In this document: piece by piece, positions 1 through 64,000 of the stretch
How positions within the stretch are numbered: the first letter of the stretch is position 1
How the letters are laid out: the number at the start of each line of letters is the position of its first letter
Source: Microbacterium sp. SZ1
Lineage (GTDB): Bacteria; Actinomycetota; Actinomycetes; Actinomycetales; Microbacteriaceae
NCBI RefSeq assembly: GCF_002362255.1
Contig: NZ_LPVV01000004.1
Location: 310,001-374,000 of the forward strand
Direction: 5' to 3'
Length of the DNA stretch: 64,000 bases
The notes under the pieces: model-generated
What the model saw: the letters and a program-made list of their open reading frames with translations, nothing else
What the model was told of the DNA's origin: nothing
The model's database searches: none
Position numbers and translations under genes: made by a program

Positions 1-1
1 G

Positions 2-790
<789 letters not shown>

Positions 791-801
791 CACCACGCGC
801 A

Positions 802-837
802 GAAGAGGGGCGGATGCTGCGGCATCCGCCCCTCTTC
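802..837 (+). terminator. argG rho-independent-type terminator hairpin
   Basis: Perfect 16-bp inverted repeat, arms 802-817 and 822-837, with a 4-nt loop, starting 11 bp after the argG stop. There is no T-run after it, which is common in high-GC actinobacteria. The arms contain GGGGCGGATGC, shared with the hairpin at 48641-48680. Confidence 0.8.
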
Positions 838-904
838 CGCGTTCCCCCGCCGGGCCTTCCCCGACGCTCTGTCGGGGTGGAGGACCTGGGCTGTGAGTCT
901 TCCG

Positions 905-941
905 AGTTATGTTGCACAGTTATGTGCAACATAACTATCAT
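905..941 (+). promoter_or_regulatory. tetR autoregulatory operator overlapping promoter
   Basis: A perfect inverted repeat with 14-bp arms (905-918 AGTTATGTTGCACA, 923-936) and a 4-bp spacer lies immediately before the TetR-family gene. It covers a good promoter: -35 TTGCAC at 912-917, an 18-bp spacer, and -10 TATCAT at 936-941. The A of the start ATG at 948 falls where transcription should begin. This is the textbook arrangement for TetR self-repression. The repressor assignment is inferred from proximity. Confidence 0.8.
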
Positions 942-947
942 GGAGGC

Positions 948-1571
948 ATGAGCACCCGTGCACCCCGCCGCGATTCGGTCGAGAACCGCGCCGGCATCCT
1001 CGACGCCGCCCGCGCGACCCTGGCGAACGACCCTCGCGCGTCGATCGACGTCATCGCCCGGAGCGCCGGTCTCTCGCGCCGCACCCTCTACGGACACTTC
1101 GACGACCGCGACGCTCTGATCCGCGAACTCATCTCGACCGGCGCGCAGCGCTTCAACGCGATCGCCGAGTCGGTCACCGACATCGAACCGCGCATCGCGC
1201 TCGCCCGGCTCGCCGCCCGCCTCTGGCGCGAGGCCTCGCACGTGCAGTTCGCCGCCGCCCTCGCGCTCGACGAGGCGCACGTCGAGCACACCGCCGCCGC
1301 ACTCGCGCCGCTGCGTCGCACGGTCGCCGCACTCGTGCGGCGCGGGCAGGATGCGGGCAGCTTCCGCACCGACATCGCCGCCCCGACACTCGCGCGGCTC
1401 ATCGAAGAAGTCGCCCGCACCGTCGTCTCCCGCACCGACGCGAGCAGCAGCGGCGCCGCGAACCTCGCCGTGCGGGCACTGCTGAGCATCGCGGGACTCT
1501 CCTGGCGCGAAGCAGACGAGCTTCTCCGCTCCCACCCCGACATCATCGAGGCCGAGGAAGTCGACGCATGA
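948..1571 (+). CDS. TetR/AcrR family transcriptional regulator
   Basis: 207 aa. The N-terminal helix-turn-helix is clear (about residues 30-65: IDVIARSAGLSRRTLYGHFDDRDALI), followed by an alpha-helical ligand-binding/dimerisation domain. I chose ATG 948, not the upstream in-frame ATG 909, because 909 lies inside the operator palindrome and 948 sits at the predicted transcription start, so the mRNA is probably leaderless. The stop overlaps the next start by 4 bp (ATGA), so it is the first gene of a three-gene unit with the ATPase-like protein and the YhgE/Pip membrane protein, which it probably represses. The ligand is unknown. Confidence 0.85.
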   Translation: MSTRAPRRDSVENRAGILDAARATLANDPRASIDVIARSAGLSRRTLYGHFDDRDALIRELISTGAQRFNAIAESVTDIEPRIALARLAARLWREASHVQFAAALALDEAHVEHTAAALAPLRRTVAALVRRGQDAGSFRTDIAAPTLARLIEEVARTVVSRTDASSSGAANLAVRALLSIAGLSWREADELLRSHPDIIEAEEVDA

Positions 1572-2389
1572 GGATCACCCTGCACGAGGTCAGCAAGGGC
1601 CGCGGCGGCCAGGCCCTGCCGAGCACCAGTCTCGAGTTCCACACCGGCGCCGTGCGCTTCGCCCTCGCCGAGACCGAGCAGCGACCGACCGTGCTCGGAC
1701 TCATCGCCAGCGGTCGCATGCGCCCCGAGACCGGACGTGTGACGATCGACGGCGCGACGGACAATCGGATGCTGCGCCGCACCGTCGCTCTCGTCGACGC
1801 CCCCGACGTCAGCGACCCCCACCCCGACATCGCCCTCGCCGGCGTCGTCGGCGAAGAGCTCATGTTCGCCGGACTCGGCGCCACACCGCTGCACGCCCGC
1901 CGCTGGCTGAACCAGCTCGGCTACGGCGAACTCGCGTCCGTGCCGATCGGCAACGTCGACCCGGCGGCGCGCGTCCGCATCCTGTGCGAGCTCGCCGTGC
2001 TGCGCGAAGGCACGCAGGCGATCGTGCTCGTGGCCCCCGACCGCCATGGCGGAAGCCCCGACGGCTGGTGGCGCATCGCGATGGAGTTCGCCGACCGCGG
2101 CTACGCCATGCTCGTGATCGTCGGCGGGTCGGCGGCCGTCGCTCTGGAGCGGATGCAGGAGTTCGACGCCGTGAACGCGTCCGGTCCGATCGAGCCGCTG
2201 ACGCTCAATGCGGATGCCGAGGGACCCACCGGGTCGTTGAGCGAGGACGGCGAAGCCGACCGAGACGACACGCCTCCCGACCCGACGACCGAGGCTCGCG
2301 ACGGGTCGTTGAGCGCGGACGGCGAAGCCGACCGAGACGAAACGCGCCATGACCCGCAGCACACCGAAGACGAGGAGGGCGCACGATGA
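1568..2389 (+). CDS. ABC-ATPase-like protein lacking Walker A and LSGGQ motifs
   Basis: 273 aa. The overall layout follows an ABC ATPase (HEVSKG at the N-terminus, then a segment ending SGRMRPETGRVTIDG like the strand after Walker A), but the P-loop is absent: where GxxGxGKT is expected it reads AETEQRPTVLGL. The signature region (NVDPAARVRILCELAVL) has no LSGGQ, and the Walker B position reads AIVLVAPDRHGG, without DE. It is therefore probably a non-hydrolysing pseudo-ATPase, perhaps a partner of the YhgE/Pip protein encoded next (4-bp overlap). The last ~55 residues are acidic and contain a tandem repeat (GSLSEDGEADRD / GSLSADGEADRD) derived from repeat DNA. Function unknown. Confidence 0.6.
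   Translation: MRITLHEVSKGRGGQALPSTSLEFHTGAVRFALAETEQRPTVLGLIASGRMRPETGRVTIDGATDNRMLRRTVALVDAPDVSDPHPDIALAGVVGEELMFAGLGATPLHARRWLNQLGYGELASVPIGNVDPAARVRILCELAVLREGTQAIVLVAPDRHGGSPDGWWRIAMEFADRGYAMLVIVGGSAAVALERMQEFDAVNASGPIEPLTLNADAEGPTGSLSEDGEADRDDTPPDPTTEARDGSLSADGEADRDETRHDPQHTEDEEGAR
2231..2345 (+). repeat. Two in-frame copies of an intergenic-type repeat inside a gene
   Basis: Copies at 2231-2273 and 2303-2345 are 43 bp each, start GGGTCGTTGAGCG, end CGAGACGA(C/A)ACGC and differ at two positions. They are 72 bp (24 codons) apart and stay in frame. The same outer sequence (GGTCGTTGAGCGAG ... GAGACGAAACGC) occurs as a 32-bp element at the 3' end of the gene at 42967-43725. Confidence 0.75.
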
Positions 2390-4221
2390 AGGTCCCCGCC
2401 ATGATCGCCGCCGAACTGCGGCGGCTCACCGCCAGCAAGATGGGCATCATCGCGCTCGTCGCGCTCGTGTGCGTGCCGATCCTCTACGGCGGCCTGTACC
2501 TGTGGGCGAACCAGGACCCGTACGCGAAGTTCCCTGAGGTCCCGGTGGCCCTGGTGGTCGACGACGAGGGGGCGCCGGCGCCGACCACGGATGCCACGCA
2601 ACAGGCCGACGACACCGTCAACTACGGCGAGGACGTCGCCGACAACCTCATCGACGGCAACGCCTTCGACTGGCAGCGGATGACCGAGGACGAGGCGGCC
2701 GAGGCCTTGCGCACGGGGTCCGTCGACTTCACCGTGACGATCCCCTCCGACTTCTCGGCGGCGCTCACGTCGGCCGCCGGCGACGATCCGCATCAGGCAC
2801 GCATCGACCTCGAGACGAACGATGCGAACAACTACCTCGCATCGTCGATGGGCACTCAAGCGGTGGAGAAGATCCGCAGCTCCGTCGCCGAGATGGTCGG
2901 CAGTGAGGCTGCCGAGCGCCTGCTGACCGGTCTCAGCGAGGTGCGAGACAACCTCGTGACGGCGGTCGACGGCGCCACCCAGCTCGCCGACGGGGCGACG
3001 ACCGCAGCATCCGGCAGCGCCACGCTCGCCGACGGCACGTCGCAGCTGGCCTCGGGCACCGCGCAGCTCGCGAGCGGAGCGAACACACTCGCGGCCGGAG
3101 CCCAGCAGGTGAGCGACGGCAACCGCCAGCTCGCCGATGTCGCCGATCGCGCGGGTGCCGTCGTGCAGCAGGCGACGAACGCCCTGCCACAGGTGCGCGC
3201 CGACATCCAGGCGCTGCTCGCCGATCAGGGCCTCGCCCAGGAGGAGATCGATCAGGTGCTCGCCACCCTCGACCCGCTCGGGACCCGTCTGCAGGAGGGC
3301 AACACCACCGTGCAGGCCGCCGTCGGCAAGGTCGACCAGCTCGCCGACGGCGCCGCCGCAGTGGCATCGGGCGCGTCCCAGCTCGCGAGCGGTGCGAGCA
3401 CGGCCGCCTCCGGCGCCGCCGCGGTGAACGACGGTGCCGTGCAACTGCGTGACGGTCTCGCGACCCTCTCCGACGGCGCCGCCCAGCTGCGCGACGGTCT
3501 CGCCGACGGAGTAGCGCGCATCCCGGCATCCACTCCCGAGCTGCGCGAGAAGCAGGCCGACACCATCGCCGACCCGGTGAAGGTGTCGAGCGACAAGGTC
3601 GCATCGGCCGAGGACTACGGCGCAGGGCTCGCACCGTTCTTCGCCGCGCTGTCGGCCTGGATCGGCATCTACGCGCTGTTCCTCATCGTCAAGCCGATCT
3701 CGCGCCGAGCGGTCACTGCCCTGCACTCGCCGATCCGCGTGACGCTCGCGGGCTGGCTCACCCCGGCGATGCTGGGCGCCGTGCAGATGCTCGGCCTGAT
3801 GGGCATCCTCGCGATCACCCTCGGGTTCACCTTCGACAATCCGATCGGGACGCTCGGGGTCCTGATGGCGGCGTCGGCGACATTCGCGGCGATCATCCTG
3901 GCGCTGAACGTGTGGCTCGGATCCGTCGGGCAGTTCCTGGGCCTCGTGCTGATGGTGCTGCAGCTCGTGACAGCCGGCGGCACGTTCCCGTGGCAGACGC
4001 TGCCTGCACCCCTCGCCGCCCTGCACCACGTGCTCCCCCTCGGGTACGTCGTCGACGCGATGCGACAGCTCATGTACGGCGGCGACCTCGCCCGCGCCGG
4101 GTGGGATCTCGCGGTGCTCGGGATGTGGCTCGTCGGCGCGCTCGCACTCGCGGCGATCGGCGTCACGCGGATGACGCATCGCCGCACCCTGCGCGACCTC
4201 CAGCCGAGCCTGATCGGCTGA
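2386..4221 (+). CDS. YhgE/Pip family membrane protein
   Basis: 611 aa. One N-terminal transmembrane segment (about residues 18-40, GIIALVALVCVPILYGGLYLW) is followed by a large extracytoplasmic region. That region is dominated by a long helical repeat of the type ADGATTAASGSATLADGTSQL (about 200-400), then five or so C-terminal transmembrane segments (about 425-600). This is the architecture of YhgE/Pip proteins, related to ABC-2 permeases and to ESX-associated and phage-infection proteins. It is coupled by a 4-bp overlap to the ATPase-like gene upstream, suggesting an envelope export or stress complex under the TetR regulator. The transported substrate cannot be told from sequence. Confidence 0.85.
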   Translation: MKVPAMIAAELRRLTASKMGIIALVALVCVPILYGGLYLWANQDPYAKFPEVPVALVVDDEGAPAPTTDATQQADDTVNYGEDVADNLIDGNAFDWQRMTEDEAAEALRTGSVDFTVTIPSDFSAALTSAAGDDPHQARIDLETNDANNYLASSMGTQAVEKIRSSVAEMVGSEAAERLLTGLSEVRDNLVTAVDGATQLADGATTAASGSATLADGTSQLASGTAQLASGANTLAAGAQQVSDGNRQLADVADRAGAVVQQATNALPQVRADIQALLADQGLAQEEIDQVLATLDPLGTRLQEGNTTVQAAVGKVDQLADGAAAVASGASQLASGASTAASGAAAVNDGAVQLRDGLATLSDGAAQLRDGLADGVARIPASTPELREKQADTIADPVKVSSDKVASAEDYGAGLAPFFAALSAWIGIYALFLIVKPISRRAVTALHSPIRVTLAGWLTPAMLGAVQMLGLMGILAITLGFTFDNPIGTLGVLMAASATFAAIILALNVWLGSVGQFLGLVLMVLQLVTAGGTFPWQTLPAPLAALHHVLPLGYVVDAMRQLMYGGDLARAGWDLAVLGMWLVGALALAAIGVTRMTHRRTLRDLQPSLIG

Positions 4222-4255
4222 CAGCGCGTCGGGTCTGTGACTAGGATTCGAGAAC

Positions 4256-4321
4256 GCGTCCGTGAGACGCGCTCTGGGGCTCTCTGGGACTGAGTCCCGT
4301 CGAGCCACCCGAGAGAGTTTT
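4256..4321 (+). promoter_or_regulatory. Structured 5' leader of the penicillin-acylase gene
   Basis: A -10-like TAGGAT at 4242-4247 would start transcription near 4254. The ~70-nt leader then holds GCGTC/GACGC arms near 4256-4270, a GGGACT/AGTCCC hairpin (4286-4291/4293-4298), and an outer stem CTCTCT (4280-4285) pairing with AGAGAG (4312-4317), followed by TTTT. AGAGAG is the only purine-rich candidate ribosome-binding site before ATG 4324, so the stem could mask it. Confidence 0.4.
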
Positions 4322-4323
4322 CG

Positions 4324-6975
4324 ATGATGACAACTGATCAGGTATCCGTCGTGGAGCCTGCGCGCCGCTCGTGGGGAGTGCGGCTGGGCAGGATCGCGTT
4401 CGTCGTCGTCGCAGCGATGATGGTGATCGCCGTCGCCGCCGCGTTCTTCGTGACCTGGACGATTCAACGCTCCTTCCCGCAGGCCGAGGGCGAACTGCGC
4501 CTCGACGGACTGCAGGCCGAGGTGACGGTTCAACGCGATGCGAGCGGCGTGCCGACGATCACGGCCGATTCCTCGCACGACCTCTTCTACGCGCAGGGCT
4601 TCGTGCATGCGCAGGACCGCTTCTTCGAGATGGACTTCCGCCGCCACGTCACGGCGGGCCGGGTCGCCGAGATGTTCGGCGAGTCGCAGGCCGGCACCGA
4701 CGCGTTCCTGCGCGCCCTCGGGTGGCGCAAGGTCGCCGAGGAGGAGGTCGCGCAGATGGATGACGTCACGCGCGGCTACTACGAGGCGTACGCCGACGGC
4801 GTCAACGCCTACCTCTCCTCACGCTCGGGATCCGAACTGTCGCTGGAGTATGCCGTACTCGGCATACAGAACCCGGAGTACGCGCCGGAGCCCTGGCAGC
4901 CGGCCGACTCCGTCGCCTGGTTGAAAGCCATGGCCTGGGACCTGCGGGGCAACATCGAGGACGAGACCGAGCGGGCGCTGCTCACCGCCCGGCTCGCCGA
5001 GGGCGGAGCGGATGCCGCCGAGCTCGACGCCACGCTCGAACAGCTGTACCCGCCCTACCCGTTCGACGAGAACCCCGTGATCGTCCCGACCATCTCGACC
5101 GTGCCCGCCCTCGACACCGGGGCGGAGCCGGCGGCGTTCTCGACCTCCGACGGCGATCCGGACCTGCAGCAGGCCTTGACGACGGTCGACTGGACCGAGG
5201 CCTCCGACGTGATCGAGGCCGCGAGCCTGCTGGTGGGCGACGTCGGCGAGGGCATCGGCTCGAACTCCTGGGTCGTCTCCGGCGACCTCACCGAGAGCGG
5301 GATGCCGCTGCTCGCCAACGATCCGCACCTGGGCGCCTCGCTGCCCTCGGTCTGGTACCAGGTGCAGCTGCGGTGCGCGGAGGTGTCGGACGAGTGCCCG
5401 TTCGACGTCGGCGGCTTCTCGTTCTCGGGTCTCCCCGGCATCGTGATCGGCCACAACCAGCACGTGGCCTGGGGTTTCACCAACCTGACGACCGACGTCA
5501 CCGACCTGTACGTCGAGCGCATAGAGGGCGACCAGTACTGGCGCGACGGCGCGCTCGTGCCCCTCGAGGAGCGCACCGAGACGATCCGCGTCGCGGGGGG
5601 CGACGATATCGACCTCACGATCCGCTCGACCGGGCACGGGCCGATCATCTCGGGGCTCGTCGACGATTTCACCGCCCTCGCCGATGACCCGGAGCCCGGG
5701 CTCGCGGCCGGCGGCGCGACGGCATCCGCTCCTCCGGGCGACGGGGCCGAATACGCCCTGAGCCTTCGGTGGACGGCACTCGACCCCGGGACCACCGGCA
5801 CCGCGATCTTCGCCCTGTCGACGGCCCAGGACTTCGACGACTTCCGTGTCGCGGCATCCCTCTTCGACGTGCCTGCGCAGAACCTCGTCTACGCCGACAC
5901 CGAGGGGAACATCGGCTATCAGACGCCCGGCCGCCTCCCGATCCGCGGGGCAGGCGACGGGTGGATGCCGCAGCCCGGCTGGGACAGCGCGTATGACTGG
6001 ACGGGCTTCATCCCCTTCGAGGAGCTGCCGGTCGTCTACAACCCGGCCTCGGGCTACATCGTGACCGCGAACAACGCGATCGTCGCGGACGACTACGAGT
6101 ACTTCCTCTCGCGCGACTGGGACTACGGCTATCGCGCCGGTCGCATCGCCCACCTCATCGAACGCCGCGCAGCAGCCGGACCTCTGACCGCGCAGGACAT
6201 GCGCGACATCCAGATGGACAGCGAGATGTGGATCGGCAAGCGCCTCGCCAGTGCGATGGACGATATCGACGTCGACGGCGCAGGTGCGAAGGATGCCGTG
6301 GCGCTGCTGCGCGACTGGGACGCGCAGAACGAGCCGTCCTCTGCCGCGGCGGCGTACGCCAACGTGCTGTGGTCGAACCTCGTGCAGAACCTGTTCACGG
6401 AGCGCGACGAGCCGCTTCCCGCCGGCGGTCAGGGACGCCTGTTCACGGTCGTGGGCGCGCTGCTCGACGACCCGGACGACGCGCTGTGGACCAACCCCGC
6501 CATCGACGTCACGGGCAGGGACGAGATGCTCGCGCTGTCTGCCGAGGAGGCGTACGACGAGCTCTCGACGCTGCAGGGCACCGACGTCGACGCCTGGCGC
6601 TGGGGAGACCTGCACGCGATCACCCTCACCAGCGACACCCTCGGCTCGTCGGGGATCGCGTCGATCGAGGCGCTGTTCAATCGGGGGCCCTATGCCGTCG
6701 GCGGCGGCGCCTCGGTGGTCAACGCCACCGGGTGGGAGCTCGGCGTCTCGTACACCACCACGACGGTGCCGTCCATGCGCATGGTCGTCGACCTGTCGGA
6801 CTTCGACGCCTCGACGTGGATCCACCTGACCGGCGCGTCCGGCCACGCGTTCCACGAGCACTACATCGACCAGACCGCCGACTGGGCGGCGGGAGTGCAG
6901 CGCCCCTGGGCGTTCTCACCGGAGGCGGTGGATGCCGCGGCGCAGCGTACACTCGTGCTGACCCCCGGCGGGTGA
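4324..6975 (+). CDS. Penicillin acylase (penicillin amidase) family N-terminal nucleophile hydrolase
   Basis: 883 aa. An N-terminal transmembrane/signal segment (about residues 20-48) is followed by the alpha chain with the family blocks RDASGVPTI, YAQGFVHAQDRFFEMDFRR and ADGVNAYL. The autocatalytic cleavage site is visible at GEGIG|SNSWVVSG, placing the nucleophile Ser at the N-terminus of the beta chain (about residue 316), then ANDPHLG and GLPGIVIGHNQHVAWGFTN. Family members hydrolyse amide bonds of penicillins, acyl-homoserine lactones or other N-acyl compounds outside the membrane. The substrate is not predictable here. ATG 4327 is an equally possible start. It is a single gene, convergent with the MFS gene. 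Confidence 0.9.
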   Translation: MMTTDQVSVVEPARRSWGVRLGRIAFVVVAAMMVIAVAAAFFVTWTIQRSFPQAEGELRLDGLQAEVTVQRDASGVPTITADSSHDLFYAQGFVHAQDRFFEMDFRRHVTAGRVAEMFGESQAGTDAFLRALGWRKVAEEEVAQMDDVTRGYYEAYADGVNAYLSSRSGSELSLEYAVLGIQNPEYAPEPWQPADSVAWLKAMAWDLRGNIEDETERALLTARLAEGGADAAELDATLEQLYPPYPFDENPVIVPTISTVPALDTGAEPAAFSTSDGDPDLQQALTTVDWTEASDVIEAASLLVGDVGEGIGSNSWVVSGDLTESGMPLLANDPHLGASLPSVWYQVQLRCAEVSDECPFDVGGFSFSGLPGIVIGHNQHVAWGFTNLTTDVTDLYVERIEGDQYWRDGALVPLEERTETIRVAGGDDIDLTIRSTGHGPIISGLVDDFTALADDPEPGLAAGGATASAPPGDGAEYALSLRWTALDPGTTGTAIFALSTAQDFDDFRVAASLFDVPAQNLVYADTEGNIGYQTPGRLPIRGAGDGWMPQPGWDSAYDWTGFIPFEELPVVYNPASGYIVTANNAIVADDYEYFLSRDWDYGYRAGRIAHLIERRAAAGPLTAQDMRDIQMDSEMWIGKRLASAMDDIDVDGAGAKDAVALLRDWDAQNEPSSAAAAYANVLWSNLVQNLFTERDEPLPAGGQGRLFTVVGALLDDPDDALWTNPAIDVTGRDEMLALSAEEAYDELSTLQGTDVDAWRWGDLHAITLTSDTLGSSGIASIEALFNRGPYAVGGGASVVNATGWELGVSYTTTTVPSMRMVVDLSDFDASTWIHLTGASGHAFHEHYIDQTADWAAGVQRPWAFSPEAVDAAAQRTLVLTPGG

Positions 6976-6990
6976 CGCGTCCGGCCACGC

Positions 6991-7071
6991 CACCTTCTGC
7001 GGCCACGGTCATGTTCTGCGGCCCAGAGCCGTCCCGTTGGCCGCAGAAGGTGCGCACGGCCGCAGAAGTTG
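6991..7071. repeat. TTCTGCGGCC palindromic intergenic module, copy A
   Basis: Two forward copies of TTCTGCGGCC (within 6991-7005 and 7011-7024) are followed by two inverted copies (7038-7052 and 7056-7071). 6991-7005 and 7038-7052 form a perfect 15-bp inverted repeat. It sits between convergent genes, so it could end both transcripts. The same four-part module recurs at 42834-42915 and a single unit at about 9289-9298. Confidence 0.7.
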
Positions 7072-7093
7072 CGGGCGGGGGTGACGCGAGGGA

Positions 7094-8434
7094 TCAGGCG
7101 GATGCCGCGGCGCGGCGCGCGATGGCCCAGATCCCGACCGCCGCGGCGAGGAAGATCGCGGCCAGCATCGCCCAGCCCGCCGGTCCGTAGGTGATGGCGG
7201 TCGCGTTGACGACGATCGGCGAGGCGAGGGCGCCGAGCGAGAAACCCATGCCGAACACGCCCTGATAGGCGCCGGCGCGCACGGGGTCGGCGAGCTCGAA
7301 GCTCAGTCCCCATGCTCCGGCCTGGGAGAGGATCTCGGCGAACGTGTGCGCCACCATCGCGATCACGAGCACGACGATCGCGACCCAGGCGGGGATCCCT
7401 GCGGCGAGCGCGTAGACGAGGCACGCGGCGACCATGAGCCACCCCGCGACCATGGTCACGCGGCCGGCGACCCGCACGTCGTGCGTGCCGCGCGAGGCGC
7501 GCACCTGGAACAGAACCACGAGCGCGGTGTTCACGATGAGCAGCACCGACACGACGACCTCCGGCGCCTTGGTGTACTCGGTGATCCAGAGCGGGATGCC
7601 GAACTCCGCCACCCCGAACTGCATGCCGAAGACGGCCGACAGCACGGTCAGCAGCAGGTAGCGCGGGTCGCGCCACGGCGAGCGGCGGCTCCAGTCGCGC
7701 CGCGACGCGCTCGCGGCATCCGTGTCGATGGAGCCGGTCTCCGTGCGCACCTCGTGGAGCGCGGTGCGGCTCGGTGAATCCACCGCCGAGGTCAGGCGGA
7801 GGAGCGGCAGCGACCCGAGCGCGCAGAGCAGACCGCCGCTCGCGATGACGATGCGGTACGCCTCAGGCGTCCCGAGCGCGAGGGCGACGGCGCCGAGCCC
7901 TGACCCCGCGGCGATCGAGAGGTTGGTGACCGTGCGCAGCACCGCCCGGGCGTGCACGCGGCGCTCGGGCGCGAAGCCGCGGGCGATGATCGCCGACCGC
8001 GCGGAGTGACCCATGGAGTCGAGGAAGCCGCTGGCGCTGGCGAGCACGAGCGCCGACACGAAGTCCCCCGCGAAGGCGTAGGCGGCGAGCAGCAACCCGC
8101 CCAGCGCTTCGAACGCGAAGGCGAGTCGACGTGCACTCCACCGGTCGGCCATCCAGCCGCCGAGCAGCGATCCGAGCACTCCGCACCCGCTCGAGACCGC
8201 GAGCACCACCGCCGCCTGGGCGGCGGAGAGACCGATGATCTGCGTGAAGAACAGCACCGTGACGGCGAAGAACACGCCCCGCCCGATGCGCGAGACCGCG
8301 GTCGCGGCGACGAGCGCGCGCAGCACCGGGTCGCTCAGGCTCGACGCCAGTCGCCCGAGAAAGCGGGTGGGCTTCGCCGCCGGTCCGACCTCCGGCACCG
8401 TCGTCGTCTCGGGTTCGGGGTCGCGCGAAGTCAC
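7094..8434 (-). CDS. MFS transporter
   Basis: 446 aa with about 12 hydrophobic helices and a polar ~30-residue N-terminus. The cytoplasmic loop after helix 2 reads GGWMADRWSARRLAF, the usual MFS signature (GxxxDRxxRR), and a polar central loop (about 215-240) separates the two six-helix halves. GTG 8434 is preceded directly by GGAGG; a start a few codons later is possible. Proton-coupled efflux or uptake is the family role. Nothing in the neighbourhood indicates a substrate. Confidence 0.8.
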   Translation of the reverse strand: MTSRDPEPETTTVPEVGPAAKPTRFLGRLASSLSDPVLRALVAATAVSRIGRGVFFAVTVLFFTQIIGLSAAQAAVVLAVSSGCGVLGSLLGGWMADRWSARRLAFAFEALGGLLLAAYAFAGDFVSALVLASASGFLDSMGHSARSAIIARGFAPERRVHARAVLRTVTNLSIAAGSGLGAVALALGTPEAYRIVIASGGLLCALGSLPLLRLTSAVDSPSRTALHEVRTETGSIDTDAASASRRDWSRRSPWRDPRYLLLTVLSAVFGMQFGVAEFGIPLWITEYTKAPEVVVSVLLIVNTALVVLFQVRASRGTHDVRVAGRVTMVAGWLMVAACLVYALAAGIPAWVAIVVLVIAMVAHTFAEILSQAGAWGLSFELADPVRAGAYQGVFGMGFSLGALASPIVVNATAITYGPAGWAMLAAIFLAAAVGIWAIARRAAASA

Positions 8435-8515
8435 CCTCCATCCTCACATGAGCATCGGACTCCGTCGCGCACGCCCGGTTTCACCGACCGCTCGCCGCTC
8501 GACTACCGTGGACAG

Positions 8516-9277
8516 GTGGCATCCAGTTACCTCGCACCGAAGGGCACGCCGGTCACGCTGCTCGAGTTCGAGCACAAGGGCGCGACCCTGATCGCCGAGT
8601 CGTTCGGCGAGGCAGGTCCGACCTTCCTGCTGCTGCACGGCATCGGCATGGGGCGCAGCGTCTACCTCGACGTGGTGCAGCGACTGCGCGGACGGGTCGT
8701 CGCACTCGACCTGCCCGGATTCGGCGAGGCGCCCGAGCCGAGCCGCACACTCACCATGGAGCGCCACGCCGACCTCGTCGCCGCGTATCTCCGCCACGCC
8801 GGTGAGGAGCCCGTCGTCGTGATCGGCCATTCGATGGGCAGCCAGATCGCGGCCGAGCTCGCCGCCCGGCATCCGTCGCTGGTGAAGGGCGTCGTGCTGG
8901 CCGGTCCGACCGTGAACAAGGCCGCACGCAACGTCGCCGCCCAGGCCCGCTACCTGCTCACCGATCTCGTGGGCGAACGCCCGCTCGTCATCTGGCGCGG
9001 AGCCCGCGAGTACCTGCGCGGCGGCCCGCACCTGATCCGCAAGATCCGCGCCACGGTGGTGCACGAGCCCGAAGACGCCTACGCGCGGATCGACCGTCCG
9101 GTGCTCGTGCTGCGCGGCGAAGACGACCCGCTCGCCCCCATGAGCTGGTGCCGAGAGATCATCGACGCGATCCCGGGAGCCGACCTGCAGGTCATCCCCG
9201 ACCACGGGCACGGCACGCTCATCAGCGACTCCGAGCCGGCCGCCGACCTCATCCAGGCCTTCGCCGACCGCCTCTGA
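8516..9277 (+). CDS. Alpha/beta hydrolase
   Basis: 253 aa. It shows the alpha/beta-hydrolase fold with oxyanion motif LHGIGMG (about residue 40), nucleophile elbow GHSMGS (about 105), acid residue in RGEDDPLAP (about 200) and a catalytic His in PDHGHGT (about 230). The family covers esterases, lipases, haloperoxidases and C-C hydrolases; the substrate is unknown. I place the start at GTG 8516: a -10-like TACCGT (8504-8509) lies exactly 6 nt upstream, the leaderless geometry seen at many genes here. An upstream extension of the frame is the shadow of the opposite-strand MFS gene. Confidence 0.85.
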   Translation: MASSYLAPKGTPVTLLEFEHKGATLIAESFGEAGPTFLLLHGIGMGRSVYLDVVQRLRGRVVALDLPGFGEAPEPSRTLTMERHADLVAAYLRHAGEEPVVVIGHSMGSQIAAELAARHPSLVKGVVLAGPTVNKAARNVAAQARYLLTDLVGERPLVIWRGAREYLRGGPHLIRKIRATVVHEPEDAYARIDRPVLVLRGEDDPLAPMSWCREIIDAIPGADLQVIPDHGHGTLISDSEPAADLIQAFADRL

Positions 9278-9306
9278 GGCCGTCGCCTTCTGCGGCCCGA
9301 GAGTCG

Positions 9307-9696
9307 TCAGCCCGCAGCGGGCGGCGTCTGCTTCGACTCGGCCAGCTCGTCGACGACGAGGCTGCGCTCGTCGGTGGTGCCGTTGCGGTATGCCTGGCGT
9401 CCGACCATGTGGGCCGACAGCGGAGCGGTCGCGAACTGCATGAGCACGATCGGCGCCACCAGCAGGAGCCCGACGAGGATGCTGCCGAGGGAGCCCATCG
9501 ACACCGCGATCGCGAGGCAGATCAGCGCGAGCCCGAGCACCTGCGGCTTGGTCGCCGCGTGCAGCCGGGACGGCACATCCCGGAAGCGCAGCAGACCGAC
9601 CGCGGCCGACAGGCACAGCACCGCGCCGAGCAGGATCAGCACGAGCACCGTCACGTCGACGACGCCCTTCGGGAGCGCGAGTTCGAACACGTTCAT
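9307..9696 (-). CDS. mnhG: Mrp Na+/H+ antiporter subunit G
   Basis: 129 aa, three transmembrane helices; the block LLRFRDVPSRLHAATKPQ is diagnostic of MnhG/PhaG. It is the last gene of the six-gene mrp operon and starts inside the mnhF stop (4-bp overlap). The subunit is needed for assembly of the hetero-oligomeric Mrp complex, which exchanges Na+ for H+ across the membrane. The C-terminus carries a ~30-residue polar tail. Confidence 0.9.
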   Translation of the reverse strand: MNVFELALPKGVVDVTVLVLILLGAVLCLSAAVGLLRFRDVPSRLHAATKPQVLGLALICLAIAVSMGSLGSILVGLLLVAPIVLMQFATAPLSAHMVGRQAYRNGTTDERSLVVDELAESKQTPPAAG

Positions 9697-9962
9697 GGCG
9701 TCGTGTTGTCCCTTCTCGCGACGAACCGTGCGACCGAGATCGACCCGAATACGCCGACGGCGGCGATGATCAGCATCACCGGGATCGTGCGGGTGTGTCC
9801 GTTGATCGCCATCTCGGCGCCGAGCACGCACATCACCTCGGTGAGGAGCACGTCGGACGCGACGGCACGGTCGAGGATCGAGGGACCGCGCACGATCCGG
9901 ACGATCGTGAGGATCGCCGCGACACCGAACACGACCATGACGACCAGGAGCAGGGTGTTCAT
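9693..9962 (-). CDS. mnhF: Mrp Na+/H+ antiporter subunit F
   Basis: 89 aa, three transmembrane helices, with the family block RIVRGPSILDRAVASDVLL. ATG 9962 overlaps the mnhE stop by 4 bp, which fixes the start. MnhF is a small integral subunit of the Mrp antiporter; in homologous systems it also affects bile-salt or cholate export. No unusual feature. Confidence 0.9.
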   Translation of the reverse strand: MNTLLLVVMVVFGVAAILTIVRIVRGPSILDRAVASDVLLTEVMCVLGAEMAINGHTRTIPVMLIIAAVGVFGSISVARFVARRDNTTP

Positions 9963-10537
9963 CGGGCACCGCCCTTCGCCGCGCGCTCGTCTGCCTTGAG
10001 AGCACGGTACTGCGACGGCGCCCCGAGCGCCCGCACGATGCGGCGCTCCCACCGCAGCACGCCCTCGCGCTGCTTCTCGACGTCATCGGCCGACCGCACG
10101 CCGATCACGTGCAGGTACAGGATGCGGCGGTCGCGGTCGGCCTCGACGATCAGCGACCCGGGAATCAGCGACGACACCACGGACACGTGCGTCATCATCA
10201 GGTCGTCGGCGTATCGCAGGGGCACCGCGATGATCGCCGCGCCGGGCTGATGCCGGAAGTCGAACACCTGCGCCGTCACGGCCAGCGCTCCCCTGATCAT
10301 CGCCGCCAGGAACTGCACGACGAACAGAGCGCCGTACCAGAGGTTGATGCGCCCCGACAGCTCGACGGTCGGCAGCCGGAACACGCGGGTGACGAACACG
10401 GCGACGACGAGTCCGGAGAGGAAGGCCAGCACCGTGAACTGGCTCCACAGCAGCATCCAGAGCACGACGAGCCACGCGAGGAACGGCAGCTGCACGCCGA
10501 TGTCGCGCCAGATGTGGTGCCCCGTCTCCTTGGTCAT
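9959..10537 (-). CDS. mnhE: Mrp Na+/H+ antiporter subunit E
   Basis: 192 aa. It has two to four N-terminal hydrophobic helices, then the MnhE domain blocks FRHQPGAAIIAVPLRY, SLIPGSLIVEAD and LYLHVIGV. ATG 10537 overlaps the mnhD stop by 4 bp; a much longer upstream open frame is a shadow of mnhD. The C-terminal ~30 residues are basic and cytoplasmic. Confidence 0.9.
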   Translation of the reverse strand: MTKETGHHIWRDIGVQLPFLAWLVVLWMLLWSQFTVLAFLSGLVVAVFVTRVFRLPTVELSGRINLWYGALFVVQFLAAMIRGALAVTAQVFDFRHQPGAAIIAVPLRYADDLMMTHVSVVSSLIPGSLIVEADRDRRILYLHVIGVRSADDVEKQREGVLRWERRIVRALGAPSQYRALKADERAAKGGAR

Positions 10538-12087
10538 CCCTCCACCTCGCCTTCCAGCTGCACGAGGTTGACGGGTTCGAGCAGCACGGCGCCGATGCGA
10601 TCGCACAGCGCGTAGAGGGGTCCGGCGAAGACGGTCAGCGCGACCGTGACGCCGACCATGCCGGCGGTCGCGACCGTCATGATCTTCGGGATGCGGCGGC
10701 GCTCCTGCTGCTCGTCGGCGGCGGGTGCGTTCCCGAGGTACGAGATGCGGCCCTCGGTCTCGGCGGAGTCCTCCTCCTCGCGCCAGAACGCGAGGTTCCA
10801 CGCGCGCATGAGGGCGTAGAGCGTGAGGAGCGAGGTCACGATGCCGCCGACGATCAGCACGATCATCAGGGGTGTGCCCACCGAGGCGGCCGCCTCGAAC
10901 AGCGCGAACTTGCCGATGAATCCGGAGAAGGGCGGGAGTCCGCCGAGGTTGATCGCGGGGATGAAGTAGAGCACGGCTATCACCGGCGCGACCTTGAGCA
11001 GGCCCTTCACCCGCAGGATCGACGTGCTGCCCGCGCGGCGCTCGATGAGGCCGACCGCGAGGAACAGCGTCGTCTGCACGACGATGTGGTGGACGATGTA
11101 GTAGACCGTCGCCCCGATCGCCGCGGGTGTCGCGATCGCGAGACCGAAGATCATGTAGCCGACGTGGCTGACGAGCGTGAACGAGAGGATCCGCTTCAGC
11201 TCGGCCTGAGCGACCGCGCCGAGCACGCCCACGATCATGGTCGCCAGGGCGATGATGAGCAGCAGCGTGTCGATGCTGTTCTCGGCGAAGAGCTGCGTCT
11301 CGGTGCGGATCAGCGCGTACACGCCGACCTTCGTGAGCAGTCCGGCGAAGACGGCGGTGACGGGCGCCGGCGCGGTCGGGTAGGAGTCGGGCAGCCAGAA
11401 CGACACCGGGAAGATGGCCGCCTTGATGCCGAACGCCACGACGAGCATGAGGTGCAGCACGAGCTGCGTCTCCTGCGGCAGCTCGGTCATCCGCTCGGCG
11501 ATCTGCGCCATGTTCACGGTGCCGAGCGCGCCGTAGATCATCGCGATCGACGCGAGGAAGAGGATCGACGACACGAGCGACACGACGATGTACACGGCGC
11601 CGGTGCGGATGCGCGACTCGGTGCTGCCGAGCGTGATGAGCACGTACGACGCGACGAGCAGGATCTCGAATCCGACGTAGAGGTTGAAGAGGTCGCCCGC
11701 GATGAAGGCGTTGAAGATGCCGGCCGCGAGGATCAGGTACGAGGGGTTGAAGATCGAGATCGGCGTCTCGTCGGTGCCGTCGGCCGCTCCCTGACCGATC
11801 GAGAAAAGGAGGACCGCGAGCAGCACGATGCTCGAGACGAGCACGAGCAGGGCCGCGAGCCGGTCGACGTAGAGCACGATGCCGAACGGCACCGGCCACC
11901 CGCCCACCGAGACCGCGAGGGGCGACCCCGCATCCACCACCACGAGCAGCACGGCGGCGATCACCGAGACGATCGCGAGCGTCGCGACCGTGACGAAGAC
12001 CTGTAGGCGCGCGTTCCGGCCGAACACGAGCGTGACGGCGGCGCCCAGCAGGGGCAGGGCGACGAGGAGAGGGACGAGTGCACTCAT
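10534..12087 (-). CDS. mnhD: Mrp Na+/H+ antiporter subunit D (complex I NuoN/M-like)
   Basis: 517 aa, about 14 transmembrane helices. The proton-translocating core seen in NADH dehydrogenase antiporter-like subunits is present: FLWVGFEIL-type segment (FNLYVGFEILLVASY), the Lys helix HLMLVVAFGIKAAIFPVSFWLPD, and AELKRILSFTLVSHVGYM. A polar loop (about 440-465) precedes the last helices. The start ATG 12087 overlaps mnhC by 4 bp. With MnhA it forms the ion-translocation path of the complex. Confidence 0.93.
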   Translation of the reverse strand: MSALVPLLVALPLLGAAVTLVFGRNARLQVFVTVATLAIVSVIAAVLLVVVDAGSPLAVSVGGWPVPFGIVLYVDRLAALLVLVSSIVLLAVLLFSIGQGAADGTDETPISIFNPSYLILAAGIFNAFIAGDLFNLYVGFEILLVASYVLITLGSTESRIRTGAVYIVVSLVSSILFLASIAMIYGALGTVNMAQIAERMTELPQETQLVLHLMLVVAFGIKAAIFPVSFWLPDSYPTAPAPVTAVFAGLLTKVGVYALIRTETQLFAENSIDTLLLIIALATMIVGVLGAVAQAELKRILSFTLVSHVGYMIFGLAIATPAAIGATVYYIVHHIVVQTTLFLAVGLIERRAGSTSILRVKGLLKVAPVIAVLYFIPAINLGGLPPFSGFIGKFALFEAAASVGTPLMIVLIVGGIVTSLLTLYALMRAWNLAFWREEEDSAETEGRISYLGNAPAADEQQERRRIPKIMTVATAGMVGVTVALTVFAGPLYALCDRIGAVLLEPVNLVQLEGEVEG

Positions 12088-12842
12088 CGGCTGTCCTCCC
12101 CGCCTTCTCGGTGCTCGGGTGCGTTGTCGTCGGATGCGGTGTCGGATGCCGTGTCTCGCGCCGCATCCGCGGCATCCGTCTCGTGGGCGTCGGAGGCGTG
12201 CGTGTCGGCGTCTGTGCGGAAGTCGCGGTCGTCGTCGGGCGGAGCCGATTCGGCGGAGAGGACGGATGCCGCAGCGCCCGCCTCTTCCGCGTCGTCGGTG
12301 TCGGCGCTGCCCTCCGCGTCGCGGCCCTCGGGCGACCACGAGCTCGGGCGGTCGACCGGGGCGTCGTCGTGGATCGCCGCGTTGTCACGCATGTGCAGCA
12401 CCGTGATCGGCGAGGTCTCCACGCCGACGAAGTCGGTGGTCGCGTCGTCGTCGCCGGTCTCGGACTCGTCGTCCATGAGGTCTTCGTCGGCGTCGGTGCG
12501 CTCGCGGAGCGCGATGTCGGCCTCGTCGTCCTCGACCGTGTCGGCCTGGCCGAGCTGCCAGGAGCGGTAGATGAGGGCGAGGAGGAAGGCCGAGACCGCG
12601 AAGGTGATGACGATCGCGGTGAGGGTGAGCGCCTGCGGCAGCGGATCGCTCACATCGCCGTCGGCGTCGTAGAACGGCGCGCGCCCGGGGACGCCCATGA
12701 CGATCAGCAGCAGCAGATTCGTGGCGTTGCCCAGCAGCAGGAAGCCGATGAGCACGCGGGTCAGGCTGCGCTCGAGCATCGCGTACACGCCGCACGCGAA
12801 GAGCACGGCCATGATGGCGATCAGGGTGACGGACACGTCCAT
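12084..12842 (-). CDS. mnhC: Mrp Na+/H+ antiporter subunit C with long acidic C-terminal tail
   Basis: 252 aa. Residues 1-110 are a normal three-helix MnhC (NuoK-like): ACGVYAMLERSLTRVLIGFLLLGNATNLLL, then DPLPQALTLTAIVITFAVSAFLLAL. Residues ~112-252 are an extra, strongly acidic Asp/Glu/Ala/Ser/Thr-rich tail (ADTVEDDEADIALRERTDAD ... EHREGGEDSR), predicted disordered and cytoplasmic. Most MnhC proteins are about 110-180 aa. ATG 12842 shares one base with the mnhA stop (TGATG) and the stop overlaps mnhD, so the tail is in frame and not an artefact of a missed stop. Confidence 0.88.
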   Translation of the reverse strand: MDVSVTLIAIMAVLFACGVYAMLERSLTRVLIGFLLLGNATNLLLLIVMGVPGRAPFYDADGDVSDPLPQALTLTAIVITFAVSAFLLALIYRSWQLGQADTVEDDEADIALRERTDADEDLMDDESETGDDDATTDFVGVETSPITVLHMRDNAAIHDDAPVDRPSSWSPEGRDAEGSADTDDAEEAGAAASVLSAESAPPDDDRDFRTDADTHASDAHETDAADAARDTASDTASDDNAPEHREGGEDSR

Positions 12843-15784
12843 CAGATCGTCACCCCCCGCTCGCGCAGCTCCTGGGTCTGCCGGTCGACCTCGGCGCCGA
12901 GGCTGCGCAGCACGTCGAGCACGAGCCCGATGACGACGAGGTACACGCCGACGTCGAAGATCGTCGAGGTGACGAACTCCATGTGGCCGATGCCGGGGAT
13001 CTCCCACTCCCAGAACGTGCTGGTGAGCGGCGCCTGCCCGAAGAACAGGGGCACGACGGCCGCGCCGACCGCGAGGATGAGCCCGGCGCCGAGCAGGCGT
13101 CCGGCATCCGTGGGAGCGGCCGCGCCGAGCTCCCAGCGTCCGCCCGCGATGTAGCGCATGACGAGGGCCATGCCCGCGACGAGCCCGCCGGCGAAGCCGC
13201 CACCAGGGAGGTTGTGCCCGGCGAACAGGAGGAAGATCGATACGACGATGATCGTGTGGAACAGGATGCGGACGATCACCTCGAGCAGGATCGACCTGTT
13301 CTCAGGCTTCATCTTGGGGCCGCCGACGAGCCAGGCGCGGGGGCTGCTCTCGTTCTGCGACGTCTGGAAACGGATGCCGTCGGTCGTCTCGACGAGGGGG
13401 CGGCTGAGCGTGCGGCGGCGCTTGGCCTTCGGGAGCGTCTTGGTGGAGGCGAGCATGTCGGCCCGGTGCGTCACGAACACGAGCGACGCGACGCCGGTCG
13501 CGGCGAGCACGAGCACCGAGAGCTCGCCCATGGTGTCCCATCCGCGAAGGTCGACCAGGGCGACGTTGACGACGTTCTTGCCGTGGCCGATCTCGTACGC
13601 CAGTTTCGGGAACGTCTCGGAGATCGGCGCCGCGACCCGCGACTGCGTCGCCACGATCGCGATCCAGGCCATCGTCAGGCCGGCGCCGATCGCGAGCAGC
13701 GCGCGCGGGACGCGGCCGACCGACGCGTTGTGCTCGCCGAGACGCGCGGGCAGCCGACGCAGCACGAGCGCGAAGGTCACGAGCGTCACCGTCTCGATGA
13801 GGATCTGCGTCAGCGCGAGGTCGGGGGCGCCGCTCGTCGCGAAGAGCACGACCATGCCGAGGCCCGTGACCGAGACGAGCACGACGCCCGTGTAGCGCTT
13901 GCGCGCCCGCACCGCGATCACACCGGCGACGGCCATGAGCGGGGCGACGACGATCTGCACGGGGGTGTGCCAGGCGGAGAGCTGGAACCGGTCGATGTCG
14001 CTCGCGAGCAGCGCGGTGATCTCGGCGGCGACGAAGACCACGAAGATCGTGCCGACGTACACCGGCAGCGAACCGCGCTGGGTCAGGCTCGTGCTGAGCA
14101 CCGACAGGCGGTCGACGCCGCGCACCACGAGGTAGTACGCGTCGGCCGCGGTGAACGGCAGCAGGCGGGACCTGCGGTCCCAGCCCGAGCGCACGGTCAG
14201 CAGGAACAGCGCCGCTCCGAGCAGGACCGTGAGGATCGAGATGCCGAGTGCCGGCTCCAGTCCGTGCCAGAGCGCGAGATGACCCGGCCCCTCGATCGCT
14301 TCGCCAGCATGGTCGAGACCCGGCGTCGCGGTGAGCGCGTACCCCTGCAGCGCCTTGTCGATCGCGGGCGCGCCGATGCCGGCGGCCAGCGTGACGCCGG
14401 CGAGGATGATCGGCGCCGAGAGGAAGCCGACGGGCGGGTCGGGCCAGACGGTGTCGGGGATGCGGTCGCCCATCGCGTCGCGCTTGCTCCAGAACGCACC
14501 CCAGAGGAAGCGGATGCCGTATGCCGCTGTGAGCATAGAACCCAGGCTCACGCCGATGATCGCCACGACACCCCATGTCGAGCCGCCGATCGCGTCGTCG
14601 AGCAGGGCCGTGAGCGTCGACTCCTTCGCCACGAATCCGATGGTGGGCGCGATGCCCGCCATCGAGGCGACCGAGATGAATGCCGCGGTCGCCATGACGG
14701 GTGCCTGGCGGCCGACTCCGCTGAGCTCGGTGATGTCACGCGTCGAGAGCTGCCGGTCGATCACGCCGACGATGAGGAACAGCGCCGACTTGAAGAGCGC
14801 GTGGCCGATGACCAGCGCGAGTCCGGCGAGGGCGCTGGCCTGCGTGCCGTAGCCCACGACGACCGCGAAGAAGCCGAGCTGGCTCACGGTGCCGAAGGCG
14901 AGGATGCGTTTGAGGTCGGTCTCGCGCAGCGCCTGGAATCCGCCGAGGAGCATGGTGACGATGCCGAGCGAGATGATGATCGGGCGCCATGGCCCGCTGA
15001 ACGCGAAGATCGGCGCGAACCGGGCGATGAGGTAGATGCCCGCCTTCACCATCGCGGCCGCGTGCAGGTACGCGCTCACGGGAGTCGGCGCGGCCATCGC
15101 GCCGGGCAGCCAGAAGTGGAACGGGAAGATCGCGGACTTGCTGATCGCCCCGACGAGGAGCATCACGATCGCCGCATCCACCATCGGTCCGCTCGGTGCG
15201 AGCTCCAGGATCTCGCGGATGCTGCCCGTTCCCGCATCCACCACGAGGAGTACGACGCCGATGAACATCACGAGTCCGCCGAGCGTCGTCACGAGCAGCG
15301 CCTGCAGGGCGGCACGACGGCTGGCGGCGCGACGGCGGTAGTGGCCGATGAGCAGGTACGACAGGATGCTCGTGACTTCCCAGAACATGACGAGCATGAC
15401 GAGGTCATCGGTGAGCACCAGGCCGTACATCGCGCCGGCGAACGCGAGCAGCACCGCGGAGAACTGCCCGATACCCGCGGAGTCGTCGTGGAAGTACCAC
15501 CGGCAGTACAGGAGCACGAGGGCGCCGACACCGGTGACGATGAGGGTCAGGACCCAGCCCAGTACGTCCATGTGCATCGACATGTTCAGTCCGAGCTGGG
15601 GGATCCACGGCACGGACACGAACGGCGCCGGGCCGTCGAGCACCTGCGGAGTGAGCACGAGCGCGTGGGTGAATGCCGCTGCGGGAATGAGCGCGGCGAC
15701 CGCGAAGGCCTGAGCCCCCAGCCAGCGCACCAGAACGGGCATCAGAAGCGACCCGAGGAGGAACACGGCGAGGAGCGTCAGCAT
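12842..15784 (-). CDS. mnhA: Mrp Na+/H+ antiporter subunit A fused to B
   Basis: 980 aa, more than 20 transmembrane helices. Blocks in order: NuoL-like antiporter core (about 60-420; the Lys helix is VGAISKSAIFPFHFWLPGAM, followed by HAAAMVKAGIYL and LRETDLKRILAFGTVSQLGF), the MrpA C-terminal/DUF4040 segment (about 620-690, GAPDLALTQILIETVTLVTF), and an MnhB domain (about 825-975, HNLPGGGFAGGLVAG). MrpA/B fusions are common in actinobacteria. It is the first gene of the mrp operon. The family uses the proton gradient to export Na+ in salt and alkali tolerance. Confidence 0.93.
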   Translation of the reverse strand: MLTLLAVFLLGSLLMPVLVRWLGAQAFAVAALIPAAAFTHALVLTPQVLDGPAPFVSVPWIPQLGLNMSMHMDVLGWVLTLIVTGVGALVLLYCRWYFHDDSAGIGQFSAVLLAFAGAMYGLVLTDDLVMLVMFWEVTSILSYLLIGHYRRRAASRRAALQALLVTTLGGLVMFIGVVLLVVDAGTGSIREILELAPSGPMVDAAIVMLLVGAISKSAIFPFHFWLPGAMAAPTPVSAYLHAAAMVKAGIYLIARFAPIFAFSGPWRPIIISLGIVTMLLGGFQALRETDLKRILAFGTVSQLGFFAVVVGYGTQASALAGLALVIGHALFKSALFLIVGVIDRQLSTRDITELSGVGRQAPVMATAAFISVASMAGIAPTIGFVAKESTLTALLDDAIGGSTWGVVAIIGVSLGSMLTAAYGIRFLWGAFWSKRDAMGDRIPDTVWPDPPVGFLSAPIILAGVTLAAGIGAPAIDKALQGYALTATPGLDHAGEAIEGPGHLALWHGLEPALGISILTVLLGAALFLLTVRSGWDRRSRLLPFTAADAYYLVVRGVDRLSVLSTSLTQRGSLPVYVGTIFVVFVAAEITALLASDIDRFQLSAWHTPVQIVVAPLMAVAGVIAVRARKRYTGVVLVSVTGLGMVVLFATSGAPDLALTQILIETVTLVTFALVLRRLPARLGEHNASVGRVPRALLAIGAGLTMAWIAIVATQSRVAAPISETFPKLAYEIGHGKNVVNVALVDLRGWDTMGELSVLVLAATGVASLVFVTHRADMLASTKTLPKAKRRRTLSRPLVETTDGIRFQTSQNESSPRAWLVGGPKMKPENRSILLEVIVRILFHTIIVVSIFLLFAGHNLPGGGFAGGLVAGMALVMRYIAGGRWELGAAAPTDAGRLLGAGLILAVGAAVVPLFFGQAPLTSTFWEWEIPGIGHMEFVTSTIFDVGVYLVVIGLVLDVLRSLGAEVDRQTQELRERGVTI

Positions 15785-15856
15785 AAGCGGCTCCTCAAAG
15801 CTCGTCGGCCGAGATCGGCTCAGGCGGGCGGGTGTCGCTGTCCAGTTTACCCGGCG

Positions 15857-16606
15857 TTAGGAAGTCGTAAGGCCGCGGGTCTCGGATTGCTCCGCTTCGG
15901 AGTTCCGCGCGAGCGCAGGACCGAGCCGTTCGTAGGACTGCGCGATGTGGGCGCGCATCGCCTCGGCCGCGGCATCCGCGTCGCGTCGGCGAAGCGCCTC
16001 GAGGATGCTCTCGTGCTCCCTGACCGTGTCGTCTTCGAAGTCGTGACGGAAGTTCAGCCGATAGAGGTGCATGTGCGAGCGCAGCCGCACGATCGCCTCG
16101 GCCAGCAGCGGGCTGTCGGCGTGCTCGGCGATGAGGTGGTGGAAGTGGAGGTCCTCGTCGATGAACCGGCGGTAGTTGCGGAAGCGCTCGTCCTCATTCG
16201 GATCGGATGCCGCGCGCATCTGCGCCACCGACTCCGCCAGCTCCGACTCGGTGCGGTCGTCGATGTGCCCCGAGGCACGCCGAGCGGCCTCCGGTTCGAG
16301 GAGCTCGCGCATGTCGTAGAGGTCCCTCAACCCTCGGGCGTCGAGCAGCGGGGCGGCGACGTATCCCTTGAGAGCGCGCTTCGCGACGAGCCCCTCCGCC
16401 TCGAGCCGCGTGAGAGCCTCCCGGACGGGCGTGGGCGACACGTCGAGGTCCCTGGCGACGGCGTCGATGTTGACGCGAGCACCCGGGTCGATCACGCGGT
16501 CCATGAGCAGTCCGAGCACCGCGTCGTAGACGTCGTCGACGAGGGCGCGTCGCGCGGGGAGCGGGCGCGGTCCGCGGGCCTCGTCGTCGCTGAACATGAG
16601 TCTCAT
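15857..16606 (-). CDS. GntR family regulator, FadR/FCD subfamily
   Basis: 249 aa. N-terminal winged helix (about residues 20-85: VARDLDVSPTPVREALTRLEAEGLV) and a C-terminal FCD ligand/metal domain (about 90-225) with DLHFHHLIAEHADSPLL and a later His cluster. ATG 16606 overlaps the aldo/keto reductase stop by 4 bp (ATGA), so it is the last gene of the fucoside operon and the likely regulator of that operon and of the divergent fucosidase promoter at about 23.4 kb. Sugar acids are typical FCD effectors; here L-fuconate or a downstream acid is a guess. Confidence 0.85.
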   Translation of the reverse strand: MRLMFSDDEARGPRPLPARRALVDDVYDAVLGLLMDRVIDPGARVNIDAVARDLDVSPTPVREALTRLEAEGLVAKRALKGYVAAPLLDARGLRDLYDMRELLEPEAARRASGHIDDRTESELAESVAQMRAASDPNEDERFRNYRRFIDEDLHFHHLIAEHADSPLLAEAIVRLRSHMHLYRLNFRHDFEDDTVREHESILEALRRRDADAAAEAMRAHIAQSYERLGPALARNSEAEQSETRGLTTS

Positions 16607-17658
16607 CGTACGGGCTGCCCTTCGCCCTCATAACGGGGGCGCGCGGACGCCGGATTCGCGAGCACCGACGGAGAGTGGCTGATCAGACCGAGTTCCCGGA
16701 GTTCGTCCCAGAGGTCGGCGGCGACGGGACGCTCCAGCAGACCACTGTTCCGGGAGATCTGCTCGGCGCTCGCTCCGCCGAGCACGACGGCCGCCACCGC
16801 CGGATGGGAGAGCGGGTACTGCACCGCGAGCTCGGGGAGCGTGTGCCCGTGGCGAGCGGCGACGCGCGCGATCGCCCGGGCACGCGCGACGATCCGCTCC
16901 CCGGCCGGCCCGTAGTCGAACATCGCGCCGGGCGCCGGGTCGTCCGTCGCGAGGATGCCGGAATTGAACACCGCGGCGGCGAGCACGCTGACACCCCGCT
17001 CCTCCGCGGCGGGCAGCAGGTCGTCGGCGGCGGATTCGTCGAGCAGCGTCCACCGTCCGGCGATCATCATCACGTCGGCATCCGTCTCGCGCACGAAGCG
17101 GGCGGGCATCGCGCTCTGGTTCATGCCCGCCCCGAACGACGTGATCACGCCTTGGTCGCGGAGCTCCGCGAGCGCGGGAAACGCGCCGTCGAGCGCCTCC
17201 CGCTCGAACTCGTCGGGGTCGTGCACCAGCACGATGTCGACGCGGTCGAGGCCCAGCCGCGTCAGCGAGTCCTCGATCGAGCGCAGCACGCCGTCGCGCG
17301 AGTAGTCGCTGACCCGACGGTGGTCGGACGGCACGTCGAAGAGGTTCTCCAGATCCGTGCGGCCATCGGCATCCTGCGGCACGAGGAGCCGCCCCACCTT
17401 CGTCGAGACGAGCAACTCGTCTCGCGGCAGGGCACGCAGCCCCTCACCCAGCCGTCGCTCCGCGAGCCCGAGGCCGTAGTGCGGGGCGACGTCGAAGTAC
17501 CGTACGCCGCTGTCCCACGCCGCGGGGACGATCGCCGGCCACTCGTCGTCGCTGAGCGCGCGGTAGAGGTTGCCGAGTGCGGCGGCGCCGTAGCCGACGG
17601 GCGGGGCGGCGAGTCCCCCGCGCCCGATGGCGACGGGTGGGGCATCGAGGAGGCTCAT
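16603..17658 (-). CDS. Aldo/keto reductase, probable L-fucose (D-threo-aldose) 1-dehydrogenase
   Basis: 351 aa. The aldo/keto-reductase tetrad is visible: Asp and Tyr in YFDVAPHYG, Lys in VSTKVGR, His in IVLVHDPDE. The N-terminus (LAAPPVGYGAAALGNLYRAL) and the length fit the D-threo-aldose/L-fucose dehydrogenase branch, which oxidises the sugar C1 to a lactone with NAD(P)+. It lies between the enolase-superfamily dehydratase (4-bp overlap) and the GntR gene (4-bp overlap), so a role in non-phosphorylating L-fucose oxidation is strongly suggested by context. The substrate is inferred. Confidence 0.75.
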   Translation of the reverse strand: MSLLDAPPVAIGRGGLAAPPVGYGAAALGNLYRALSDDEWPAIVPAAWDSGVRYFDVAPHYGLGLAERRLGEGLRALPRDELLVSTKVGRLLVPQDADGRTDLENLFDVPSDHRRVSDYSRDGVLRSIEDSLTRLGLDRVDIVLVHDPDEFEREALDGAFPALAELRDQGVITSFGAGMNQSAMPARFVRETDADVMMIAGRWTLLDESAADDLLPAAEERGVSVLAAAVFNSGILATDDPAPGAMFDYGPAGERIVARARAIARVAARHGHTLPELAVQYPLSHPAVAAVVLGGASAEQISRNSGLLERPVAADLWDELRELGLISHSPSVLANPASARPRYEGEGQPVR

Positions 17659-18794
17659 GCGACGATCAGCCGGTCCAGCGCACGATCGTCCCACGGGATG
17701 CCGAGGCCGGGTGCCGTCGGCGCCCACCCTCTGCCGTTCTCGATGCGCAGCTCTCCCGTGGTCACGGCCCGCAGTTGCGGGATGTGCTCGAGGTAGAGCG
17801 CGTTGGGGATCGCGCAGACGAGCGAGACGTGCAGCTCCATCAGGAAGTGCGGCGCCACCTTCGCGTTGAACGACTCCGCGAGGTGCGCGATCTTGAGCCA
17901 CGGCGTGATGCCGCCGACTCGCGCGACATCCGCCTGCACGATCGACGCCCCGCCGCGCTGCAGGTGCTCGCGGAAATGACCGAGCGAGTACATGCTCTCG
18001 CCGACCGCGATGGGCACCGACGTCGACCGGGCGAGGAGGCGGTGGCCCTCGATGTCTTCGGCGGGGAGGGGCTCCTCGAACCAGAACACGTCGACCTGCT
18101 CGAACAGGTGTGCACGGCGCACGGCCTCCGAGACGGAGAACGACTGGTTCGCGTCCACCATGATGTCGAGATCGGGGCCGACGGCGTCGCGCACCGCGCG
18201 CAGTCGGTCGAGGTCCTGGTGACCTCGCGGCATGCCGACCTTGATCTTGACCCCGCCCATGCCGCGCTCCTTCGCGGCGACCGCGTGCTCGACGAGCTCG
18301 TCGGTGCGGTAGTGCAGCCAACCGCCCTCCGTGTCGTACATCGGCACCGAGGGGGAGGCGCCTCCGGCCGCGACCCAGAGCGGCAGCCCGGCGCGCATGG
18401 TCTTCGCATCCCACACCGCGGTATCGATCGCGGCGAGCGCGAGCGCCGTGATCGGGCCGACCGTCGTGGCCCTGGTGATGCCGAACAGCGACAGCCACAC
18501 CGCCTCCGGCCGCTCGGCCTCGAGCCCGATCAGCGCGGGCAGCAGCGTCTCGCGGAGCAGGCTCAGCACCGCGGCGCCGCCCGTGCCGATCGTGTAGCTG
18601 TAGCCGACGCCTTCGGCGCCGTCCGCCGTGCGGATCCGCACGAGGATCGTCTCCTGCTTCACGAAGGTCTGCAGCGCGTCGGTGCGCTCGGTCTCGACGG
18701 GTATGTCGCAGAGCCGGGCCTCGGCGTGCACGATGCGGCTTCCCGCCGTGGCATCCGTCCGCACGTCCAGGCGTGTGTCGTCAGTGGTGGTCAT
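17655..18794 (-). CDS. Enolase superfamily sugar-acid dehydratase (mandelate racemase group)
   Basis: 379 aa. A capping N-terminal domain is followed by a TIM barrel with the superfamily residues: KIKVG (catalytic Lys pair, about 190), metal ligands in VDANQSF, FEEPL and VGESMYS, and APHFLMELH near the C-terminus. Known relatives dehydrate L-fuconate, L-rhamnonate, D-galactonate and similar acids to 2-keto-3-deoxy acids. Next to fucosidases, a putative fucose dehydrogenase and a mutarotase, L-fuconate is the best guess. It is shorter than the classical L-fuconate dehydratase (about 430 aa), so another substrate is possible. The start shares one base with the permease stop. Confidence 0.75.
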   Translation of the reverse strand: MTTTDDTRLDVRTDATAGSRIVHAEARLCDIPVETERTDALQTFVKQETILVRIRTADGAEGVGYSYTIGTGGAAVLSLLRETLLPALIGLEAERPEAVWLSLFGITRATTVGPITALALAAIDTAVWDAKTMRAGLPLWVAAGGASPSVPMYDTEGGWLHYRTDELVEHAVAAKERGMGGVKIKVGMPRGHQDLDRLRAVRDAVGPDLDIMVDANQSFSVSEAVRRAHLFEQVDVFWFEEPLPAEDIEGHRLLARSTSVPIAVGESMYSLGHFREHLQRGGASIVQADVARVGGITPWLKIAHLAESFNAKVAPHFLMELHVSLVCAIPNALYLEHIPQLRAVTTGELRIENGRGWAPTAPGLGIPWDDRALDRLIVA

Positions 18795-19678
18795 CAGCGT
18801 CCTCCGAGTCCGCCCAGGGTGACCCCCTTGATCAGCTGACGCTGCAGGAGCAGCACCAGGATCAGCGAGGGGATGACGGCCAGGGTCGACGCCGCCATGA
18901 GCAGAGCCCACTGCGTGCCGAACTGGCCGGTGAACATGCCGAGCCCCAGGGGGACCGTGGCCATGTCCTGCGTGTTGATGATGATGAGCGGCCACAGGTA
19001 CGAGTTCCAGTAGCCGATGAACGAGAAGACCGCCAGCACGCTCAGGGGTGCGACCAGCTGCGGCAGCAGGACGGACCACAGCGTGCGCAGCCGCGAGGCG
19101 CCGTCGATCAGCGCCGCCTCCTCGTACTCCAGCGGGATGGTCAGGAAGAACTGACGCATGAGGAACGTGCCGAACGCCGTGAACGCGAACGGGATGATCA
19201 GCGCCGCGTAGGTGTCGTTGAGCCCCCAGCCGTTGATCATGATGAACAGCGGAACGACCAGCACCTCCTGCGGCAGCACGAGCGTGAGCACGAACAGGAG
19301 GAACAGCTTGTCGCGGAAGCGGAAGCGGAGTCGCGAGAACGCGTAGGCCGAGAGCACCGCGACGACGACCGACAGCGCGGCACCGAGGATCGCGACGAGC
19401 AGGCCGTTGAGGATGAAGCGTCCGAACGGCACGACCGTCCACGCCTCGACGAAGTTCGCCCAGCGGATCTCGGATCCGAAGATCTGCGGCGTCTCGGTGA
19501 AGACCTCGTTCTCGGGTTTCAGCGCGGTGAGGAACATCCAGATGAACGGGAACGCGAAGATCAGCGCCACCACGGCGATCGCCGCGGTGTTCAGCCACTC
19601 CTTCACGGTGGTCCGCCGCTGCTTCGCTCGCCGAGGGAGCACCAGCAGAGCGGTGGCGGAGAGGTCGCGGTCACTCAT
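18794..19678 (-). CDS. Carbohydrate ABC transporter permease (MalG type)
   Basis: 294 aa, six transmembrane helices. The EAA loop is clear (about residue 190: EYEEAALIDGASRLRTLWSVLLPQLVAPL), as is the GLGG C-terminus seen in MalG-type permeases (IKGVTLGGLGG). It pairs with the MalF-type permease upstream (8-bp overlap) and the lipoprotein before that. No ATPase is encoded here, so a shared MsiK-like ATPase elsewhere is expected, as usual for actinobacterial CUT1 importers. Confidence 0.9.
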   Translation of the reverse strand: MSDRDLSATALLVLPRRAKQRRTTVKEWLNTAAIAVVALIFAFPFIWMFLTALKPENEVFTETPQIFGSEIRWANFVEAWTVVPFGRFILNGLLVAILGAALSVVVAVLSAYAFSRLRFRFRDKLFLLFVLTLVLPQEVLVVPLFIMINGWGLNDTYAALIIPFAFTAFGTFLMRQFFLTIPLEYEEAALIDGASRLRTLWSVLLPQLVAPLSVLAVFSFIGYWNSYLWPLIIINTQDMATVPLGLGMFTGQFGTQWALLMAASTLAVIPSLILVLLLQRQLIKGVTLGGLGGR

Positions 19679-20642
19679 AGTTCACCCACTTGCGCTGGCC
19701 GACGAACTGCAGGGCCGTGATGAGCATGACCACGACGAAGAGGATCCACGCGAGCGCGGATGCGTAACCGAGCCGGTCGAAGACGAAGCCGTTCCGGTAC
19801 AGGTAGAGCACGAACGTGTTCGTGCTCTCGCCGGGACCGCCCTGGGTCAGGAAGAGCGGCTGCACGAAGACCTGGAAGGCGCCGATCATCGTCATCGTCG
19901 AGCAGAAGAACAGCGAGGGCGACAGGAGTGGCAGCACGATGAAGCGCAGCCGCTGCCACGCGGTCGTCCCGTCGATCCGGGACGCCTCGAGGAGCTCCTT
20001 CGGGATCGCGCTCAGGCCGGCCGAGAGCACGATGACGTTGTAGCCGAACGACTGCCACACCGACATCGCGATCACCGACGGAAGCGCCCAGGCCGAATCG
20101 GACAGCCAGTTGGGGCCGTCGATCCCGACCGTCGCGAGCATCGAGTTCACGAGCCCGTCCTGCGAGAGCAGCAGCCGCCACACCAGGGCGTTGGCGACCA
20201 TCGGAGTGATGACCGGCAGGAAGAAGATCACGCGCCACGCGCCGGCCGCCTTCATGCGGGTGTTCAGCCAGAGCGAGATCGAGAGCGCGACGAACAGGTT
20301 CAGCGCTGTGTAGACCACCGCGAAGATCACGGTGTTGCCCAGCACGGTGTAGAACGTCGGGTCGCGGAACAGCTTGACGTAGTTGTCGACGCCGATGAAG
20401 TCGGGGCTGCCGAACAGCTTCCAGTCGAAGAGGCTGATGAACGCCGAGCCGAACAGCGGCGTGAGGATGAACAGGACGAAACCGATCATCCCCGGCGCGA
20501 GGAACGCCACCGCCACCCAACCGTGACCCCGCCGCCGCGGCAGACGCGGAACCCGCGGGGCGGGGGCGCCGGTCGGCGCCCCCGCCACGCCGGGCATCGC
20601 AGAGGAGGCCGTGGCCTCTCTCCGGTCGCTCATGATGGCCAT
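19671..20642 (-). CDS. Carbohydrate ABC transporter permease (MalF/UgpA type)
   Basis: 323 aa. A ~45-residue basic, proline-rich cytoplasmic N-terminus precedes six transmembrane helices; the EAA loop is at about 225 (LLEASRIDGTTAWQRLRFIVLPLLSPSLFF). It starts 4 bp after the substrate-binding protein stop; ATG 20633 (three codons in) is an alternative start. Together with the neighbouring permease it forms the membrane channel of the putative fucoside importer. Confidence 0.9.
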   Translation of the reverse strand: MAIMSDRREATASSAMPGVAGAPTGAPAPRVPRLPRRRGHGWVAVAFLAPGMIGFVLFILTPLFGSAFISLFDWKLFGSPDFIGVDNYVKLFRDPTFYTVLGNTVIFAVVYTALNLFVALSISLWLNTRMKAAGAWRVIFFLPVITPMVANALVWRLLLSQDGLVNSMLATVGIDGPNWLSDSAWALPSVIAMSVWQSFGYNVIVLSAGLSAIPKELLEASRIDGTTAWQRLRFIVLPLLSPSLFFCSTMTMIGAFQVFVQPLFLTQGGPGESTNTFVLYLYRNGFVFDRLGYASALAWILFVVVMLITALQFVGQRKWVNYE

Positions 20643-20646
20643 CCGC

Positions 20647-21903
20647 TCAGCCCGCCACCGAGTTCTGGATCGTCTCCATGATCTCCTCGGCCGTCAGCTC
20701 GCCTCGGTAGCCCTGCACGCCGTACTGCGTCATGAGGGTCTCCACCTGGTTCCAGGTCGGGGTCGTGCGCTGCGGCGTCGCGTCGGACAGCAGTGCCTCG
20801 ACCACGTCGGCCGCGCCCTCGGTCTTGCCCTCGGCCCAGGCCGGCAGCGCCTCGATGCGGGCGGGGACGATGCCGCGGGCCTCGGCCTGCTTCTCCTGGA
20901 CCGACAGCGAAGTGAGCGCCTCGATGGCGGCGAACGCCTCTTCCGGTCGCTCGCAGTTCGCCGCGATGCCGAAGCCCGACCCCGCGGTCATGGCCGCGGC
21001 ACTGCCGCTGGTCGACGGCACGATCGTGACGCCGAGCGTGAAGTCGGCGGCCTCGGCGAAGCTGCCGTACATCCACGGGCCCTCGATGAGCATCGGCACC
21101 GCACCGGACGTGAACGCCTGCTGCGACACCTCCGAGCCGTCGGCCGCCTCCGGCGCCTTCGCGACCTGATCGACCGCGACGAGGTCGAAGAAGCTCTGCA
21201 TCTGCTCGACGAAGTCGGGGTTGGTGAGGTCCAGCTCGCCGTCCTCCGTGACGGCGGGCACGCCGTCTGCCAGGGACCAGGCGTTCGGGATGAAGATGCC
21301 CGGCGCCAGCGCGAGCCCCTTCTTGTCGCCGTCGGTCAGGGCCTTCGCGTCGGAGATGAACTGGTCTCGCGTGTATTCGGCGCCGGGGAGCTCCAGGCCG
21401 GCGGCCTGGAACGCCTCGACGTTGTAGAACAGCACGATCGGCTCGGCGTCGTACGGGATCGCCCGAATCGTGCCGTCGACCGTCATGCCGGCGAGCATCG
21501 ACGCGTCGATCTCATCGGTGTCGAATCCGCTCTCCTCGATGAGGTCGTCGAGCGGCATCAGCAGATCGCCGAGCTCCTGAGCGCGTGCGGCCTGCGTCGT
21601 CAGCAGACACGGCGGGTTGCTGCCGCTGAGCCGCGTCTTCACCTTGGTCCAGTAGTCCGAGAAGCTCGGTCCCTCGACGGAGATGTCGAGATCTGGGTCC
21701 TCCGCCTTCGCACCGGAGATGAAGTCGGCCCACTGCGCCTGGTCGCCCTCGCTGGCGGCCCAGGTGTAGAGCACGAGCGGACCGCCGGCGTCGCCGCCGC
21801 CTCCGCCCGAGCTGCTCGCGCACCCGGCGAGGGTGACCGCGGCGAGTCCGGCGACGCCGGAGACGATCAGGCGCCTGGCACGGCGCGTGGGGACTGCATT
21901 CAT
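20647..21903 (-). CDS. Extracellular sugar-binding lipoprotein of an ABC importer
   Basis: 418 aa. A lipoprotein signal (RRARRLIVSGVAGLAAVTLAGC, Cys about 27) is followed by a Ser/Gly linker and the solute-binding protein family 1 fold (LVLYTW, NPPCLLTTQAAR, TIRAIPYDAEPIVLFYNVEAF, IEGPWMYGS). Start ATG 21903 has AAGGAGG 8 nt upstream; an open extension to 21933 lacks a ribosome-binding site. It captures the oligosaccharide or sugar outside the cell. The neighbouring fucosidases suggest fucosylated ligands. Confidence 0.9.
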   Translation of the reverse strand: MNAVPTRRARRLIVSGVAGLAAVTLAGCASSSGGGGGDAGGPLVLYTWAASEGDQAQWADFISGAKAEDPDLDISVEGPSFSDYWTKVKTRLSGSNPPCLLTTQAARAQELGDLLMPLDDLIEESGFDTDEIDASMLAGMTVDGTIRAIPYDAEPIVLFYNVEAFQAAGLELPGAEYTRDQFISDAKALTDGDKKGLALAPGIFIPNAWSLADGVPAVTEDGELDLTNPDFVEQMQSFFDLVAVDQVAKAPEAADGSEVSQQAFTSGAVPMLIEGPWMYGSFAEAADFTLGVTIVPSTSGSAAAMTAGSGFGIAANCERPEEAFAAIEALTSLSVQEKQAEARGIVPARIEALPAWAEGKTEGAADVVEALLSDATPQRTTPTWNQVETLMTQYGVQGYRGELTAEEIMETIQNSVAG

Positions 21904-21926
21904 ACTGTCTGCCTCCTTCATTGGAT

Positions 21927-21939
21927 GCATCATCGATGC
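21927..21939 (-). promoter_or_regulatory. Small palindrome upstream of the sugar-binding lipoprotein gene
   Basis: GCATC-ATC-GATGC, 5-bp arms, 24 bp before the start codon. It could be a GntR-type half-site pair or a weak mRNA hairpin. The 108-bp gap to the fucosidase gene shows no strong terminator, so read-through is likely. Confidence 0.25.
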
Positions 21940-22011
21940 GTGGGTGAGGGGTACCGCTCGGATGCGTCCGGCCTCGATCGGGATGGGGTCCGGACGCGGT
22001 GTGTTCTGTGT

Positions 22012-23361
22012 TCAGGTGGTGGAGAAGTCGATGGCGACGACGTCGACCAGCGCTCCGCTCGGTTCCGGGGCGACGATGCGCAGTTCGCCCAGGTCGTCGC
22101 CGGCCGTCGAGGCCTCGTGCACCTCGAAGGTCGCGTCGTGCTGCAGGTCCAGGCCGTCGGCCAGGCGGTGCACGCGGGTGATCCGCCGCACCGGGAGCCC
22201 GCGCACGATGATCTCCTCGACCGGCAGGGCCGTGAGGTGCAGGTAGAGGCGCCCTTCTCGAGCGGTCGTCGGACCGTGGAAGTCGATCCCCTCGGTGGGG
22301 TCGACGCCGATCACGGATTCGGCGTGCGACGGCATCCAGTCGGCGAATTCCTGCAGGCGTTCCTGCTCCACCCCGGGGAGCGTGCCGTCGGGGCCCGGGC
22401 CGACGTTGAGCAGCAGATTGCCGCCGCGTGCGACGACGTCGATGAGCGTCACGAGCAGCGACCGCGCCGACTTCTCGTTGTCGGGGCCACGACGGTAGGC
22501 CCAGTGGTCGCCGATCGTGAGGCACAGCTCCCAGGGACCGGTCGGCGCGGTGAGCGGGAACCCCTGTTCGGGGGTGCGGTAATCACCCTGCCCCGGCAGT
22601 CGGTCGTTGATCACGACATCCGGCTGCAGTTCCTTGATGAGACGCCGCAGCGCGGGAGCCGTCCATTCGACCGCTGAGCGCTCCCAGTCGCCGTCGAACC
22701 AGAGCAGGTCGATCGTGCCGTAGTCGCTCAGCAATTCGCGCAGCTGTGCGCGGACGTACTCCAGGTAGCGCTCCCATTCCTCGGGGCTCGAGCGGCGGTG
22801 GCGGTCTGTCGCGTCCGGGGTGTCTGCGAACTCGGGGAGGCCGGCGGCGGGCCAGTGCTCGAGCTTGTAGGGCAGGTCCTCGTCACGGAAGGCCGGGTAG
22901 TCGGGGTGGTTCCAGTCGGGCAGGCTGTAGTAGATCCCGACTCGGAGCCCCTCTGCCCGCACGGCGTCGACGAACTCTCGGGTGATGTCGCGCCCGAAGG
23001 GGCTGTGCTCGACGCCGAAGTCCGACTGCTCGGTGAAGAACATGTTGTAGCCCGCGTGGTGCCGGGCGGTGAAGACGACGTAGGTGGCGCCAGCCTCACG
23101 AGCCCGACGGGCGAGGTCTGCGGCGTCCCAGTTCACGGGGTCGAACGTCGGCGCGGTCGCCTGGTACTCGGCGACCGTCACGCGATCCTCCACGGCATCC
23201 TCGCCCGGGATGATCGAACGCCCGACGAGCGGCCAGGAGATCTCGATGCCCTGCTGGGATGCCTGGTCCCAGTGCACGAAGATCCCGAGACCGGCTCCAC
23301 TGAACCATTCGCCGCCGGAGATGCGCTGGGTGGGCCGGTGGAACACTGCTGCGTCCGTCAT
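22012..23361 (-). CDS. Alpha-L-fucosidase, GH29 (first paralogue)
   Basis: 449 aa. GH29 catalytic domain with LGIFVHWDQ, the YVVFTARHHAGYNMF block, and the nucleophile Asp in LLWFDGDWE (about residue 225); a C-terminal beta-sandwich follows (about 350-449). No signal peptide is visible, so it acts in the cytoplasm on imported fucosides. I chose ATG 23361, which has AGGAG upstream, over 23373. It reads into the ABC importer genes downstream and diverges from the second GH29 gene. Confidence 0.85.
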   Translation of the reverse strand: MTDAAVFHRPTQRISGGEWFSGAGLGIFVHWDQASQQGIEISWPLVGRSIIPGEDAVEDRVTVAEYQATAPTFDPVNWDAADLARRAREAGATYVVFTARHHAGYNMFFTEQSDFGVEHSPFGRDITREFVDAVRAEGLRVGIYYSLPDWNHPDYPAFRDEDLPYKLEHWPAAGLPEFADTPDATDRHRRSSPEEWERYLEYVRAQLRELLSDYGTIDLLWFDGDWERSAVEWTAPALRRLIKELQPDVVINDRLPGQGDYRTPEQGFPLTAPTGPWELCLTIGDHWAYRRGPDNEKSARSLLVTLIDVVARGGNLLLNVGPGPDGTLPGVEQERLQEFADWMPSHAESVIGVDPTEGIDFHGPTTAREGRLYLHLTALPVEEIIVRGLPVRRITRVHRLADGLDLQHDATFEVHEASTAGDDLGELRIVAPEPSGALVDVVAIDFSTT

Positions 23362-23443
23362 GACTCTCCTCATCGAGATGACAATTTCCTATAGGATACC
23401 TGATACGCAATATATCCCACAACGAAGTGAAGGAGAAGCGCCG
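23362..23443. promoter_or_regulatory. Divergent promoter region between two GH29 genes
   Basis: An 82-bp gap, AT-rich compared with its surroundings, with a perfect 10-bp palindrome TCCTATAGGA at 23387-23396. Minus-strand promoter elements TTGTGG ... TATCCT can be drawn across it. It is the natural target for the FCD GntR protein of this locus, though the binding site is not proven. Confidence 0.5.
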
Positions 23444-24772
23444 ATGGTCATGTTCGAGAAGGATGCCGTCAGACCCGCCGAGTACCGCCGTTTCGAGCGG
23501 TCGTTGCCCGAGTGGTACCGCGGCGCCGGTCTGGGCATCTTCGTGCACTGGGGGCCGTACTCGGTCCCGGCCTGGGCGGAGCCGACGGGCGAACTCGGCG
23601 CCGTCTCCCGCGAGGAGTGGTACGCCCACAATCCGTACGCGGAGTGGTACGCCAACACGATCCGCATCGAGGGATCCCCGGCGCGCGAGCATCACGAGAC
23701 CGTGCACGGGGGCGCCCCGTACGACGACTTCCTCGACCAGTGGCGCGCGGAGGAGTTCGACCCCGACGAGGTGCTCGCCGTGGTCGCCGCGACCGGGGCG
23801 CGCTACTTCATCCCCACGACCAAGCACCACGACGGCGTCACGCTCTGGGACGCTCCGGGCACCGACGGCCGGAACACGGTCGCGCGCGGACCTCGCCGCG
23901 ACCTGATCGACGCCTTCGCCGACGCCACCCGACGGGCGGGCCTGCGGTTCGGCGTCTACTACTCGGGCGGCCTCGACTGGCACTTCTCCGACCTCCCGCC
24001 CATCGATCACGACGGGGCCCCGGCACCCGACGACCTCCCGTACGCCGAGTACGCGCACGACCATCTCGTCGACCTGGTCGAGCGATACCGCCCCGACATC
24101 CTCTGGGGCGACATCCGCTGGCCGGAGGCCGGCATCGCACCGGGTCCCAAGAGCCTCGCGCACGCGTTCGACGTCTTCTACGACGCGGTGCCGGACGGAG
24201 TCGTCAACGATCGATGGGGCGAGTCGCACTGGGACTTCCGCACGAGCGAATACGTGCACGGCACGGCGGTCGAGGTCGGAGAGGCCTGGGAGAACACCCG
24301 TGGCATCGGCCTCTCCTTCGGTCACAACCGCAACGAGACGTCCGAGCATCTGCTCTCGGCAGACGATGCCGTGCGGCTGCTCGTCGACGTCGTCTCCCGC
24401 GGCGGGAACCTGCTGCTGAACATCGGCCTCGACGCGGCCGGCCGCATCCCCGACCTCCAGCGGCAGACGCTCGAGGGCATCGCCGCGTGGACCGCCCGGC
24501 ACGGCCACGCCGTCTTCGACGCCCGACCGATCGAGGGACTCAGCCCCTCGGATGACCCGTGGCTGCGGTGGACCCGCTCCGACGGCACCGTGCACGCCGT
24601 GATCGAGGCACGGGGACCGGTACACCTCCCGGATCCCGCCCGCCTGCTCGACGAGACGACCGCGCGCATCGCCGGCACGCCGGTCGCCGCGACAAGGATC
24701 GGGGATGCCATCCTGGTTGAGATGACGGGTGCCGAGGGTCCCGTCGCGATCTCCTTCCGCGTCCGCACCTGA
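23444..24772 (+). CDS. Alpha-L-fucosidase, GH29 (second paralogue)
   Basis: 442 aa. GH29 blocks: PEWYRGAGLGIFVHWGPYSVPAWAE, RYFIPTTKHHDGVTLWDA, FGVYYSGGLDW, and the nucleophile Asp in ILWGDIRWPEAG (about residue 225). It lacks a signal peptide. ATG 23444 is preceded by GAAGGAG. It differs clearly from the divergent paralogue in the nucleophile block (WGDIRW versus WFDGDW), so the two probably split linkages or aglycones. The mutarotase gene follows after 17 bp. Confidence 0.88.
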   Translation: MVMFEKDAVRPAEYRRFERSLPEWYRGAGLGIFVHWGPYSVPAWAEPTGELGAVSREEWYAHNPYAEWYANTIRIEGSPAREHHETVHGGAPYDDFLDQWRAEEFDPDEVLAVVAATGARYFIPTTKHHDGVTLWDAPGTDGRNTVARGPRRDLIDAFADATRRAGLRFGVYYSGGLDWHFSDLPPIDHDGAPAPDDLPYAEYAHDHLVDLVERYRPDILWGDIRWPEAGIAPGPKSLAHAFDVFYDAVPDGVVNDRWGESHWDFRTSEYVHGTAVEVGEAWENTRGIGLSFGHNRNETSEHLLSADDAVRLLVDVVSRGGNLLLNIGLDAAGRIPDLQRQTLEGIAAWTARHGHAVFDARPIEGLSPSDDPWLRWTRSDGTVHAVIEARGPVHLPDPARLLDETTARIAGTPVAATRIGDAILVEMTGAEGPVAISFRVRT

Positions 24773-24789
24773 CGAAAGGCCACCACACC

Positions 24790-25119
24790 ATGCGCATCGC
24801 CCTGCACTCCGAGATCCGCGAGGGCGCGATCGACGATTACCGCACGAACCACGCGCGCATCCCTGACGACCTCGCCGCGACGTTCGCGCGCGTCGGCATC
24901 CACGAGTGGACGATCTGGCGCTCGGGCCACCGCCTGTTCCACCTCGTCGAGTGCGACGACTGGGATGCCGCGGTCGCGGCGCTCGCCGATGACCCCGCCG
25001 ACCACGCCTGGCAGGCCGACATCGGCCGCTTCGTCGAGCTGTTCCGCGATGCCGACGGCGCCGAGGGCACCGCGCCCCTCGAGCGGGTGTGGGACCTCGC
25101 GGCCCAGCGCGACGCCTGA
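24790..25119 (+). CDS. L-rhamnose/L-fucose mutarotase (RhaM-like)
   Basis: 109 aa. The RhaM-type fold is indicated by RIALHSEIREGAIDDYRTNHARIP, the conserved IHEWTIWRSGHRLFHLVEC block and a C-terminal W. The family interconverts alpha and beta anomers of 6-deoxy sugars. It follows the second GH29 gene closely, so it would supply the anomer used by the dehydrogenase after fucose release. A dedicated L-fucose role is inferred from context. Confidence 0.8.
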   Translation: MRIALHSEIREGAIDDYRTNHARIPDDLAATFARVGIHEWTIWRSGHRLFHLVECDDWDAAVAALADDPADHAWQADIGRFVELFRDADGAEGTAPLERVWDLAAQRDA

Positions 25120-25162
25120 GGTACATGCGGATCGCCCGTCGATCCCGTGGCAGAGTAGGCGC

Positions 25163-26668
25163 GTGACGCGGGCGTGGATGCGGGAGCTGACGGGCTGGCT
25201 CCTGGCCGCCGCCGTCGCGCTGATCACCGCGGCGAGCGCGGCATCGTCGCCCCGCGCTGAGCTTCTCTTCCGCGACGGCGACTCGCTCGTCGTCGCGCTC
25301 CTGTCCCGGTCGCTCCTCAGCGGCGAGACGCTGGACTGGGCGATGTCGAGCGTGCTCTTCCTCCCGGAGACGGCCCTGTTCTCGGGCCTGCGCCTCCTCC
25401 TTCCGCTCGGAGACGACGGCCTGTTCGCGGTGAGTGCGGTGGTCGGAATGCTCGCGCTGTACGGAGCGATCCGCCTCGTTGCGGGCCGCGCACGGGAGGG
25501 GCGCGCCCCCGTCGGCTGGTCGGTGGTCGCGATCGCGACCTTCGGCCTGCTGGCGATGACCGAGACGTCGGCGTCGCGGGACGCTCTCGAACTCGCATCG
25601 CTACAGCTCACGACGACCTACTACTCGGCGACGGTCGTCGCCGTGGTGGCGTCGATCGGCCTGACGCGACGGGCGCTCGACGGCAGCGCCCACACCGTCG
25701 CCCTCGGTGTCGCACTCGGTGCGGTCGCCGCGCTCTCCGCCCTCACCAACCCGCTCTATGCGGCCTGGTTCACCGCGCCCTACGTCGTCGTATCGGCTCT
25801 GTTCCTGTTCCGCCGTGGTCCTCGCGCGTCCGTGATCGGCCTCCTGGCGGCCGCGACCGCAGGCACCGGGCTGGGCATCCTCCTTCGCATTCCGTTCGCG
25901 GCATGGATCGCGAACACGGGTGCAGGATACGCCCAGCCGTCATTGTGGCGGGAGTCGGTCGGGTACTACGGGGACCTCGCGGCGCAGCGTCTGCAGTCAC
26001 CGCTCGGGGTCGTCGCCCTCGTCGTCTGGCTCGCGCTCCTCGCTCTCGGAGTGGTTCGCAGCATCCGCGCCGATGATCCGGCGTCGCGCATGGTCGCCGT
26101 CGCGTCGTGGGGCTTCCCGGTCGCTGTCGTCATCGGCGCGATCGCCCTCGGCACCCATGCCGCGCGCTATCTCGAGCCGATCGCCTTCCTGCCGGTGCTC
26201 TCACTCGTCGCCTCGCCACGAGCACTCCGGCTCCCCACGCGGGTGCGCCGCACGGCCCTCGCCGTCGCATCGGCGGGCGTCCTCGTCCTCGGGGCGATGA
26301 GCGCGCCCGGTCTGGCAATCGCTGCATCCGAGGCGTCCGAAGACCCCGACCTCGCGTGCGTCAAAGACTGGATCGACGCGTCGGGTCGCACCGGCGCCGG
26401 CCAGTTCTGGACCGCGCGGCTGCCGAAACTGCATCTCGACGATCCCGCTCAGCTGGTGCAGGTCGACCATCGGCTGAACGGCTATGCCTGGCTCGTGAAC
26501 CGCGAGGACTTCCGCGTGGGCGAGGTCACGTTCCTCGTAGAGGACTCGCAGTCGGTGCCGTGGGAGCTGCCGGTCTCCGCGGTGCCCGACGACATCGTCG
26601 ACTGCGGCCGGTGGTCGGTGCTGGACTTCGCGACGACTCCACTACCGCTCGGTCCGGCGCACTCCTGA
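25163..26668 (+). CDS. Polytopic membrane protein of unknown function
   Basis: 501 aa, about ten to twelve predicted transmembrane helices (residues ~10-400) and a polar C-terminal domain (about 400-501) with two Cys (LACVKDW, VDCGRWS). The layout resembles GT-C-type glycosyltransferase or DUF2079-like proteins, but no Asp-rich first-loop motif convinces me beyond RDGDSL near residue 37. GTG 25163 has CAGAGT exactly 6 nt upstream (leaderless geometry); ATG 25178 is an alternative. It is convergent with the lacI gene. Function unknown. Confidence 0.6.
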   Translation: MTRAWMRELTGWLLAAAVALITAASAASSPRAELLFRDGDSLVVALLSRSLLSGETLDWAMSSVLFLPETALFSGLRLLLPLGDDGLFAVSAVVGMLALYGAIRLVAGRAREGRAPVGWSVVAIATFGLLAMTETSASRDALELASLQLTTTYYSATVVAVVASIGLTRRALDGSAHTVALGVALGAVAALSALTNPLYAAWFTAPYVVVSALFLFRRGPRASVIGLLAAATAGTGLGILLRIPFAAWIANTGAGYAQPSLWRESVGYYGDLAAQRLQSPLGVVALVVWLALLALGVVRSIRADDPASRMVAVASWGFPVAVVIGAIALGTHAARYLEPIAFLPVLSLVASPRALRLPTRVRRTALAVASAGVLVLGAMSAPGLAIAASEASEDPDLACVKDWIDASGRTGAGQFWTARLPKLHLDDPAQLVQVDHRLNGYAWLVNREDFRVGEVTFLVEDSQSVPWELPVSAVPDDIVDCGRWSVLDFATTPLPLGPAHS

Positions 26669-26689
26669 TCCGGCGCCATCGTGCCCGAG

Positions 26690-27751
26690 TCAGCGCCGCG
26701 GCGCGGCGGTCGTGGTCCCCGCGCGGAAGCGGCACGTCAGGTGCAGCGAGACTCCCGGCTCTCCGCGCAGCATTCGCGCGACCTGCTCGCCGGCGGCGCG
26801 GCCCTTCTCCACCGCGGGCTGCACGCTCGTCGTGAGCACGAGGTCGCCGAGTCCGTCGGCGTCGATCCCGTCGAAACCGGCCACCGACAGATCCTCCGGT
26901 ACGCGCAGTCCGAGCTCCTCCGCCGCGCGGATGACGCCGACCGCGAGCAGATCGCTCTGCGCGAAGATGGCCGTCGGCCGCGATGCGGGATCCTCGAGCA
27001 GCATCCGACCGACCAGCAGTCCCTCGTCGATGAGGCTGCCCGAGGCCGAGATCGCCGGGGCATCGGGGAAGATCTCGCGCATGCCTGCCAGACGATCCAC
27101 GGTGACGTCGACCGTGGCCGTAGCGATGCGCTCCGCCGTGACCGTCCCGCGCACGCGGTCCTGATCGAGCGGCAGCGTGACGAGAGCGAGGTCGCGGTGC
27201 CCGAGCTCGCGGAGGTGCCGTGCCACGTCCGCCGCGGCCGCCTGATTGTCGAGGGTGATGCGCGGGATGCCGTCGCCCGCGTCCCCCTCGATGACGACGA
27301 CGGGGAGACCTCGGCCGCGGACGACGTCGAGAGATGCCCGGGTGCGACCGGAGCATCCGATCAGGACCACGGCGTCGACGGGTGCGCTCGCGAGGGGCGA
27401 TCCGTCATCGCCCGGCTCGTCGCGCATCAGCAGGATGCCGGCGCTCAGCTCGGCGAGCCCGTCGGTGAGGCCGTCCATCATCGCCGTCGTCACGGGGTCG
27501 AGGAACGCGGCCCGCAGATGCCCTTCGAGGACGACTGCGACGATGCCGCTCCGCCCTCGCCGCAGCGACGCCGCGCGGGGGTCGGGTCCGGCGTAGCCGA
27601 GCTCCGCCGCCGCGGCCAGGACCCTCTCGCGGGTGGCCGGGGCGACGTTGGCCTTGCCGCTGAAGACGACGGATGCCGTGGAGGTCGCGACCCCCGCCTC
27701 GCGCGCGACATCGGCGATGGTCGCGCGGCGCGGAGTTTCGGGACTGGTCAT
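26690..27751 (-). CDS. LacI family transcriptional regulator
   Basis: 353 aa. Typical LacI N-terminus (about residues 10-60: TIADVAREAGVATSTASVVFSGKANVAPATRERVL) and a periplasmic-binding-protein-like sensor domain. ATG 27751 lies 6 nt after TATCCT (27763-27758), so it is probably leaderless. A perfect 16-bp palindrome in the shared upstream region suggests autorepression and control of the divergent MFS gene. The effector is unknown. Confidence 0.9.
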   Translation of the reverse strand: MTSPETPRRATIADVAREAGVATSTASVVFSGKANVAPATRERVLAAAAELGYAGPDPRAASLRRGRSGIVAVVLEGHLRAAFLDPVTTAMMDGLTDGLAELSAGILLMRDEPGDDGSPLASAPVDAVVLIGCSGRTRASLDVVRGRGLPVVVIEGDAGDGIPRITLDNQAAAADVARHLRELGHRDLALVTLPLDQDRVRGTVTAERIATATVDVTVDRLAGMREIFPDAPAISASGSLIDEGLLVGRMLLEDPASRPTAIFAQSDLLAVGVIRAAEELGLRVPEDLSVAGFDGIDADGLGDLVLTTSVQPAVEKGRAAGEQVARMLRGEPGVSLHLTCRFRAGTTTAAPRR

Positions 27752-27783
27752 ACTCCGAGGATAACCCGCCGTGGCTAGGCGGG

Positions 27784-27799
27784 ATCGAATCGATTCGAT
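27784..27799. promoter_or_regulatory. LacI-type operator between lacI and MFS gene
   Basis: ATCGAATCGATTCGAT, a perfect 16-bp palindrome with the central CG typical of LacI operators. Its last base is the first base of the MFS -10 box TAGGCT (27799-27804), and it covers the expected -35 of the lacI promoter, so bound repressor would block both. Confidence 0.75.
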
Positions 27800-27810
27800 A
27801 GGCTCTCCTC

Positions 27811-29046
27811 ATGCAGCACGTCCTCACCCGCGCGCAGTACGTCCGCTGGCGCACCGCGATCTTCGCGATCTTCTTCATCAGCGGTCTGTCGGTCGCGACC
27901 TGGGCGTCGCGGGTGCCCAGCATCAAGATCGCCCTCGAGATCGACAAGGCCCAGGTCGGGTTGCTGCTGCTCGGCGGCGGCATCGCGTCGATCATCGGCA
28001 TCTCGTCGAGCCCCGCGATCTTGGCGCGCACGGGTGCGCGTCTCGGCATGACGCTGTCGATCGCCACGTTCGCCTCCGGCGTCGCGCTGATCGGCATCGG
28101 TGCGAACCTCTTCGGCTCGTTCCCGGTGGTGCTGATCGGCCTGGCTCTGTTCGGCCTCGGCAACGGCTGCATCGACGTGATGATGAACGTGGAGGCGACC
28201 GCGATCGAACAGCACGCGAGCAAGACCATCCTGCCGCTGTTCCACGCCTTCTTCAGCTTCGGGACCGTCGCCGGGGCCGGCCTCGGCGCCCTCGCCGCGC
28301 AGCTGCACATCGACGTCTTCCTGCACACCCTCGCCACGGCGATCCTCATCGCGGCGATCGGGGCAGTCAGCATCATTAACGTCCCCGCGCGCAGCGAGGC
28401 GCTCGACCCCGAGGTCGGCTCGGGCGAGAAGCCGCACTGGCGCGAGCGCATGCACCTCGCGCTGGCGGCCTGGCGCGAACCGCGCACCTACGCGATCGGC
28501 GTGGTCATGCTGGGCATGTCCTTCGCGGAGGGCGGCGCGAACGACTGGCTCGCACTCGGCGTCGCGGAGGACCACGGCGGTGGTACGGCTCTCGGCGCCG
28601 CGGCCCTCGCGACCTTCTCCGTGGCGATGACCGCCGTCCGAATCCTCGGCGGCCCGCTCGTCGACCGCTTCGGCCGCGTCGTCGTGCTGCGCATCCTCGC
28701 GCTCACGGCCGCCTCCGGCATCCTGCTGTTCATCCTCGCCCCGTCGCTGCCGCTCGTGTTCGTCGGCGCCGCCCTGTGGGGCGTAGGTGCCTCGCTCGGG
28801 TTCCCGCTGGGCATGTCGGCTGCGGCCGACGACCCCGCCAAGGCGGCGGCGCGTGTGAGCGCCGCCGCGACCATCGGGTACATCTCGTTCCTCGGCGGCC
28901 CGCCGGTGCTCGGATTCATCAGCGAGCACATCGGGCTCCTCAACACGCTGTTCATCCTCGTCGGACTCGCCGTGCTCTCCGGGCTCTTCTCAGGAGCCGC
29001 CCGTCCACTGCGCGAAGACGAGAAGACACCGGTCTCGACGGGCTGA
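27811..29046 (+). CDS. MFS transporter (fucose-permease-like/YfkF group)
   Basis: 411 aa, 12 transmembrane helices. The N-terminus (FFISGLSVATWASRVPSIKIAL) and the block GLGNGCIDVMMNVEA resemble the MFS group that includes sugar permeases of the FucP/YfkF type. A leaderless start at ATG 27811 is supported by TAGGCT 6 nt upstream. The divergent LacI regulator and operator suggest that a sugar-related ligand controls it. It could also work as an exporter. Confidence 0.8.
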   Translation: MQHVLTRAQYVRWRTAIFAIFFISGLSVATWASRVPSIKIALEIDKAQVGLLLLGGGIASIIGISSSPAILARTGARLGMTLSIATFASGVALIGIGANLFGSFPVVLIGLALFGLGNGCIDVMMNVEATAIEQHASKTILPLFHAFFSFGTVAGAGLGALAAQLHIDVFLHTLATAILIAAIGAVSIINVPARSEALDPEVGSGEKPHWRERMHLALAAWREPRTYAIGVVMLGMSFAEGGANDWLALGVAEDHGGGTALGAAALATFSVAMTAVRILGGPLVDRFGRVVVLRILALTAASGILLFILAPSLPLVFVGAALWGVGASLGFPLGMSAAADDPAKAAARVSAAATIGYISFLGGPPVLGFISEHIGLLNTLFILVGLAVLSGLFSGAARPLREDEKTPVSTG

Positions 29047-29080
29047 CGTCGTCCGCGCCCGATGCGGTTAGGCTCGTCGG

Positions 29081-29776
29081 GTGCGTCTCGTCATCGCCCG
29101 CTGCTCCGTCGATTACTCCGGGCGGCTGAATGCTCATCTGCCTCTCGCCACGCGCCTGTTGGTGCACAAGGGCGACGGCAGCCTGCTCGTGCACTCGGAC
29201 GGCGGCAGCTACAAGCCCCTGAACTGGATGAGCCCTCCCTGCTCGCTCTCGACCGAGGCGCCGGGCGAGGAGGAGTCGATCGCCGGGGTGACCGAAGTCT
29301 GGCGGGTCACGCACAAGAAGACCGGCGATGCCCTGCGCGTGCAGATCTACGAGGTCATCCACGACTCGAACCATGACCTGGGGATCGACCCGGGCCTGCA
29401 GAAGGATGGCGTCGAGGCCGACCTGCAGCGTCTGCTGGCCGAGCAGGTCGATCGCATCGCCGACGGTGCGACGCTCGTGCGCCGCGAGTACCCGACCGCG
29501 ATCGGTCCGGTCGATCTGCTGGTGAGGGATGCCGACGGCGTGGCGATCGCGGTGGAGGTCAAGCGCCGCGGAGACATCGACGGGGTCGAGCAGCTCACGC
29601 GCTACCTCGACCTGCTCCGCCGCGACCCCCACCTGTCGCCGGTGCAGGGGGTGTTCGCCGCGCAGGAGATCAAACCGCAGGCGCGCGTCCTGGCGGAGGA
29701 CCGCGGCATCCGCTGCCTCGTGCTCGACTACGACGACATGAAGGGCATCGAGTCCGGCATCCCCCGACTGTTCTGA
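29081..29776 (+). CDS. nucS: Mismatch-specific endonuclease NucS/EndoMS
   Basis: 231 aa, the full family length. An N-terminal DNA-binding/dimerisation domain is followed by a RecB-like nuclease domain: [19 protein letters not shown] carries the catalytic Asp and [10 protein letters not shown] the Glu-x-Lys pair, then QLTRYLDLL. NucS replaces MutS/MutL mismatch repair in actinobacteria, cutting both strands at mismatches. GTG 29081 lies 6 nt after TAGGCT (29069-29074), so it is probably leaderless. It stands alone between an MFS gene and a small convergent gene. Confidence 0.93.
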
Positions 29777-29778
29777 CG

Positions 29779-30048
29779 TCAGCGAGACGTGACGAGTCGC
29801 GGGAGCGGGCCTTCGAGTCGCGCGATCGCGACCTTCACCTGGGACAGCTCATGCTCCACCCCGCCCATGCGAGTCTCGAGACGATCGATCCGGGCGTCCG
29901 CCGCCGCGAACCGTGCCTCCATCCGGGCGTCCGCCGCCGCGTACCGCGCGTCCATCCTGGTGAGGAACCAGCCGCAGGCGCTCACGAACGCGACGATCAC
30001 CGACACCGCGCAGGCGATGATCGCGATGAGTTCCATCGACACGTACAT
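29779..30048 (-). CDS. Small membrane-anchored coiled-coil protein
   Basis: 89 aa. One transmembrane helix at residues ~6-28 (LIAIIACAVSVIVAFVSACGWF), then a coiled coil made of a near-repeated unit (TRMDARYAAADARMEARFAAADARIDRLE is two imperfect copies of R-M-x-A-R-x-A-A-A-D-A) and VEHELSQVKVAIARLEG. ATG 30048 has GGGGGA directly upstream. It resembles many short phage- and plasmid-like hypotheticals with a membrane anchor and heptads. Function unknown. Confidence 0.65.
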   Translation of the reverse strand: MYVSMELIAIIACAVSVIVAFVSACGWFLTRMDARYAAADARMEARFAAADARIDRLETRMGGVEHELSQVKVAIARLEGPLPRLVTSR

Positions 30049-30177
30049 TCCCCCAGTCTTCTCCGCATCCGCGGCGATGTCCCGACGGTAACCGCATGAG
30101 ATCCGGCATCCCAGTATCCGTGGAGAAGCCCATCGGGGCGGATTCTGTGCAGGACCGGTGCCCATAGGCTGGAAGGT

Positions 30178-30843
30178 ATGCCTCTCTCCCCTTACTCCTG
30201 CGTGCTGTGGGACGTCGACGGCACCATCGTCGACGCCTCCGTCGGCATCCTCCGTCGACTGAACGTGGCGCTCACGCACTTCGGTCGGCCTGCGCCGACG
30301 CGCGAGGAGCTGATCCACTGGATCGGCCCGCCCATGTTCGACTCGTTCCAGGCACAGGCGGGGATGACGCCCGAGCAGGCGACGGAGGCCGTGTCGTTCT
30401 ACCGCACGCTCGGCAAGGCCGACGGCTACACCACGGACATCGCCACCTACGTGGGGGTCCCGGAGATCCTCCGTGACGTGCATGCCGCCGGCATCCCGCA
30501 GGCCACCGCCAGTTCCAAGCCCGAGATCCAGGTCGACGCCATCGTCGACTTCCTCGAGCTGCGCCCGTACTTCGTGACGACGGTCGGCGCGACGCCCGAC
30601 GAGGCGACTCTCGCCACCAAGACAGACATCGTGGCCGAGGCGCTGCGCCGACTGGCCGCCCACGGCATCGACATCTCGCGGCCCGTGCTGATCGGAGACC
30701 GCCACCACGACGTCGAAGGAGGCGCCGCGAACGACGTGCCGGTGATCTTCGTCGACTGGGGTTTCAGCGACTCGCACGAGGGCGACGACGCGGCTTACCG
30801 CGTGTCGACGGCCGACGAGCTCCGCTCGCTCCTGCTCGGCTGA
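30178..30843 (+). CDS. HAD-family hydrolase, phosphoglycolate-phosphatase-like
   Basis: 221 aa. HAD motif I is LWDVDGTIVDA (nucleophile and acid Asp), motif II is in ATASSKPE, motif III Lys is in TKTDI and motif IV is LIGDRHHDVEGG. A helical C1 cap sits between I and II. This is the Gph/PpaX subgroup. ATG 30178 follows TAGGCT (30165-30170) with a 7-nt gap, another likely leaderless transcript. The substrate is unknown; phosphoglycolate or a sugar phosphate is plausible. Confidence 0.85.
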   Translation: MPLSPYSCVLWDVDGTIVDASVGILRRLNVALTHFGRPAPTREELIHWIGPPMFDSFQAQAGMTPEQATEAVSFYRTLGKADGYTTDIATYVGVPEILRDVHAAGIPQATASSKPEIQVDAIVDFLELRPYFVTTVGATPDEATLATKTDIVAEALRRLAAHGIDISRPVLIGDRHHDVEGGAANDVPVIFVDWGFSDSHEGDDAAYRVSTADELRSLLLG

Positions 30844-30867
30844 GACCCGTCAGGACCTGTGAAAGCA

Positions 30868-30921
30868 CAGAACTCCCCGCCGGATGCCGCACTCATTGCG
30901 GCACCCGGTCAGGGAGTTCTG
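30868..30921. terminator. Bidirectional terminator between HAD and cspA genes
   Basis: Outer arms CAGAACTCCC (30868-30877) and GGGAGTTCTG (30912-30921) are perfect complements; an inner hairpin TGCCGCA/TGCGGCA (30885-30891/30897-30903) stacks inside. It lies between convergent genes. Confidence 0.75.
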
Positions 30922-30934
30922 TAGGTCGCCCGCC

Positions 30935-31141
30935 TCAGAGAGGACGGATGTTCTCGGCCTGCAGGCCCTTGGGGCCCTGCGCGACGTCGAACTCGACTCG
31001 CTGGTTCTCCTCCAGCGAGCGATAGCCGGAAGACTGGATGGCGGAGTAGTGCGCGAAAACGTCAGCGCCGCCGTCGTCGGGGGAGATGAAGCCGAAGCCC
31101 TTCTCCGAGTTGAACCACTTGACCGTGCCCTGGGTGCTCAT
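30935..31141 (-). CDS. Cold shock protein (CspA family)
   Basis: 68 aa, a single cold-shock domain of standard length: [15 protein letters not shown] carries RNP1 (KGFGFI) and DVFAHYSAI carries RNP2, with AYxx replaced by AHYS. The family binds single-stranded RNA and DNA and acts as an RNA chaperone. A ~550-bp upstream region with several strong hairpins suggests the long structured 5' leader seen in many csp mRNAs. Confidence 0.93.
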
Positions 31142-31322
31142 TTACTGCCTGTTCTGCTGGGAAAAGAAGCCGACGCAGGATGCACCGACGTGGTCCACGC
31201 TAGTGGAGCACCGCCGGAGCGGAAGTCCCGGTGTCAGCCCGTAACCCAAATGTTGCATGAGCGACCTCTCGCCGTCACAACAGCGTGACGGTCGCCGGCG
31301 TCGCCAGGCCGGAAAATGGTGT

Positions 31323-31505
31323 GGCCCTCACCGCGGGGGGAGCGATGAGGGCCGAAGACGACCGGAGGGTGCGTCGGAGACCATGCTACCCCCTTCGCGG
31401 AGGATTTGTCCCCCATTTGGGGGACAACGGCGAAAATTGCGGAAACCCACAACGATAGCGGCCCCCTCGAGCGGCCCATTGGGGACTGAGCGACTCGAGG
31501 GGGCC
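31323..31505. promoter_or_regulatory. Cluster of strong hairpins in the cspA upstream region
   Basis: The 552-bp gap 31142-31693 has no convincing gene. It holds three perfect stems: 31323-31330/31346-31353 (GGCCCTCA), 31406-31415/31418-31427 (TTGTCCCCCA, 2-nt centre) and 31460-31471/31494-31505 (GGCCCCCTCGAG). They probably belong to a structured cspA leader or to terminators and operators for the two flanking divergent genes. Confidence 0.5.
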
Positions 31506-31644
31506 CAATCGCATGCACGGATCGCCTTTGCCTCTGGGGAAGGCAGCCCGTCATCTGGGGTAGACGGAGCGATCAATCCCCTGTGCATGCACCTTCACCA
31601 TAAACGAGGAAACGCGTTCGCGCCATGGGGTCCTCGCCGTGTCA

Positions 31645-31658
31645 CGGGAGCGCTCCCG
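31645..31658. promoter_or_regulatory. LacI-type operator (CebR-like palindrome) upstream of the aroE-like gene
   Basis: CGGGAGCGCTCCCG, a perfect 14-bp palindrome, ends 24 bp before the -10 box TAGCCT (31682-31687). Known actinobacterial LacI regulators such as CebR bind GGGAGCGCTCCC sites. A second, 10-bp palindrome GTGCATGCAC lies at 31583-31592. Confidence 0.5.
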
Positions 31659-31693
31659 CAGCGCGGCTGCGCGCCCTTGGGTAGCCTGATGCG

Positions 31694-32512
31694 GTGACCA
31701 TGCTGAACAAAGACATGACGCTGTGCATCTCGCTGTCGGCGCGGCCGAGCAACAACGGCACCCGGTTCCACAACTTCCTCTACGAGGAGCTCGGACTCAA
31801 CTGGATCTACAAGGCGTTCGCTCCGACCGACCTCGGGCAGGCGATTGCCGGCGTGCGCGGTCTCGGCATTCGCGGCTGCGCCGTGTCGATGCCGTACAAG
31901 GAGGATGTGATCGCTCTCGTGGATCGCATGGACGCCTCCGCCGCCGCGATCGACTCGGTCAACACCGTCGTGAACGATGACGGCGTGCTCACCGCGTACA
32001 ACACCGACTACAGCGCGATCGCCCAGCTCATCGAGCGGAACGCGCTCGACCCGAAGTCGTCGGTGCTCCTGCGGGGATCCGGCGGCATGGCCAAGGCGAC
32101 CGCCGCGGCCTTCCGCGACGCGGGCTTCTCTGCAGTGACGATCGCAGCGCGCAACGAGGAGCGTGGTCGCGCCCTCGCCGACCTCTACGACTTCGCGTGG
32201 ATCCCGGATGCCGACGGCGTCGCCGCAGACGTCATCGTGAACATCACGCCGATCGGCATGGCCGGCGGCGCCGAGGCACAGTCGCTGTCGTTCGACCAGG
32301 AGCAGATCGCTGCGGCATCCGTCGTGTTCGACGTCGTGGCCCTCCCCGCTGAGACGCCGCTCGTCCAGGCGGCTCGGGCTGCGGGCAAGACGGTGATCAC
32401 CGGCGCCGAGGTCGCGACACTGCAGGCGCTCGAGCAGTTCGTGCTCTACACCGGCATCCGCCCGACGTCCGAGCAGGTGCGCGCGGCCGAGGAGTTCATG
32501 CGCGCGCAGTGA
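31694..32512 (+). CDS. Shikimate/quinate dehydrogenase-like protein
   Basis: 272 aa. AroE fold: an N-terminal substrate domain with SMPYKE (Lys equivalent of the NVTxPxK motif), VNTVV, YNTDY (catalytic Asp), then the nucleotide domain with GSGGMAKATAAAF and ITPIGMAGG. The SLSARPSNNGTRFHN start departs from the classical SxSPxxHN substrate loop, so quinate or another hydroxy acid is possible instead of shikimate. GTG 31694 lies 6 nt after TAGCCT (leaderless). A LacI-type palindrome upstream hints at sugar-linked or catabolic control. It sits away from any aromatic pathway genes. Confidence 0.75.
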   Translation: MTMLNKDMTLCISLSARPSNNGTRFHNFLYEELGLNWIYKAFAPTDLGQAIAGVRGLGIRGCAVSMPYKEDVIALVDRMDASAAAIDSVNTVVNDDGVLTAYNTDYSAIAQLIERNALDPKSSVLLRGSGGMAKATAAAFRDAGFSAVTIAARNEERGRALADLYDFAWIPDADGVAADVIVNITPIGMAGGAEAQSLSFDQEQIAAASVVFDVVALPAETPLVQAARAAGKTVITGAEVATLQALEQFVLYTGIRPTSEQVRAAEEFMRAQ

Positions 32513-32518
32513 CGCGGC

Positions 32519-33709
32519 TCAGGCCGAGACGGTCTGCAGCGTGCCCGTCGCCGCGGACGCCGTGCCTCGCCGAGCGAGAACGCTCGCGACCACCATCACC
32601 ACGAGAGCGGATGCCGTGATCGCGGCGCCGATCCAGATGGGCGAGGTGTAGCCGAGCCCGGCGGAGATGCCGAGTCCGCCTGCCCACGCACCGAGCGCGT
32701 TGCCGATGTTGAACGCGCCGATGTTCGCACCGGAGGCGAGCGTCGGTGCACCGCCCGCATACTGCATGACACGGCTCTGCAGTCCGGGGACCGTGCCGAA
32801 GCCGAAGGCGCCCATCACGACGAGCAGGCCGATCGTCGCGGGCTGCGACCACGCCAGCATCCCGAAGAGGACGAGGATGACGGCGAGCGCCGCGATGAAC
32901 CAGAGCAGCGTCCGGTCGATCGCCCGATCGGCGAGCCGGCCACCCACCCAGTTGCCGACCACGAGCCCGGCTCCGAAGAGCACGAGGAGCCACGGCACGG
33001 CCGACGCCGAGAATCCGCTGACGCCGGTGAGCGTGTAGGCGATGTAGGTGAAGGCGCCGAACATGCCGCCGAAGGCGAGGGCCGTCACGATGAGCGAGAG
33101 CCACACCTGACCGGAGGCGAAGGCACGCAGCTCGTGGCGGAGGCTCACGGATGCGTCGGATACACGAGGAGCGGAGACGAGCAGGGCGATGCCGAGGAAC
33201 GCGACGACGCCGATCGCGGAGATCACCCAGAACGTCGCGCGCCAGCCGAACTGCTGTCCGATGAAGGTGCCGAACGGCACGCCGAGCACGTTGGCGGCCG
33301 TGAGACCGGTGAACATGATCGCGATCGCGCCCGCCTTCTTCGCCGGAGCGACCAGGCTCGCGGCGACGACCGAGCCGATGCCGAAGAACGCCCCGTGGCA
33401 GAGGGCGGCCACGATGCGGCCGATCATTGCCGTGGAGTAGTCGGGCGCGATCGCGGTCAGGGCGTTGCCCGCGATGAAAAGCACGACGAGTCCGAGCAGC
33501 ACGGCCTTGCGCGGCAGACGCGTGGTCGCGGCGGTGAGCCCGAGAGCTCCGACGACGACGCTCAGCGCGTAGCCCGAGATGAGCCAGCCGGCCGTTGCTT
33601 CGGTGACGGCGAAGTCGGAGGCCACCTCCGGCAGCAGGCCCATGATCACGAACTCGGTGAGTCCGATCCCGAAGGCGCCGATGGCGAGGGCGATGAGTCC
33701 GAGTGGCAT
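32519..33709 (-). CDS. MFS transporter, AraJ/arabinose-efflux-like
   Basis: 396 aa, 12 transmembrane helices. The N-terminus MPLGLIALAIGAFGIGLTEFVIMGLLPEVA is highly typical of the AraJ/PbuE/YdhP drug-efflux MFS group. ATG 33709 has AAGGAG upstream; an open extension toward 33805 overlaps the regulatory region and is rejected. It diverges from a marR gene and is the probable MarR-controlled efflux pump. The substrate is unknown. Confidence 0.85.
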   Translation of the reverse strand: MPLGLIALAIGAFGIGLTEFVIMGLLPEVASDFAVTEATAGWLISGYALSVVVGALGLTAATTRLPRKAVLLGLVVLFIAGNALTAIAPDYSTAMIGRIVAALCHGAFFGIGSVVAASLVAPAKKAGAIAIMFTGLTAANVLGVPFGTFIGQQFGWRATFWVISAIGVVAFLGIALLVSAPRVSDASVSLRHELRAFASGQVWLSLIVTALAFGGMFGAFTYIAYTLTGVSGFSASAVPWLLVLFGAGLVVGNWVGGRLADRAIDRTLLWFIAALAVILVLFGMLAWSQPATIGLLVVMGAFGFGTVPGLQSRVMQYAGGAPTLASGANIGAFNIGNALGAWAGGLGISAGLGYTSPIWIGAAITASALVVMVVASVLARRGTASAATGTLQTVSA

Positions 33710-33737
33710 GAGTGCGCTCCTTGGTGCTCTGATAAAG

Positions 33738-33832
33738 TAGTTGCAGACGCGGGATATTGCGTCCGACGCATAATCATTGCACACGCAATTAGTCGGCGCA
33801 AGCAACTATCTGCGTCAGCAACGACTCAGGAG
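33738..33832. promoter_or_regulatory. MarR operator region between MFS and marR genes
   Basis: The 130-bp divergent region is packed with TTGC/GCAA half-sites: TAGTTGC (33738) with its complement GCAACTA (33802), TGCGT-CCG-ACGCA around 33757-33772, and ATTGC-ACAC-GCAAT at 33776-33789. This fits two or three MarR dimer sites controlling both genes. Confidence 0.55.
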
Positions 33833-33839
33833 GTCACCA

Positions 33840-34289
33840 ATGGGCATCTCGGACGACGCCGTCGAGATCCGCGCGCGCGGCTGGCGCACGCTCGCTGCGC
33901 TCCACGGACTGATCGACGCCGAACTCGAGCGGGCGCTCGGCGAGGCCGTCGGGCTCTCGGTCGTGGAGTACACGGTGCTCGACGCGCTCAGCCGCCAGGA
34001 CGGCTGGCACATGCGGATGCAGCAGCTCGCCCGCGCGACGGCCCTGAGCCCCAGCGCCACCACGCGTCTCGTGACCCGGCTCGAGGACCGCGGTCTGCTC
34101 ACACGCATCCTCTGCGCCGATGACCGCCGCGGCATCTACACCGAGCTCACCGCCGCCGGGCAGGCGCTCTACGAGAAGGCGCATCCGATCCACGACGACG
34201 CCCTCGAACGCACGCTGGGCGACGCCGTCACGCAGCCTGAGCTCGCCCCGGTCGTGCACGCGCTGCAAAGCGCCGCGGTCGGCGTCTGA
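33840..34289 (+). CDS. MarR family transcriptional regulator
   Basis: 149 aa. Winged helix typical of MarR (about residues 55-110: MRMQQLARATALSPSATTRLVTRLEDRGLLTR, wing DDRRGIYTELTAAG). ATG 33840 has GGAGG 6 nt upstream (33829-33833). It diverges from the AraJ-like pump, with several operator-like repeats between, so it most likely represses the pump and itself until a small phenolic or drug ligand binds. The racemase gene follows after 10 bp and may be co-transcribed. Confidence 0.88.
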   Translation: MGISDDAVEIRARGWRTLAALHGLIDAELERALGEAVGLSVVEYTVLDALSRQDGWHMRMQQLARATALSPSATTRLVTRLEDRGLLTRILCADDRRGIYTELTAAGQALYEKAHPIHDDALERTLGDAVTQPELAPVVHALQSAAVGV

Positions 34290-34299
34290 GAGGCTGAGC

Positions 34300-34995
34300 A
34301 TGCAGACGATCGGCGTTCTCGGCGGCATGAGCTGGGAGTCCTCCCTCGAGTGGTACCGGCTCGCGAACGAGCGGGTGCGCGAGCGCCTGGGCGGCCACCA
34401 CTCCGCGAAGATCGTGCTCGACTCGGTCGACTTCGCCGAGGTCGAGGCGATGCAGGTGCGGGGCGACTGGGATGCGGCGGGCGACCTCCTCGCCGATCGC
34501 GCTCGCGCCCTCGAGAGCGCCGGTGCGGAGCTGCTCGTGCTCTGCACCAACACCATGCACCTCGTCGCGGAGCGGATCCAGGACGCCGTCGGCATCCCGT
34601 TCCTGCACATCGGCGACGTCGCGGCCGAGGCCGTGAGACGCGCGGGAGTGTCGACGGTGGGTCTGCTCGGGACGGCCTTCACCATGGAGCAGCCGTTCTA
34701 TCGGGATCGACTGGCCGAGCACGGCATCCGCGCCCTGGTCCCCGACGCCGACGACCGCCTCGCGGTGCACACGATCATCTACGACGAGCTCGTGCACGGC
34801 GAGATCCGCGAGGAGTCGCGTGAGCGCTATCGCGAGGTCATCGACCGTCTGGTCGCGCAGGGCGCCGAAGGCGTCATCCTCGGATGCACCGAGATCGAGC
34901 TGCTCGTGTCGTCGGCGGACGCGCCGGTGCCGGTGTTCCCGACCACCGCGCTGCACGTCGCGGCGGCCGTCGATCGGGCCCTGGGCGACGTCTGA
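34300..34995 (+). CDS. Aspartate/glutamate racemase family protein
   Basis: 231 aa. The two catalytic cysteines are visible in the pseudo-symmetric domains: LLVLCTNTMH (about residue 83) and VILGCTEIELL (about 193), with N-terminal IGVLGGMSWESSLEWYR. This is the YgeA/RacD type, cofactor-independent racemases of aspartate, glutamate or broad substrates. It starts 10 bp after marR. A role in D-amino-acid supply is likely but substrate specificity cannot be read. Confidence 0.85.
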   Translation: MQTIGVLGGMSWESSLEWYRLANERVRERLGGHHSAKIVLDSVDFAEVEAMQVRGDWDAAGDLLADRARALESAGAELLVLCTNTMHLVAERIQDAVGIPFLHIGDVAAEAVRRAGVSTVGLLGTAFTMEQPFYRDRLAEHGIRALVPDADDRLAVHTIIYDELVHGEIREESRERYREVIDRLVAQGAEGVILGCTEIELLVSSADAPVPVFPTTALHVAAAVDRALGDV

Positions 34996-35002
34996 ACAGC
35001 CG

Positions 35003-35149
35003 TCAGCGACCTTCGCGGCGTCGATCGCCCACGTAGAGGAGCTCCCCGGACCCCTCTCCCTCCCTGGCCTCGAGGTGTGCGGTGATCACCGCCTGCGCAT
35101 CGGACTCCTGCGGTGTGCCGACATTCGACGGTGTGCGCTGCTCGGTCAT
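35003..35149 (-). CDS. 48-aa protein coupled to an SQR-like flavoprotein
   Basis: 48 aa, hydrophilic (MTEQRTPSNVGTPQESDAQ at the start, ending LLYVGDRRREGR). Its ATG overlaps the flavoprotein stop by 4 bp (ATGA), the coupling used throughout this genome, which is the main support that it is real. No motif is recognised. Confidence 0.4.
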   Translation of the reverse strand: MTEQRTPSNVGTPQESDAQAVITAHLEAREGEGSGELLYVGDRRREGR

Positions 35150-36333
35150 GCTCTCCCCCTGAGGATCAGGTTCCAGTACACCCACGGCAGAACCCGTCTG
35201 TCCATGAGATACGTGAAGCGGCGTTCGCGGTAGAGCGTCCGCCACCACGGGATGGAGGGTTGCAACCGCCCGTGTCGATCGAACTCCGCGAACACCGCCG
35301 TGCGACCGGTGACCGTGAACGGCGTCTCGCTGTAACCGTCGTAGCGTCGGCGCCTGCGGGGTCGTGTGAGCGCGTCGGCGATGATCTTCGCCTGCGATCG
35401 GATCGCCCCGCCCGAGCGGATGCGGGTGAGAGCGGCGACGTCGCCGAGTGCCCAGATGTTGTCCCACCGCCGGTGGCGGAGAGTCTCGCGATCGACGTCG
35501 ACGAACCCGTCGTCGCCGTGAAGACCGCTCTCGGCGATCCACCCGGCGGCGGCCTGAGGGGGCGACGCGTGCAGCACGTCGTAGCCGAGCGTGGTCGTCT
35601 GTCCGTCGATGACGATGTCGATCTCCGACGCCTCCGACCGCACGCCGACGACGGTCGCGTCGTAGAACGTCTCGATGCCGTACGCGTCCAGTGAGCGACG
35701 GAGTTCCGACGCGACGGCCTCGATGTGAAAGGGCGACGACTCCGGAGTGACGAAGACCACCCGTATGCGGTCGAGCACCCCGCGCTTCCGCCATCGATCG
35801 CACGCGAGGTACATGGGCTTCTGCGCGACGCCGGCGCAGGATGCCGGTTCCGCCGCCTGGGTGAAGACGACCGTCCCGGAGTCGAGATCCCGCAGCGCTG
35901 TGGACGCCGCATCAGCCAGGTCGAGCGTGTAGTTCGAGACCACGGATGCGCTGGCGGCCGCTTCCTGCAGACCGGGGATGGCGTCCCAGCGCTGCTCGAT
36001 GCCCGCCGCGACGATCAGCTGGTCGTACCTGATGCGTTCGCCGGACGACAGTTCGACCGAGTTCTCGGCCGGCAGCACCGATACGACACGATCGCGCACC
36101 CAGGTCACGCCCCGGGGAGTGACCTTCGCCTGCGGGCGGACGACCTCGCGGCGGTCGGCGACACCACCCGCGATATGGGACTGCAGCGGTGCGTAGACGT
36201 GCTCCTGACGCGGCTCGATGATCGTCACGTCGGCGACCCCCCGCCGGCGGAGGCGCGCTGCGATCGAGACACCGGCGTTCCCGCCGCCGACGATGACGAC
36301 GGAACCTGATGCGTTCGACGCAGATCTGCTCAT
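35146..36333 (-). CDS. FAD/NAD(P)-dependent oxidoreductase, sulfide:quinone reductase-like
   Basis: 395 aa. An N-terminal FAD dinucleotide-binding fold (VVIVGGGNAGVSIAARL), QSHIAGGV, and the hallmark of type-III-like SQR, SCAGVAQKPMYLACDRWRK (family AGAPQKxMYL with the first redox Cys). The GDxxxLP region reads WALGDVAALTRIRSGGAI, so the second redox Cys of human SQOR-like enzymes (GDC) is missing, although another Cys lies in MYLAC. The PWVYWNLILRGRA end is membrane-interactive. It may reduce quinone with sulfide or another thiol, or be a NADH dehydrogenase-like enzyme. ATG 36345 is an alternative start. Confidence 0.75.
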   Translation of the reverse strand: MSRSASNASGSVVIVGGGNAGVSIAARLRRRGVADVTIIEPRQEHVYAPLQSHIAGGVADRREVVRPQAKVTPRGVTWVRDRVVSVLPAENSVELSSGERIRYDQLIVAAGIEQRWDAIPGLQEAAASASVVSNYTLDLADAASTALRDLDSGTVVFTQAAEPASCAGVAQKPMYLACDRWRKRGVLDRIRVVFVTPESSPFHIEAVASELRRSLDAYGIETFYDATVVGVRSEASEIDIVIDGQTTTLGYDVLHASPPQAAAGWIAESGLHGDDGFVDVDRETLRHRRWDNIWALGDVAALTRIRSGGAIRSQAKIIADALTRPRRRRRYDGYSETPFTVTGRTAVFAEFDRHGRLQPSIPWWRTLYRERRFTYLMDRRVLPWVYWNLILRGRA

Positions 36334-36432
36334 GACACCGAGCATCCCGCTGAATGTCGATCTGCGCCAGGCTCTTGCGCCCAGGGGCGTCATTGCCTGT
36401 CGACGGCGAGCGGACAGACGGCCGAGCCGCGA

Positions 36433-37398
36433 TCAGGCGGGCGGGGCCGCCGTCGAGGCGCGCACGATCAGCTGCGATGCGAGCGGCGCGAGGTCGCCCG
36501 CCGACCCGCCGGCGAGGAGCTGCAGGAGCAGGTCGACCGCGACCGAACCGCTGCGGTCGATCGGCATCCGCACCGTCGTGAGGGCGGGCGTCACGGCGCC
36601 GGCCAGGTCGATGTCATCGATGCCCACGATGCTGACATCGGCGGGGCACCGTCGGCCGAGCTCGAGCATGCCCGCTTCCAGGCCGAGCGCCACGAGGTCG
36701 TTGTAGGCGACCACGGCCGTCGCGCCGCTCGCCACAGCCGGAGCTGCGGCCGCCCGTCCCCCTTGAATCGATGCGGCCTGGTGACTGAGCAGGGTGAGGC
36801 GGATGCCGTGGCGGTCGCACGCGCGGGCGACGGTGTCGGCGCGACGGATGTCGGCCCAGGATCCGCGCGGTCCCGACGCGTAGGCGATGTGCGTGTGCCC
36901 GAGGGCGGCCAGGTGCTCGATCGCCTGGGCCGGCCCGTGCTCGGCATCCATGACGACGCAGGGGGCGCCGTCGATCTGTCGGTTGACCACGACGAACGGG
37001 GTGTCGCCGACGAGCGCGAGCACCTCCTCGTCGGGAAGCCGCGGCGAGCACAGCAGCATCCCGTCGAGCTTGCGGGCCTGCTCGATCTGCTCGCGTTCGC
37101 GGCGCAGGTCCTCGTCGGCGTCGAAGACGACGATCCGGTGCCGTCCGTGCCAGGCCTGGCCCTGGATCGCCTTGAGCAGGGTGCCGTAGACCGGATTCGC
37201 GACGTCGGGCAGGATCACGCCGAACGTGCGAGTGGCGGTGACGGCGGACTGGGGCGTCGCATAGCCGAGTTCCGACGCGGCTTCGAGAACGCGACCGAGG
37301 GTCCCAGGAGCGAGGCGGTCGGGTTCGCCGAAGGCTCGTGACGCCGTCGCGATGGACACGCCTGCGTGGCGTGCCACGTCCGTCAATGTCGCTGCCAC
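36433..37398 (-). CDS. LacI family transcriptional regulator of the hexonate operon
   Basis: 321 aa. The LacI headpiece (TLTDVARHAGVSIATASRAFGEPDRLAPGTLGRVLEAASELGY) starts at residue 5, followed by the sensor domain (FGVILPDVANPVYGTLLKAIQG ... SIVGIDDIDLAG). GTG 37398 has GGAGG 6 nt upstream; ATG codons further out fall in the regulatory region. It diverges from the mannonate/idonate operon with paired GTAAAC/GTTTAC half-sites between, so it is the likely repressor. The effector is probably a hexonate or 2-keto-3-deoxygluconate. Confidence 0.88.
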   Translation of the reverse strand: MAATLTDVARHAGVSIATASRAFGEPDRLAPGTLGRVLEAASELGYATPQSAVTATRTFGVILPDVANPVYGTLLKAIQGQAWHGRHRIVVFDADEDLRREREQIEQARKLDGMLLCSPRLPDEEVLALVGDTPFVVVNRQIDGAPCVVMDAEHGPAQAIEHLAALGHTHIAYASGPRGSWADIRRADTVARACDRHGIRLTLLSHQAASIQGGRAAAAPAVASGATAVVAYNDLVALGLEAGMLELGRRCPADVSIVGIDDIDLAGAVTPALTTVRMPIDRSGSVAVDLLLQLLAGGSAGDLAPLASQLIVRASTAAPPA

Positions 37399-37441
37399 GA
37401 GCACCCTCCGTCTTTCGTGCAATCCTACGATCCCGCCTGAG

Positions 37442-37493
37442 CATGTAAACCTGCTTGACAAGTTTGTACAACTCATACACACTCGTTTACATG
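37442..37493. promoter_or_regulatory. Promoter and LacI-type half-sites of the hexonate operon
   Basis: CATGTAAAC (37442-37450) and its exact complement GTTTACATG (37485-37493) flank a promoter: -35 TTGACA at 37455-37460, 17 bp, then CACACT at 37478-37483. A TTGTACAA palindrome lies between. Two half-sites ~43 bp apart centre to centre suit looping or two weak operators. Confidence 0.5.
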
Positions 37494-37549
37494 ACGATCA
37501 TCGCCGATCACCCGCAGTGGTGCGCGGCCCACAGCGAAGGAGCCACCGC

Positions 37550-39064
37550 GTGAGCACTCCCGCATCGGCCCTGAGCCGCACCGCTCGCATCTCGACCACC
37601 GCGCCGGCAGCCCCCGCCCGCGCCGGGATCCTGCACCTCGGACTCGGAAGCTTCCACCGCGCGCACCAGGCGGTGTACACCGCCGCGGCTCTGCAGGCGG
37701 AGGGCGGCGACTGGGGCATCGTGGGCGTCGCCTCGCGCTCCCGCACCATCGTCGACGCGCTGCACGCGCAGGACATGCTGTACTCCGTCGCGACCATCTC
37801 GCCCGAGGCGACGTCACTGTCGATCCCCGGAGCGCACACCGACGCCTTTGTCGGCGCGGAGCAGCCCGACCGCGTCGTCGCGCAGATCGCCGACCCCGGC
37901 ATCCGCATCGTCACCCTCACGGTCACCGAGAACGGGTACAGCTACTCGGCCGCGACCCAGCGACTCGACCTCGACGACGAGACGGTGCGGGCCGACCTGC
38001 GCGGAGGCGCCCCGCGCTCGACCATCGGACAGTTGGCGCGCGGACTCCAGGCCAGGGCAGCCGCCGGCGGCACGCCGATCTCGATCCTCAGCTGCGACAA
38101 CCTCGCCGCGAACGGCAAGCACACCGAGAAGCTCGTCCGAGAGTTCCTGCAGGAGCTCCCCGGCTCCGAGGGTGCGGAAGCGCTGGCCTTTCTCGATCGC
38201 GCCGTGGCGTTCCCGTCGAGCATGGTCGACCGCATCGTGCCGGCCACGACCGGCGAGCTGCGCACACGCGTCAGCACGCTGCTCGGCGCGCGCGACGACA
38301 TCCCGGTGCCCGCTGAGCCGTTCACGATGTGGGCGATCGAAGACGCCTTCGCCGCGGGTCGCCCCGCATGGCAGGCCGGCGGCGCCGTGTTCACCGACGA
38401 GGTCGCGCGGTACGAGCAGATGAAGGTGCGCCTGCTCAACGGCACGCACTCGCTCATCGCCTACCTGGGGGCCCTGAGCGGCCTCGCGACGATCCCGGCC
38501 GCGATCGGCATCCACGGCATCGAGCGCGCCGCACGGGCGGTGCTCCGCCACGAATACGAGCCCTCGATCGAGGTCCCGTCTGGTGTCGATATCCGCGCCT
38601 ACGAGACCGAGCTCTTCGAGCGCTGGGCGAACACCGCCCTCGGCCACCGCACCAGCCAGGTCGGCACCGACGGCTCGGTCAAACTGCGCCAGCGCATCCC
38701 TGAGCCGGCGCTGCTGTCGCTGTCGCGCGGCGAGATGCCGCACCTCATCGCGCTGACGGTCGCCGGCTACCTGTCGTGCATCGCCCCGCTGCCGGACTTC
38801 GACCCCGGCGTGCACGCCGCAGCCATGACGGATGCCGCGCGCGATCGCCTCGCCTCCCTCGCCGCCACGGCGCGGGACGGCCGCGAGCTCGCCCGACGCG
38901 TGATCGCCGAGCTGCATCTGTTCGGCGCCGAGCTCGGAGAGCAGGATGCTTTCATCGAGCGCGTCGGCGAACTCACCGACACCATCCGGCGCCACGGCGT
39001 CGACGCGGCGATCGCCGACGCCGTCGGCGCCTCTGTGACCCCCACGAAGGAGATGCTGCCATGA
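37550..39064 (+). CDS. uxuB: Mannitol dehydrogenase family protein, probable D-mannonate oxidoreductase
   Basis: 504 aa. A polyol-specific long-chain dehydrogenase: N-terminal nucleotide domain with ILHLGLGSFHRAHQAVY and WGIVGVASRS, then SILSCDNLAANG, AVAFPSSMVDRIVP and the catalytic Lys in EQMKVRLLNGTHSLIAYLG. GTG 37550 has AAGGAG upstream; the frame before it is regulatory DNA. Sitting with a ManD-like dehydratase and a zinc polyol dehydrogenase, it most likely reduces D-fructuronate to D-mannonate (UxuB function). Mannitol or altronate activity is possible. It overlaps the next gene by 4 bp. Confidence 0.8.
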   Translation: MSTPASALSRTARISTTAPAAPARAGILHLGLGSFHRAHQAVYTAAALQAEGGDWGIVGVASRSRTIVDALHAQDMLYSVATISPEATSLSIPGAHTDAFVGAEQPDRVVAQIADPGIRIVTLTVTENGYSYSAATQRLDLDDETVRADLRGGAPRSTIGQLARGLQARAAAGGTPISILSCDNLAANGKHTEKLVREFLQELPGSEGAEALAFLDRAVAFPSSMVDRIVPATTGELRTRVSTLLGARDDIPVPAEPFTMWAIEDAFAAGRPAWQAGGAVFTDEVARYEQMKVRLLNGTHSLIAYLGALSGLATIPAAIGIHGIERAARAVLRHEYEPSIEVPSGVDIRAYETELFERWANTALGHRTSQVGTDGSVKLRQRIPEPALLSLSRGEMPHLIALTVAGYLSCIAPLPDFDPGVHAAAMTDAARDRLASLAATARDGRELARRVIAELHLFGAELGEQDAFIERVGELTDTIRRHGVDAAIADAVGASVTPTKEMLP

Positions 39065-40065
39065 AGGCTCTCGCCATCCACGGCAAGGAAGACATCCGCT
39101 GGGAGGACCGCGAAGTCCCCGCCCCCGGCGACGGAGAGGTGCGCCTCCGCGTGAAGTACGTCGGCATCTGCGGATCCGACCTGCACTACTACTTCCACGG
39201 CGCGAACGGCGAGTACACGATCCGCGAGCCGCTGACGCCCGGACACGAGCTGTCGGCCGTCGTCGACCTCGACCCGTCCGGCCGTCTCGCGCCCGGCACA
39301 CCCGTCACCGTGCACCCGGCCCGTTACGGGGCGTCGGTCCCCGGTCTCGAGGATCGTCCGCACCTGCGGTCCGGGGGCGACTACCTCGGCAGCGCGGCGG
39401 CGAACCCGCACCGGCAGGGCGGAGCATCCGAGTTGCTGATCGTCGAGGACCACATGATCCGCCTTCTCCCCGAGGCCCTGCCCCTCGAGCGGGCGGCCCT
39501 CGCCGAGCCGCTCGCCGTCGCGATCCATGCCGTGCACCTCGCGGGCGACATCGCCGGCAAGCGCGTGCTGGTGATCGGAGCCGGACCCATCGGTCTGCTC
39601 GTCGTCGCGGCCGCCGCGCATGCCGGCGCCGCCGTGGTCGGGGCGAGCGACGTGCGCGAGGAGCCCCTCGCCCGCGCGCAGGCGCTCGGCGCGGCCGAGG
39701 TCGCCCTCGTCGGCCGCGACACGATCGCCGACGAGTCCTATGACGTCGTGTTCGAGTGCTCAGGAGTGGGCGTCGCTCTGACCCAGGCAGTCCGTGCGGC
39801 TCGCCGCGCCGGCACGGTCGTGCAGGTCGGCATGCTCGCGAACGCCGAGATCGGGGTGAATCTCGCACCCATGCTCGCCAAGGAGCTCACGATCCGCGGA
39901 GCATTCCGGTTCTCCACCGAGATCGACGACGCGGTCGCGATGCTTGCCGAGTCCGACTCCCTCGACGCGGTCATCTCCCACGTCCTTCCGGCATCCGACG
40001 CCGTCCAGGCCCTCGAGCTCGCCCGCGACTCGTCGGCCTCCGCCAAGGTCCTGCTCTCCCTGTAA
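39061..40065 (+). CDS. Zinc-dependent L-idonate/L-gulonate 5-dehydrogenase (RspB/IdnD-like)
   Basis: 334 aa medium-chain dehydrogenase. Catalytic zinc ligands are visible: GICGSDLHYY (Cys), TPGHELSA (His, Glu), LAEPLAVAIHAV, and a Rossmann motif VIGAGPIGLLVVAAA. The structural-zinc Cys cluster is replaced by a short loop, as in IdnD relatives (HPARYGASVPGLEDRPHLRSGG). The family oxidises L-idonate or L-gulonate at C5. With UxuB- and ManD-like partners in one operon, an L-gulonate/L-idonate to D-fructuronate step is the best reading. Confidence 0.8.
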   Translation: MKALAIHGKEDIRWEDREVPAPGDGEVRLRVKYVGICGSDLHYYFHGANGEYTIREPLTPGHELSAVVDLDPSGRLAPGTPVTVHPARYGASVPGLEDRPHLRSGGDYLGSAAANPHRQGGASELLIVEDHMIRLLPEALPLERAALAEPLAVAIHAVHLAGDIAGKRVLVIGAGPIGLLVVAAAAHAGAAVVGASDVREEPLARAQALGAAEVALVGRDTIADESYDVVFECSGVGVALTQAVRAARRAGTVVQVGMLANAEIGVNLAPMLAKELTIRGAFRFSTEIDDAVAMLAESDSLDAVISHVLPASDAVQALELARDSSASAKVLLSL

Positions 40066-40115
40066 TCACCACCCCACCCAGACACACCCGTTCCCGGTCC
40101 GAAGGAGTACCTCCC

Positions 40116-41507
40116 ATGTCAGAACAGCAGACGGCGGCGACAGCCGCCGATCCCGCCGCGAAGAGGTCGGTCCGCGACCTCGTCCGCGCCGCCGTCTCGG
40201 GGTGGCTCGGCACCGCTCTCGAGTTCATGGACTACCAGCTCTACTCGCTGGCCGCTGCACTCGTGTTCGCCGACCTCTTCTTCTCCTCGGAGAATCCCGC
40301 CGTGGCGGTCGTCGCGGCGATGGCCACCTACGGTGTCGGCTACGTCGCCCGCCCGGTCGGCGCGTTCTTCTTCGCGCGCCTCGGCGACAGGACCGGTCGC
40401 ACCAAGGTGCTGTTCTACACGATCCTGCTCATGGGCCTCGCGACGACCCTGATCGGCGTGCTTCCCACGTACGACCAGGTCGGCATCCTCGCTCCGATCC
40501 TCCTCGTGGTGCTGCGCATCGCCCAGGGCTTCGGCGCCGGTGCCGAGATCTCCGGCGCGGGCGTCATGCTCGCCGAGTACGCTCCGGCCAAGCGCCGCGG
40601 CATCATCGCCTCGCTCGTCGCACTGGGCACGAACTGCGGCACCCTGCTCGCCTCCGCCATCTGGGCGATCCTCCTCGTCGCGTACAGCGAGGACGAGGTC
40701 ATCGCGTGGGCGTGGCGCATCCCGTTCATCGCCAGCGCCGTGATCATGCTGTTCGCGATCTGGGTGCGCTTCAACCTCAAGGAGACCCCTGTCTTCGAGG
40801 AGCGCGAGGATGTCGTCGACGGCAAGGCGCTCTCCCGCGAGGAGACCATCCAGCTCGCCACCGAGACCAACGACATCCGCACGCTCGAGGCAATGCAGCG
40901 CAAGCCGATCAAGGCGTTCGTCATCGCGCTGCTGCTTCGCTTCGGCCAGGCCGGCAACTCGGGCATGATCCAGACCTACCTGATCAGCTACATCACCGTC
41001 GTGCTGCTGCTGGACCGCTCGATCGGCGTGAACGCGGTCATCGTCTCGTCGCTCGTCGCGTTCATCACGGTGCCCCTCTCGGGCTGGCTCGGCGACCGCT
41101 TCGGCCGCAAGCGCATGTACATGGTCTGGGCCGTCATCGCTCTCATCGTGATCGTGCCGACCATGCTCATGATCAGCAGCAAGGACACCCTGCAGGTCTT
41201 CGTCGGCTACGTCGTGCTGCACAACCTCGCCGTGATGAGCTTCGCCTCCCTCGAGAACCTGACCCTTCCCGAGATCTTCGGCGCCCGGAACCGGTACACC
41301 TACACGGCCATGGCCCGCGAGATCGCCGCGATCGTCGCGACCGGCGCCGGCCCCGTCATCGCCGCCGCGTGGGTGTCGGCCGTCACCGGCTCGTTCATCC
41401 CGATCGTCATCATGCTCGTGTTCTTCACGCTGTGCGCGCTCGTGGCATCGATCTGGATGCCGGAGGTCGCCGGCCGGGATCTGACCGATCCGCGCGACGC
41501 GATCTGA
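40116..41507 (+). CDS. MFS metabolite:H+ symporter (MHS family)
   Basis: 463 aa, 12 transmembrane helices. The MHS hallmarks are present: [24 protein letters not shown] in helix 1, [59 protein letters not shown] 40116 has GAAGGAG 8 nt upstream. The position inside the operon marks it as the uptake system for the hexonate (L-gulonate, L-idonate or similar acid). A charged loop of about 45 residues splits the two halves. Confidence 0.88.
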
Positions 41508-41528
41508 GCGCACCGACGATCACAACCA

Positions 41529-41559
41529 GGGGTGCGGCCGACCCGAGCGGCCGCACCCC
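41529..41559 (+). terminator. Intercistronic hairpin between MHS symporter and ManD-like gene
   Basis: Perfect 12-bp arms GGGGTGCGGCCG (41529-41540) and CGGCCGCACCCC (41548-41559), 7-nt loop, no T-run. It may act as partial terminator or as mRNA-stabilising structure setting different levels of the enzyme and the transporter. Confidence 0.6.
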
Positions 41560-41592
41560 GCACCTCTCATCCCGCACGATCAGGAGAACGCC

Positions 41593-42819
41593 ATGGCCAT
41601 CGAGCACGTCGACGTCATCATCACCAGCCCAGGACGCAACTTCGTCACGCTCAAGATCACGACCTCCGACGGGATCGTCGGCTGGGGCGACGCGACGCTC
41701 AACGGACGCGAGCTCGCCGTGGCCTCGTACCTTTCGGATCACGTCGCCTCGACCCTCGTCGGACGCGACGAGGACCGCATCGAGGACACCTGGCAGTACC
41801 TCTACCGCGGACCGTACTGGCGCCGCGGCCCCGTCACCATGGCGGCGATCGCCGCAGTCGACATGGCGCTGTGGGACATCAAGGCCAAGAAGGCCGGGAT
41901 GCCGTTGTACCAGCTGCTCGGCGGCGCGAGCCGCGAGGGCGTCCGCGTCTACGCGCATGCCTCCGGCACCGACTACCAGGCGCTCAAGAACGCCATCGCC
42001 GGATACGAGGAGCTCGGCTACACCGCCGTGCGGGTGCAGACCGGAGTGCCCGGGCTCGGTCAGATCTACGGCGTCTCGAACGCGGGCCCCGGAGTGCGCT
42101 ACGACTACGAGCCGGCCAAGCGCTCGGGCGACCGCCCCAGCGAGGAGACCTGGGACACGCGCAACTACCTGAACCACATGCCGGGGATCTTCTCGCGCAT
42201 CCGCGAGGACTTCGGCTCCGATCTGCGAATCCTGCACGACGGCCACCACCGCATGTCGCCTATCGAGGCCGCTCGCTTCGCGAAGGACATCGAGCCGTAC
42301 GACCTGTTCTGGCTCGAGGACTGCACCCCGGGCGAGGACCAGACCGCGCTGCGCCTGGTGCGCCAGCACTCCACCACGCCGCTCGCGATCGGCGAGGTCT
42401 TCAACTCGGTGTACGACTACCAGACGCTCATCACCGAGCGCCTGATCGACTACGTGCGGTCGGCGGTGACCCACACCGGCGGCATCACGGCGATGAAGAA
42501 GCTGCTCGACTTCGCCGCGATCTACGGCATCAAGTCCGGCATCCACGGCCCCACCGACATCTCGCCCGTCGGCATGGCGGCGGCTCTGCACCTCGACCTC
42601 GCGATCCACAACTTCGGCATCCAGGAGTACATGCCGCACAACGAGCAGACGCTCGAGGTGTTCCGGACGTCGTTCACGTTCGACAGGGGCTTCCTGCACC
42701 CGAGCGAGCAGCCGGGACTCGGCGTCGAGCTCGACGAGGAGGCAGCGGCCGGGCACGAGTACACCAAGGCGTATCTGCCGGTGAACCGCCTGCTCGACGG
42801 GACCGTGCACGACTGGTGA
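41593..42819 (+). CDS. D-mannonate dehydratase family enzyme (ManD/RspA-like, enolase superfamily)
   Basis: 408 aa, matching ManD/RspA length. The enolase-superfamily residues are visible: metal ligands in [16 protein letters not shown] and [23 protein letters not shown] and the C-terminal [18 protein letters not shown] and [15 protein letters not shown] blocks are diagnostic of the ManD group. It dehydrates D-mannonate (some members D-gluconate) to 2-keto-3-deoxygluconate. ATG 41593 has AGGAG upstream. It completes the operon begun by the UxuB-like gene. Confidence 0.88.
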
Positions 42820-42833
42820 GCCTCCGCGCGCGG

Positions 42834-42915
42834 CACGTTCTGCGGCCATGAGCACCTTCTGCGGCCACGGCACCCGCCCGTGGCCGCAGAAGGTGACGAT
42901 GGCCGCAGAAGTGAC
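42834..42915. repeat. TTCTGCGGCC palindromic intergenic module, copy B
   Basis: Same four-part order as 6991-7071: forward units around 42834-42849 and 42853-42870, inverted units 42878-42895 and 42900-42912. 42853-42870 and 42878-42895 form a perfect 18-bp inverted repeat with 7-nt loop. It follows the ManD-like gene, so it could end that operon. Confidence 0.75.
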
Positions 42916-42966
42916 GCTCCGGAGTTGCCGGACCGGACGGCCCCGCAAGGCGCGTAGCCTCGAAGC

Positions 42967-43725
42967 ATGTCGAAAGCCGTCGTGACTCCGCCCGCGGCAT
43001 CCGACCTCCCGGCCATGGAGCCGGGCCCGCGTCTGCTCTCCCGGGCTGCCGTCAACTGGCGGCCGCTGGCCCTCGCGTACCGGGTCATCGCGCTGGCGAT
43101 CATCGCGACCGGAATCGCGCGGAACGCCGGCATCGTCGACGGAGCCATCGACCACACGACGTTCCTCTACTACACGATGGTCAGCAACCTCCTCTGCGGA
43201 GGATGGACCTTGCTGCTCGTCGGCCGCACGATCGGCGACCTTCGCCGCGTCGGCTCACGCGGCACGTCGACGCCGAGCGCCCGATGGAGCGGCGCGGTGA
43301 TGATGGCGATCACCGTCACGATGCTCATCTACCTGGTCGTGCTGGTGCCTACGCGGTTCGATGCGGGCGACACCGACGTCTTCTCCCTCACCGACAACCT
43401 CATCCACATCGTCACACCGGTACTGCTGATCGTCGACTGGCTGCTGTTCGTGCCGAAGGGCGCGTTCCGGTGGGGCGACCCGGTGCTGTGGACGCTGATC
43501 CCGTACGCCTATCTCGCGTGGGCGTTCGTCTACGGCGCGCTCGGCGGCGAGTTCGTGACGGGCCAGCGCTACCCGTATCCGTTCGTGGACGTCGACGCAC
43601 TCGGAATCCCCGGGGTCACGCAGTGGATCATCGCTCTGTCGATCGCCCTGATCGCGGTGGGGTTCGTGTTCGTCGTCCTCGATCGCGCCCTCGCAGCCCT
43701 CGCGCGCCGCACCGCAGGTCGTTGA
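42967..43725 (+). CDS. Pr6Pr family membrane protein
   Basis: 252 aa, about six transmembrane helices. The pattern (FLYYTMVSNLLCGGWTLLLVG, DNLIHIVTPVLLIVDWLLFVPKGAFRW, IPYAYLAWAFVYGALGGE, YPYPFVDVDALG) is that of Pr6Pr-type proteins, distantly like the FAR-17a/AIG1 family. ATG 42967 lies 6 nt after TAGCCT (42955-42960): leaderless. Its TGA stop is supplied by the repeat element that follows. The biochemical role is unknown. Confidence 0.8.
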   Translation: MSKAVVTPPAASDLPAMEPGPRLLSRAAVNWRPLALAYRVIALAIIATGIARNAGIVDGAIDHTTFLYYTMVSNLLCGGWTLLLVGRTIGDLRRVGSRGTSTPSARWSGAVMMAITVTMLIYLVVLVPTRFDAGDTDVFSLTDNLIHIVTPVLLIVDWLLFVPKGAFRWGDPVLWTLIPYAYLAWAFVYGALGGEFVTGQRYPYPFVDVDALGIPGVTQWIIALSIALIAVGFVFVVLDRALAALARRTAGR

Positions 43726-43748
43726 GCGAGCCAAGTGAGACGAAACGC
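43717..43748. repeat. GGTCGTTGAGCGAG...GAGACGAAACGC intergenic repeat
   Basis: 32-bp element at the 3' end of the Pr6Pr gene, whose stop codon lies within it (GTCGTTGAG). The same ends occur in the two 43-bp in-frame copies at 2231-2345. I recall this as a frequent 3'-end element in Microbacteriaceae, from memory only. Confidence 0.6.
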
Positions 43749-43773
43749 GCCGCCCTCACACGCCGTCCGCGGG

Positions 43774-44184
43774 TCAGTTGATGATCTCGGCCCGCGGGTC
43801 GGAGTGCAGGGCGGCGAGCTTCTCCCGCCAGTCGGCGAGCGCTTCGGGCGAGAGTCGCGTCCAATCGTGCACCTCGCGCACGATGCGCAGCGGATCAGCG
43901 CTGCGATACGACCTCGTCGGGTTGCCGGGGAACTTCTTGTCGGTGACGTTCGGGTCGTTCTCGAACTCGCCCACCGGCTCGACCTCGTACACGCGCGGTT
44001 CTCGCTCGCCCGGAGCGAGCTCGGCCGCGAGGCCGGCGCCGTCGCGCAGCGCGGTGAAGTAGATGTGATTCATCACGATCTCGGGCCGGTAGTTCGACCG
44101 GAACCCCGCGGTCAGCAGGTCGCCGGGTCGCAGATCGGCCTTCGTGCCGTGGAAGAACGGACCGTCGTCGAGTGCGTCTGTCAC
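43774..44184 (-). CDS. arr: NAD+-rifampin ADP-ribosyltransferase
   Basis: 136 aa, the usual Arr size. The family blocks are all present: PFFHGTKADLRPGDLLTAGFRSNY, YEVEPVGEFENDPNVTDKKFPGNPTRSYRS and DPLRIVREVHDW. The family transfers ADP-ribose from NAD+ to rifamycins, inactivating them; chromosomal arr genes are common in actinobacteria. I place the start at GTG 44184 because TAGGCT (44196-44191) lies exactly 6 nt upstream; the GTG at 44190 would abut the -10 box. It is not linked to any mobile element here. Confidence 0.9.
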   Translation of the reverse strand: MTDALDDGPFFHGTKADLRPGDLLTAGFRSNYRPEIVMNHIYFTALRDGAGLAAELAPGEREPRVYEVEPVGEFENDPNVTDKKFPGNPTRSYRSADPLRIVREVHDWTRLSPEALADWREKLAALHSDPRAEIIN

Positions 44185-44227
44185 CCGCACAGCCTACGAC
44201 TGCGCGGGCGACAGGCAGAAGGGGATC

Positions 44228-44485
44228 TCAGTCGCCGGAGCGGCGGGTGCCGATTCCCGGCTCGTCGTTGTGGATGGACTCGTCCTTGACTTCACCCTTC
44301 GAGGCGGGGTCGACGCGGACCGCGCCGGCACCGCCGGAGTCTGCGCCCGCGCCGCCGGCCGGCACGTCGTCCACGGCATCCGGGTCGTCGCCTCCGCGAT
44401 CGTCGAGCATCGCGGCGATGCGGTCCTTCGCGTCGGGCTCGGCCGCGGCATCCCGTGCGTCGCCGGCGCTGTCTGAGTGACTCAC
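44228..44485 (-). CDS. Small acidic protein, second of a tandem pair
   Basis: 85 aa, Asp/Ala/Gly-rich (SAGDARDAAAEPDAKDRIAAM ...), predicted mostly disordered and cytoplasmic. GTG 44485 overlaps the stop of the upstream acidic gene by 4 bp (GTGA), which supports it as a coupled gene. No domain is recognised. Confidence 0.5.
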   Translation of the reverse strand: MSHSDSAGDARDAAAEPDAKDRIAAMLDDRGGDDPDAVDDVPAGGAGADSGGAGAVRVDPASKGEVKDESIHNDEPGIGTRRSGD

Positions 44486-44715
44486 TCTTCGACCCGAAGA
44501 TCGTCGGGGGCGTCGCCGCTGTGCTGCGACCCCTCGTCCTCGGGAGCCAGGTCGCCCTGTCCGTCCTCACCGATCTCGGCCTCGAGCGGCTCGTCGCCCT
44601 GCGTCTCGGGCTGCTCGGTGTCGGTCGGGAAGGTGCCGTCGGTCGGGTCCTCCGTGCGCGGCACGCCGGGCATCTCCGGCTCGAAGCTGTTGGCGAATGC
44701 GTCGATGTTCGTCAT
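44482..44715 (-). CDS. Small acidic protein, first of a tandem pair
   Basis: 77 aa, very acidic and Pro/Glu/Asp/Gly-rich (TNIDAFANSFEPEMPGVP, then PTDTEQPETQGDEPLEAEIGED). ATG 44715 is preceded by AGGAGG. No Cys, no hydrophobic segment; probably disordered. It resembles short actinobacterial hypotheticals of unknown role. It runs into the second small acidic gene with a 4-bp overlap. Confidence 0.55.
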   Translation of the reverse strand: MTNIDAFANSFEPEMPGVPRTEDPTDGTFPTDTEQPETQGDEPLEAEIGEDGQGDLAPEDEGSQHSGDAPDDLRVEE

Positions 44716-44869
44716 GGAGTCCTCCTGTGTGGGTGGCGGATGTCCATGTTCGCGCGCATCCCCGGGGAGCGCAGGGCGGTTGACAGCCGCGTTGCACGGC
44801 TGTATCCGCTGCCGACACCTCGGCTCCGCGCATAGTCTTGCCGGTACACGACGAGGACGGGAGAGACGG

Positions 44870-45859
44870 ATGCTCGAGGCGAAGGACAGCGTAAGACTCG
44901 GCGGCTCGGGGTTGCGGATCTCCCCCGTGGTGCTCGGATGCATGAGCTTCGGCGTCCCGGACCGCGGGGCGCACCCGTGGTCGCTCGACGAGGAGGCGAG
45001 TCGTCCGCTGATCCGACATGCGCTCGAGGCCGGGATCACGACGTTCGACACGGCCGACGTGTACTCCGACGGCACGAGCGAGGAGATCGTCGGGCGCGCT
45101 CTCGCCGACGTCGCGCGCCGGGACGAGATCGAGATCGCCACGAAGGTGCACGGCCGCATGGGCCGGGGAGCGAACCAGGCCGGGCTCAGTCGCGGGCACA
45201 TCCTGAGCGGGATCGATGCGAGTCTGCGCCGCCTCGGCACCGACTACGTCGATCTGTACCAGATCCACCGGTGGGATCCCGAGACGCCCATCGAGGAGAC
45301 CATGGAGGCGCTGAACGACGTCGTGCGCTCGGGCAAGGCGCGCTACATCGGCGCCTCATCGATGTGGACCTGGCAGTTCGCGACCGCCCAGCACGTCGCG
45401 CTGCAGAACGGATGGACGCCGTTCGTCTCGATGCAGGACCAGTACAACCTGCTGCAGCGCGAGGAAGAGCGCGAGATGCACCCGTACTGCCTCGACTCGG
45501 GCGTCGGCGTGCTGCCGTGGTCGCCACTCGCCCGCGGACGTCTGACCCGGGACTGGGACGACACGACCGCCCGGACCGAGTCGGATGCGTTCGGCGCGAC
45601 GCTCTACCGGAGCGAGGAGCAGTCGAACCGCGCGATCGTCGAGGCCGTCGCGCGGGTCGCCGAGGCGCGCGGGGTCTCGCGCGCGCAGATCGCGCTGGCC
45701 TGGGTCGCTCAGCAGGATGCCGTGACAGCGCCGATCGTCGGCGCGACGCGCGTCGGGCACATCGACGACGCGGTGGCTGCCGTCGGCATCCGTCTCGAGG
45801 AGTCCGAGGTCGAGGCGCTCGAAGCCGCGTACACGCCCCGCGCACCCGAGGGGTTCTGA
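44870..45859 (+). CDS. Aldo/keto reductase (AKR12/YajO-like)
   Basis: 329 aa. Catalytic tetrad: Asp and Tyr in FDTADVYSDG, Lys in IATKVHG, His in LYQIHRWD. The C-terminal ASSMWTWQF ... QDQYNLLQREEEREMHPYC is typical of the YajO/Gcy-like branch that reduces a wide range of aldehydes with NADPH. ATG 44870 has GGGAGA upstream. It is probably a single gene. Confidence 0.85.
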   Translation: MLEAKDSVRLGGSGLRISPVVLGCMSFGVPDRGAHPWSLDEEASRPLIRHALEAGITTFDTADVYSDGTSEEIVGRALADVARRDEIEIATKVHGRMGRGANQAGLSRGHILSGIDASLRRLGTDYVDLYQIHRWDPETPIEETMEALNDVVRSGKARYIGASSMWTWQFATAQHVALQNGWTPFVSMQDQYNLLQREEEREMHPYCLDSGVGVLPWSPLARGRLTRDWDDTTARTESDAFGATLYRSEEQSNRAIVEAVARVAEARGVSRAQIALAWVAQQDAVTAPIVGATRVGHIDDAVAAVGIRLEESEVEALEAAYTPRAPEGF

Positions 45860-45879
45860 GCGCGACCCCGCACCGGCCG

Positions 45880-46356
45880 TCAGCCGCGCTGCGCGGCCGC
45901 GAGCTCCCGCAGTGCCGAGGCGACGAGCGCGTGGTCGTCGGCGGACGGCAGACCCGACACCGTCGCCACGGCCACGACGCCCACGCCGCGAACGCGCACC
46001 GGAACGGCTCCCCCGGCGACGGCGTAGGTCGCGGCATCCAGCCATCCCGGCTCCATCGGGTCGCGTCCCCCCGCTGCCACCCGCGCTTCCAGCAGCGCCG
46101 TGCTGGTCTCGAAACGCAGCGCGGTCGCCGCCTTCTTCGCGACCCACGAGTCGTTGTCGGCCGTCGCGCCGGGCAGCGAGGCGTGGAAGAGCACGCCGGA
46201 TGCGGTGCGGATGTCGATCGCGATCGGCGCCGACTTCGTCAGTCCGCGCTCGGCGATCTCGCGGCCGAGCCTCCACGCGTCGGCCCTGTCGAATCGGTCG
46301 AGCTCGAGCTCCGAGTGCTCCTCCTCGAGGCGGCTGAGCCATGCGTCGTCGGTCAT
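45880..46356 (-). CDS. GlcG/HbpS-like (UPF0303, heme-degrading domain) protein
   Basis: 158 aa. The UPF0303/HbpS-like core is visible: LGREIAERGLTKSAPIAIDIRTASGVLFHASLPGATADNDSWVAKK, and PMEPGWLDAATYAVAGGAVPVRV. Related proteins include Streptomyces HbpS, which binds and degrades heme, and GlcG. It lacks a signal peptide. It is convergent with the aldo/keto reductase gene and divergent from mug, so it looks like a single gene. Confidence 0.75.
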   Translation of the reverse strand: MTDDAWLSRLEEEHSELELDRFDRADAWRLGREIAERGLTKSAPIAIDIRTASGVLFHASLPGATADNDSWVAKKAATALRFETSTALLEARVAAGGRDPMEPGWLDAATYAVAGGAVPVRVRGVGVVAVATVSGLPSADDHALVASALRELAAAQRG

Positions 46357-46426
46357 CGTCGTCGATCCTTCCGTTCCGTGGGTGCTCCCCCAGTCTGCCG
46401 CCCCGTAACGGGCGTAGAGTCCGAGT

Positions 46427-46993
46427 GTGCCCGATCCTCGCCCCGCCCTGATCATGCCGCCGCTCATCGACGAGCGGACGCGGCTGCTGTTCGTCGGCAT
46501 CAACCCCGGGCTGCGTTCGGCCGAGGTCGCGGCACCCTTCGCCCACCGCAGCAACCGGTTCTGGAAGGCGCTGCATGCCGCCGGCATCCTCGACCGGGTG
46601 ATCGACGCGTATGACGGGGTGGCGCCGGCCGATCGCGAGCACGTCCTCGCGCGCGGTGTCGGTGTCAGCACCCTCGTGCAACGGGCGACCCGCGCGGCCG
46701 ACGAGCTCGCCCCGGAGGAGCTGGTCGCGGGCGTCGACGGCCTGCGGCGCCTCGTCGCCGCGCACGACCTCGCGGTGGTCGCGATGCTCGGCATCGGCGC
46801 CTACCGCACCGGTTTCGGGCGTCGGAAGGCTCGCCAGGGCGTGCAGGAGGAGACGCTCGGCGGCGCCGAGCTGCGGGTGCTGCCGAATCCGAGCGGACTG
46901 AACGCCGGGTCGACACTGGCCGACTTGGCGACCGCGTTCCGCGAGGCGGCCGTCGCCGCCGGGATCATCGAGTCAGGGGGAGGCACGCCATGA
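46427..46993 (+). CDS. mug: G/U mismatch-specific DNA glycosylase
   Basis: 188 aa. The Mug motifs are present: LLFVGINPGLRSAE (catalytic Asn in GINPG), RFWKALHAAG, and the NPSGLN loop (LPNPSGLNAGSTLADL). The enzyme removes uracil or thymine mispaired with G, and ethenocytosine. GTG 46427 lies 6 nt after TAGAGT (46415-46420): leaderless. It overlaps the next gene by 4 bp. Confidence 0.88.
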   Translation: MPDPRPALIMPPLIDERTRLLFVGINPGLRSAEVAAPFAHRSNRFWKALHAAGILDRVIDAYDGVAPADREHVLARGVGVSTLVQRATRAADELAPEELVAGVDGLRRLVAAHDLAVVAMLGIGAYRTGFGRRKARQGVQEETLGGAELRVLPNPSGLNAGSTLADLATAFREAAVAAGIIESGGGTP

Positions 46994-47712
46994 CCGACGC
47001 GGATGCCGAGCTCCGCGCCCTGCAGTCGCGGGCGTACGGGCGCGATGCGGACATCACCCGCGACCCCGAGGCGATGCGGCGCCTGGCAGACCTCGAAGCA
47101 CCTCAACCCGTCGAGCCACCGGTCGCCGTCGCGCCTCCGTCGGCGACGCCCGTGACGGCGGCGAAGGCGTCATCCACGGCTGCGGAATCCGTCGAGTCCG
47201 GGCCCGTCCGGCGCACCGGTCCGTTCGATCCACACCCGCGTACGGCGTGGATCGCCCTGGCGTGCGCGGCCGTCGCGGTCGCGGCCGCCGTCTCGGCATC
47301 CGTGGCCACGGCCGTCACCGCGGCGGCTCGTCCCGTCGAGCCGGGTCTCGTCGACACGATCGCGGTCGACCCGGGAGCGGACTGGTGGGACGCCCTCGGC
47401 GAGCGCACCGACGGATCGGTGCTCTTCGAGGACTGGTACGGCCTGACGTTCGTGCGCAACGAGGGCTGGAGCGAGATCGACGACCAGCGCTGTCTTCTGG
47501 GGGTGCCGACCGAGACCGTTCGGTCGGCGTCGAACGGCTTCACCGCCATCGGGATGGAGTGCTCCGCCGGCGCGTTCCCGGCATCCCTCCAGATCATCGT
47601 CGACGCCGGGCAGCCAGCGGCGGTGCGCGACCGATTCCCGGAGGGGACGGCCTTGAAGTTCACGCTGCGCGGCGACACGGTCGAGGTCCGCGCCGACAGC
47701 CAGGACGGATGA
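46990..47712 (+). CDS. Single-pass membrane protein, unknown function
   Basis: 240 aa. A polar, Pro/Ala/Glu-rich cytoplasmic N-terminus (1-78), one transmembrane helix (about 80-105, AWIALACAAVAVAAAVSASVA), then an extracytoplasmic domain (about 110-240) with two Cys (DDQRCLLGV, IGMECSAGAF). It is coupled to mug by a 4-bp overlap, which may be incidental. The arrangement is common in Microbacteriaceae as hypothetical protein. Confidence 0.6.
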   Translation: MTDADAELRALQSRAYGRDADITRDPEAMRRLADLEAPQPVEPPVAVAPPSATPVTAAKASSTAAESVESGPVRRTGPFDPHPRTAWIALACAAVAVAAAVSASVATAVTAAARPVEPGLVDTIAVDPGADWWDALGERTDGSVLFEDWYGLTFVRNEGWSEIDDQRCLLGVPTETVRSASNGFTAIGMECSAGAFPASLQIIVDAGQPAAVRDRFPEGTALKFTLRGDTVEVRADSQDG

Positions 47713-47770
47713 TGACGTTCCGCGACAGCAGTTGTCAACGTCTGGCCTCTCAGGCCGGGGCGGCTTCTAG

Positions 47771-48616
<846 letters not shown>

Positions 48617-48640
48617 GCGAGCGCGTCTGCCGCTGACGGA

Positions 48641-48680
48641 GAGGGGCGGATGCCGGGTGAGCGCCCGGCATCCGCCCCTC
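48641..48680 (+). terminator. Terminator hairpin after the aldo/keto reductase gene
   Basis: Perfect 17-bp arms GAGGGGCGGATGCCGGG (48641-48657) and complement (48664-48680), 6-nt loop. It lies between convergent genes, so it can serve both. Shares GAGGGGCGGATGC with the argG terminator. Confidence 0.85.
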
Positions 48681-48699
48681 CTTCGTCTGCTGTCCGAGC

Positions 48700-48966
48700 T
48701 CAGGCGCTGAGCGACCGCAGGCTGCCGAACACGAGACGCGGCCGCTCCTCCGTGTGCAGCACGGTGAAGAGGGTGCGCGTGCATGCCCGGCAGCGCACGA
48801 TCGCGGCGCTGTCGTCGAGCTCGACGACGGCCTCGGCCAGGCAGGCGTCATTGCCGCATCCGTCGCACGTCCCGCGAAGCCCGGTGATGTCGATGCCGAG
48901 GATGTCGAGCACCTGACCGGCGATGGCGTTGCCGTCGACGCGGGCGGCGGGGTGGTCGTGACTCAT
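48700..48966 (-). CDS. Small CxxC protein (DUF6510-like)
   Basis: 88 aa. Two CxxC pairs (TCDGCGNDAC and VRCRACTRTL) about 30 residues apart give a zinc-ribbon or rubredoxin-like site; a third Cys pair member sits in GNDAC. ATG 48966 shares one base with the flavoprotein stop (TGATG), so it is part of the molybdoenzyme operon. It could carry zinc or an Fe-S centre. The family name is from memory; function unknown. Confidence 0.7.
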   Translation of the reverse strand: MSHDHPAARVDGNAIAGQVLDILGIDITGLRGTCDGCGNDACLAEAVVELDDSAAIVRCRACTRTLFTVLHTEERPRLVFGSLRSLSA

Positions 48967-49688
48967 CAGCTGCCTCCGAACCTCTCGGTACGCACGCGCC
49001 CGGGCTCGTGGCCCAGCTGCACGAGGATGCTCGACACGTGCTCGACGAATCCGGTCGGCCCGCAGACGAAGACGAGCGGCCGTCGATCCGCCGGCCAGAC
49101 GGCGTCGGCGACGGCATCCGCGTCGAGCCTTCCCGCCCTGCCGTTCCAGCCCGGAGGAGCCGACCGCGTGTACGCCCAGCGCACGTCGACCGCCACGTCC
49201 TCGGCGGCCAGTTCCGCCCCGAACATCGCATCGCCCGCACTGCGAACGGAGTACAGCAGGCGCATCGACGATCCGACGCCCGCCGCGTGCGCCGCACGTG
49301 CCATCGCGACCAGGGGGACGATGCCCGACCCTCCGGCGATCAGCTGCACCGGCCCCTCCTGCTCGGGCCGCCACACGAAGAACTGCCCGAGCGGGCCCTT
49401 GACCTCGAGCTCATCGCCGACCATCACGTCGCGCACGAGGTAGGGCGAGACCTCTCCGGTCGGGATCTCGTCGACCCCGAGCTCGATGACCGTCGAGTCA
49501 CCGGACGACGCGAGCGAGTACGAGCGCACGGCCTGATAGCCGTCTTCAGCGGTCAGCCGCACGTCGACGTGCTGACCCGGATCGTTCCCCGGCCACCCGG
49601 ACACGTCGAGCAGGATGCTGCGCGACGACGCGGTCTGCTCCGTGACGCCGACGACGCGCGCCGGGCGCCATCCGGCGACGATCACCAA
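48966..49688 (-). CDS. Ferredoxin-NADP reductase-like flavoprotein
   Basis: 240 aa. FAD domain with RSYSLAS (flavin motif RxYS) and GQHVDVRL, then the NAD(P) domain with LIAGGSGIVPLVAMARAA, LLYSVRS and VFVCGPTGFVEHV. It is a stand-alone reductase without a fused ferredoxin domain. The start overlaps the molybdoenzyme stop by 7 bp, so it is the likely electron partner of that enzyme, with the CxxC protein next. Confidence 0.85.
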   Translation of the reverse strand: MVIVAGWRPARVVGVTEQTASSRSILLDVSGWPGNDPGQHVDVRLTAEDGYQAVRSYSLASSGDSTVIELGVDEIPTGEVSPYLVRDVMVGDELEVKGPLGQFFVWRPEQEGPVQLIAGGSGIVPLVAMARAAHAAGVGSSMRLLYSVRSAGDAMFGAELAAEDVAVDVRWAYTRSAPPGWNGRAGRLDADAVADAVWPADRRPLVFVCGPTGFVEHVSSILVQLGHEPGRVRTERFGGS

Positions 49689-50275
49689 TAGCGCTCCTCG
49701 GTCCAGGGGTCGCCGTGCATGTTGTAGCCGTTCTGCTCCCAGAATCCGGGTGCATCCTCATCCATCAGGGTGAGGCCCCTGACCCACTTGGCGCTCTTCC
49801 AGAAGTAGAGGTGCGGCACGATGAGCCTCGCCGGTCCCCCGTGCTCGGGGTCGAGCGGCTCGCCCTCGAACTCGGACGCGATCCATGCCTGGCCGCCGAG
49901 CAGGTCGTCGAGGGGGATGTTCGTGGTGTACCCGCCGTAGGAATGGGCCATCGCATACGACGCACTGGTGTCGATGTCGGCCAGCAGGGTGTCGAGCGAC
50001 ACCCCGCGCCAGTTCGTGCCGAGCTTCGACCAGCGCGTCACGCAGTGGATGTCGGTGTGCACGTCCTCGATGGGCAGCGCATGGAGCTCGTCCCAGGTCC
50101 AGGACTTCAGGGCGCCGCTCTCGTCGCGGATGCCGAAGCTCCACTCCGACGTGTCGATCCGCGGCGTGGGGCCGGCGGAAAGAACAGGGAAGTCCTCGGT
50201 GAGGTACTGCCCAGGAGGGAGGTTCGGCTCGCTCTCGCGCCGCCGCCCGCCGAATCCTCGCGAGATCACAGCCAT
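49682..50275 (-). CDS. Sulfite-oxidase-like molybdopterin oxidoreductase
   Basis: 197 aa, the short form. Oxidoreductase molybdopterin-binding fold: DIHCVTRWSKLGTNWRGVSLDTLL holds the Mo-ligating Cys, then AHSYGGYTTNIPLDDLLGG, EHGGPARLIVPHLYFWKSAKWVRGL. There is no Tat signal (MAVISRGFGGRRRESEPNLPP), so it is cytoplasmic, like YuiH rather than MsrP. It heads a three-gene operon with a flavin reductase and a CxxC protein. ATG 50275 has GAGAGGA upstream. The substrate is unknown; sulfoxides or sulfite are family options. Confidence 0.85.
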   Translation of the reverse strand: MAVISRGFGGRRRESEPNLPPGQYLTEDFPVLSAGPTPRIDTSEWSFGIRDESGALKSWTWDELHALPIEDVHTDIHCVTRWSKLGTNWRGVSLDTLLADIDTSASYAMAHSYGGYTTNIPLDDLLGGQAWIASEFEGEPLDPEHGGPARLIVPHLYFWKSAKWVRGLTLMDEDAPGFWEQNGYNMHGDPWTEERYW

Positions 50276-50348
50276 CCGTCATCCTCTCCCGTGCGCATGG
50301 CGCCAGCTTGGCCCGATATATGGGTTGCACGCAAGCGCTGAGCCGGAG

Positions 50349-50711
50349 TCAGCCGTGCGTCCAGACCACGCGGAGCACGTTCACCACGTCCGCGCTGTCG
50401 ATCCCGGCGGCCCGGGCGTCGTCGACGAGGTCGCGGATGCGGCGAAGCACCGGCCCGGGGAGCACCGCCGCCTCCGGCGCGACGCGGGTGCCTGCACCCG
50501 TGCGGCTGATCACGAGACCGTCCTGTTCGAGCAGCTTGTAGGCCTTGGCGACGGTGCCGGGGGCCACGCCGAGGTCGCTCGCCGTCTGCCGCACCGTCGG
50601 GAGGCGCTCGTCGGCGCCGACCTGGCCCGACACGATGAGTCCGCGCAATTGCCGGTAGATGTCCGCGGCGGGGCTCGTGTCGGTTGCGGTCAGCGAGAGG
50701 TCCGCCGTCAT
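50349..50711 (-). CDS. GntR family regulator, YtrA subfamily
   Basis: 120 aa. Winged helix (about residues 15-80: IYRQLRGLIVSGQVGADERLPTVRQTASDLGVAPGTVAKAYKLLEQDGLV) and a short C-terminal helical dimerisation segment, the YtrA layout. ATG 50711 overlaps the stop of the upstream membrane-protein gene by 4 bp. YtrA regulators normally control ABC or membrane-protein operons they belong to, and the palindrome at 51767-51790 is the likely site. Confidence 0.85.
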   Translation of the reverse strand: MTADLSLTATDTSPAADIYRQLRGLIVSGQVGADERLPTVRQTASDLGVAPGTVAKAYKLLEQDGLVISRTGAGTRVAPEAAVLPGPVLRRIRDLVDDARAAGIDSADVVNVLRVVWTHG

Positions 50712-51730
50712 CGGACGCGCTCCGACTCGCGCGGGGTATTCGCCGAGACCGGGTGGTGCGACATCCGGATCACGACGAGCAGGAGGATCGTGAGAGCGCA
50801 CACCTCGAGGATCGGAGCACCCCAGCTGGCGACGGAGGCCAGCTCGGTGTGCCGCCATGCCACCTCATACGGCCGCCCCTCGTTCTCACCCATGATCTCC
50901 AGACTCGAGACCGACGCCGATCGTCCGATCAGCCGCCAGGCATCGGCGGTCGTGAGCAGCGCGACGGAGGTGAAAATGCTGATCACACCCGCCGCGGTCT
51001 TCCTGCGGAGTTCGCGTTCGGCGGCGACGAGACCCGGGCCGAGGAACGGCACGGCGGCGGACCCGTGCAGCACTGCCCAGGTGAGCAGCAGAAGGACTCC
51101 CAGCATCACGAGGACGGGGCCGCCGTACGCCCAGCCGTAGAACGAGACGCGGACCGGATCGACGCCGGACACGTTCGGTACGGGGATCTCGAGCATCGTG
51201 AATCGCCCCTCGGCATCCGTCGACGAGGCAGCCCCTCCGATCAGACTCGTCGCGACCAGGAGGATCGCGGCGAGGGCGCCTGGGAGAAGGGCGGAACGAT
51301 GGGTGAAGGTCGCCCAGGTACGGCGGATGCCGAGTACGGGTTCGCCTGGTCGATCATCACGTCGCCGCAGGATGACGACGAGGAGCGCGGCGAAGCCGGC
51401 GGCGGCCACGATCAGGAGAAGCGTGAACCGCAGCCACGGCGTCGCGCTCGCCTCGGAGGGCACGAAGACGCGGAAGAGATAAGCCCCGAAGAATGCGACT
51501 CCGACGGACGCGGCCAGGATGCCGAGCCCGACGTGCTGCGGCCGGTAACGGCGGCGAAGCCCGTCGTCGACCATCGCAGCGGCGCCCGGCGCGACGTTCG
51601 CCTCCGCGCGCGCGCGCCATGCCGAGATGACCAGCGCGAGGAATACGGCGGCGACGAGCGATGTCACGGGAACGGCGAGGAGGAAGGCCGCGATGTCGCC
51701 GGCGGTCCAGGCTGTCGTGAGCTGGCGCAT
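50708..51730 (-). CDS. Polytopic membrane protein (DUF1648-like), unknown function
   Basis: 340 aa, about eight transmembrane helices, with charged loops RRRYRPQHVGLG and RRRDDRPGEPVLG. The layout resembles DUF1648/SdpI-type proteins paired with YtrA-like regulators, but I see no diagnostic motif. It precedes the GntR gene with 4-bp overlap and diverges from a sigma factor gene. Function unknown. Confidence 0.65.
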   Translation of the reverse strand: MRQLTTAWTAGDIAAFLLAVPVTSLVAAVFLALVISAWRARAEANVAPGAAAMVDDGLRRRYRPQHVGLGILAASVGVAFFGAYLFRVFVPSEASATPWLRFTLLLIVAAAGFAALLVVILRRRDDRPGEPVLGIRRTWATFTHRSALLPGALAAILLVATSLIGGAASSTDAEGRFTMLEIPVPNVSGVDPVRVSFYGWAYGGPVLVMLGVLLLLTWAVLHGSAAVPFLGPGLVAAERELRRKTAAGVISIFTSVALLTTADAWRLIGRSASVSSLEIMGENEGRPYEVAWRHTELASVASWGAPILEVCALTILLLVVIRMSHHPVSANTPRESERVR

Positions 51731-51766
51731 GGATGCTCCTTCGTTTGTGCCATGAAGCTAGCACAA

Positions 51767-51790
51767 TTTGTGTCGAATAGTCGATACAAA
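51767..51790. promoter_or_regulatory. YtrA-type GntR operator between membrane-protein and sigma genes
   Basis: Arms TTTGTGTCGA (51767-51776) and TCGATACAAA (51781-51790) are complementary except one base, with ATAG between. It lies 37 bp upstream of the membrane-protein start, in an AT-rich patch, as expected for YtrA-type GntR autoregulation. A second weaker pair TTGTGC/GCACAA overlaps 51744-51766. Confidence 0.65.
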
Positions 51791-51862
51791 CGAAGGCGGC
51801 GCGGAATCGCCGGGAAATCTGCGGCATACACTCGAAAGGTTCGCCGGGTCGGGAGATCGGGT

Positions 51863-52480
51863 GTGAAGTTCGAAGGTGAGATCGTGCCGCTGTCCGAGAC
51901 GTCCGGAGGCCCCGACGACGGGGAGCTCCTGTATCGACTCTCGCGCGGCGACGAACCGGCCTACCGGTCGCTGCACAACAGACATCAGGCGACGGTCTTC
52001 CGCATCGCTCTCCTCCTGACGGACACGGTGAGGGATGCCGAAGAGGTCGCCGCAACGGCGTTCCTCGAACTGTGGCGAAGACGAGCCAGGGTCCGCCTCG
52101 TGCGCACCTCTGTGCTGCCGTGGCTGCTGGTCGCCACGTGCACCGCGGCGACCGACGCGCTGCGATCACGGCGACGATACCGCCGCCTGCTCCGCAGGAT
52201 CCACGCGGACGGCGGGGCGTCGGATCACGCTGAAGCGGTCGCGCGGGCCGTCGACGCGCTGAAGCTCTCCGATGCCGTCGCCGCAGGCCTGAGACACCTC
52301 GGTCGACGCGAATCCAGCGTCGCGGTTCTCTGCCTCGTCCAGGGGCTCGCCACCGCGGAGGCAGCCATGGTCCTCCGCGTTCCGGAGCAGACCGTCGCGT
52401 CCCGTCTGACCCGCCTCCGAACCCGACTGCGTCGCGCGCCGAGCCGATACGCATCCCTTACCGAGGAGGCGAACGCATGA
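51863..52480 (+). CDS. RNA polymerase sigma factor, sigma-70/ECF type
   Basis: 205 aa. Region 2 is DEPAYRSLHNRHQATVFRIALLLTDTVRDAEEVAATAFLELWRRR and region 4 is VLCLVQGLATAEAAMVLRVPEQTVASRLTRLRTRLR, with a helical linker between. It lacks regions 1 and 3, as in ECF sigma factors. GTG 51863 has GGAG upstream. A 4-bp overlap couples it to a membrane protein that may control it. Its targets are unknown. Confidence 0.85.
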   Translation: MKFEGEIVPLSETSGGPDDGELLYRLSRGDEPAYRSLHNRHQATVFRIALLLTDTVRDAEEVAATAFLELWRRRARVRLVRTSVLPWLLVATCTAATDALRSRRRYRRLLRRIHADGGASDHAEAVARAVDALKLSDAVAAGLRHLGRRESSVAVLCLVQGLATAEAAMVLRVPEQTVASRLTRLRTRLRRAPSRYASLTEEANA

Positions 52481-52986
52481 CTCGATCGGACGGCAGGATG
52501 CCGCACCACGACGAGATCCAGGAACTCCTCGTCGAGCAGATGCGCCGTGATCTCGCCCGACCCGTCTGGTGGAAGACGCTCTGGGGCCGCCTGACTATCG
52601 CAGGCGGCATCGTCTCCGTCGCGGGGTTGGCTGTCGCCGGTGTCGTCCTCCTCGATGATCGAGCGGTCAGCGAGACGAGCATCGTGTACTGCCTCGAAAA
52701 CCCGTATCGGAATCCCGACGGCACGCTGTCCGGCGCGGGGGCGAGCGTGGCGACGCCCGACGGCGTCCTCTCGATCGAGGACGCGGAGGCGCTGTGCGTG
52801 CAGATGTGGGAGGGCGGGGCGTTCGAGGACAACGACCCGCTGTCGGCCACTCCGACTCCCGGCGTCGCGCCCAGCGACTTCACGACCTGTGTCACGGATG
52901 AGGGTGAGGCCGCCGTGGTCCCCGGGATCATCGAGTGCTCGGTCCTCCGCCTCCACCCCTACCGACCCGCAGCGCCCACCGACTGA
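52477..52986 (+). CDS. Membrane protein coupled to the sigma factor (possible anti-sigma/sensor)
   Basis: 169 aa. An N-terminal cytoplasmic segment of ~40 residues rich in charge (HHDEIQELLVEQMRRDLARPVWW), one transmembrane helix (about 45-68), then an extracytoplasmic domain with four Cys (VYCLEN, ALCVQMW, TTCVTDE, IECSVL) that could form two disulfides. It has no zinc anti-sigma motif (HxxxCxxC). Overlap with the sigma gene suggests it senses envelope conditions and holds the sigma factor. Confidence 0.6.
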   Translation: MTRSDGRMPHHDEIQELLVEQMRRDLARPVWWKTLWGRLTIAGGIVSVAGLAVAGVVLLDDRAVSETSIVYCLENPYRNPDGTLSGAGASVATPDGVLSIEDAEALCVQMWEGGAFEDNDPLSATPTPGVAPSDFTTCVTDEGEAAVVPGIIECSVLRLHPYRPAAPTD

Positions 52987-53013
52987 CCGTGCGGGTCGGC
53001 CGCGCACTCGACC

Positions 53014-53865
53014 TCACCCGGTGAGCGGGCCGCCGACACGCCAGTAGCCGAGAAACGCGACCTGTGCCTTGGGCACCCCGACCTCTGAGGTGAGGACGCG
53101 GCGGATCCGCGTGGTGGTGCCGGTCTCGCCCGCGATCCATGCGTAGAACCGGGGATCGTCCTTCACGTCCGGTCCGTGCTCGGCGGCCCAGGCGGCGACG
53201 GCGCGCTCGGCACCCGTCGGCTCCGTGTCGCCTCGCTCGACGACGTGAATGCCGACGCCGTCGCGCGCGAAGAGCGACACCGTGTCGTCGGCAGGGTCGT
53301 CGCACTCGAGGATCACGTCGGCACGACTGTCCGTCGGCATCGCCCCGAGGATGTTGCGCGCGGCCGGGTACGCCGTCTCGTCGGCCACGAGCAGGAAGCG
53401 GGTGGCATCGCGCGGTACCCAGTGCAGACCGTACCCCGTCCAGCCCATCCGCTGATCCGGGCCCGTGATGACGGCCGGGTCTCCGGGCTGAGCCGCCGCG
53501 GCCCAGGCCGAGGCCGGGCCCGCCGGGTCGTGGAGGTAGAAGTCCACGTCGATCTCGCGCGCTGCCGGTCGGATGCCGGCGGGCGTGTAGGTGCGGAGGA
53601 CGTTTCGCTTCCCCTCGGGAAGAGCTTTCCAGCGTGTGTACCAGTCGGACGGGTGCGGTGTGGGCTCGTCGAGCAGGCCGAATTCAGCGATCTCCCCGCC
53701 GGCGAACGGCAGCACGAGCTTGATGCGCTGATCGGTCCCCCACTCCGCGAAATGTGCGAGGTCGTCACCCGCGAACGTCAGGCGGATGAACCGGGGGCTC
53801 AGCACCCGGCGGGCCGAGACGGTCACGCGGAAGGCGCTGTACGCCCAAGGCCGGTCGGGGGTCAT
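53014..53865 (-). CDS. Siderophore-interacting protein (ferric-siderophore reductase, SIP family)
   Basis: 283 aa. FAD-binding domain with RRVLSPRFIRLTFAGDDLAHF, the flavin motif RTYTPAGIRP, VDFYLHDPAGPASAWA, then the C-terminal SIP domain LLVADETAYPAARNILGAMP and FYAWIAGETGTTTRIRRVL. ViuB-like proteins reduce the Fe(III)-siderophore in the cytoplasm after import. It is the last gene of the iron-uptake operon, coupled to the ATPase gene by 4 bp. Confidence 0.92.
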   Translation of the reverse strand: MTPDRPWAYSAFRVTVSARRVLSPRFIRLTFAGDDLAHFAEWGTDQRIKLVLPFAGGEIAEFGLLDEPTPHPSDWYTRWKALPEGKRNVLRTYTPAGIRPAAREIDVDFYLHDPAGPASAWAAAAQPGDPAVITGPDQRMGWTGYGLHWVPRDATRFLLVADETAYPAARNILGAMPTDSRADVILECDDPADDTVSLFARDGVGIHVVERGDTEPTGAERAVAAWAAEHGPDVKDDPRFYAWIAGETGTTTRIRRVLTSEVGVPKAQVAFLGYWRVGGPLTG

Positions 53866-54677
53866 GCTCTCTCCGTTCGCAGAGTGCGCAGCGGTACGAC
53901 CAGAGGGCCGCCGGTGACGGGGTCGTCGATGACGACGTTCGCCAGCCCGAACACCTCGTGCACCCGCTCGCTGGTGATGACGTCTGCGGGGGCGCCCTCC
54001 GCGACGATCCGTCCCTCGCGCATCGCGATGATGTGCGTCGCATAGCGGGCGGCGTGGTTGAGGTCGTGCAGCACGGCGACGATCGTGCGACCGCGTCGGT
54101 TCAGGTCGGCGAAGAGCTCCATGAGGTCGACCTGGTGAGCGACGTCGAGATACGTCGTCGGCTCGTCCAGCAGAAGCAGGTCGGTCCCCTGCGCGAGGGC
54201 CATCGACACCCAGACCCGCTGGCGCTGGCCACCTGACAGCTCGTCGACGGTCCGCTCGCGGAGGTCGGTCGACCCAGTCCACTCGAGCGCCTCGCGGACG
54301 GCATCCTCATCGCTCTCCGACCACTGGCGGAACATGCTCTGGTGCGGGTAGCGCCCGCGCGCCACGAGATCCGCGACCGTGATGCCGTCCGGTGCCGTCG
54401 CACTCTGGGGCAGCAGTCCGATGCGGCGCGCCACCTCCTTGGCCGGGTAGCTGGAGATGTCCGCGCCATCGAGGATCACGGTGCCGCTCGACGGGCGGAG
54501 CAGCCGCGACAGCCCTCGCAGCAGCGTCGATTTGCCGCAGGCGTTCGCGCCGATGATGACGGTGAACGACCCGGGCGGTACCTCCGTCGTCAGGTCGTGC
54601 ACGATCTCGGCACGGTCGTAGGAGAGGCTGATGTGCTCGGCGCGCAGGCGCGCGGAGTCGGGAGCGAGGTCAGGCAC
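53862..54677 (-). CDS. Iron-siderophore ABC transporter ATP-binding protein (FecE/FepC type)
   Basis: 271 aa with all ABC ATPase motifs: Walker A IIGANACGKSTLLRGL, Q-loop LPQSATAPD, signature ELSGGQRQRVWVSMALAQG, Walker B LLLLDEPTTYLD, switch His in AVLHDLNHAARYA. It energises import through the two FecCD-type permeases encoded upstream (8-bp overlap). An Ala replaces the usual Gly of the P-loop (ANACGKST), which is tolerated in this family. Confidence 0.92.
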   Translation of the reverse strand: MPDLAPDSARLRAEHISLSYDRAEIVHDLTTEVPPGSFTVIIGANACGKSTLLRGLSRLLRPSSGTVILDGADISSYPAKEVARRIGLLPQSATAPDGITVADLVARGRYPHQSMFRQWSESDEDAVREALEWTGSTDLRERTVDELSGGQRQRVWVSMALAQGTDLLLLDEPTTYLDVAHQVDLMELFADLNRRGRTIVAVLHDLNHAARYATHIIAMREGRIVAEGAPADVITSERVHEVFGLANVVIDDPVTGGPLVVPLRTLRTERA

Positions 54678-55731
54678 GGCGACGGATCTCCAGAACGATC
54701 ATGAGGACGAGGTAGGCGCCTCCCACCGACACGGTGACGACGCCGACGGGAAGCACGACGGGGAGCAGGTGCTGGGCGACGAGGTCGGAGGCCAGCAGAA
54801 GGACGGCTCCGACCAGGGCCGACAGGCCCGGCGACAGGTACGGGGTGCGGGCGAGCAGGCGCGCCACCTGGGGTGCCGCCAGCGCGACGAACGCCACCGG
54901 GCCGGCGACCGTCGTCGCGGCGGCGACGAGCACCACGCCGATGAGGAGCGCCGCGCTGCGGACCAGCGCGGGGCGTGAGCCCGTCGCTGCTGCCACGTCG
55001 TCGCCGAGATCCAGCTGGCGGAGCCGCGGCCCCAGGCCGGCGGAGGCGATGACGAACGGCGCCGCGCAGACGAGAGCGGTGAAGAGCGTCTCCGAGGTCA
55101 CGCCGTTCAACGACCCGGCACCCCAGGCCGACGCGAACATCGCCGTCTCCAGTTCGATCTGCAACAGCATCCACGTGTTGAGCGACGCGAGCATCGCCGA
55201 GACCCCGATGCCGACGAGGATCAGGCGGAACCCCTGCACCCCGCCACGCGCTGCGAGGAGCCAGATCACGGCCGCGGCGGCGACCCCGCCGACCAGAGCG
55301 CCGACCGTGCGGACGGACGGGCTCGGCGAGACGAGCACGAGGGCGGCGAGCATGCCGGTGAAGGCGCCGTTCGAGAGTCCGAGAATGTCGGGGCTGGCGA
55401 GCGGGTTGCGCGTGACGCTCTGGAACAGCGCCCCGGCGATCGCGAGCAGGGCACCGACCGCAATGGCGGCGAGCGCACGCGGCAGCCGCCATTCGAGCAC
55501 GACCGTGCGGTCGAGCCGGTCTCCGCCGCCGAGCAGCACGCCGAGCACGGCATCCGGACTCAGCGGGAACGTGCCCATCCCGAGAGCGAGGACGAGTAGT
55601 GCGGTCAGGGTGACGACGCTCGCCGCGCCGACCAGCAGGCTGCGGACCGGGACCGGAACACGGATCGAGCCGGCGCTGAGCAGCAGTCGGCGGGGGCGAG
55701 ACGCGAGGAACGACCGACGGATGGAGGTCAT
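54670..55731 (-). CDS. Iron-siderophore ABC transporter permease (FecCD family)
   Basis: 353 aa, about ten transmembrane helices. FecCD blocks RLPRALAAIAVGALLAIAGALFQSVTRNPLASPDILGLSNGA and VGPVAFVALAAPQVARLLAR are present. ATG 55731 overlaps the other permease gene stop by 4 bp. It dimerises with the neighbouring permease to form the import channel. Confidence 0.92.
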   Translation of the reverse strand: MTSIRRSFLASRPRRLLLSAGSIRVPVPVRSLLVGAASVVTLTALLVLALGMGTFPLSPDAVLGVLLGGGDRLDRTVVLEWRLPRALAAIAVGALLAIAGALFQSVTRNPLASPDILGLSNGAFTGMLAALVLVSPSPSVRTVGALVGGVAAAAVIWLLAARGGVQGFRLILVGIGVSAMLASLNTWMLLQIELETAMFASAWGAGSLNGVTSETLFTALVCAAPFVIASAGLGPRLRQLDLGDDVAAATGSRPALVRSAALLIGVVLVAAATTVAGPVAFVALAAPQVARLLARTPYLSPGLSALVGAVLLLASDLVAQHLLPVVLPVGVVTVSVGGAYLVLMIVLEIRRRA

Positions 55732-56774
55732 AGCGCACGCGCCTTGCGTCGCCGCGCCAGCGCGATGAGGACCGGGGCACCCACGAGGGCCGTGACGATG
55801 CCGACGGGCACCTCGGCCGGAGCGATGATGACGCGGCCGAGCACGTCCGACAGCAGCACGATGACGGGCGCGAGCACGGCGGAGAGCGGGATGATGACGC
55901 GCTGGTCGACGCCGAAGACCGCGCGGATCACGTGCGGCACCATCAGGCCCACGAACGAGATGGGGCCGGCTATCGCCGTGGCCCCTCCGGCGAGGAGGGT
56001 GACGGCCGCGATCACGCCTGTGCGGATGCCGGTGACGTTCGCGCCGTGGCTGCGGGCGATGTCCTCGCCCAGGCTCACGGAGTTCAGCCCCGGTGCGAGG
56101 ATCAGCGCGATGAGGAGCCCCACGGCGAGGAACGCCAGCACAGGCAGGGTCTCGGCGACGCTCCGCCCCAGGAGTGACCCGGCGTTCCAGCTGCGCATCG
56201 AGTCGAACGCGTCGGGGTCGCTCAGGGTGGAGCCGGTCGTGATCCCCGAGAGCACGGCGCCCAGCGCGACTCCCGCGAGCGTCAGACGGATCGGGTCTGC
56301 GGCACCGCGCCCTGACGAGCCGACGACGTACACGGCGACGGTCACGATGAGGGCGCCGAGGAACGCCAGCCAGATGAACTCGGATGCCGTGCGCAGCCCG
56401 AGGAGCGAGACGCCGAGCGCCACCGCGAGGGCCGCGCCCGCGTTGACCCCGAGGATTCCGGGGTCGGCGAGCGGGTTGCGGGTGAACGCCTGCACGAGCG
56501 CCCCGGCGACGCCCAGGGCGGCCCCCGCGGCGGTGCCGATCAGCGTGCGGGGGATGCGCAGCTCGAGGAGGACGTACCTGCTCTCGGAGGAGCCGTGCCC
56601 CGCGAGCGCGCTCCACAGCTGGGAGAACGGCAGCGGATTCGCTCCGACCGTGAGCGAGAGCACCACTGCCACGACGAGGGTCGCGCCGAGCAGGACGAGT
56701 CCGACGAGCAGCGGTCCTCGGCGACGCCGTCGGGGCGGAGCCGCTCGCGACCCCGCCCCCGCGGTTGCGGTCAC
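55728..56774 (-). CDS. Iron-siderophore ABC transporter permease (FecCD family)
   Basis: 348 aa, about ten transmembrane helices, after a basic N-terminus (RAAPPRRRRRGPLLVG). FecCD blocks RIPRTLIGTAAGAALGVAGALVQAFTRNPLADPGILGVNAGAA and AGPISFVGLMVPHVIRAVFG. GTG 56774 overlaps the binding-protein stop by 4 bp (GTGA). Confidence 0.92.
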   Translation of the reverse strand: MTATAGAGSRAAPPRRRRRGPLLVGLVLLGATLVVAVVLSLTVGANPLPFSQLWSALAGHGSSESRYVLLELRIPRTLIGTAAGAALGVAGALVQAFTRNPLADPGILGVNAGAALAVALGVSLLGLRTASEFIWLAFLGALIVTVAVYVVGSSGRGAADPIRLTLAGVALGAVLSGITTGSTLSDPDAFDSMRSWNAGSLLGRSVAETLPVLAFLAVGLLIALILAPGLNSVSLGEDIARSHGANVTGIRTGVIAAVTLLAGGATAIAGPISFVGLMVPHVIRAVFGVDQRVIIPLSAVLAPVIVLLSDVLGRVIIAPAEVPVGIVTALVGAPVLIALARRRKARAL

Positions 56775-57700
56775 CGCTTCGCTTCGAGGTGCTTCTCGAT
56801 GTCGTCGAGCACGGCGTGCGCGCCCTTCGGACCCACACCCGACACCCAGTAGCTCGTGTCGACGAGGGTGACAGAGGGGAACGCCGCGGCGTTCTGGGTC
56901 ACTGGCGCCGGGACGGTGCCCTGGTCCTCGACGTCGGCGGTGGTGACGAACACCTCGTCGGCCGTCGCGTCGAGGATGTTCTCCGGCGAGATGTCGGCCT
57001 GCAGCCCGTCGGCCCAGTCCTGATCGGGGATCGTGTAGCCGGCGCACTCCAGCAGGCTCCCCGCGAACGACACCGGTCCGTAGAGGCTGAGCGTGGTCTC
57101 GTCGCGCGGACGGATCAGCTGCGCCGTCTTGCCGTCGACGCCGTACTGGTCACTGAGATCTTCGCAGCGCTGGTCGACCTCGGCGAGCAGGTCGGCGACC
57201 TCGTCCTCCTTGTTGAGGGCCTCGCCGATCAGCAGCGCGTTGTTGCGCCAGGGGTCGGCCTGGGTCTCGATGAAGACGGTGGGGGCGATGGCCGAGAGCT
57301 GCTCGTAGAGAGCGGAGTGGCGGGCCTCCGTTCCGAGGATCAGATCGGGCTCGAGCGCGGCGATGGCCTCGAGGTCGGGCTCCGGCACGGTGCCGACGGC
57401 TCGGACCGCGTCGACACCGAGATAGGAAGGAGTGGACGCCACGTTGGACGCCACGGCGGCGCCGACGGGTGTGATGCCGACAGCCACGGCGGTGTCGAGC
57501 TCGAGCGGCTCGAGGGTGACCACGCGCTCCACGTCGGCCGGCACCTCGGTCGTGCCGCGCGCGTGCGTCACCTCGTGGATGTCACCCGTATCGTCGGTCG
57601 CGGGCGTTTCCGCATCCGCCGCGCACCCGCCCAGGAGGAGGATCGCGGAGGTGGTGAGGGCGAGCAGAGGGAGCACGGAGCGTCGAACGCGTGAGGGCAC
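56771..57700 (-). CDS. Iron-siderophore ABC transporter substrate-binding lipoprotein
   Basis: 309 aa. Lipoprotein signal RRSVLPLLALTTSAILLLGGC, then the FecB/FepB fold: RVVTLEPLELDTAVAVGI, LEAIAALEPDLILGTEARHSALYEQLSAIAPTV, a long connecting helix and the C-terminal lobe. GTG 57700 with AAAGG upstream is preferred over the in-frame ATG at 57772, which would put the iron box inside the gene. It captures ferri-siderophores at the cell surface. Confidence 0.9.
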   Translation of the reverse strand: MPSRVRRSVLPLLALTTSAILLLGGCAADAETPATDDTGDIHEVTHARGTTEVPADVERVVTLEPLELDTAVAVGITPVGAAVASNVASTPSYLGVDAVRAVGTVPEPDLEAIAALEPDLILGTEARHSALYEQLSAIAPTVFIETQADPWRNNALLIGEALNKEDEVADLLAEVDQRCEDLSDQYGVDGKTAQLIRPRDETTLSLYGPVSFAGSLLECAGYTIPDQDWADGLQADISPENILDATADEVFVTTADVEDQGTVPAPVTQNAAAFPSVTLVDTSYWVSGVGPKGAHAVLDDIEKHLEAKR

Positions 57701-57723
57701 GGCGGAGGCCTTTCTCTTCAAGG

Positions 57724-57744
57724 GGTTAGGTAATGCTAACCAAA
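57724..57744 (-). promoter_or_regulatory. Iron box (IdeR/DmdR-like) upstream of the siderophore import operon
   Basis: TTAGGTAATGCTAACCAAA (57726-57744) matches 16 of 19 positions of the actinobacterial consensus TTAGGTTAGGCTAACCTAA; the core GGTTAG/CTAACC arms (57724-57729/57736-57741) are perfect. It lies 24 bp before the start codon and overlaps a likely -10 (TAGCAT on the minus strand), so iron-loaded IdeR/DmdR should repress the operon. Confidence 0.85.
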
Positions 57745-57792
57745 GAGGGCCCGTCCACGTCAAAGCGAGCACTCGGCGCGACTCCGGACACA

Positions 57793-57825
57793 GCAGCGGG
57801 TCCCCGTCGTCCGAGGACCCGCTGC
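57793..57825 (-). terminator. Terminator of the amino-sugar operon
   Basis: Perfect 11-bp arms GCAGCGGGTCC (57793-57803) and complement (57815-57825), 11-nt loop, located 11 bp after the Gfo/Idh stop and before the iron-uptake promoter. Confidence 0.7.
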
Positions 57826-57835
57826 GTCGTTCGTC

Positions 57836-58846
57836 TCAGCGAGCGACCTCAGCCCACGTACGAGTACGCAGCGACTCGTCGATCGCATCGAGGACGCGTG
57901 CGGCGGAGACCGCCTCGTCGATGCCGATGCGGCTCGGCAGGTCGAACTCCACCATCTGCAGGAAGTAGTCGAACTGCTGAGGCACCACACCTTCCAGACG
58001 CCCGTCGAGCTCGGGGTCGAGCATCGTATTGGGCAGGCGGAAGTCGTCGAGCGTGTCGAGAGAGATGCCCTCGGCTGTGACGTCCACCTTGATGTTGCCG
58101 TCGGTCCCGTAGAGGTCGAACTGCGAGGCGAGACCGCTCGGGGTGGATTCCGGCAGCACCCAGGAGATCTCGATCGTCCCGATCGCGCCGTTCTCGAGCT
58201 CGGCGAGGATGAGCGCGACGTCGACGCCCTCCTTGCCGGCGGCCGGCAGCACCTTGGCTGCGGTGGTCGCCGAGACGCGAACGATGGGGCTGCCGGAGAT
58301 CCACTGCACCAGATCGATGTCGTGGATGCCCTGGTACATGTAGATCGGAGACGCGCCGTTGTTCGCGAAGCCGACGCCGCGGGGAACGATGCGGGCGGCC
58401 CGGAAGTGCACGGGCTCTCCGACCGATCCCGCCGCCACCGTCTTCGCCGCAGAGCGGAAGCGCGGGTCATGGCGCAGAACGTGCCCGACGAGGACCTTGG
58501 AGTCGGTGGCCTTCGCCGCGGCATCCGCGATGGCGCGCGCCCCCTCGAGGGTGTCGGCGAGCGGCTTCTCGACGAGCACGTGCAGACCGGCCTGCAGAGC
58601 CTCGACCGTCACCCCGACGTGGAGCCTGTCGGGCACCGCGATGATGACGCCGTCGAGGGCGACCGCCTCGCGGGCGGCGTCGAGGGTCGGATACCACGGC
58701 GCCCCATACTGCTCGGCGACCCGACGACCGCTCTCCTCGAACGGATCCACGACCGCGGCCAGGGTGGCCCGCGGATTCTCTGCGACGATGCGACAGTGCA
58801 CCTGGCCCATACGGCCGGCGCCGACGACGGCGATGTTGGTGGTCAT
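57836..58846 (-). CDS. Gfo/Idh/MocA family oxidoreductase
   Basis: 336 aa. N-terminal Rossmann motif AVVGAGRMGQVHCRIV, the catalytic VEKPLADT (Glu-Lys-Pro) motif and GHVLRHDPRF, C-terminal alpha/beta domain with GIHDIDLVQWISG. It oxidises or reduces a sugar or cyclitol with NAD(P). It is the last gene of the amino-sugar operon (4-bp overlap with nanE). The substrate is unknown; an N-acetylated or keto sugar is plausible. Confidence 0.85.
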   Translation of the reverse strand: MTTNIAVVGAGRMGQVHCRIVAENPRATLAAVVDPFEESGRRVAEQYGAPWYPTLDAAREAVALDGVIIAVPDRLHVGVTVEALQAGLHVLVEKPLADTLEGARAIADAAAKATDSKVLVGHVLRHDPRFRSAAKTVAAGSVGEPVHFRAARIVPRGVGFANNGASPIYMYQGIHDIDLVQWISGSPIVRVSATTAAKVLPAAGKEGVDVALILAELENGAIGTIEISWVLPESTPSGLASQFDLYGTDGNIKVDVTAEGISLDTLDDFRLPNTMLDPELDGRLEGVVPQQFDYFLQMVEFDLPSRIGIDEAVSAARVLDAIDESLRTRTWAEVAR

Positions 58847-59535
58847 GCTGATGCTCCCTTCGTGAGCGTGGGCACGGCGGCCAGATAGCGCTTGGTCAGC
58901 GCCATCGGCTCCGTGATGGATGTTCCGACGACGACCGCGAACGCCCCGGCGTCGAATGCCGCCCGCAGCTCGTCCGGGGACTTGATGCGTCCCTCGGCGA
59001 TGACGGGCGTGGGAAGAGCGGCGAGCCGTCCGACGAGTGCGATGTCGGGGTCGCCGTCGCGATTCTGCGGAACGCTCGTGTAGCCGGAGAGGGTGGTGCC
59101 GACGAGGTCCGCACCGAGGTCCGCGGCGTGCGTGCCCGCCTCGAAGCCGTCGATGTCGGCCATGACGGGGGCGCCCAGTTCACGGACGGCGGGAAGCAGG
59201 GCGTCGACGTGCGGGAACTCCCCTCTGGTGCGCAGCGTCGCGTCCAGAGCGACGATATCCGCCCCGGCATCCAGAAGCATCTTCGCCCGGTCTACCGTCG
59301 GCGTGATCCACTGGACGCCGTCCTCGACCACCTTCTCGAGGCCGATGATCGGAACGTCGACGCGGGCGCGCACGGCGGCCACGTGCTCGGCGCTGTTGAT
59401 GCGTACGGCCGAAGCGCCCGCGAGGACCGCGGCTTCGGCGATGGCCGCGATGATTCCCGGGTCGCGCAACGGCGACCCGTCCGGCGCCTGACAGGACACG
59501 ATGAGGCGTCCGCGTAGCGTCTCGAGGTCGAGCAT
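58843..59535 (-). CDS. nanE: N-acetylmannosamine-6-phosphate 2-epimerase
   Basis: 230 aa TIM barrel. The family start GRLIVSCQAPDGSPL, ASAVRINSAEHVAAVR, VPIIGLEKV, ADIVALDATLR, MADIDGFEAG, GTTLSGYT and VIAEGRIKSPDEL are clear NanE blocks. It converts ManNAc-6-P to GlcNAc-6-P, which fits the kinase and NagB encoded upstream. AAGGAG lies inside the end of the kinase gene. A start at ATG 59535 is fixed by this site. Confidence 0.9.
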   Translation of the reverse strand: MLDLETLRGRLIVSCQAPDGSPLRDPGIIAAIAEAAVLAGASAVRINSAEHVAAVRARVDVPIIGLEKVVEDGVQWITPTVDRAKMLLDAGADIVALDATLRTRGEFPHVDALLPAVRELGAPVMADIDGFEAGTHAADLGADLVGTTLSGYTSVPQNRDGDPDIALVGRLAALPTPVIAEGRIKSPDELRAAFDAGAFAVVVGTSITEPMALTKRYLAAVPTLTKGASA

Positions 59536-59537
59536 TC

Positions 59538-60440
59538 TTACTCCTTCACTGCGATGAGACCGGCGAACGCCGATCGGATAGTCACGTCCTCCGCGACCAC
59601 GCGCGCGCCCTCGAGCGCCGCGTCGGCCCGGACCAGCAGCTCATCGGCCGGCACATCGGCGCGTCCGAGCGCTGCACGGACCTCGCGGACGAACAGTGGC
59701 GAGCGCACCAGACCGCCTGTGAGGCCGACGGGTCCGACCGCGATGCGGGCTGCGCGAATGGTCCGGGCGAGTTCGGCGGCTGCGGCGCGAACGATGTCGA
59801 GGGCGACGGCATCTCCCTCGCCCGCGGCTGCGAGGACATCGGGGGCGAACTCGGCCACGAACTTCGGCGGCGGCGTCGAGCCCATCGCCTGGATGTAGAT
59901 GTCGGCTGCCGAGCCGAGGCGACGAGTTCGATCGGAGAGCGTCGTCGGCTCTCCGCGCCCCTCCTGCGCGTCGAGAGCCGCCTGCAGGCCTCTCTGCCCG
60001 ATCCAGAATCCGCTTCCGAAGTCGCCGAGCAGGTATCCGCGGGCGTCGATGCGGCGGGGTGGAGTGTCGGCCCCGATGCCGAGCGCAGCCGTTCCGGTGC
60101 CGCAGATCGCCACGGTTCCGAGACGTGCGCCGACGGTTCCGAGGAACGCCGTCACGGCATCCGCTGCGATGACGACGCGGCGAGCGCCGAGGGACTCGTG
60201 CAGCAACGCGGCGAGAGCCGCCGGCGCATCCGATCCCTCGACGAATCCCGAGAGTCCCACTCCGATGCGCGCGGGACGAGCTGCCGTCGGCACCCGATCG
60301 CTGATCCGGCGCGCGAGCGCGCGCACGTGATCGCCGTCGGTGAGGGCGGTGACACCGAGGGACGACCCGACCACGTCGCCGTCGTCGACGCGCAGGCGGA
60401 AGCCGGTCTGCCCGACGTCCACCGCGAGTGTGCCACTCAT
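59538..60440 (-). CDS. BadF/BadG-type ATPase, probable N-acetylhexosamine kinase
   Basis: 300 aa. Actin-like ATPase fold: phosphate-1 LAVDVGQTGFRLRV, phosphate-2 VAICGTGTAALGI, DFGSGFWIGQRGL typical of the NAGK/BcrAD/BadFG family, and adenosine motif VGLTGGLVRSP. It probably phosphorylates GlcNAc or ManNAc at O6 to feed NanE and NagB. ATG 60440 overlaps the nagB stop by 4 bp. Confidence 0.8.
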   Translation of the reverse strand: MSGTLAVDVGQTGFRLRVDDGDVVGSSLGVTALTDGDHVRALARRISDRVPTAARPARIGVGLSGFVEGSDAPAALAALLHESLGARRVVIAADAVTAFLGTVGARLGTVAICGTGTAALGIGADTPPRRIDARGYLLGDFGSGFWIGQRGLQAALDAQEGRGEPTTLSDRTRRLGSAADIYIQAMGSTPPPKFVAEFAPDVLAAAGEGDAVALDIVRAAAAELARTIRAARIAVGPVGLTGGLVRSPLFVREVRAALGRADVPADELLVRADAALEGARVVAEDVTIRSAFAGLIAVKE

Positions 60441-61189
60441 AGCGCGCACCGGCCGTGACGGGCGCGGGAGGACAGCTGCGATGCGGCGGCCCGGTCCAGG
60501 AACCAGGTCACGTCGGGGTGCTCGCGCAGCACGCTCGCGGGCATCTCCTCGGTCCGCGGTCCGTCGATGGCGGCGGCGACCGCGGCGGCCTTCGCGTCTC
60601 CGGATGCTACGACCACCAGCCGACGGGCTTCCATGATGGTGCCGATGCCCTGGGTGACGCTGCGCTGCGGGACGTCGTCGGGAGAGTCGAAGAAGCGGGC
60701 GTTGGCCTCGCGGGTGGCGGGGGCGAGGTCGACGACGCGGGTGCGCGACCGGAACGACGACCCCGGCTCGTTGAACCCGATGTGGCCGTTCCGGCCGATG
60801 CCGAGGATCTGCAGATCGATGCCGCCGAGCGCCGCGATGAGCCCGTCGTACGCGTCGGGCCTGTGCCCGTCGGGCAGGTGCACGCGAGCAGACGGGACCC
60901 CGAGTGGTACCGCGATCTCGCGCTCGACGACCGCGCGGTAGCTCTCGGGATGACCGGCCGGCAGTCCGATGTACTCGTCGAGCGCGAACAGCGTCACGTC
61001 GGAGAGATCGAGACGGCGCCGCGCCATCTCGCTGTACACAGGGCTCGGCGACGACCCCGTGGCGACGCCGAGGTTGCGAAGGTCGCCCCCGCGGAGCAGC
61101 TCTTCGATGACGTCGACGGTCGCTGATGCCGCAGCAGCGGCCGTCGGATAGGTCCCCGCGACGGTCTTGCGCAGCGCGATGTCTGTCAC
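60437..61189 (-). CDS. nagB: Glucosamine-6-phosphate deaminase
   Basis: 250 aa. NagB blocks: NLGVATGSSPSPVY, TLFALDEYIGLPAGHPESY (proton-abstracting Asp), ILGIGRNGHIGFNEPGSSF (catalytic His) and VTQGIGTIMEARRLVVVASGDAKAAAV. The enzyme turns glucosamine-6-phosphate into fructose-6-phosphate and ammonia. GTG 61189 has GGAGG 9 nt upstream and overlaps the permease stop by 4 bp. A deacetylase (NagA) is not encoded in the window. Confidence 0.92.
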   Translation of the reverse strand: MTDIALRKTVAGTYPTAAAAASATVDVIEELLRGGDLRNLGVATGSSPSPVYSEMARRRLDLSDVTLFALDEYIGLPAGHPESYRAVVEREIAVPLGVPSARVHLPDGHRPDAYDGLIAALGGIDLQILGIGRNGHIGFNEPGSSFRSRTRVVDLAPATREANARFFDSPDDVPQRSVTQGIGTIMEARRLVVVASGDAKAAAVAAAIDGPRTEEMPASVLREHPDVTWFLDRAAASQLSSRARHGRCAL

Positions 61190-62019
61190 TTGACCCCTCC
61201 GAACGAGAGGCCGCGCGCCATGTGCTTGCGGACGATGATCGCGAAGATGACGATGGGCAGTGCGCCGATGACACCTGCGGCGGTGAGACGGGCCCAGTTT
61301 GTTCCGAAGAAGCTGAGGAAGCCCGCGATCGTGACCGGGACGGTCTGGCTGTCGCCGCTGGTGAGCACGAGCGCGTACAGGAACTCGTTCCACGACTGGA
61401 TGAGGGCGAGCACGAACGTCGCGAACGCCGCGCCCCAGACGTTGGGGAGAACGCACTGGAAGAGGGTGCGCCACTCGCCGAGGCCGTCGATCATCGCCGC
61501 CTCCCTGATCTCGCGGGGGAACGCCACGAGGAAGGAGCGGAAGATGAGGACGGCGAGGAGGATCGCATAGAACGAGTGCACGATCGTGAGCCCGACCGGG
61601 TTGCCGGTGAGTCCGATGCCGAAGAACGCCCGGTAGAACGGCGTCAGCGTCAGGACAGGCGGAACCGTCGTGAGCAGCAGGATGCCGAGCGTGACGCGGG
61701 CGGACCACGCCGACTCGGGAGGCCACACCTGGGTCGTCAGGTACGCGAGCGGCAGACCGACGAGGATGCCCACGAGGCTGCTGACCACGGCGACGAGGGT
61801 GCTGACGACCATCGCCTGGCCCATTCCACCGTCGACCCAGGCGCTGACGTAGCTGCCGAACTGGGGAACGAAGAACCACACCGGCTCTCGACTGAAGGCG
61901 TCGACGTCGCTCTTGAGCGAGGTGCTGACCAGCCAGACCACGGGCAGGATGCACCAGATGACGAAGACGTAGACCGCGACGACGCGGAGGGTGTGCAGGA
62001 TGTTGCGACGCGTTCTCAT
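61186..62019 (-). CDS. Carbohydrate ABC transporter permease (MalG type)
   Basis: 277 aa, six transmembrane helices. EAA loop: PREIREAAMIDGLGEWRTLFQCVLPNVWGA; C-terminus RGLSFGGVK is the usual MalG ending. It overlaps the MalF-type gene by 4 bp. As in the fucoside importer, the ATPase is not encoded locally. Confidence 0.9.
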   Translation of the reverse strand: MRTRRNILHTLRVVAVYVFVIWCILPVVWLVSTSLKSDVDAFSREPVWFFVPQFGSYVSAWVDGGMGQAMVVSTLVAVVSSLVGILVGLPLAYLTTQVWPPESAWSARVTLGILLLTTVPPVLTLTPFYRAFFGIGLTGNPVGLTIVHSFYAILLAVLIFRSFLVAFPREIREAAMIDGLGEWRTLFQCVLPNVWGAAFATFVLALIQSWNEFLYALVLTSGDSQTVPVTIAGFLSFFGTNWARLTAAGVIGALPIVIFAIIVRKHMARGLSFGGVK

Positions 62020-62984
62020 CGACGTGCCTTCCAGATTCGCAGCCCCATGAGGCGAGTGGCAGTGGGGAACAGGACGATCAGCACGACGAGGGAGACCAGT
62101 GCACCGACGGTGGTGGCGTACCCGATGTCGAACGTCTCGAAGCCGAGTCGGTAGACGTAGTTGCTGATGGCGAGGGTGGAGGTGCCGGGGCCGCCCTTCG
62201 TCATCGTGTTCACGATCGCGAAAGTCTTGACGGCGTCGATCACGCGCAGGAGCACGACGATCGACAGCACCGGCGCCAGCATCGGCAGGGTGACGTTCCA
62301 GAGCAGCCGGAACCCGCCCGCGCCGTCGAGCTGGGCCGCCTCGAACGGGGACGGATCGAGCGACTCGAGTCCTGCAAGGACGATGATGACGACGAATGGC
62401 GTGTTCTGCCAGACCTCGACGAGGATGACGGCGCCGAGCGCCGTGGCGGGATCCGCGAGGAAGGCATGGCCGCCGATGCCCACCGTGTCGAGGAACCAGT
62501 TGATGAAGCCGGATGTCGGGTCCATGAGCAGGCGCCACATCAGGCCGGCGACGACCGGGGTCAGCACCATCGGGATGAGGATGAGTGCTCGCAGCACCCC
62601 CTTGCCCGGGATCCGCCCGTGCAGGGCGAGCGCGATCGACACCCCGAGCACGAGCTCGATGGCCACGCCCGCGACGACGTAGATGAGGGTGACACGGATC
62701 GATCCGAGGAGTGTCTGGTCCGACAGCGCCCTGGCGAAGTTGTCCCACCCGACGAAGATGTTCTCGCTTCCGGGGCGGAGCAGGTTCTCCGCGTGGGTGA
62801 CGAGGTTGGCGCCCTGCATGACGATGATGACCAGCAGGGGAACGATGACGATCAGTGCGGGAAGAGCCAGGCTCGCCTGAGCGAGCCGCGGGCGGAGGGA
62901 CTTGCGCCGGGGGGAACGCCGGAACGGAGGGTCCGAGACTGCGCTTTCGGCATCGGGACGTGGGGGCGTCATGAGCTTCGTCAT
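62016..62984 (-). CDS. Carbohydrate ABC transporter permease (MalF type)
   Basis: 322 aa. A basic proline-rich N-terminus of ~35 residues, then six transmembrane helices; EAA loop PSPFEAAQLDGAGGFRLLWNVTLPML. ATG 62972 is an alternative start four codons in. It pairs with the MalG-type permease to import the amino sugar. Confidence 0.9.
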   Translation of the reverse strand: MTKLMTPPRPDAESAVSDPPFRRSPRRKSLRPRLAQASLALPALIVIVPLLVIIVMQGANLVTHAENLLRPGSENIFVGWDNFARALSDQTLLGSIRVTLIYVVAGVAIELVLGVSIALALHGRIPGKGVLRALILIPMVLTPVVAGLMWRLLMDPTSGFINWFLDTVGIGGHAFLADPATALGAVILVEVWQNTPFVVIIVLAGLESLDPSPFEAAQLDGAGGFRLLWNVTLPMLAPVLSIVVLLRVIDAVKTFAIVNTMTKGGPGTSTLAISNYVYRLGFETFDIGYATTVGALVSLVVLIVLFPTATRLMGLRIWKARR

Positions 62985-63016
62985 CGTCTTGTTCTTCCGT
63001 TCCGGCGTTCGTTCTC

Positions 63017-64000
63017 TCAGCCGAGCTGAGCCTGGAGCGCTTCCTGCGCGGCGTTCAGAGCCTCTTCGGCATCCGCTTCCCCGGCAAGGGTCCGCGAGAG
63101 CGCCTGACCCACCTCGGTGATGATGGCGTTGGCGTCGGTGCCCGCCGGCAGGTAGTCGACGTTGCCGGTCGCCAGCTGCTCGAGCAGAGCGTCCTTGAAC
63201 GCGCCGTACTTCTCGTCGTAGGCCGGGCTCTCCAGCACCGCGTTGAGCGTGACGCCCACGGCTTCGGTGTTCTCGACGGCGTTCGTCTGCACCTCTTCAC
63301 TCGTCGCCCAGGCCATGAACTCGTAGGCGGCATCCTTCTTCTGCGAGAACGAGCTGAGGTACAGCGCGTGCACGTTCAGGGAGTTGTCGGTGTTGCCACT
63401 CGCGGGCGGATCCGAGATCGCGTAGGGGATGGGCGCATAACCGACCTTGCCGGCGATGACGCTGGCTTCGGCGTCCTCGTTGAACGGTCCGTTGGCGGTC
63501 GCGTCGATGGTCATCGCCGCGTTCCCCTGGGTGAAGGCGATGCGGTTCTGCTCCCAGTCGAAGTTGCCGACGCCGGACGGACCGTAGTTCTTCAGCAGAT
63601 CGGCCCAGAACTGCGCGGCCTCCACCGACTCGGGGGAGTTCACGGCGAGCTCGTCGCCGTCGTAGAAGTCTCCTCCGAAGGCGCGGAGGAACCCGGCCCA
63701 GGGGTAGACGCTCTGGATGCCGGGGGCGCCGCGCAGCGTGATACCGGCGACATCTCCGCCGGAGCCCTCGCTGATCGTCTTCGCGGCTGCCTCCAGCTCC
63801 TCCATCGTCTGGGGTGGGCCGTCGATGCCGTACTGCTCGAAGAGGTCGGTGCGGTACATCAGCCACGTGCTCTCGCCGTAGACGGGGAGGCCGAACGTCG
63901 CGCCGTCCTTCTGCATGGGGGCGAGATACGGCTCGTAGAACTCGTCGAATCCGACGAAGTCCTCCCCCTTCGCCTCATGCTCGGAGAGGTCGTCGATGTA
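63017..64000 (-). CDS. Extracellular sugar-binding protein of an ABC importer (N-terminus outside window)
   Basis: Open to the window edge; the last 327 residues are visible, including FGLPVYGESTWLMYRTDLFEQYGID, YPWAGFLRAFGGDFYDGD, FTQGNAAMTIDATANGPF and SEEVQTNAVENTEAVGV, the solute-binding protein family 1 pattern. The signal peptide and lipobox lie beyond base 64000. It is the first visible gene of the amino-sugar operon, 32 bp before the permease gene. Confidence 0.9.
   Translation of the reverse strand, partial: YIDDLSEHEAKGEDFVGFDEFYEPYLAPMQKDGATFGLPVYGESTWLMYRTDLFEQYGIDGPPQTMEELEAAAKTISEGSGGDVAGITLRGAPGIQSVYPWAGFLRAFGGDFYDGDELAVNSPESVEAAQFWADLLKNYGPSGVGNFDWEQNRIAFTQGNAAMTIDATANGPFNEDAEASVIAGKVGYAPIPYAISDPPASGNTDNSLNVHALYLSSFSQKKDAAYEFMAWATSEEVQTNAVENTEAVGVTLNAVLESPAYDEKYGAFKDALLEQLATGNVDYLPAGTDANAIITEVGQALSRTLAGEADAEEALNAAQEALQAQLG

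Follow-up and report, generated by a model that had tools for sequence, protein, structure and literature searches.

A palindromic repeat and an antitoxin-nuclease fusion protein in Microbacterium: probably a mobile-DNA-like system with a matching repeat family

Between two convergent genes of Microbacterium sp. SZ1 stand two forward and then two inverted copies of the short unit TTCTGCGGCC, and the same module recurs at a distant site of the 64,000-nucleotide stretch of DNA analyzed here (referred to as the window). What is this module, and with which gene product, if any, does it belong? The original prediction, made from the letters of the window, saw a repeat family of REP-like design, perhaps a bidirectional terminator or a protein-binding element. 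The features concerned are as follows (coordinates of the window).

4324..6975, plus strand: penicillin amidase family gene, upstream of array 1
6991..7071, unstranded: array 1, four TTCTGCGGCC units, forward-forward-inverted-inverted, offsets 0/19/44/63, flanked by two convergent gene ends
6995..7004, plus strand: array 1 unit 1, exact TTCTGCGGCC
7014..7023, plus strand: array 1 unit 2, exact TTCTGCGGCC
7039..7048, minus strand: array 1 unit 3, exact TTCTGCGGCC
7058..7067, minus strand: array 1 unit 4, exact TTCTGCGGCC
7094..8434, minus strand: MFS transporter family gene, convergent on array 1
9288..9297, plus strand: isolated TTCTGCGGCC unit outside any array, probably a chance match
41593..42819, plus strand: mandelate racemase/muconate lactonizing enzyme family gene, upstream of array 2
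42834..42915, unstranded: array 2, geometry as array 1; unit 1 starts 19 bp past the upstream gene end, a co-directional gene comes next
42838..42847, plus strand: array 2 unit 1, exact TTCTGCGGCC
42857..42866, plus strand: array 2 unit 2, exact TTCTGCGGCC
42882..42891, minus strand: array 2 unit 3, exact TTCTGCGGCC
42901..42910, minus strand: array 2 unit 4, exact TTCTGCGGCC

With exact units spaced by 19, 25 and 19 bp at both sites, the predicted common order of two forward and two inverted units was found as described. The 15-bp perfect stem of array 1 was confirmed, and the inner stem of array 2, given as 18 bp, is visible in the sequence as well as in the predicted fold. A further single unit had been noted near 9289 after a gene end; it exists, between two convergent gene ends, but has no second unit within about 120 bp. 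Compared to chance, the arrangement of the units and not their number is remarkable. Ten matches with at most one mismatch occur in the window versus 5.9 expected, a count reached by 11 of 100 shuffles. A scan of the window for any four-unit array with a period of 18–19, in contrast, gave 60/60 only at arrays 1 and 2 with a runner-up of 44, and no value of 44 or more in the one shuffled sequence that served as control; a reversed-sequence control is uninformative here because reversal preserves the symmetry. Rfam gave no match within the window.

The repeat family in the genome and the genus

The source genome (G000; 3.45 Mb, 42 contigs) carries 12 clear and three degenerate TTCTGCGGCC arrays. 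Exact units amount to 52 genome-wide compared to 32 for the reversed 10-mer; in a tally by coordinates 45 of them lie in or beside arrays, and seven, including the one at 9288, are isolated. The pattern TTCTGCGGCCN34GGCCGCAGAA with up to three mismatches yielded 24 matches per strand versus none for the reversed control, and the arrays follow stop codons, the interior of genes not being their place as a rule. The proposed family of REP-like design, recurring at distant sites, was thus encountered as dispersed intergenic arrays in the genome.

In a plain list of the units of the source genome, with no spacing imposed, same-direction neighbours within arrays are 19 bp apart in 17 of 17 cases, and the step from unit 2 to unit 3 is 25 bp in eight of nine and 26 bp in the other. 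Including 42 arrays from seven other genomes, 57 arrays were tabulated by a scan which fixed the spacers at 9 and the loops at 14–16; the loop measures 15 nt in 54 of them, 16 in two and 14 in one, and is near-constant in length and random in sequence. Inner units are nearly invariant, outer units looser, and loops and spacers at most weakly conserved in the 52 arrays that entered the covariation analysis (the other five have a loop other than 15 nt or more than five mismatches), whereby unit conservation in the other genomes is overstated since the patterns used to find arrays there needed near-perfect units. Orthologous arrays show the same division. In 24 pairs the units differ at 57 of 960 positions (5.9 %) and the spacers and loops at 352 of 792 (44 %), a contrast that is partly overstated because arrays are detected by their units, and that comes from non-independent pairs of 10 of the 13 orthologue groups (not included are the groups around L065, L071 and L107 and the two arrays L104 and L108:2982).

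Within each of the genomes G000, G005 and G133 the closest two TTCTGCGGCC arrays still differ at 10–12 of 33 spacer and loop positions, a result that gives no sign of recent movement for the TTCTGCGGCC family. No target-site duplication could be identified.

The family is present in eight of 149 Microbacterium genomes including the source, and no other genus sampled was positive. The pattern TTCTGCGGCCN34GGCCGCAGAA (one mismatch) and a looser three-unit pattern select the same eight genomes, with a control of zero. In a family-wide sample of 398 genomes from 85 genera the two positives were both Microbacterium, and a scan for four perfect units in one genome per species (84,980 species) returned 23 stretches, all of them titled Microbacterium.

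Mapping relative to gene ends, one of the checks suggested at the outset, was carried out with gene calls from our own codon-usage script. It placed the 57 arrays between convergent genes in 31 cases, co-directional genes in 21 and divergent genes in three, with one overlapping a predicted gene and one without a left neighbour. Compared to other gene pairs separated by 40 bp or more, convergent pairs are enriched (32/55 array-bearing vs 17/156; p 1.5e-11) and divergent pairs avoided (3/55 vs 70/156; p 1e-8). At the locus beside ribosomal protein L17 in the source genome, an array occurs in four of 30 loci (G066, G005, G083 and G000), and the close relatives G088, G021 and G001 are without one. 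Absence from the orthologous slot in close relatives points towards insertion, or clean loss. As a side observation, two contigs of G066 start within what is apparently the same palindromic array (G066:C47:4-57 and G066:C91:5-58), which suggests that such arrays may break short-read assemblies.

The nuclease gene between two arrays

Outside the window, the source genome has a gene for a 282-aa protein (G000:C34:189899-190744, locus L071) that lies between two TTCTGCGGCC arrays, the whole array-gene-array cassette spanning G000:C34:189722-190832. Among the Pfam profiles, MTES_1575 and DUF559 pass their cut-offs with this protein and AbiEi_4 narrowly misses its own; AbiEi_4 is matched by 21 of 59 family members. 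PADLOC and NCBIfam searches gave weak matches or none. An AlphaFold model based on a 59-row alignment (pLDDT 95.6) is predicted to combine two parts. Residues 1–173 match the AbiEi antitoxin 6y8q (6y8q_A; Z 9.4, 170 aligned), in agreement with an AbiEi fold with a DNA-binding winged helix, and the C-terminal domain, about residues 176–282, resembles the catalytic domain of the homing endonuclease I-Bth0305I (Z 12.8; residues 178–280) and Vsr (Z 10.5), with a sequence profile match to 3r3p. According to the model, this part is a catalytic domain of the Vsr-type PD-(D/E)XK kind. Its acidic residues E181, D207 and D219 do not vary among 59 proteins and, judged from the fold family, represent the putative catalytic residues.

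Close relatives of the protein with 72, 70 and 62 % identity occur in G133, G005 and G117 and are array-flanked as well, the G117 relative being found as two separate pieces with arrays too diverged for the flank-match threshold used below. The array genomes G022, G066, G083 and G116 have homologues of at most 42 % identity. In G116 the slot equivalent to L071 holds one array and no gene. Six arrays fetched from G066 look intact despite only distant nuclease homologues; comparing array decay between nuclease-bearing and nuclease-free genomes is suggestive at most, as arrays are poor in G022 and good in G066. Homologues with about 30 % identity were found in one phage and in two Tsukamurella plasmid records; the two plasmid loci show no clear array.

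For a broader view, 138 homologue rows from Microbacterium were collected. A search of 35 further genomes contributed 97 rows, from 33 of them, and the eight array genomes gave the other 41, with unequal cut-offs (E up to 0.001 in the array genomes, up to 1e-20 in the 35 others). One place in G117 is counted twice (L196 and L332, both below threshold), L328 and L329 were dropped for lack of a tblastn hit, and one weak G000 match on contig C13 is also absent. In 106 of the 138 rows a 70-bp upstream stretch matches the downstream flank at 44 or more positions, whereas 3.0 are expected from mispaired flanks, a control which itself contains some pairs of one family; 32 rows, the G117 relative among them, fall below the threshold. 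A word count agrees more weakly, with a 9-mer occurring at least four times across the two flanks in 74 of 138 rows versus about 17 expected. Direct repeats of at least 9/10 bases are present in 93 of 212 matched flank stretches, with a distance of 19 bp in 58 and of 18 bp in 29, compared to 11 of 212 control segments inside genes, none at 18 or 19 bp. A de novo four-unit scan with periods of 17–21 gave 1.03 and 0.92 arrays per kb beside the gene, 0.10 inside and 0.01–0.02 further off, the period being 19 in 77, 18 in 41 and 21 in three. Judged by this de novo scan, which is stricter than the flank match, 34 of the 138 rows have arrays on both sides, 44 on one side and 60 on neither. Taken together, the association of arrays with the nuclease gene is solid.

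The unit sequence varies from gene to gene at a period of 18 or 19 bp, and diverges along with the nuclease. Array sequence is shared by both pairs above 85 % nuclease identity, by a fraction of 0.46 of the 41 pairs at 70–85 %, by 0.12 of the 141 pairs at 60–70 % and by 0.01 or less below (50–60 %: 792 pairs). Across 99 rows, array similarity correlates with nuclease identity with a Mantel rho of 0.14–0.20 for the different protein parts, and part 1–60 predicts the unit no better than the others do. A second AbiEi-DUF559-like gene of the source genome (L214, G000:C6:69099-69902) has similar repeats of the GCATGCATC type on both sides.

Explanations for the arrays

Further families allow a view on dispersal. 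A second one with ACAGGTCAACCG ends occurs in nine of 149 genomes and reaches 15 copies in a single genome, the control being zero; a single match in G050 looks like chance. Among 58 arrays of this family in the loci analyzed, near-identical ones (4–6 differences in 44 interior bases) are located at loci without flank similarity, both within and between genomes, and pairs with fewer differences are orthologous, in one locus or share one flank. Alignment of 16 of these arrays shows that the similarity stops at the array edge, plus or minus two bases. Constraint on the interior could contribute to the near-identity; an independent origin of the same 68 bp is unlikely.

The repeats show a REPIN-like pattern, but with a nuclease of another class and no RAYT in the eight genomes, and lack the hairpin conservation described for REPINs (accessible sections of PMC3116915). 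AbiEi-type proteins bind inverted repeats, Rv2827c occupying four at once (accessible text of PMC7319586). For these reasons we interpret the arrays as cognate binding sites and probably mobile cargo. It is fairly likely, in our estimation, that the TTCTGCGGCC arrays are four-site binding clusters and copied solo elements of an AbiEi-Vsr-like nuclease system. Each array would offer four binding sites for a fusion protein whose AbiEi antitoxin part, a winged helix and a second domain, is joined to a PD-(D/E)XK nuclease of Vsr/homing-endonuclease-like type; four subunits would sit on the four units at fixed spacing. The cassette on contig C34 would be the founding copy, and the arrays of the window solo, non-autonomous copies of about 70 bp placed into intergenic slots at gene ends. 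Copying would probably proceed via breaks made by the nuclease, after which the copies would be kept intact. The best reading is that of nuclease-linked, REPIN-like miniature elements. The analysis shows their geometry and dispersal, the empty orthologous slots, the link to the cassette, the parallel divergence of arrays and nucleases and the predicted fold, whereas binding, cleavage and the copying mechanism are inferred. The initial suggestion of a protein-binding element is supported.

Several results count against this explanation. G022, G066, G083 and G116 are without a close cognate nuclease, and the intact arrays of G066 are the main unexplained fact. The stricter scan found both-sided arrays in only the 34 rows given above and none in 60, and no target-site duplication was identified. 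In addition, four solo arrays with other units were compared, near the L17 slot, with the arrays beside nuclease genes that were examined in their own genomes, and one of the four matched: that of G029, at the locus on the L17 side, scores 47 against the array beside one nuclease gene of that genome (four others 26 or less), and those of G064, G016 and G020 reach best scores of 31, 26 and 28 against their own nuclease arrays.

Among the alternatives, the one that fares best regards the arrays as host-maintained sites for a regulator or nucleoid protein, represented by the AbiEi-like part, with the nuclease gene autoregulating via the same type of site and no mobility. Conservation of units in place while spacers drift, as well as the fixed spacing, would fit, and the arrays upstream of the nuclease gene resemble the AbiEi operator arrays described in the available part of PMC7319586. 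Yet arrays are depleted between divergent genes, where promoters lie, distant nucleases seldom share array sequence, orthologous slots in close relatives are empty, and near-identical ACAGGTCAACCG-family arrays stand at unrelated loci, which makes this explanation rather unlikely. Less probable still is that the arrays serve as protection against a selfish nuclease or as decoys for it: bound arrays would hold or neutralize the enzyme, and the loss of units would be harmful as long as the nuclease is present. The conservation of units relative to spacers fits this idea in combination with the putative active-site residues of the nuclease, which do not vary among 59 proteins; the arrays of G066 do not fit, as they look intact in a genome that yielded only distant homologues of the cognate nuclease.

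We judge it very improbable that the arrays are bidirectional intrinsic terminators or hairpins at mRNA 3' ends, the other function proposed initially. Their position after stop codons, the many convergent pairs and the strong predicted folding of the array single strands (z −4.7 to −10.9) speak in favour, the folding being dictated by the inverted repeats themselves. A terminator scan limited to loops of 3–8 (GC-rich stem, short loop, T-run) found no site around array 1 or array 2, and the family is restricted to eight of 149 genomes of the genus. Spacers in the source genome pair in 43 of 99 positions compared to 45.2 after shuffling, without compensatory pairing, and those in other species in 150 of 369, below the shuffled 177.3 (sd 8.6). 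The four outer loop positions pair in 78 of 208 cases with species pooled (59.2 shuffled; p 0.004), with no excess within either group. At the L17 locus a GC-rich stem-loop-like sequence adjoins the array position in array-bearing and array-free loci alike, and the array is thus not the sole terminator candidate there. A hairpin terminator is not supported: spacers lack covariation, a loop of random sequence is almost always 15 nt long, and units are kept while spacers drift in orthologues. Separately, we observed that the two spacers of TTCTGCGGCC arrays in the seven other genomes pair with each other less often than random pairing would give, which looks like an avoidance of long perfect palindromes.

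That the arrays are REP/REPIN elements of the classical kind, mobilized by a RAYT (TnpA-REP) transposase, has only a very small probability. Such elements share the size, the dispersal and, according to the accessible sections of PMC3116915, conserved ends with a less conserved spacer whose length matters. Against them stand four units with an 18–19 bp period, the absence of the compensatory changes that the same source calls common in REPINs, and a search for the associated transposase, advised at the outset, that returned PF01797 in none of the eight array genomes and in one of 149 overall, an array-free one.

Known systems and further unit types

Viewed as binding sites and solo copies of the nuclease system, the arrays have REPIN-RAYT as their closest counterpart in genomic pattern. 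Both comprise short, dispersed, intergenic palindromic repeats with a cognate nuclease gene adjoining and conserved ends around a less conserved spacer (PMC3116915, accessible sections). REPINs are likewise palindromic doublets with fixed spacer length, but TTCTGCGGCC arrays have four units, at 18–19 bp and without compensatory changes, and their partner is an AbiEi-Vsr-like nuclease and not a HuH transposase. Long persistence in genomes is described for REPINs in the available part of PMC8049555.

The N-terminal two-thirds of the protein share the fold of the AbiEi antitoxins of type IV toxin-antitoxin systems, including Rv2827c, whose inverted-repeat operators number up to four (PMC7319586, in the part available). 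Fusion to a nuclease and arrays that occur on both sides of the gene as well as dispersed set it apart, as does the distance of 18–19 bp between units compared to operators with 23-bp repeats and gaps of 3, 4 or 13 bp in the same source. Its nuclease domain belongs to the family PF18741, named after a Microbacterium gene, like the MTES_1575 Vsr-type REase proteins of PMC3710099; there, the domain is found within a large HEPN/transglutaminase multidomain protein, and the parts of that paper covered here leave repeats unmentioned.

The catalytic domain relates the protein by fold and profile to I-Bth0305I and other Vsr-like homing endonucleases. Classic members of this group sit in introns or phage genes. 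In contrast to the I-Bth0305I group, the DNA-reading part of the 282-aa protein is predicted to have the AbiEi fold, and binding-site-like arrays flank the gene, with solo copies elsewhere. In the open-licence literature we found no description of an AbiEi-Vsr-like nuclease with dispersed arrays, and among the matches listed none concerns, by title, a Microbacterium repeat of this kind.

Bacterial repeats that have a cognate nuclease are usually exemplified by REPIN-RAYT; in Microbacterium the same genomic pattern accompanies a nuclease that is unrelated to RAYT and fused to an antitoxin-type DNA reader. Tentatively, and with somewhat more doubt than confidence, this may be a new class of intragenomic selfish DNA, in which an AbiEi-homing-endonuclease fusion spreads four-site arrays of about 70 bp and unit and nuclease diversify together into many families within one genus. 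Many families with differing recognition sequence and one shared geometry would amount to a naturally occurring collection of DNA-binding domains, each paired with its site. The system also lends itself to studying how such small elements are retained at their positions, and it hints at what the multi-copy DUF559/AbiEi proteins of Microbacterium may do.

Arrays of other unit types were observed repeatedly. Downstream of the homologue of a 524-aa gene (L184 and L185), G016 and G020 contain related GTCCCACTTTTGG arrays, and no array matching GTCCCACTTTTGG was found beside the nuclease genes examined in these two genomes. In G066 a GAGCCACCCC-type array (L093:2561) occupies the slot where G116 has a TTCTGCGGCC array. 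Three TGAGACACCA-type arrays with period 19 follow each other about 300 bp apart (L182:3274, 3585 and 3888). On contig C39 of the source genome, GAGCCACCCC-type arrays with period 19 are located at L073:1281, L073:1422 and L074:35, and a perfect four-unit GCCCCTGCTG array, again with period 19, at L073:5351.
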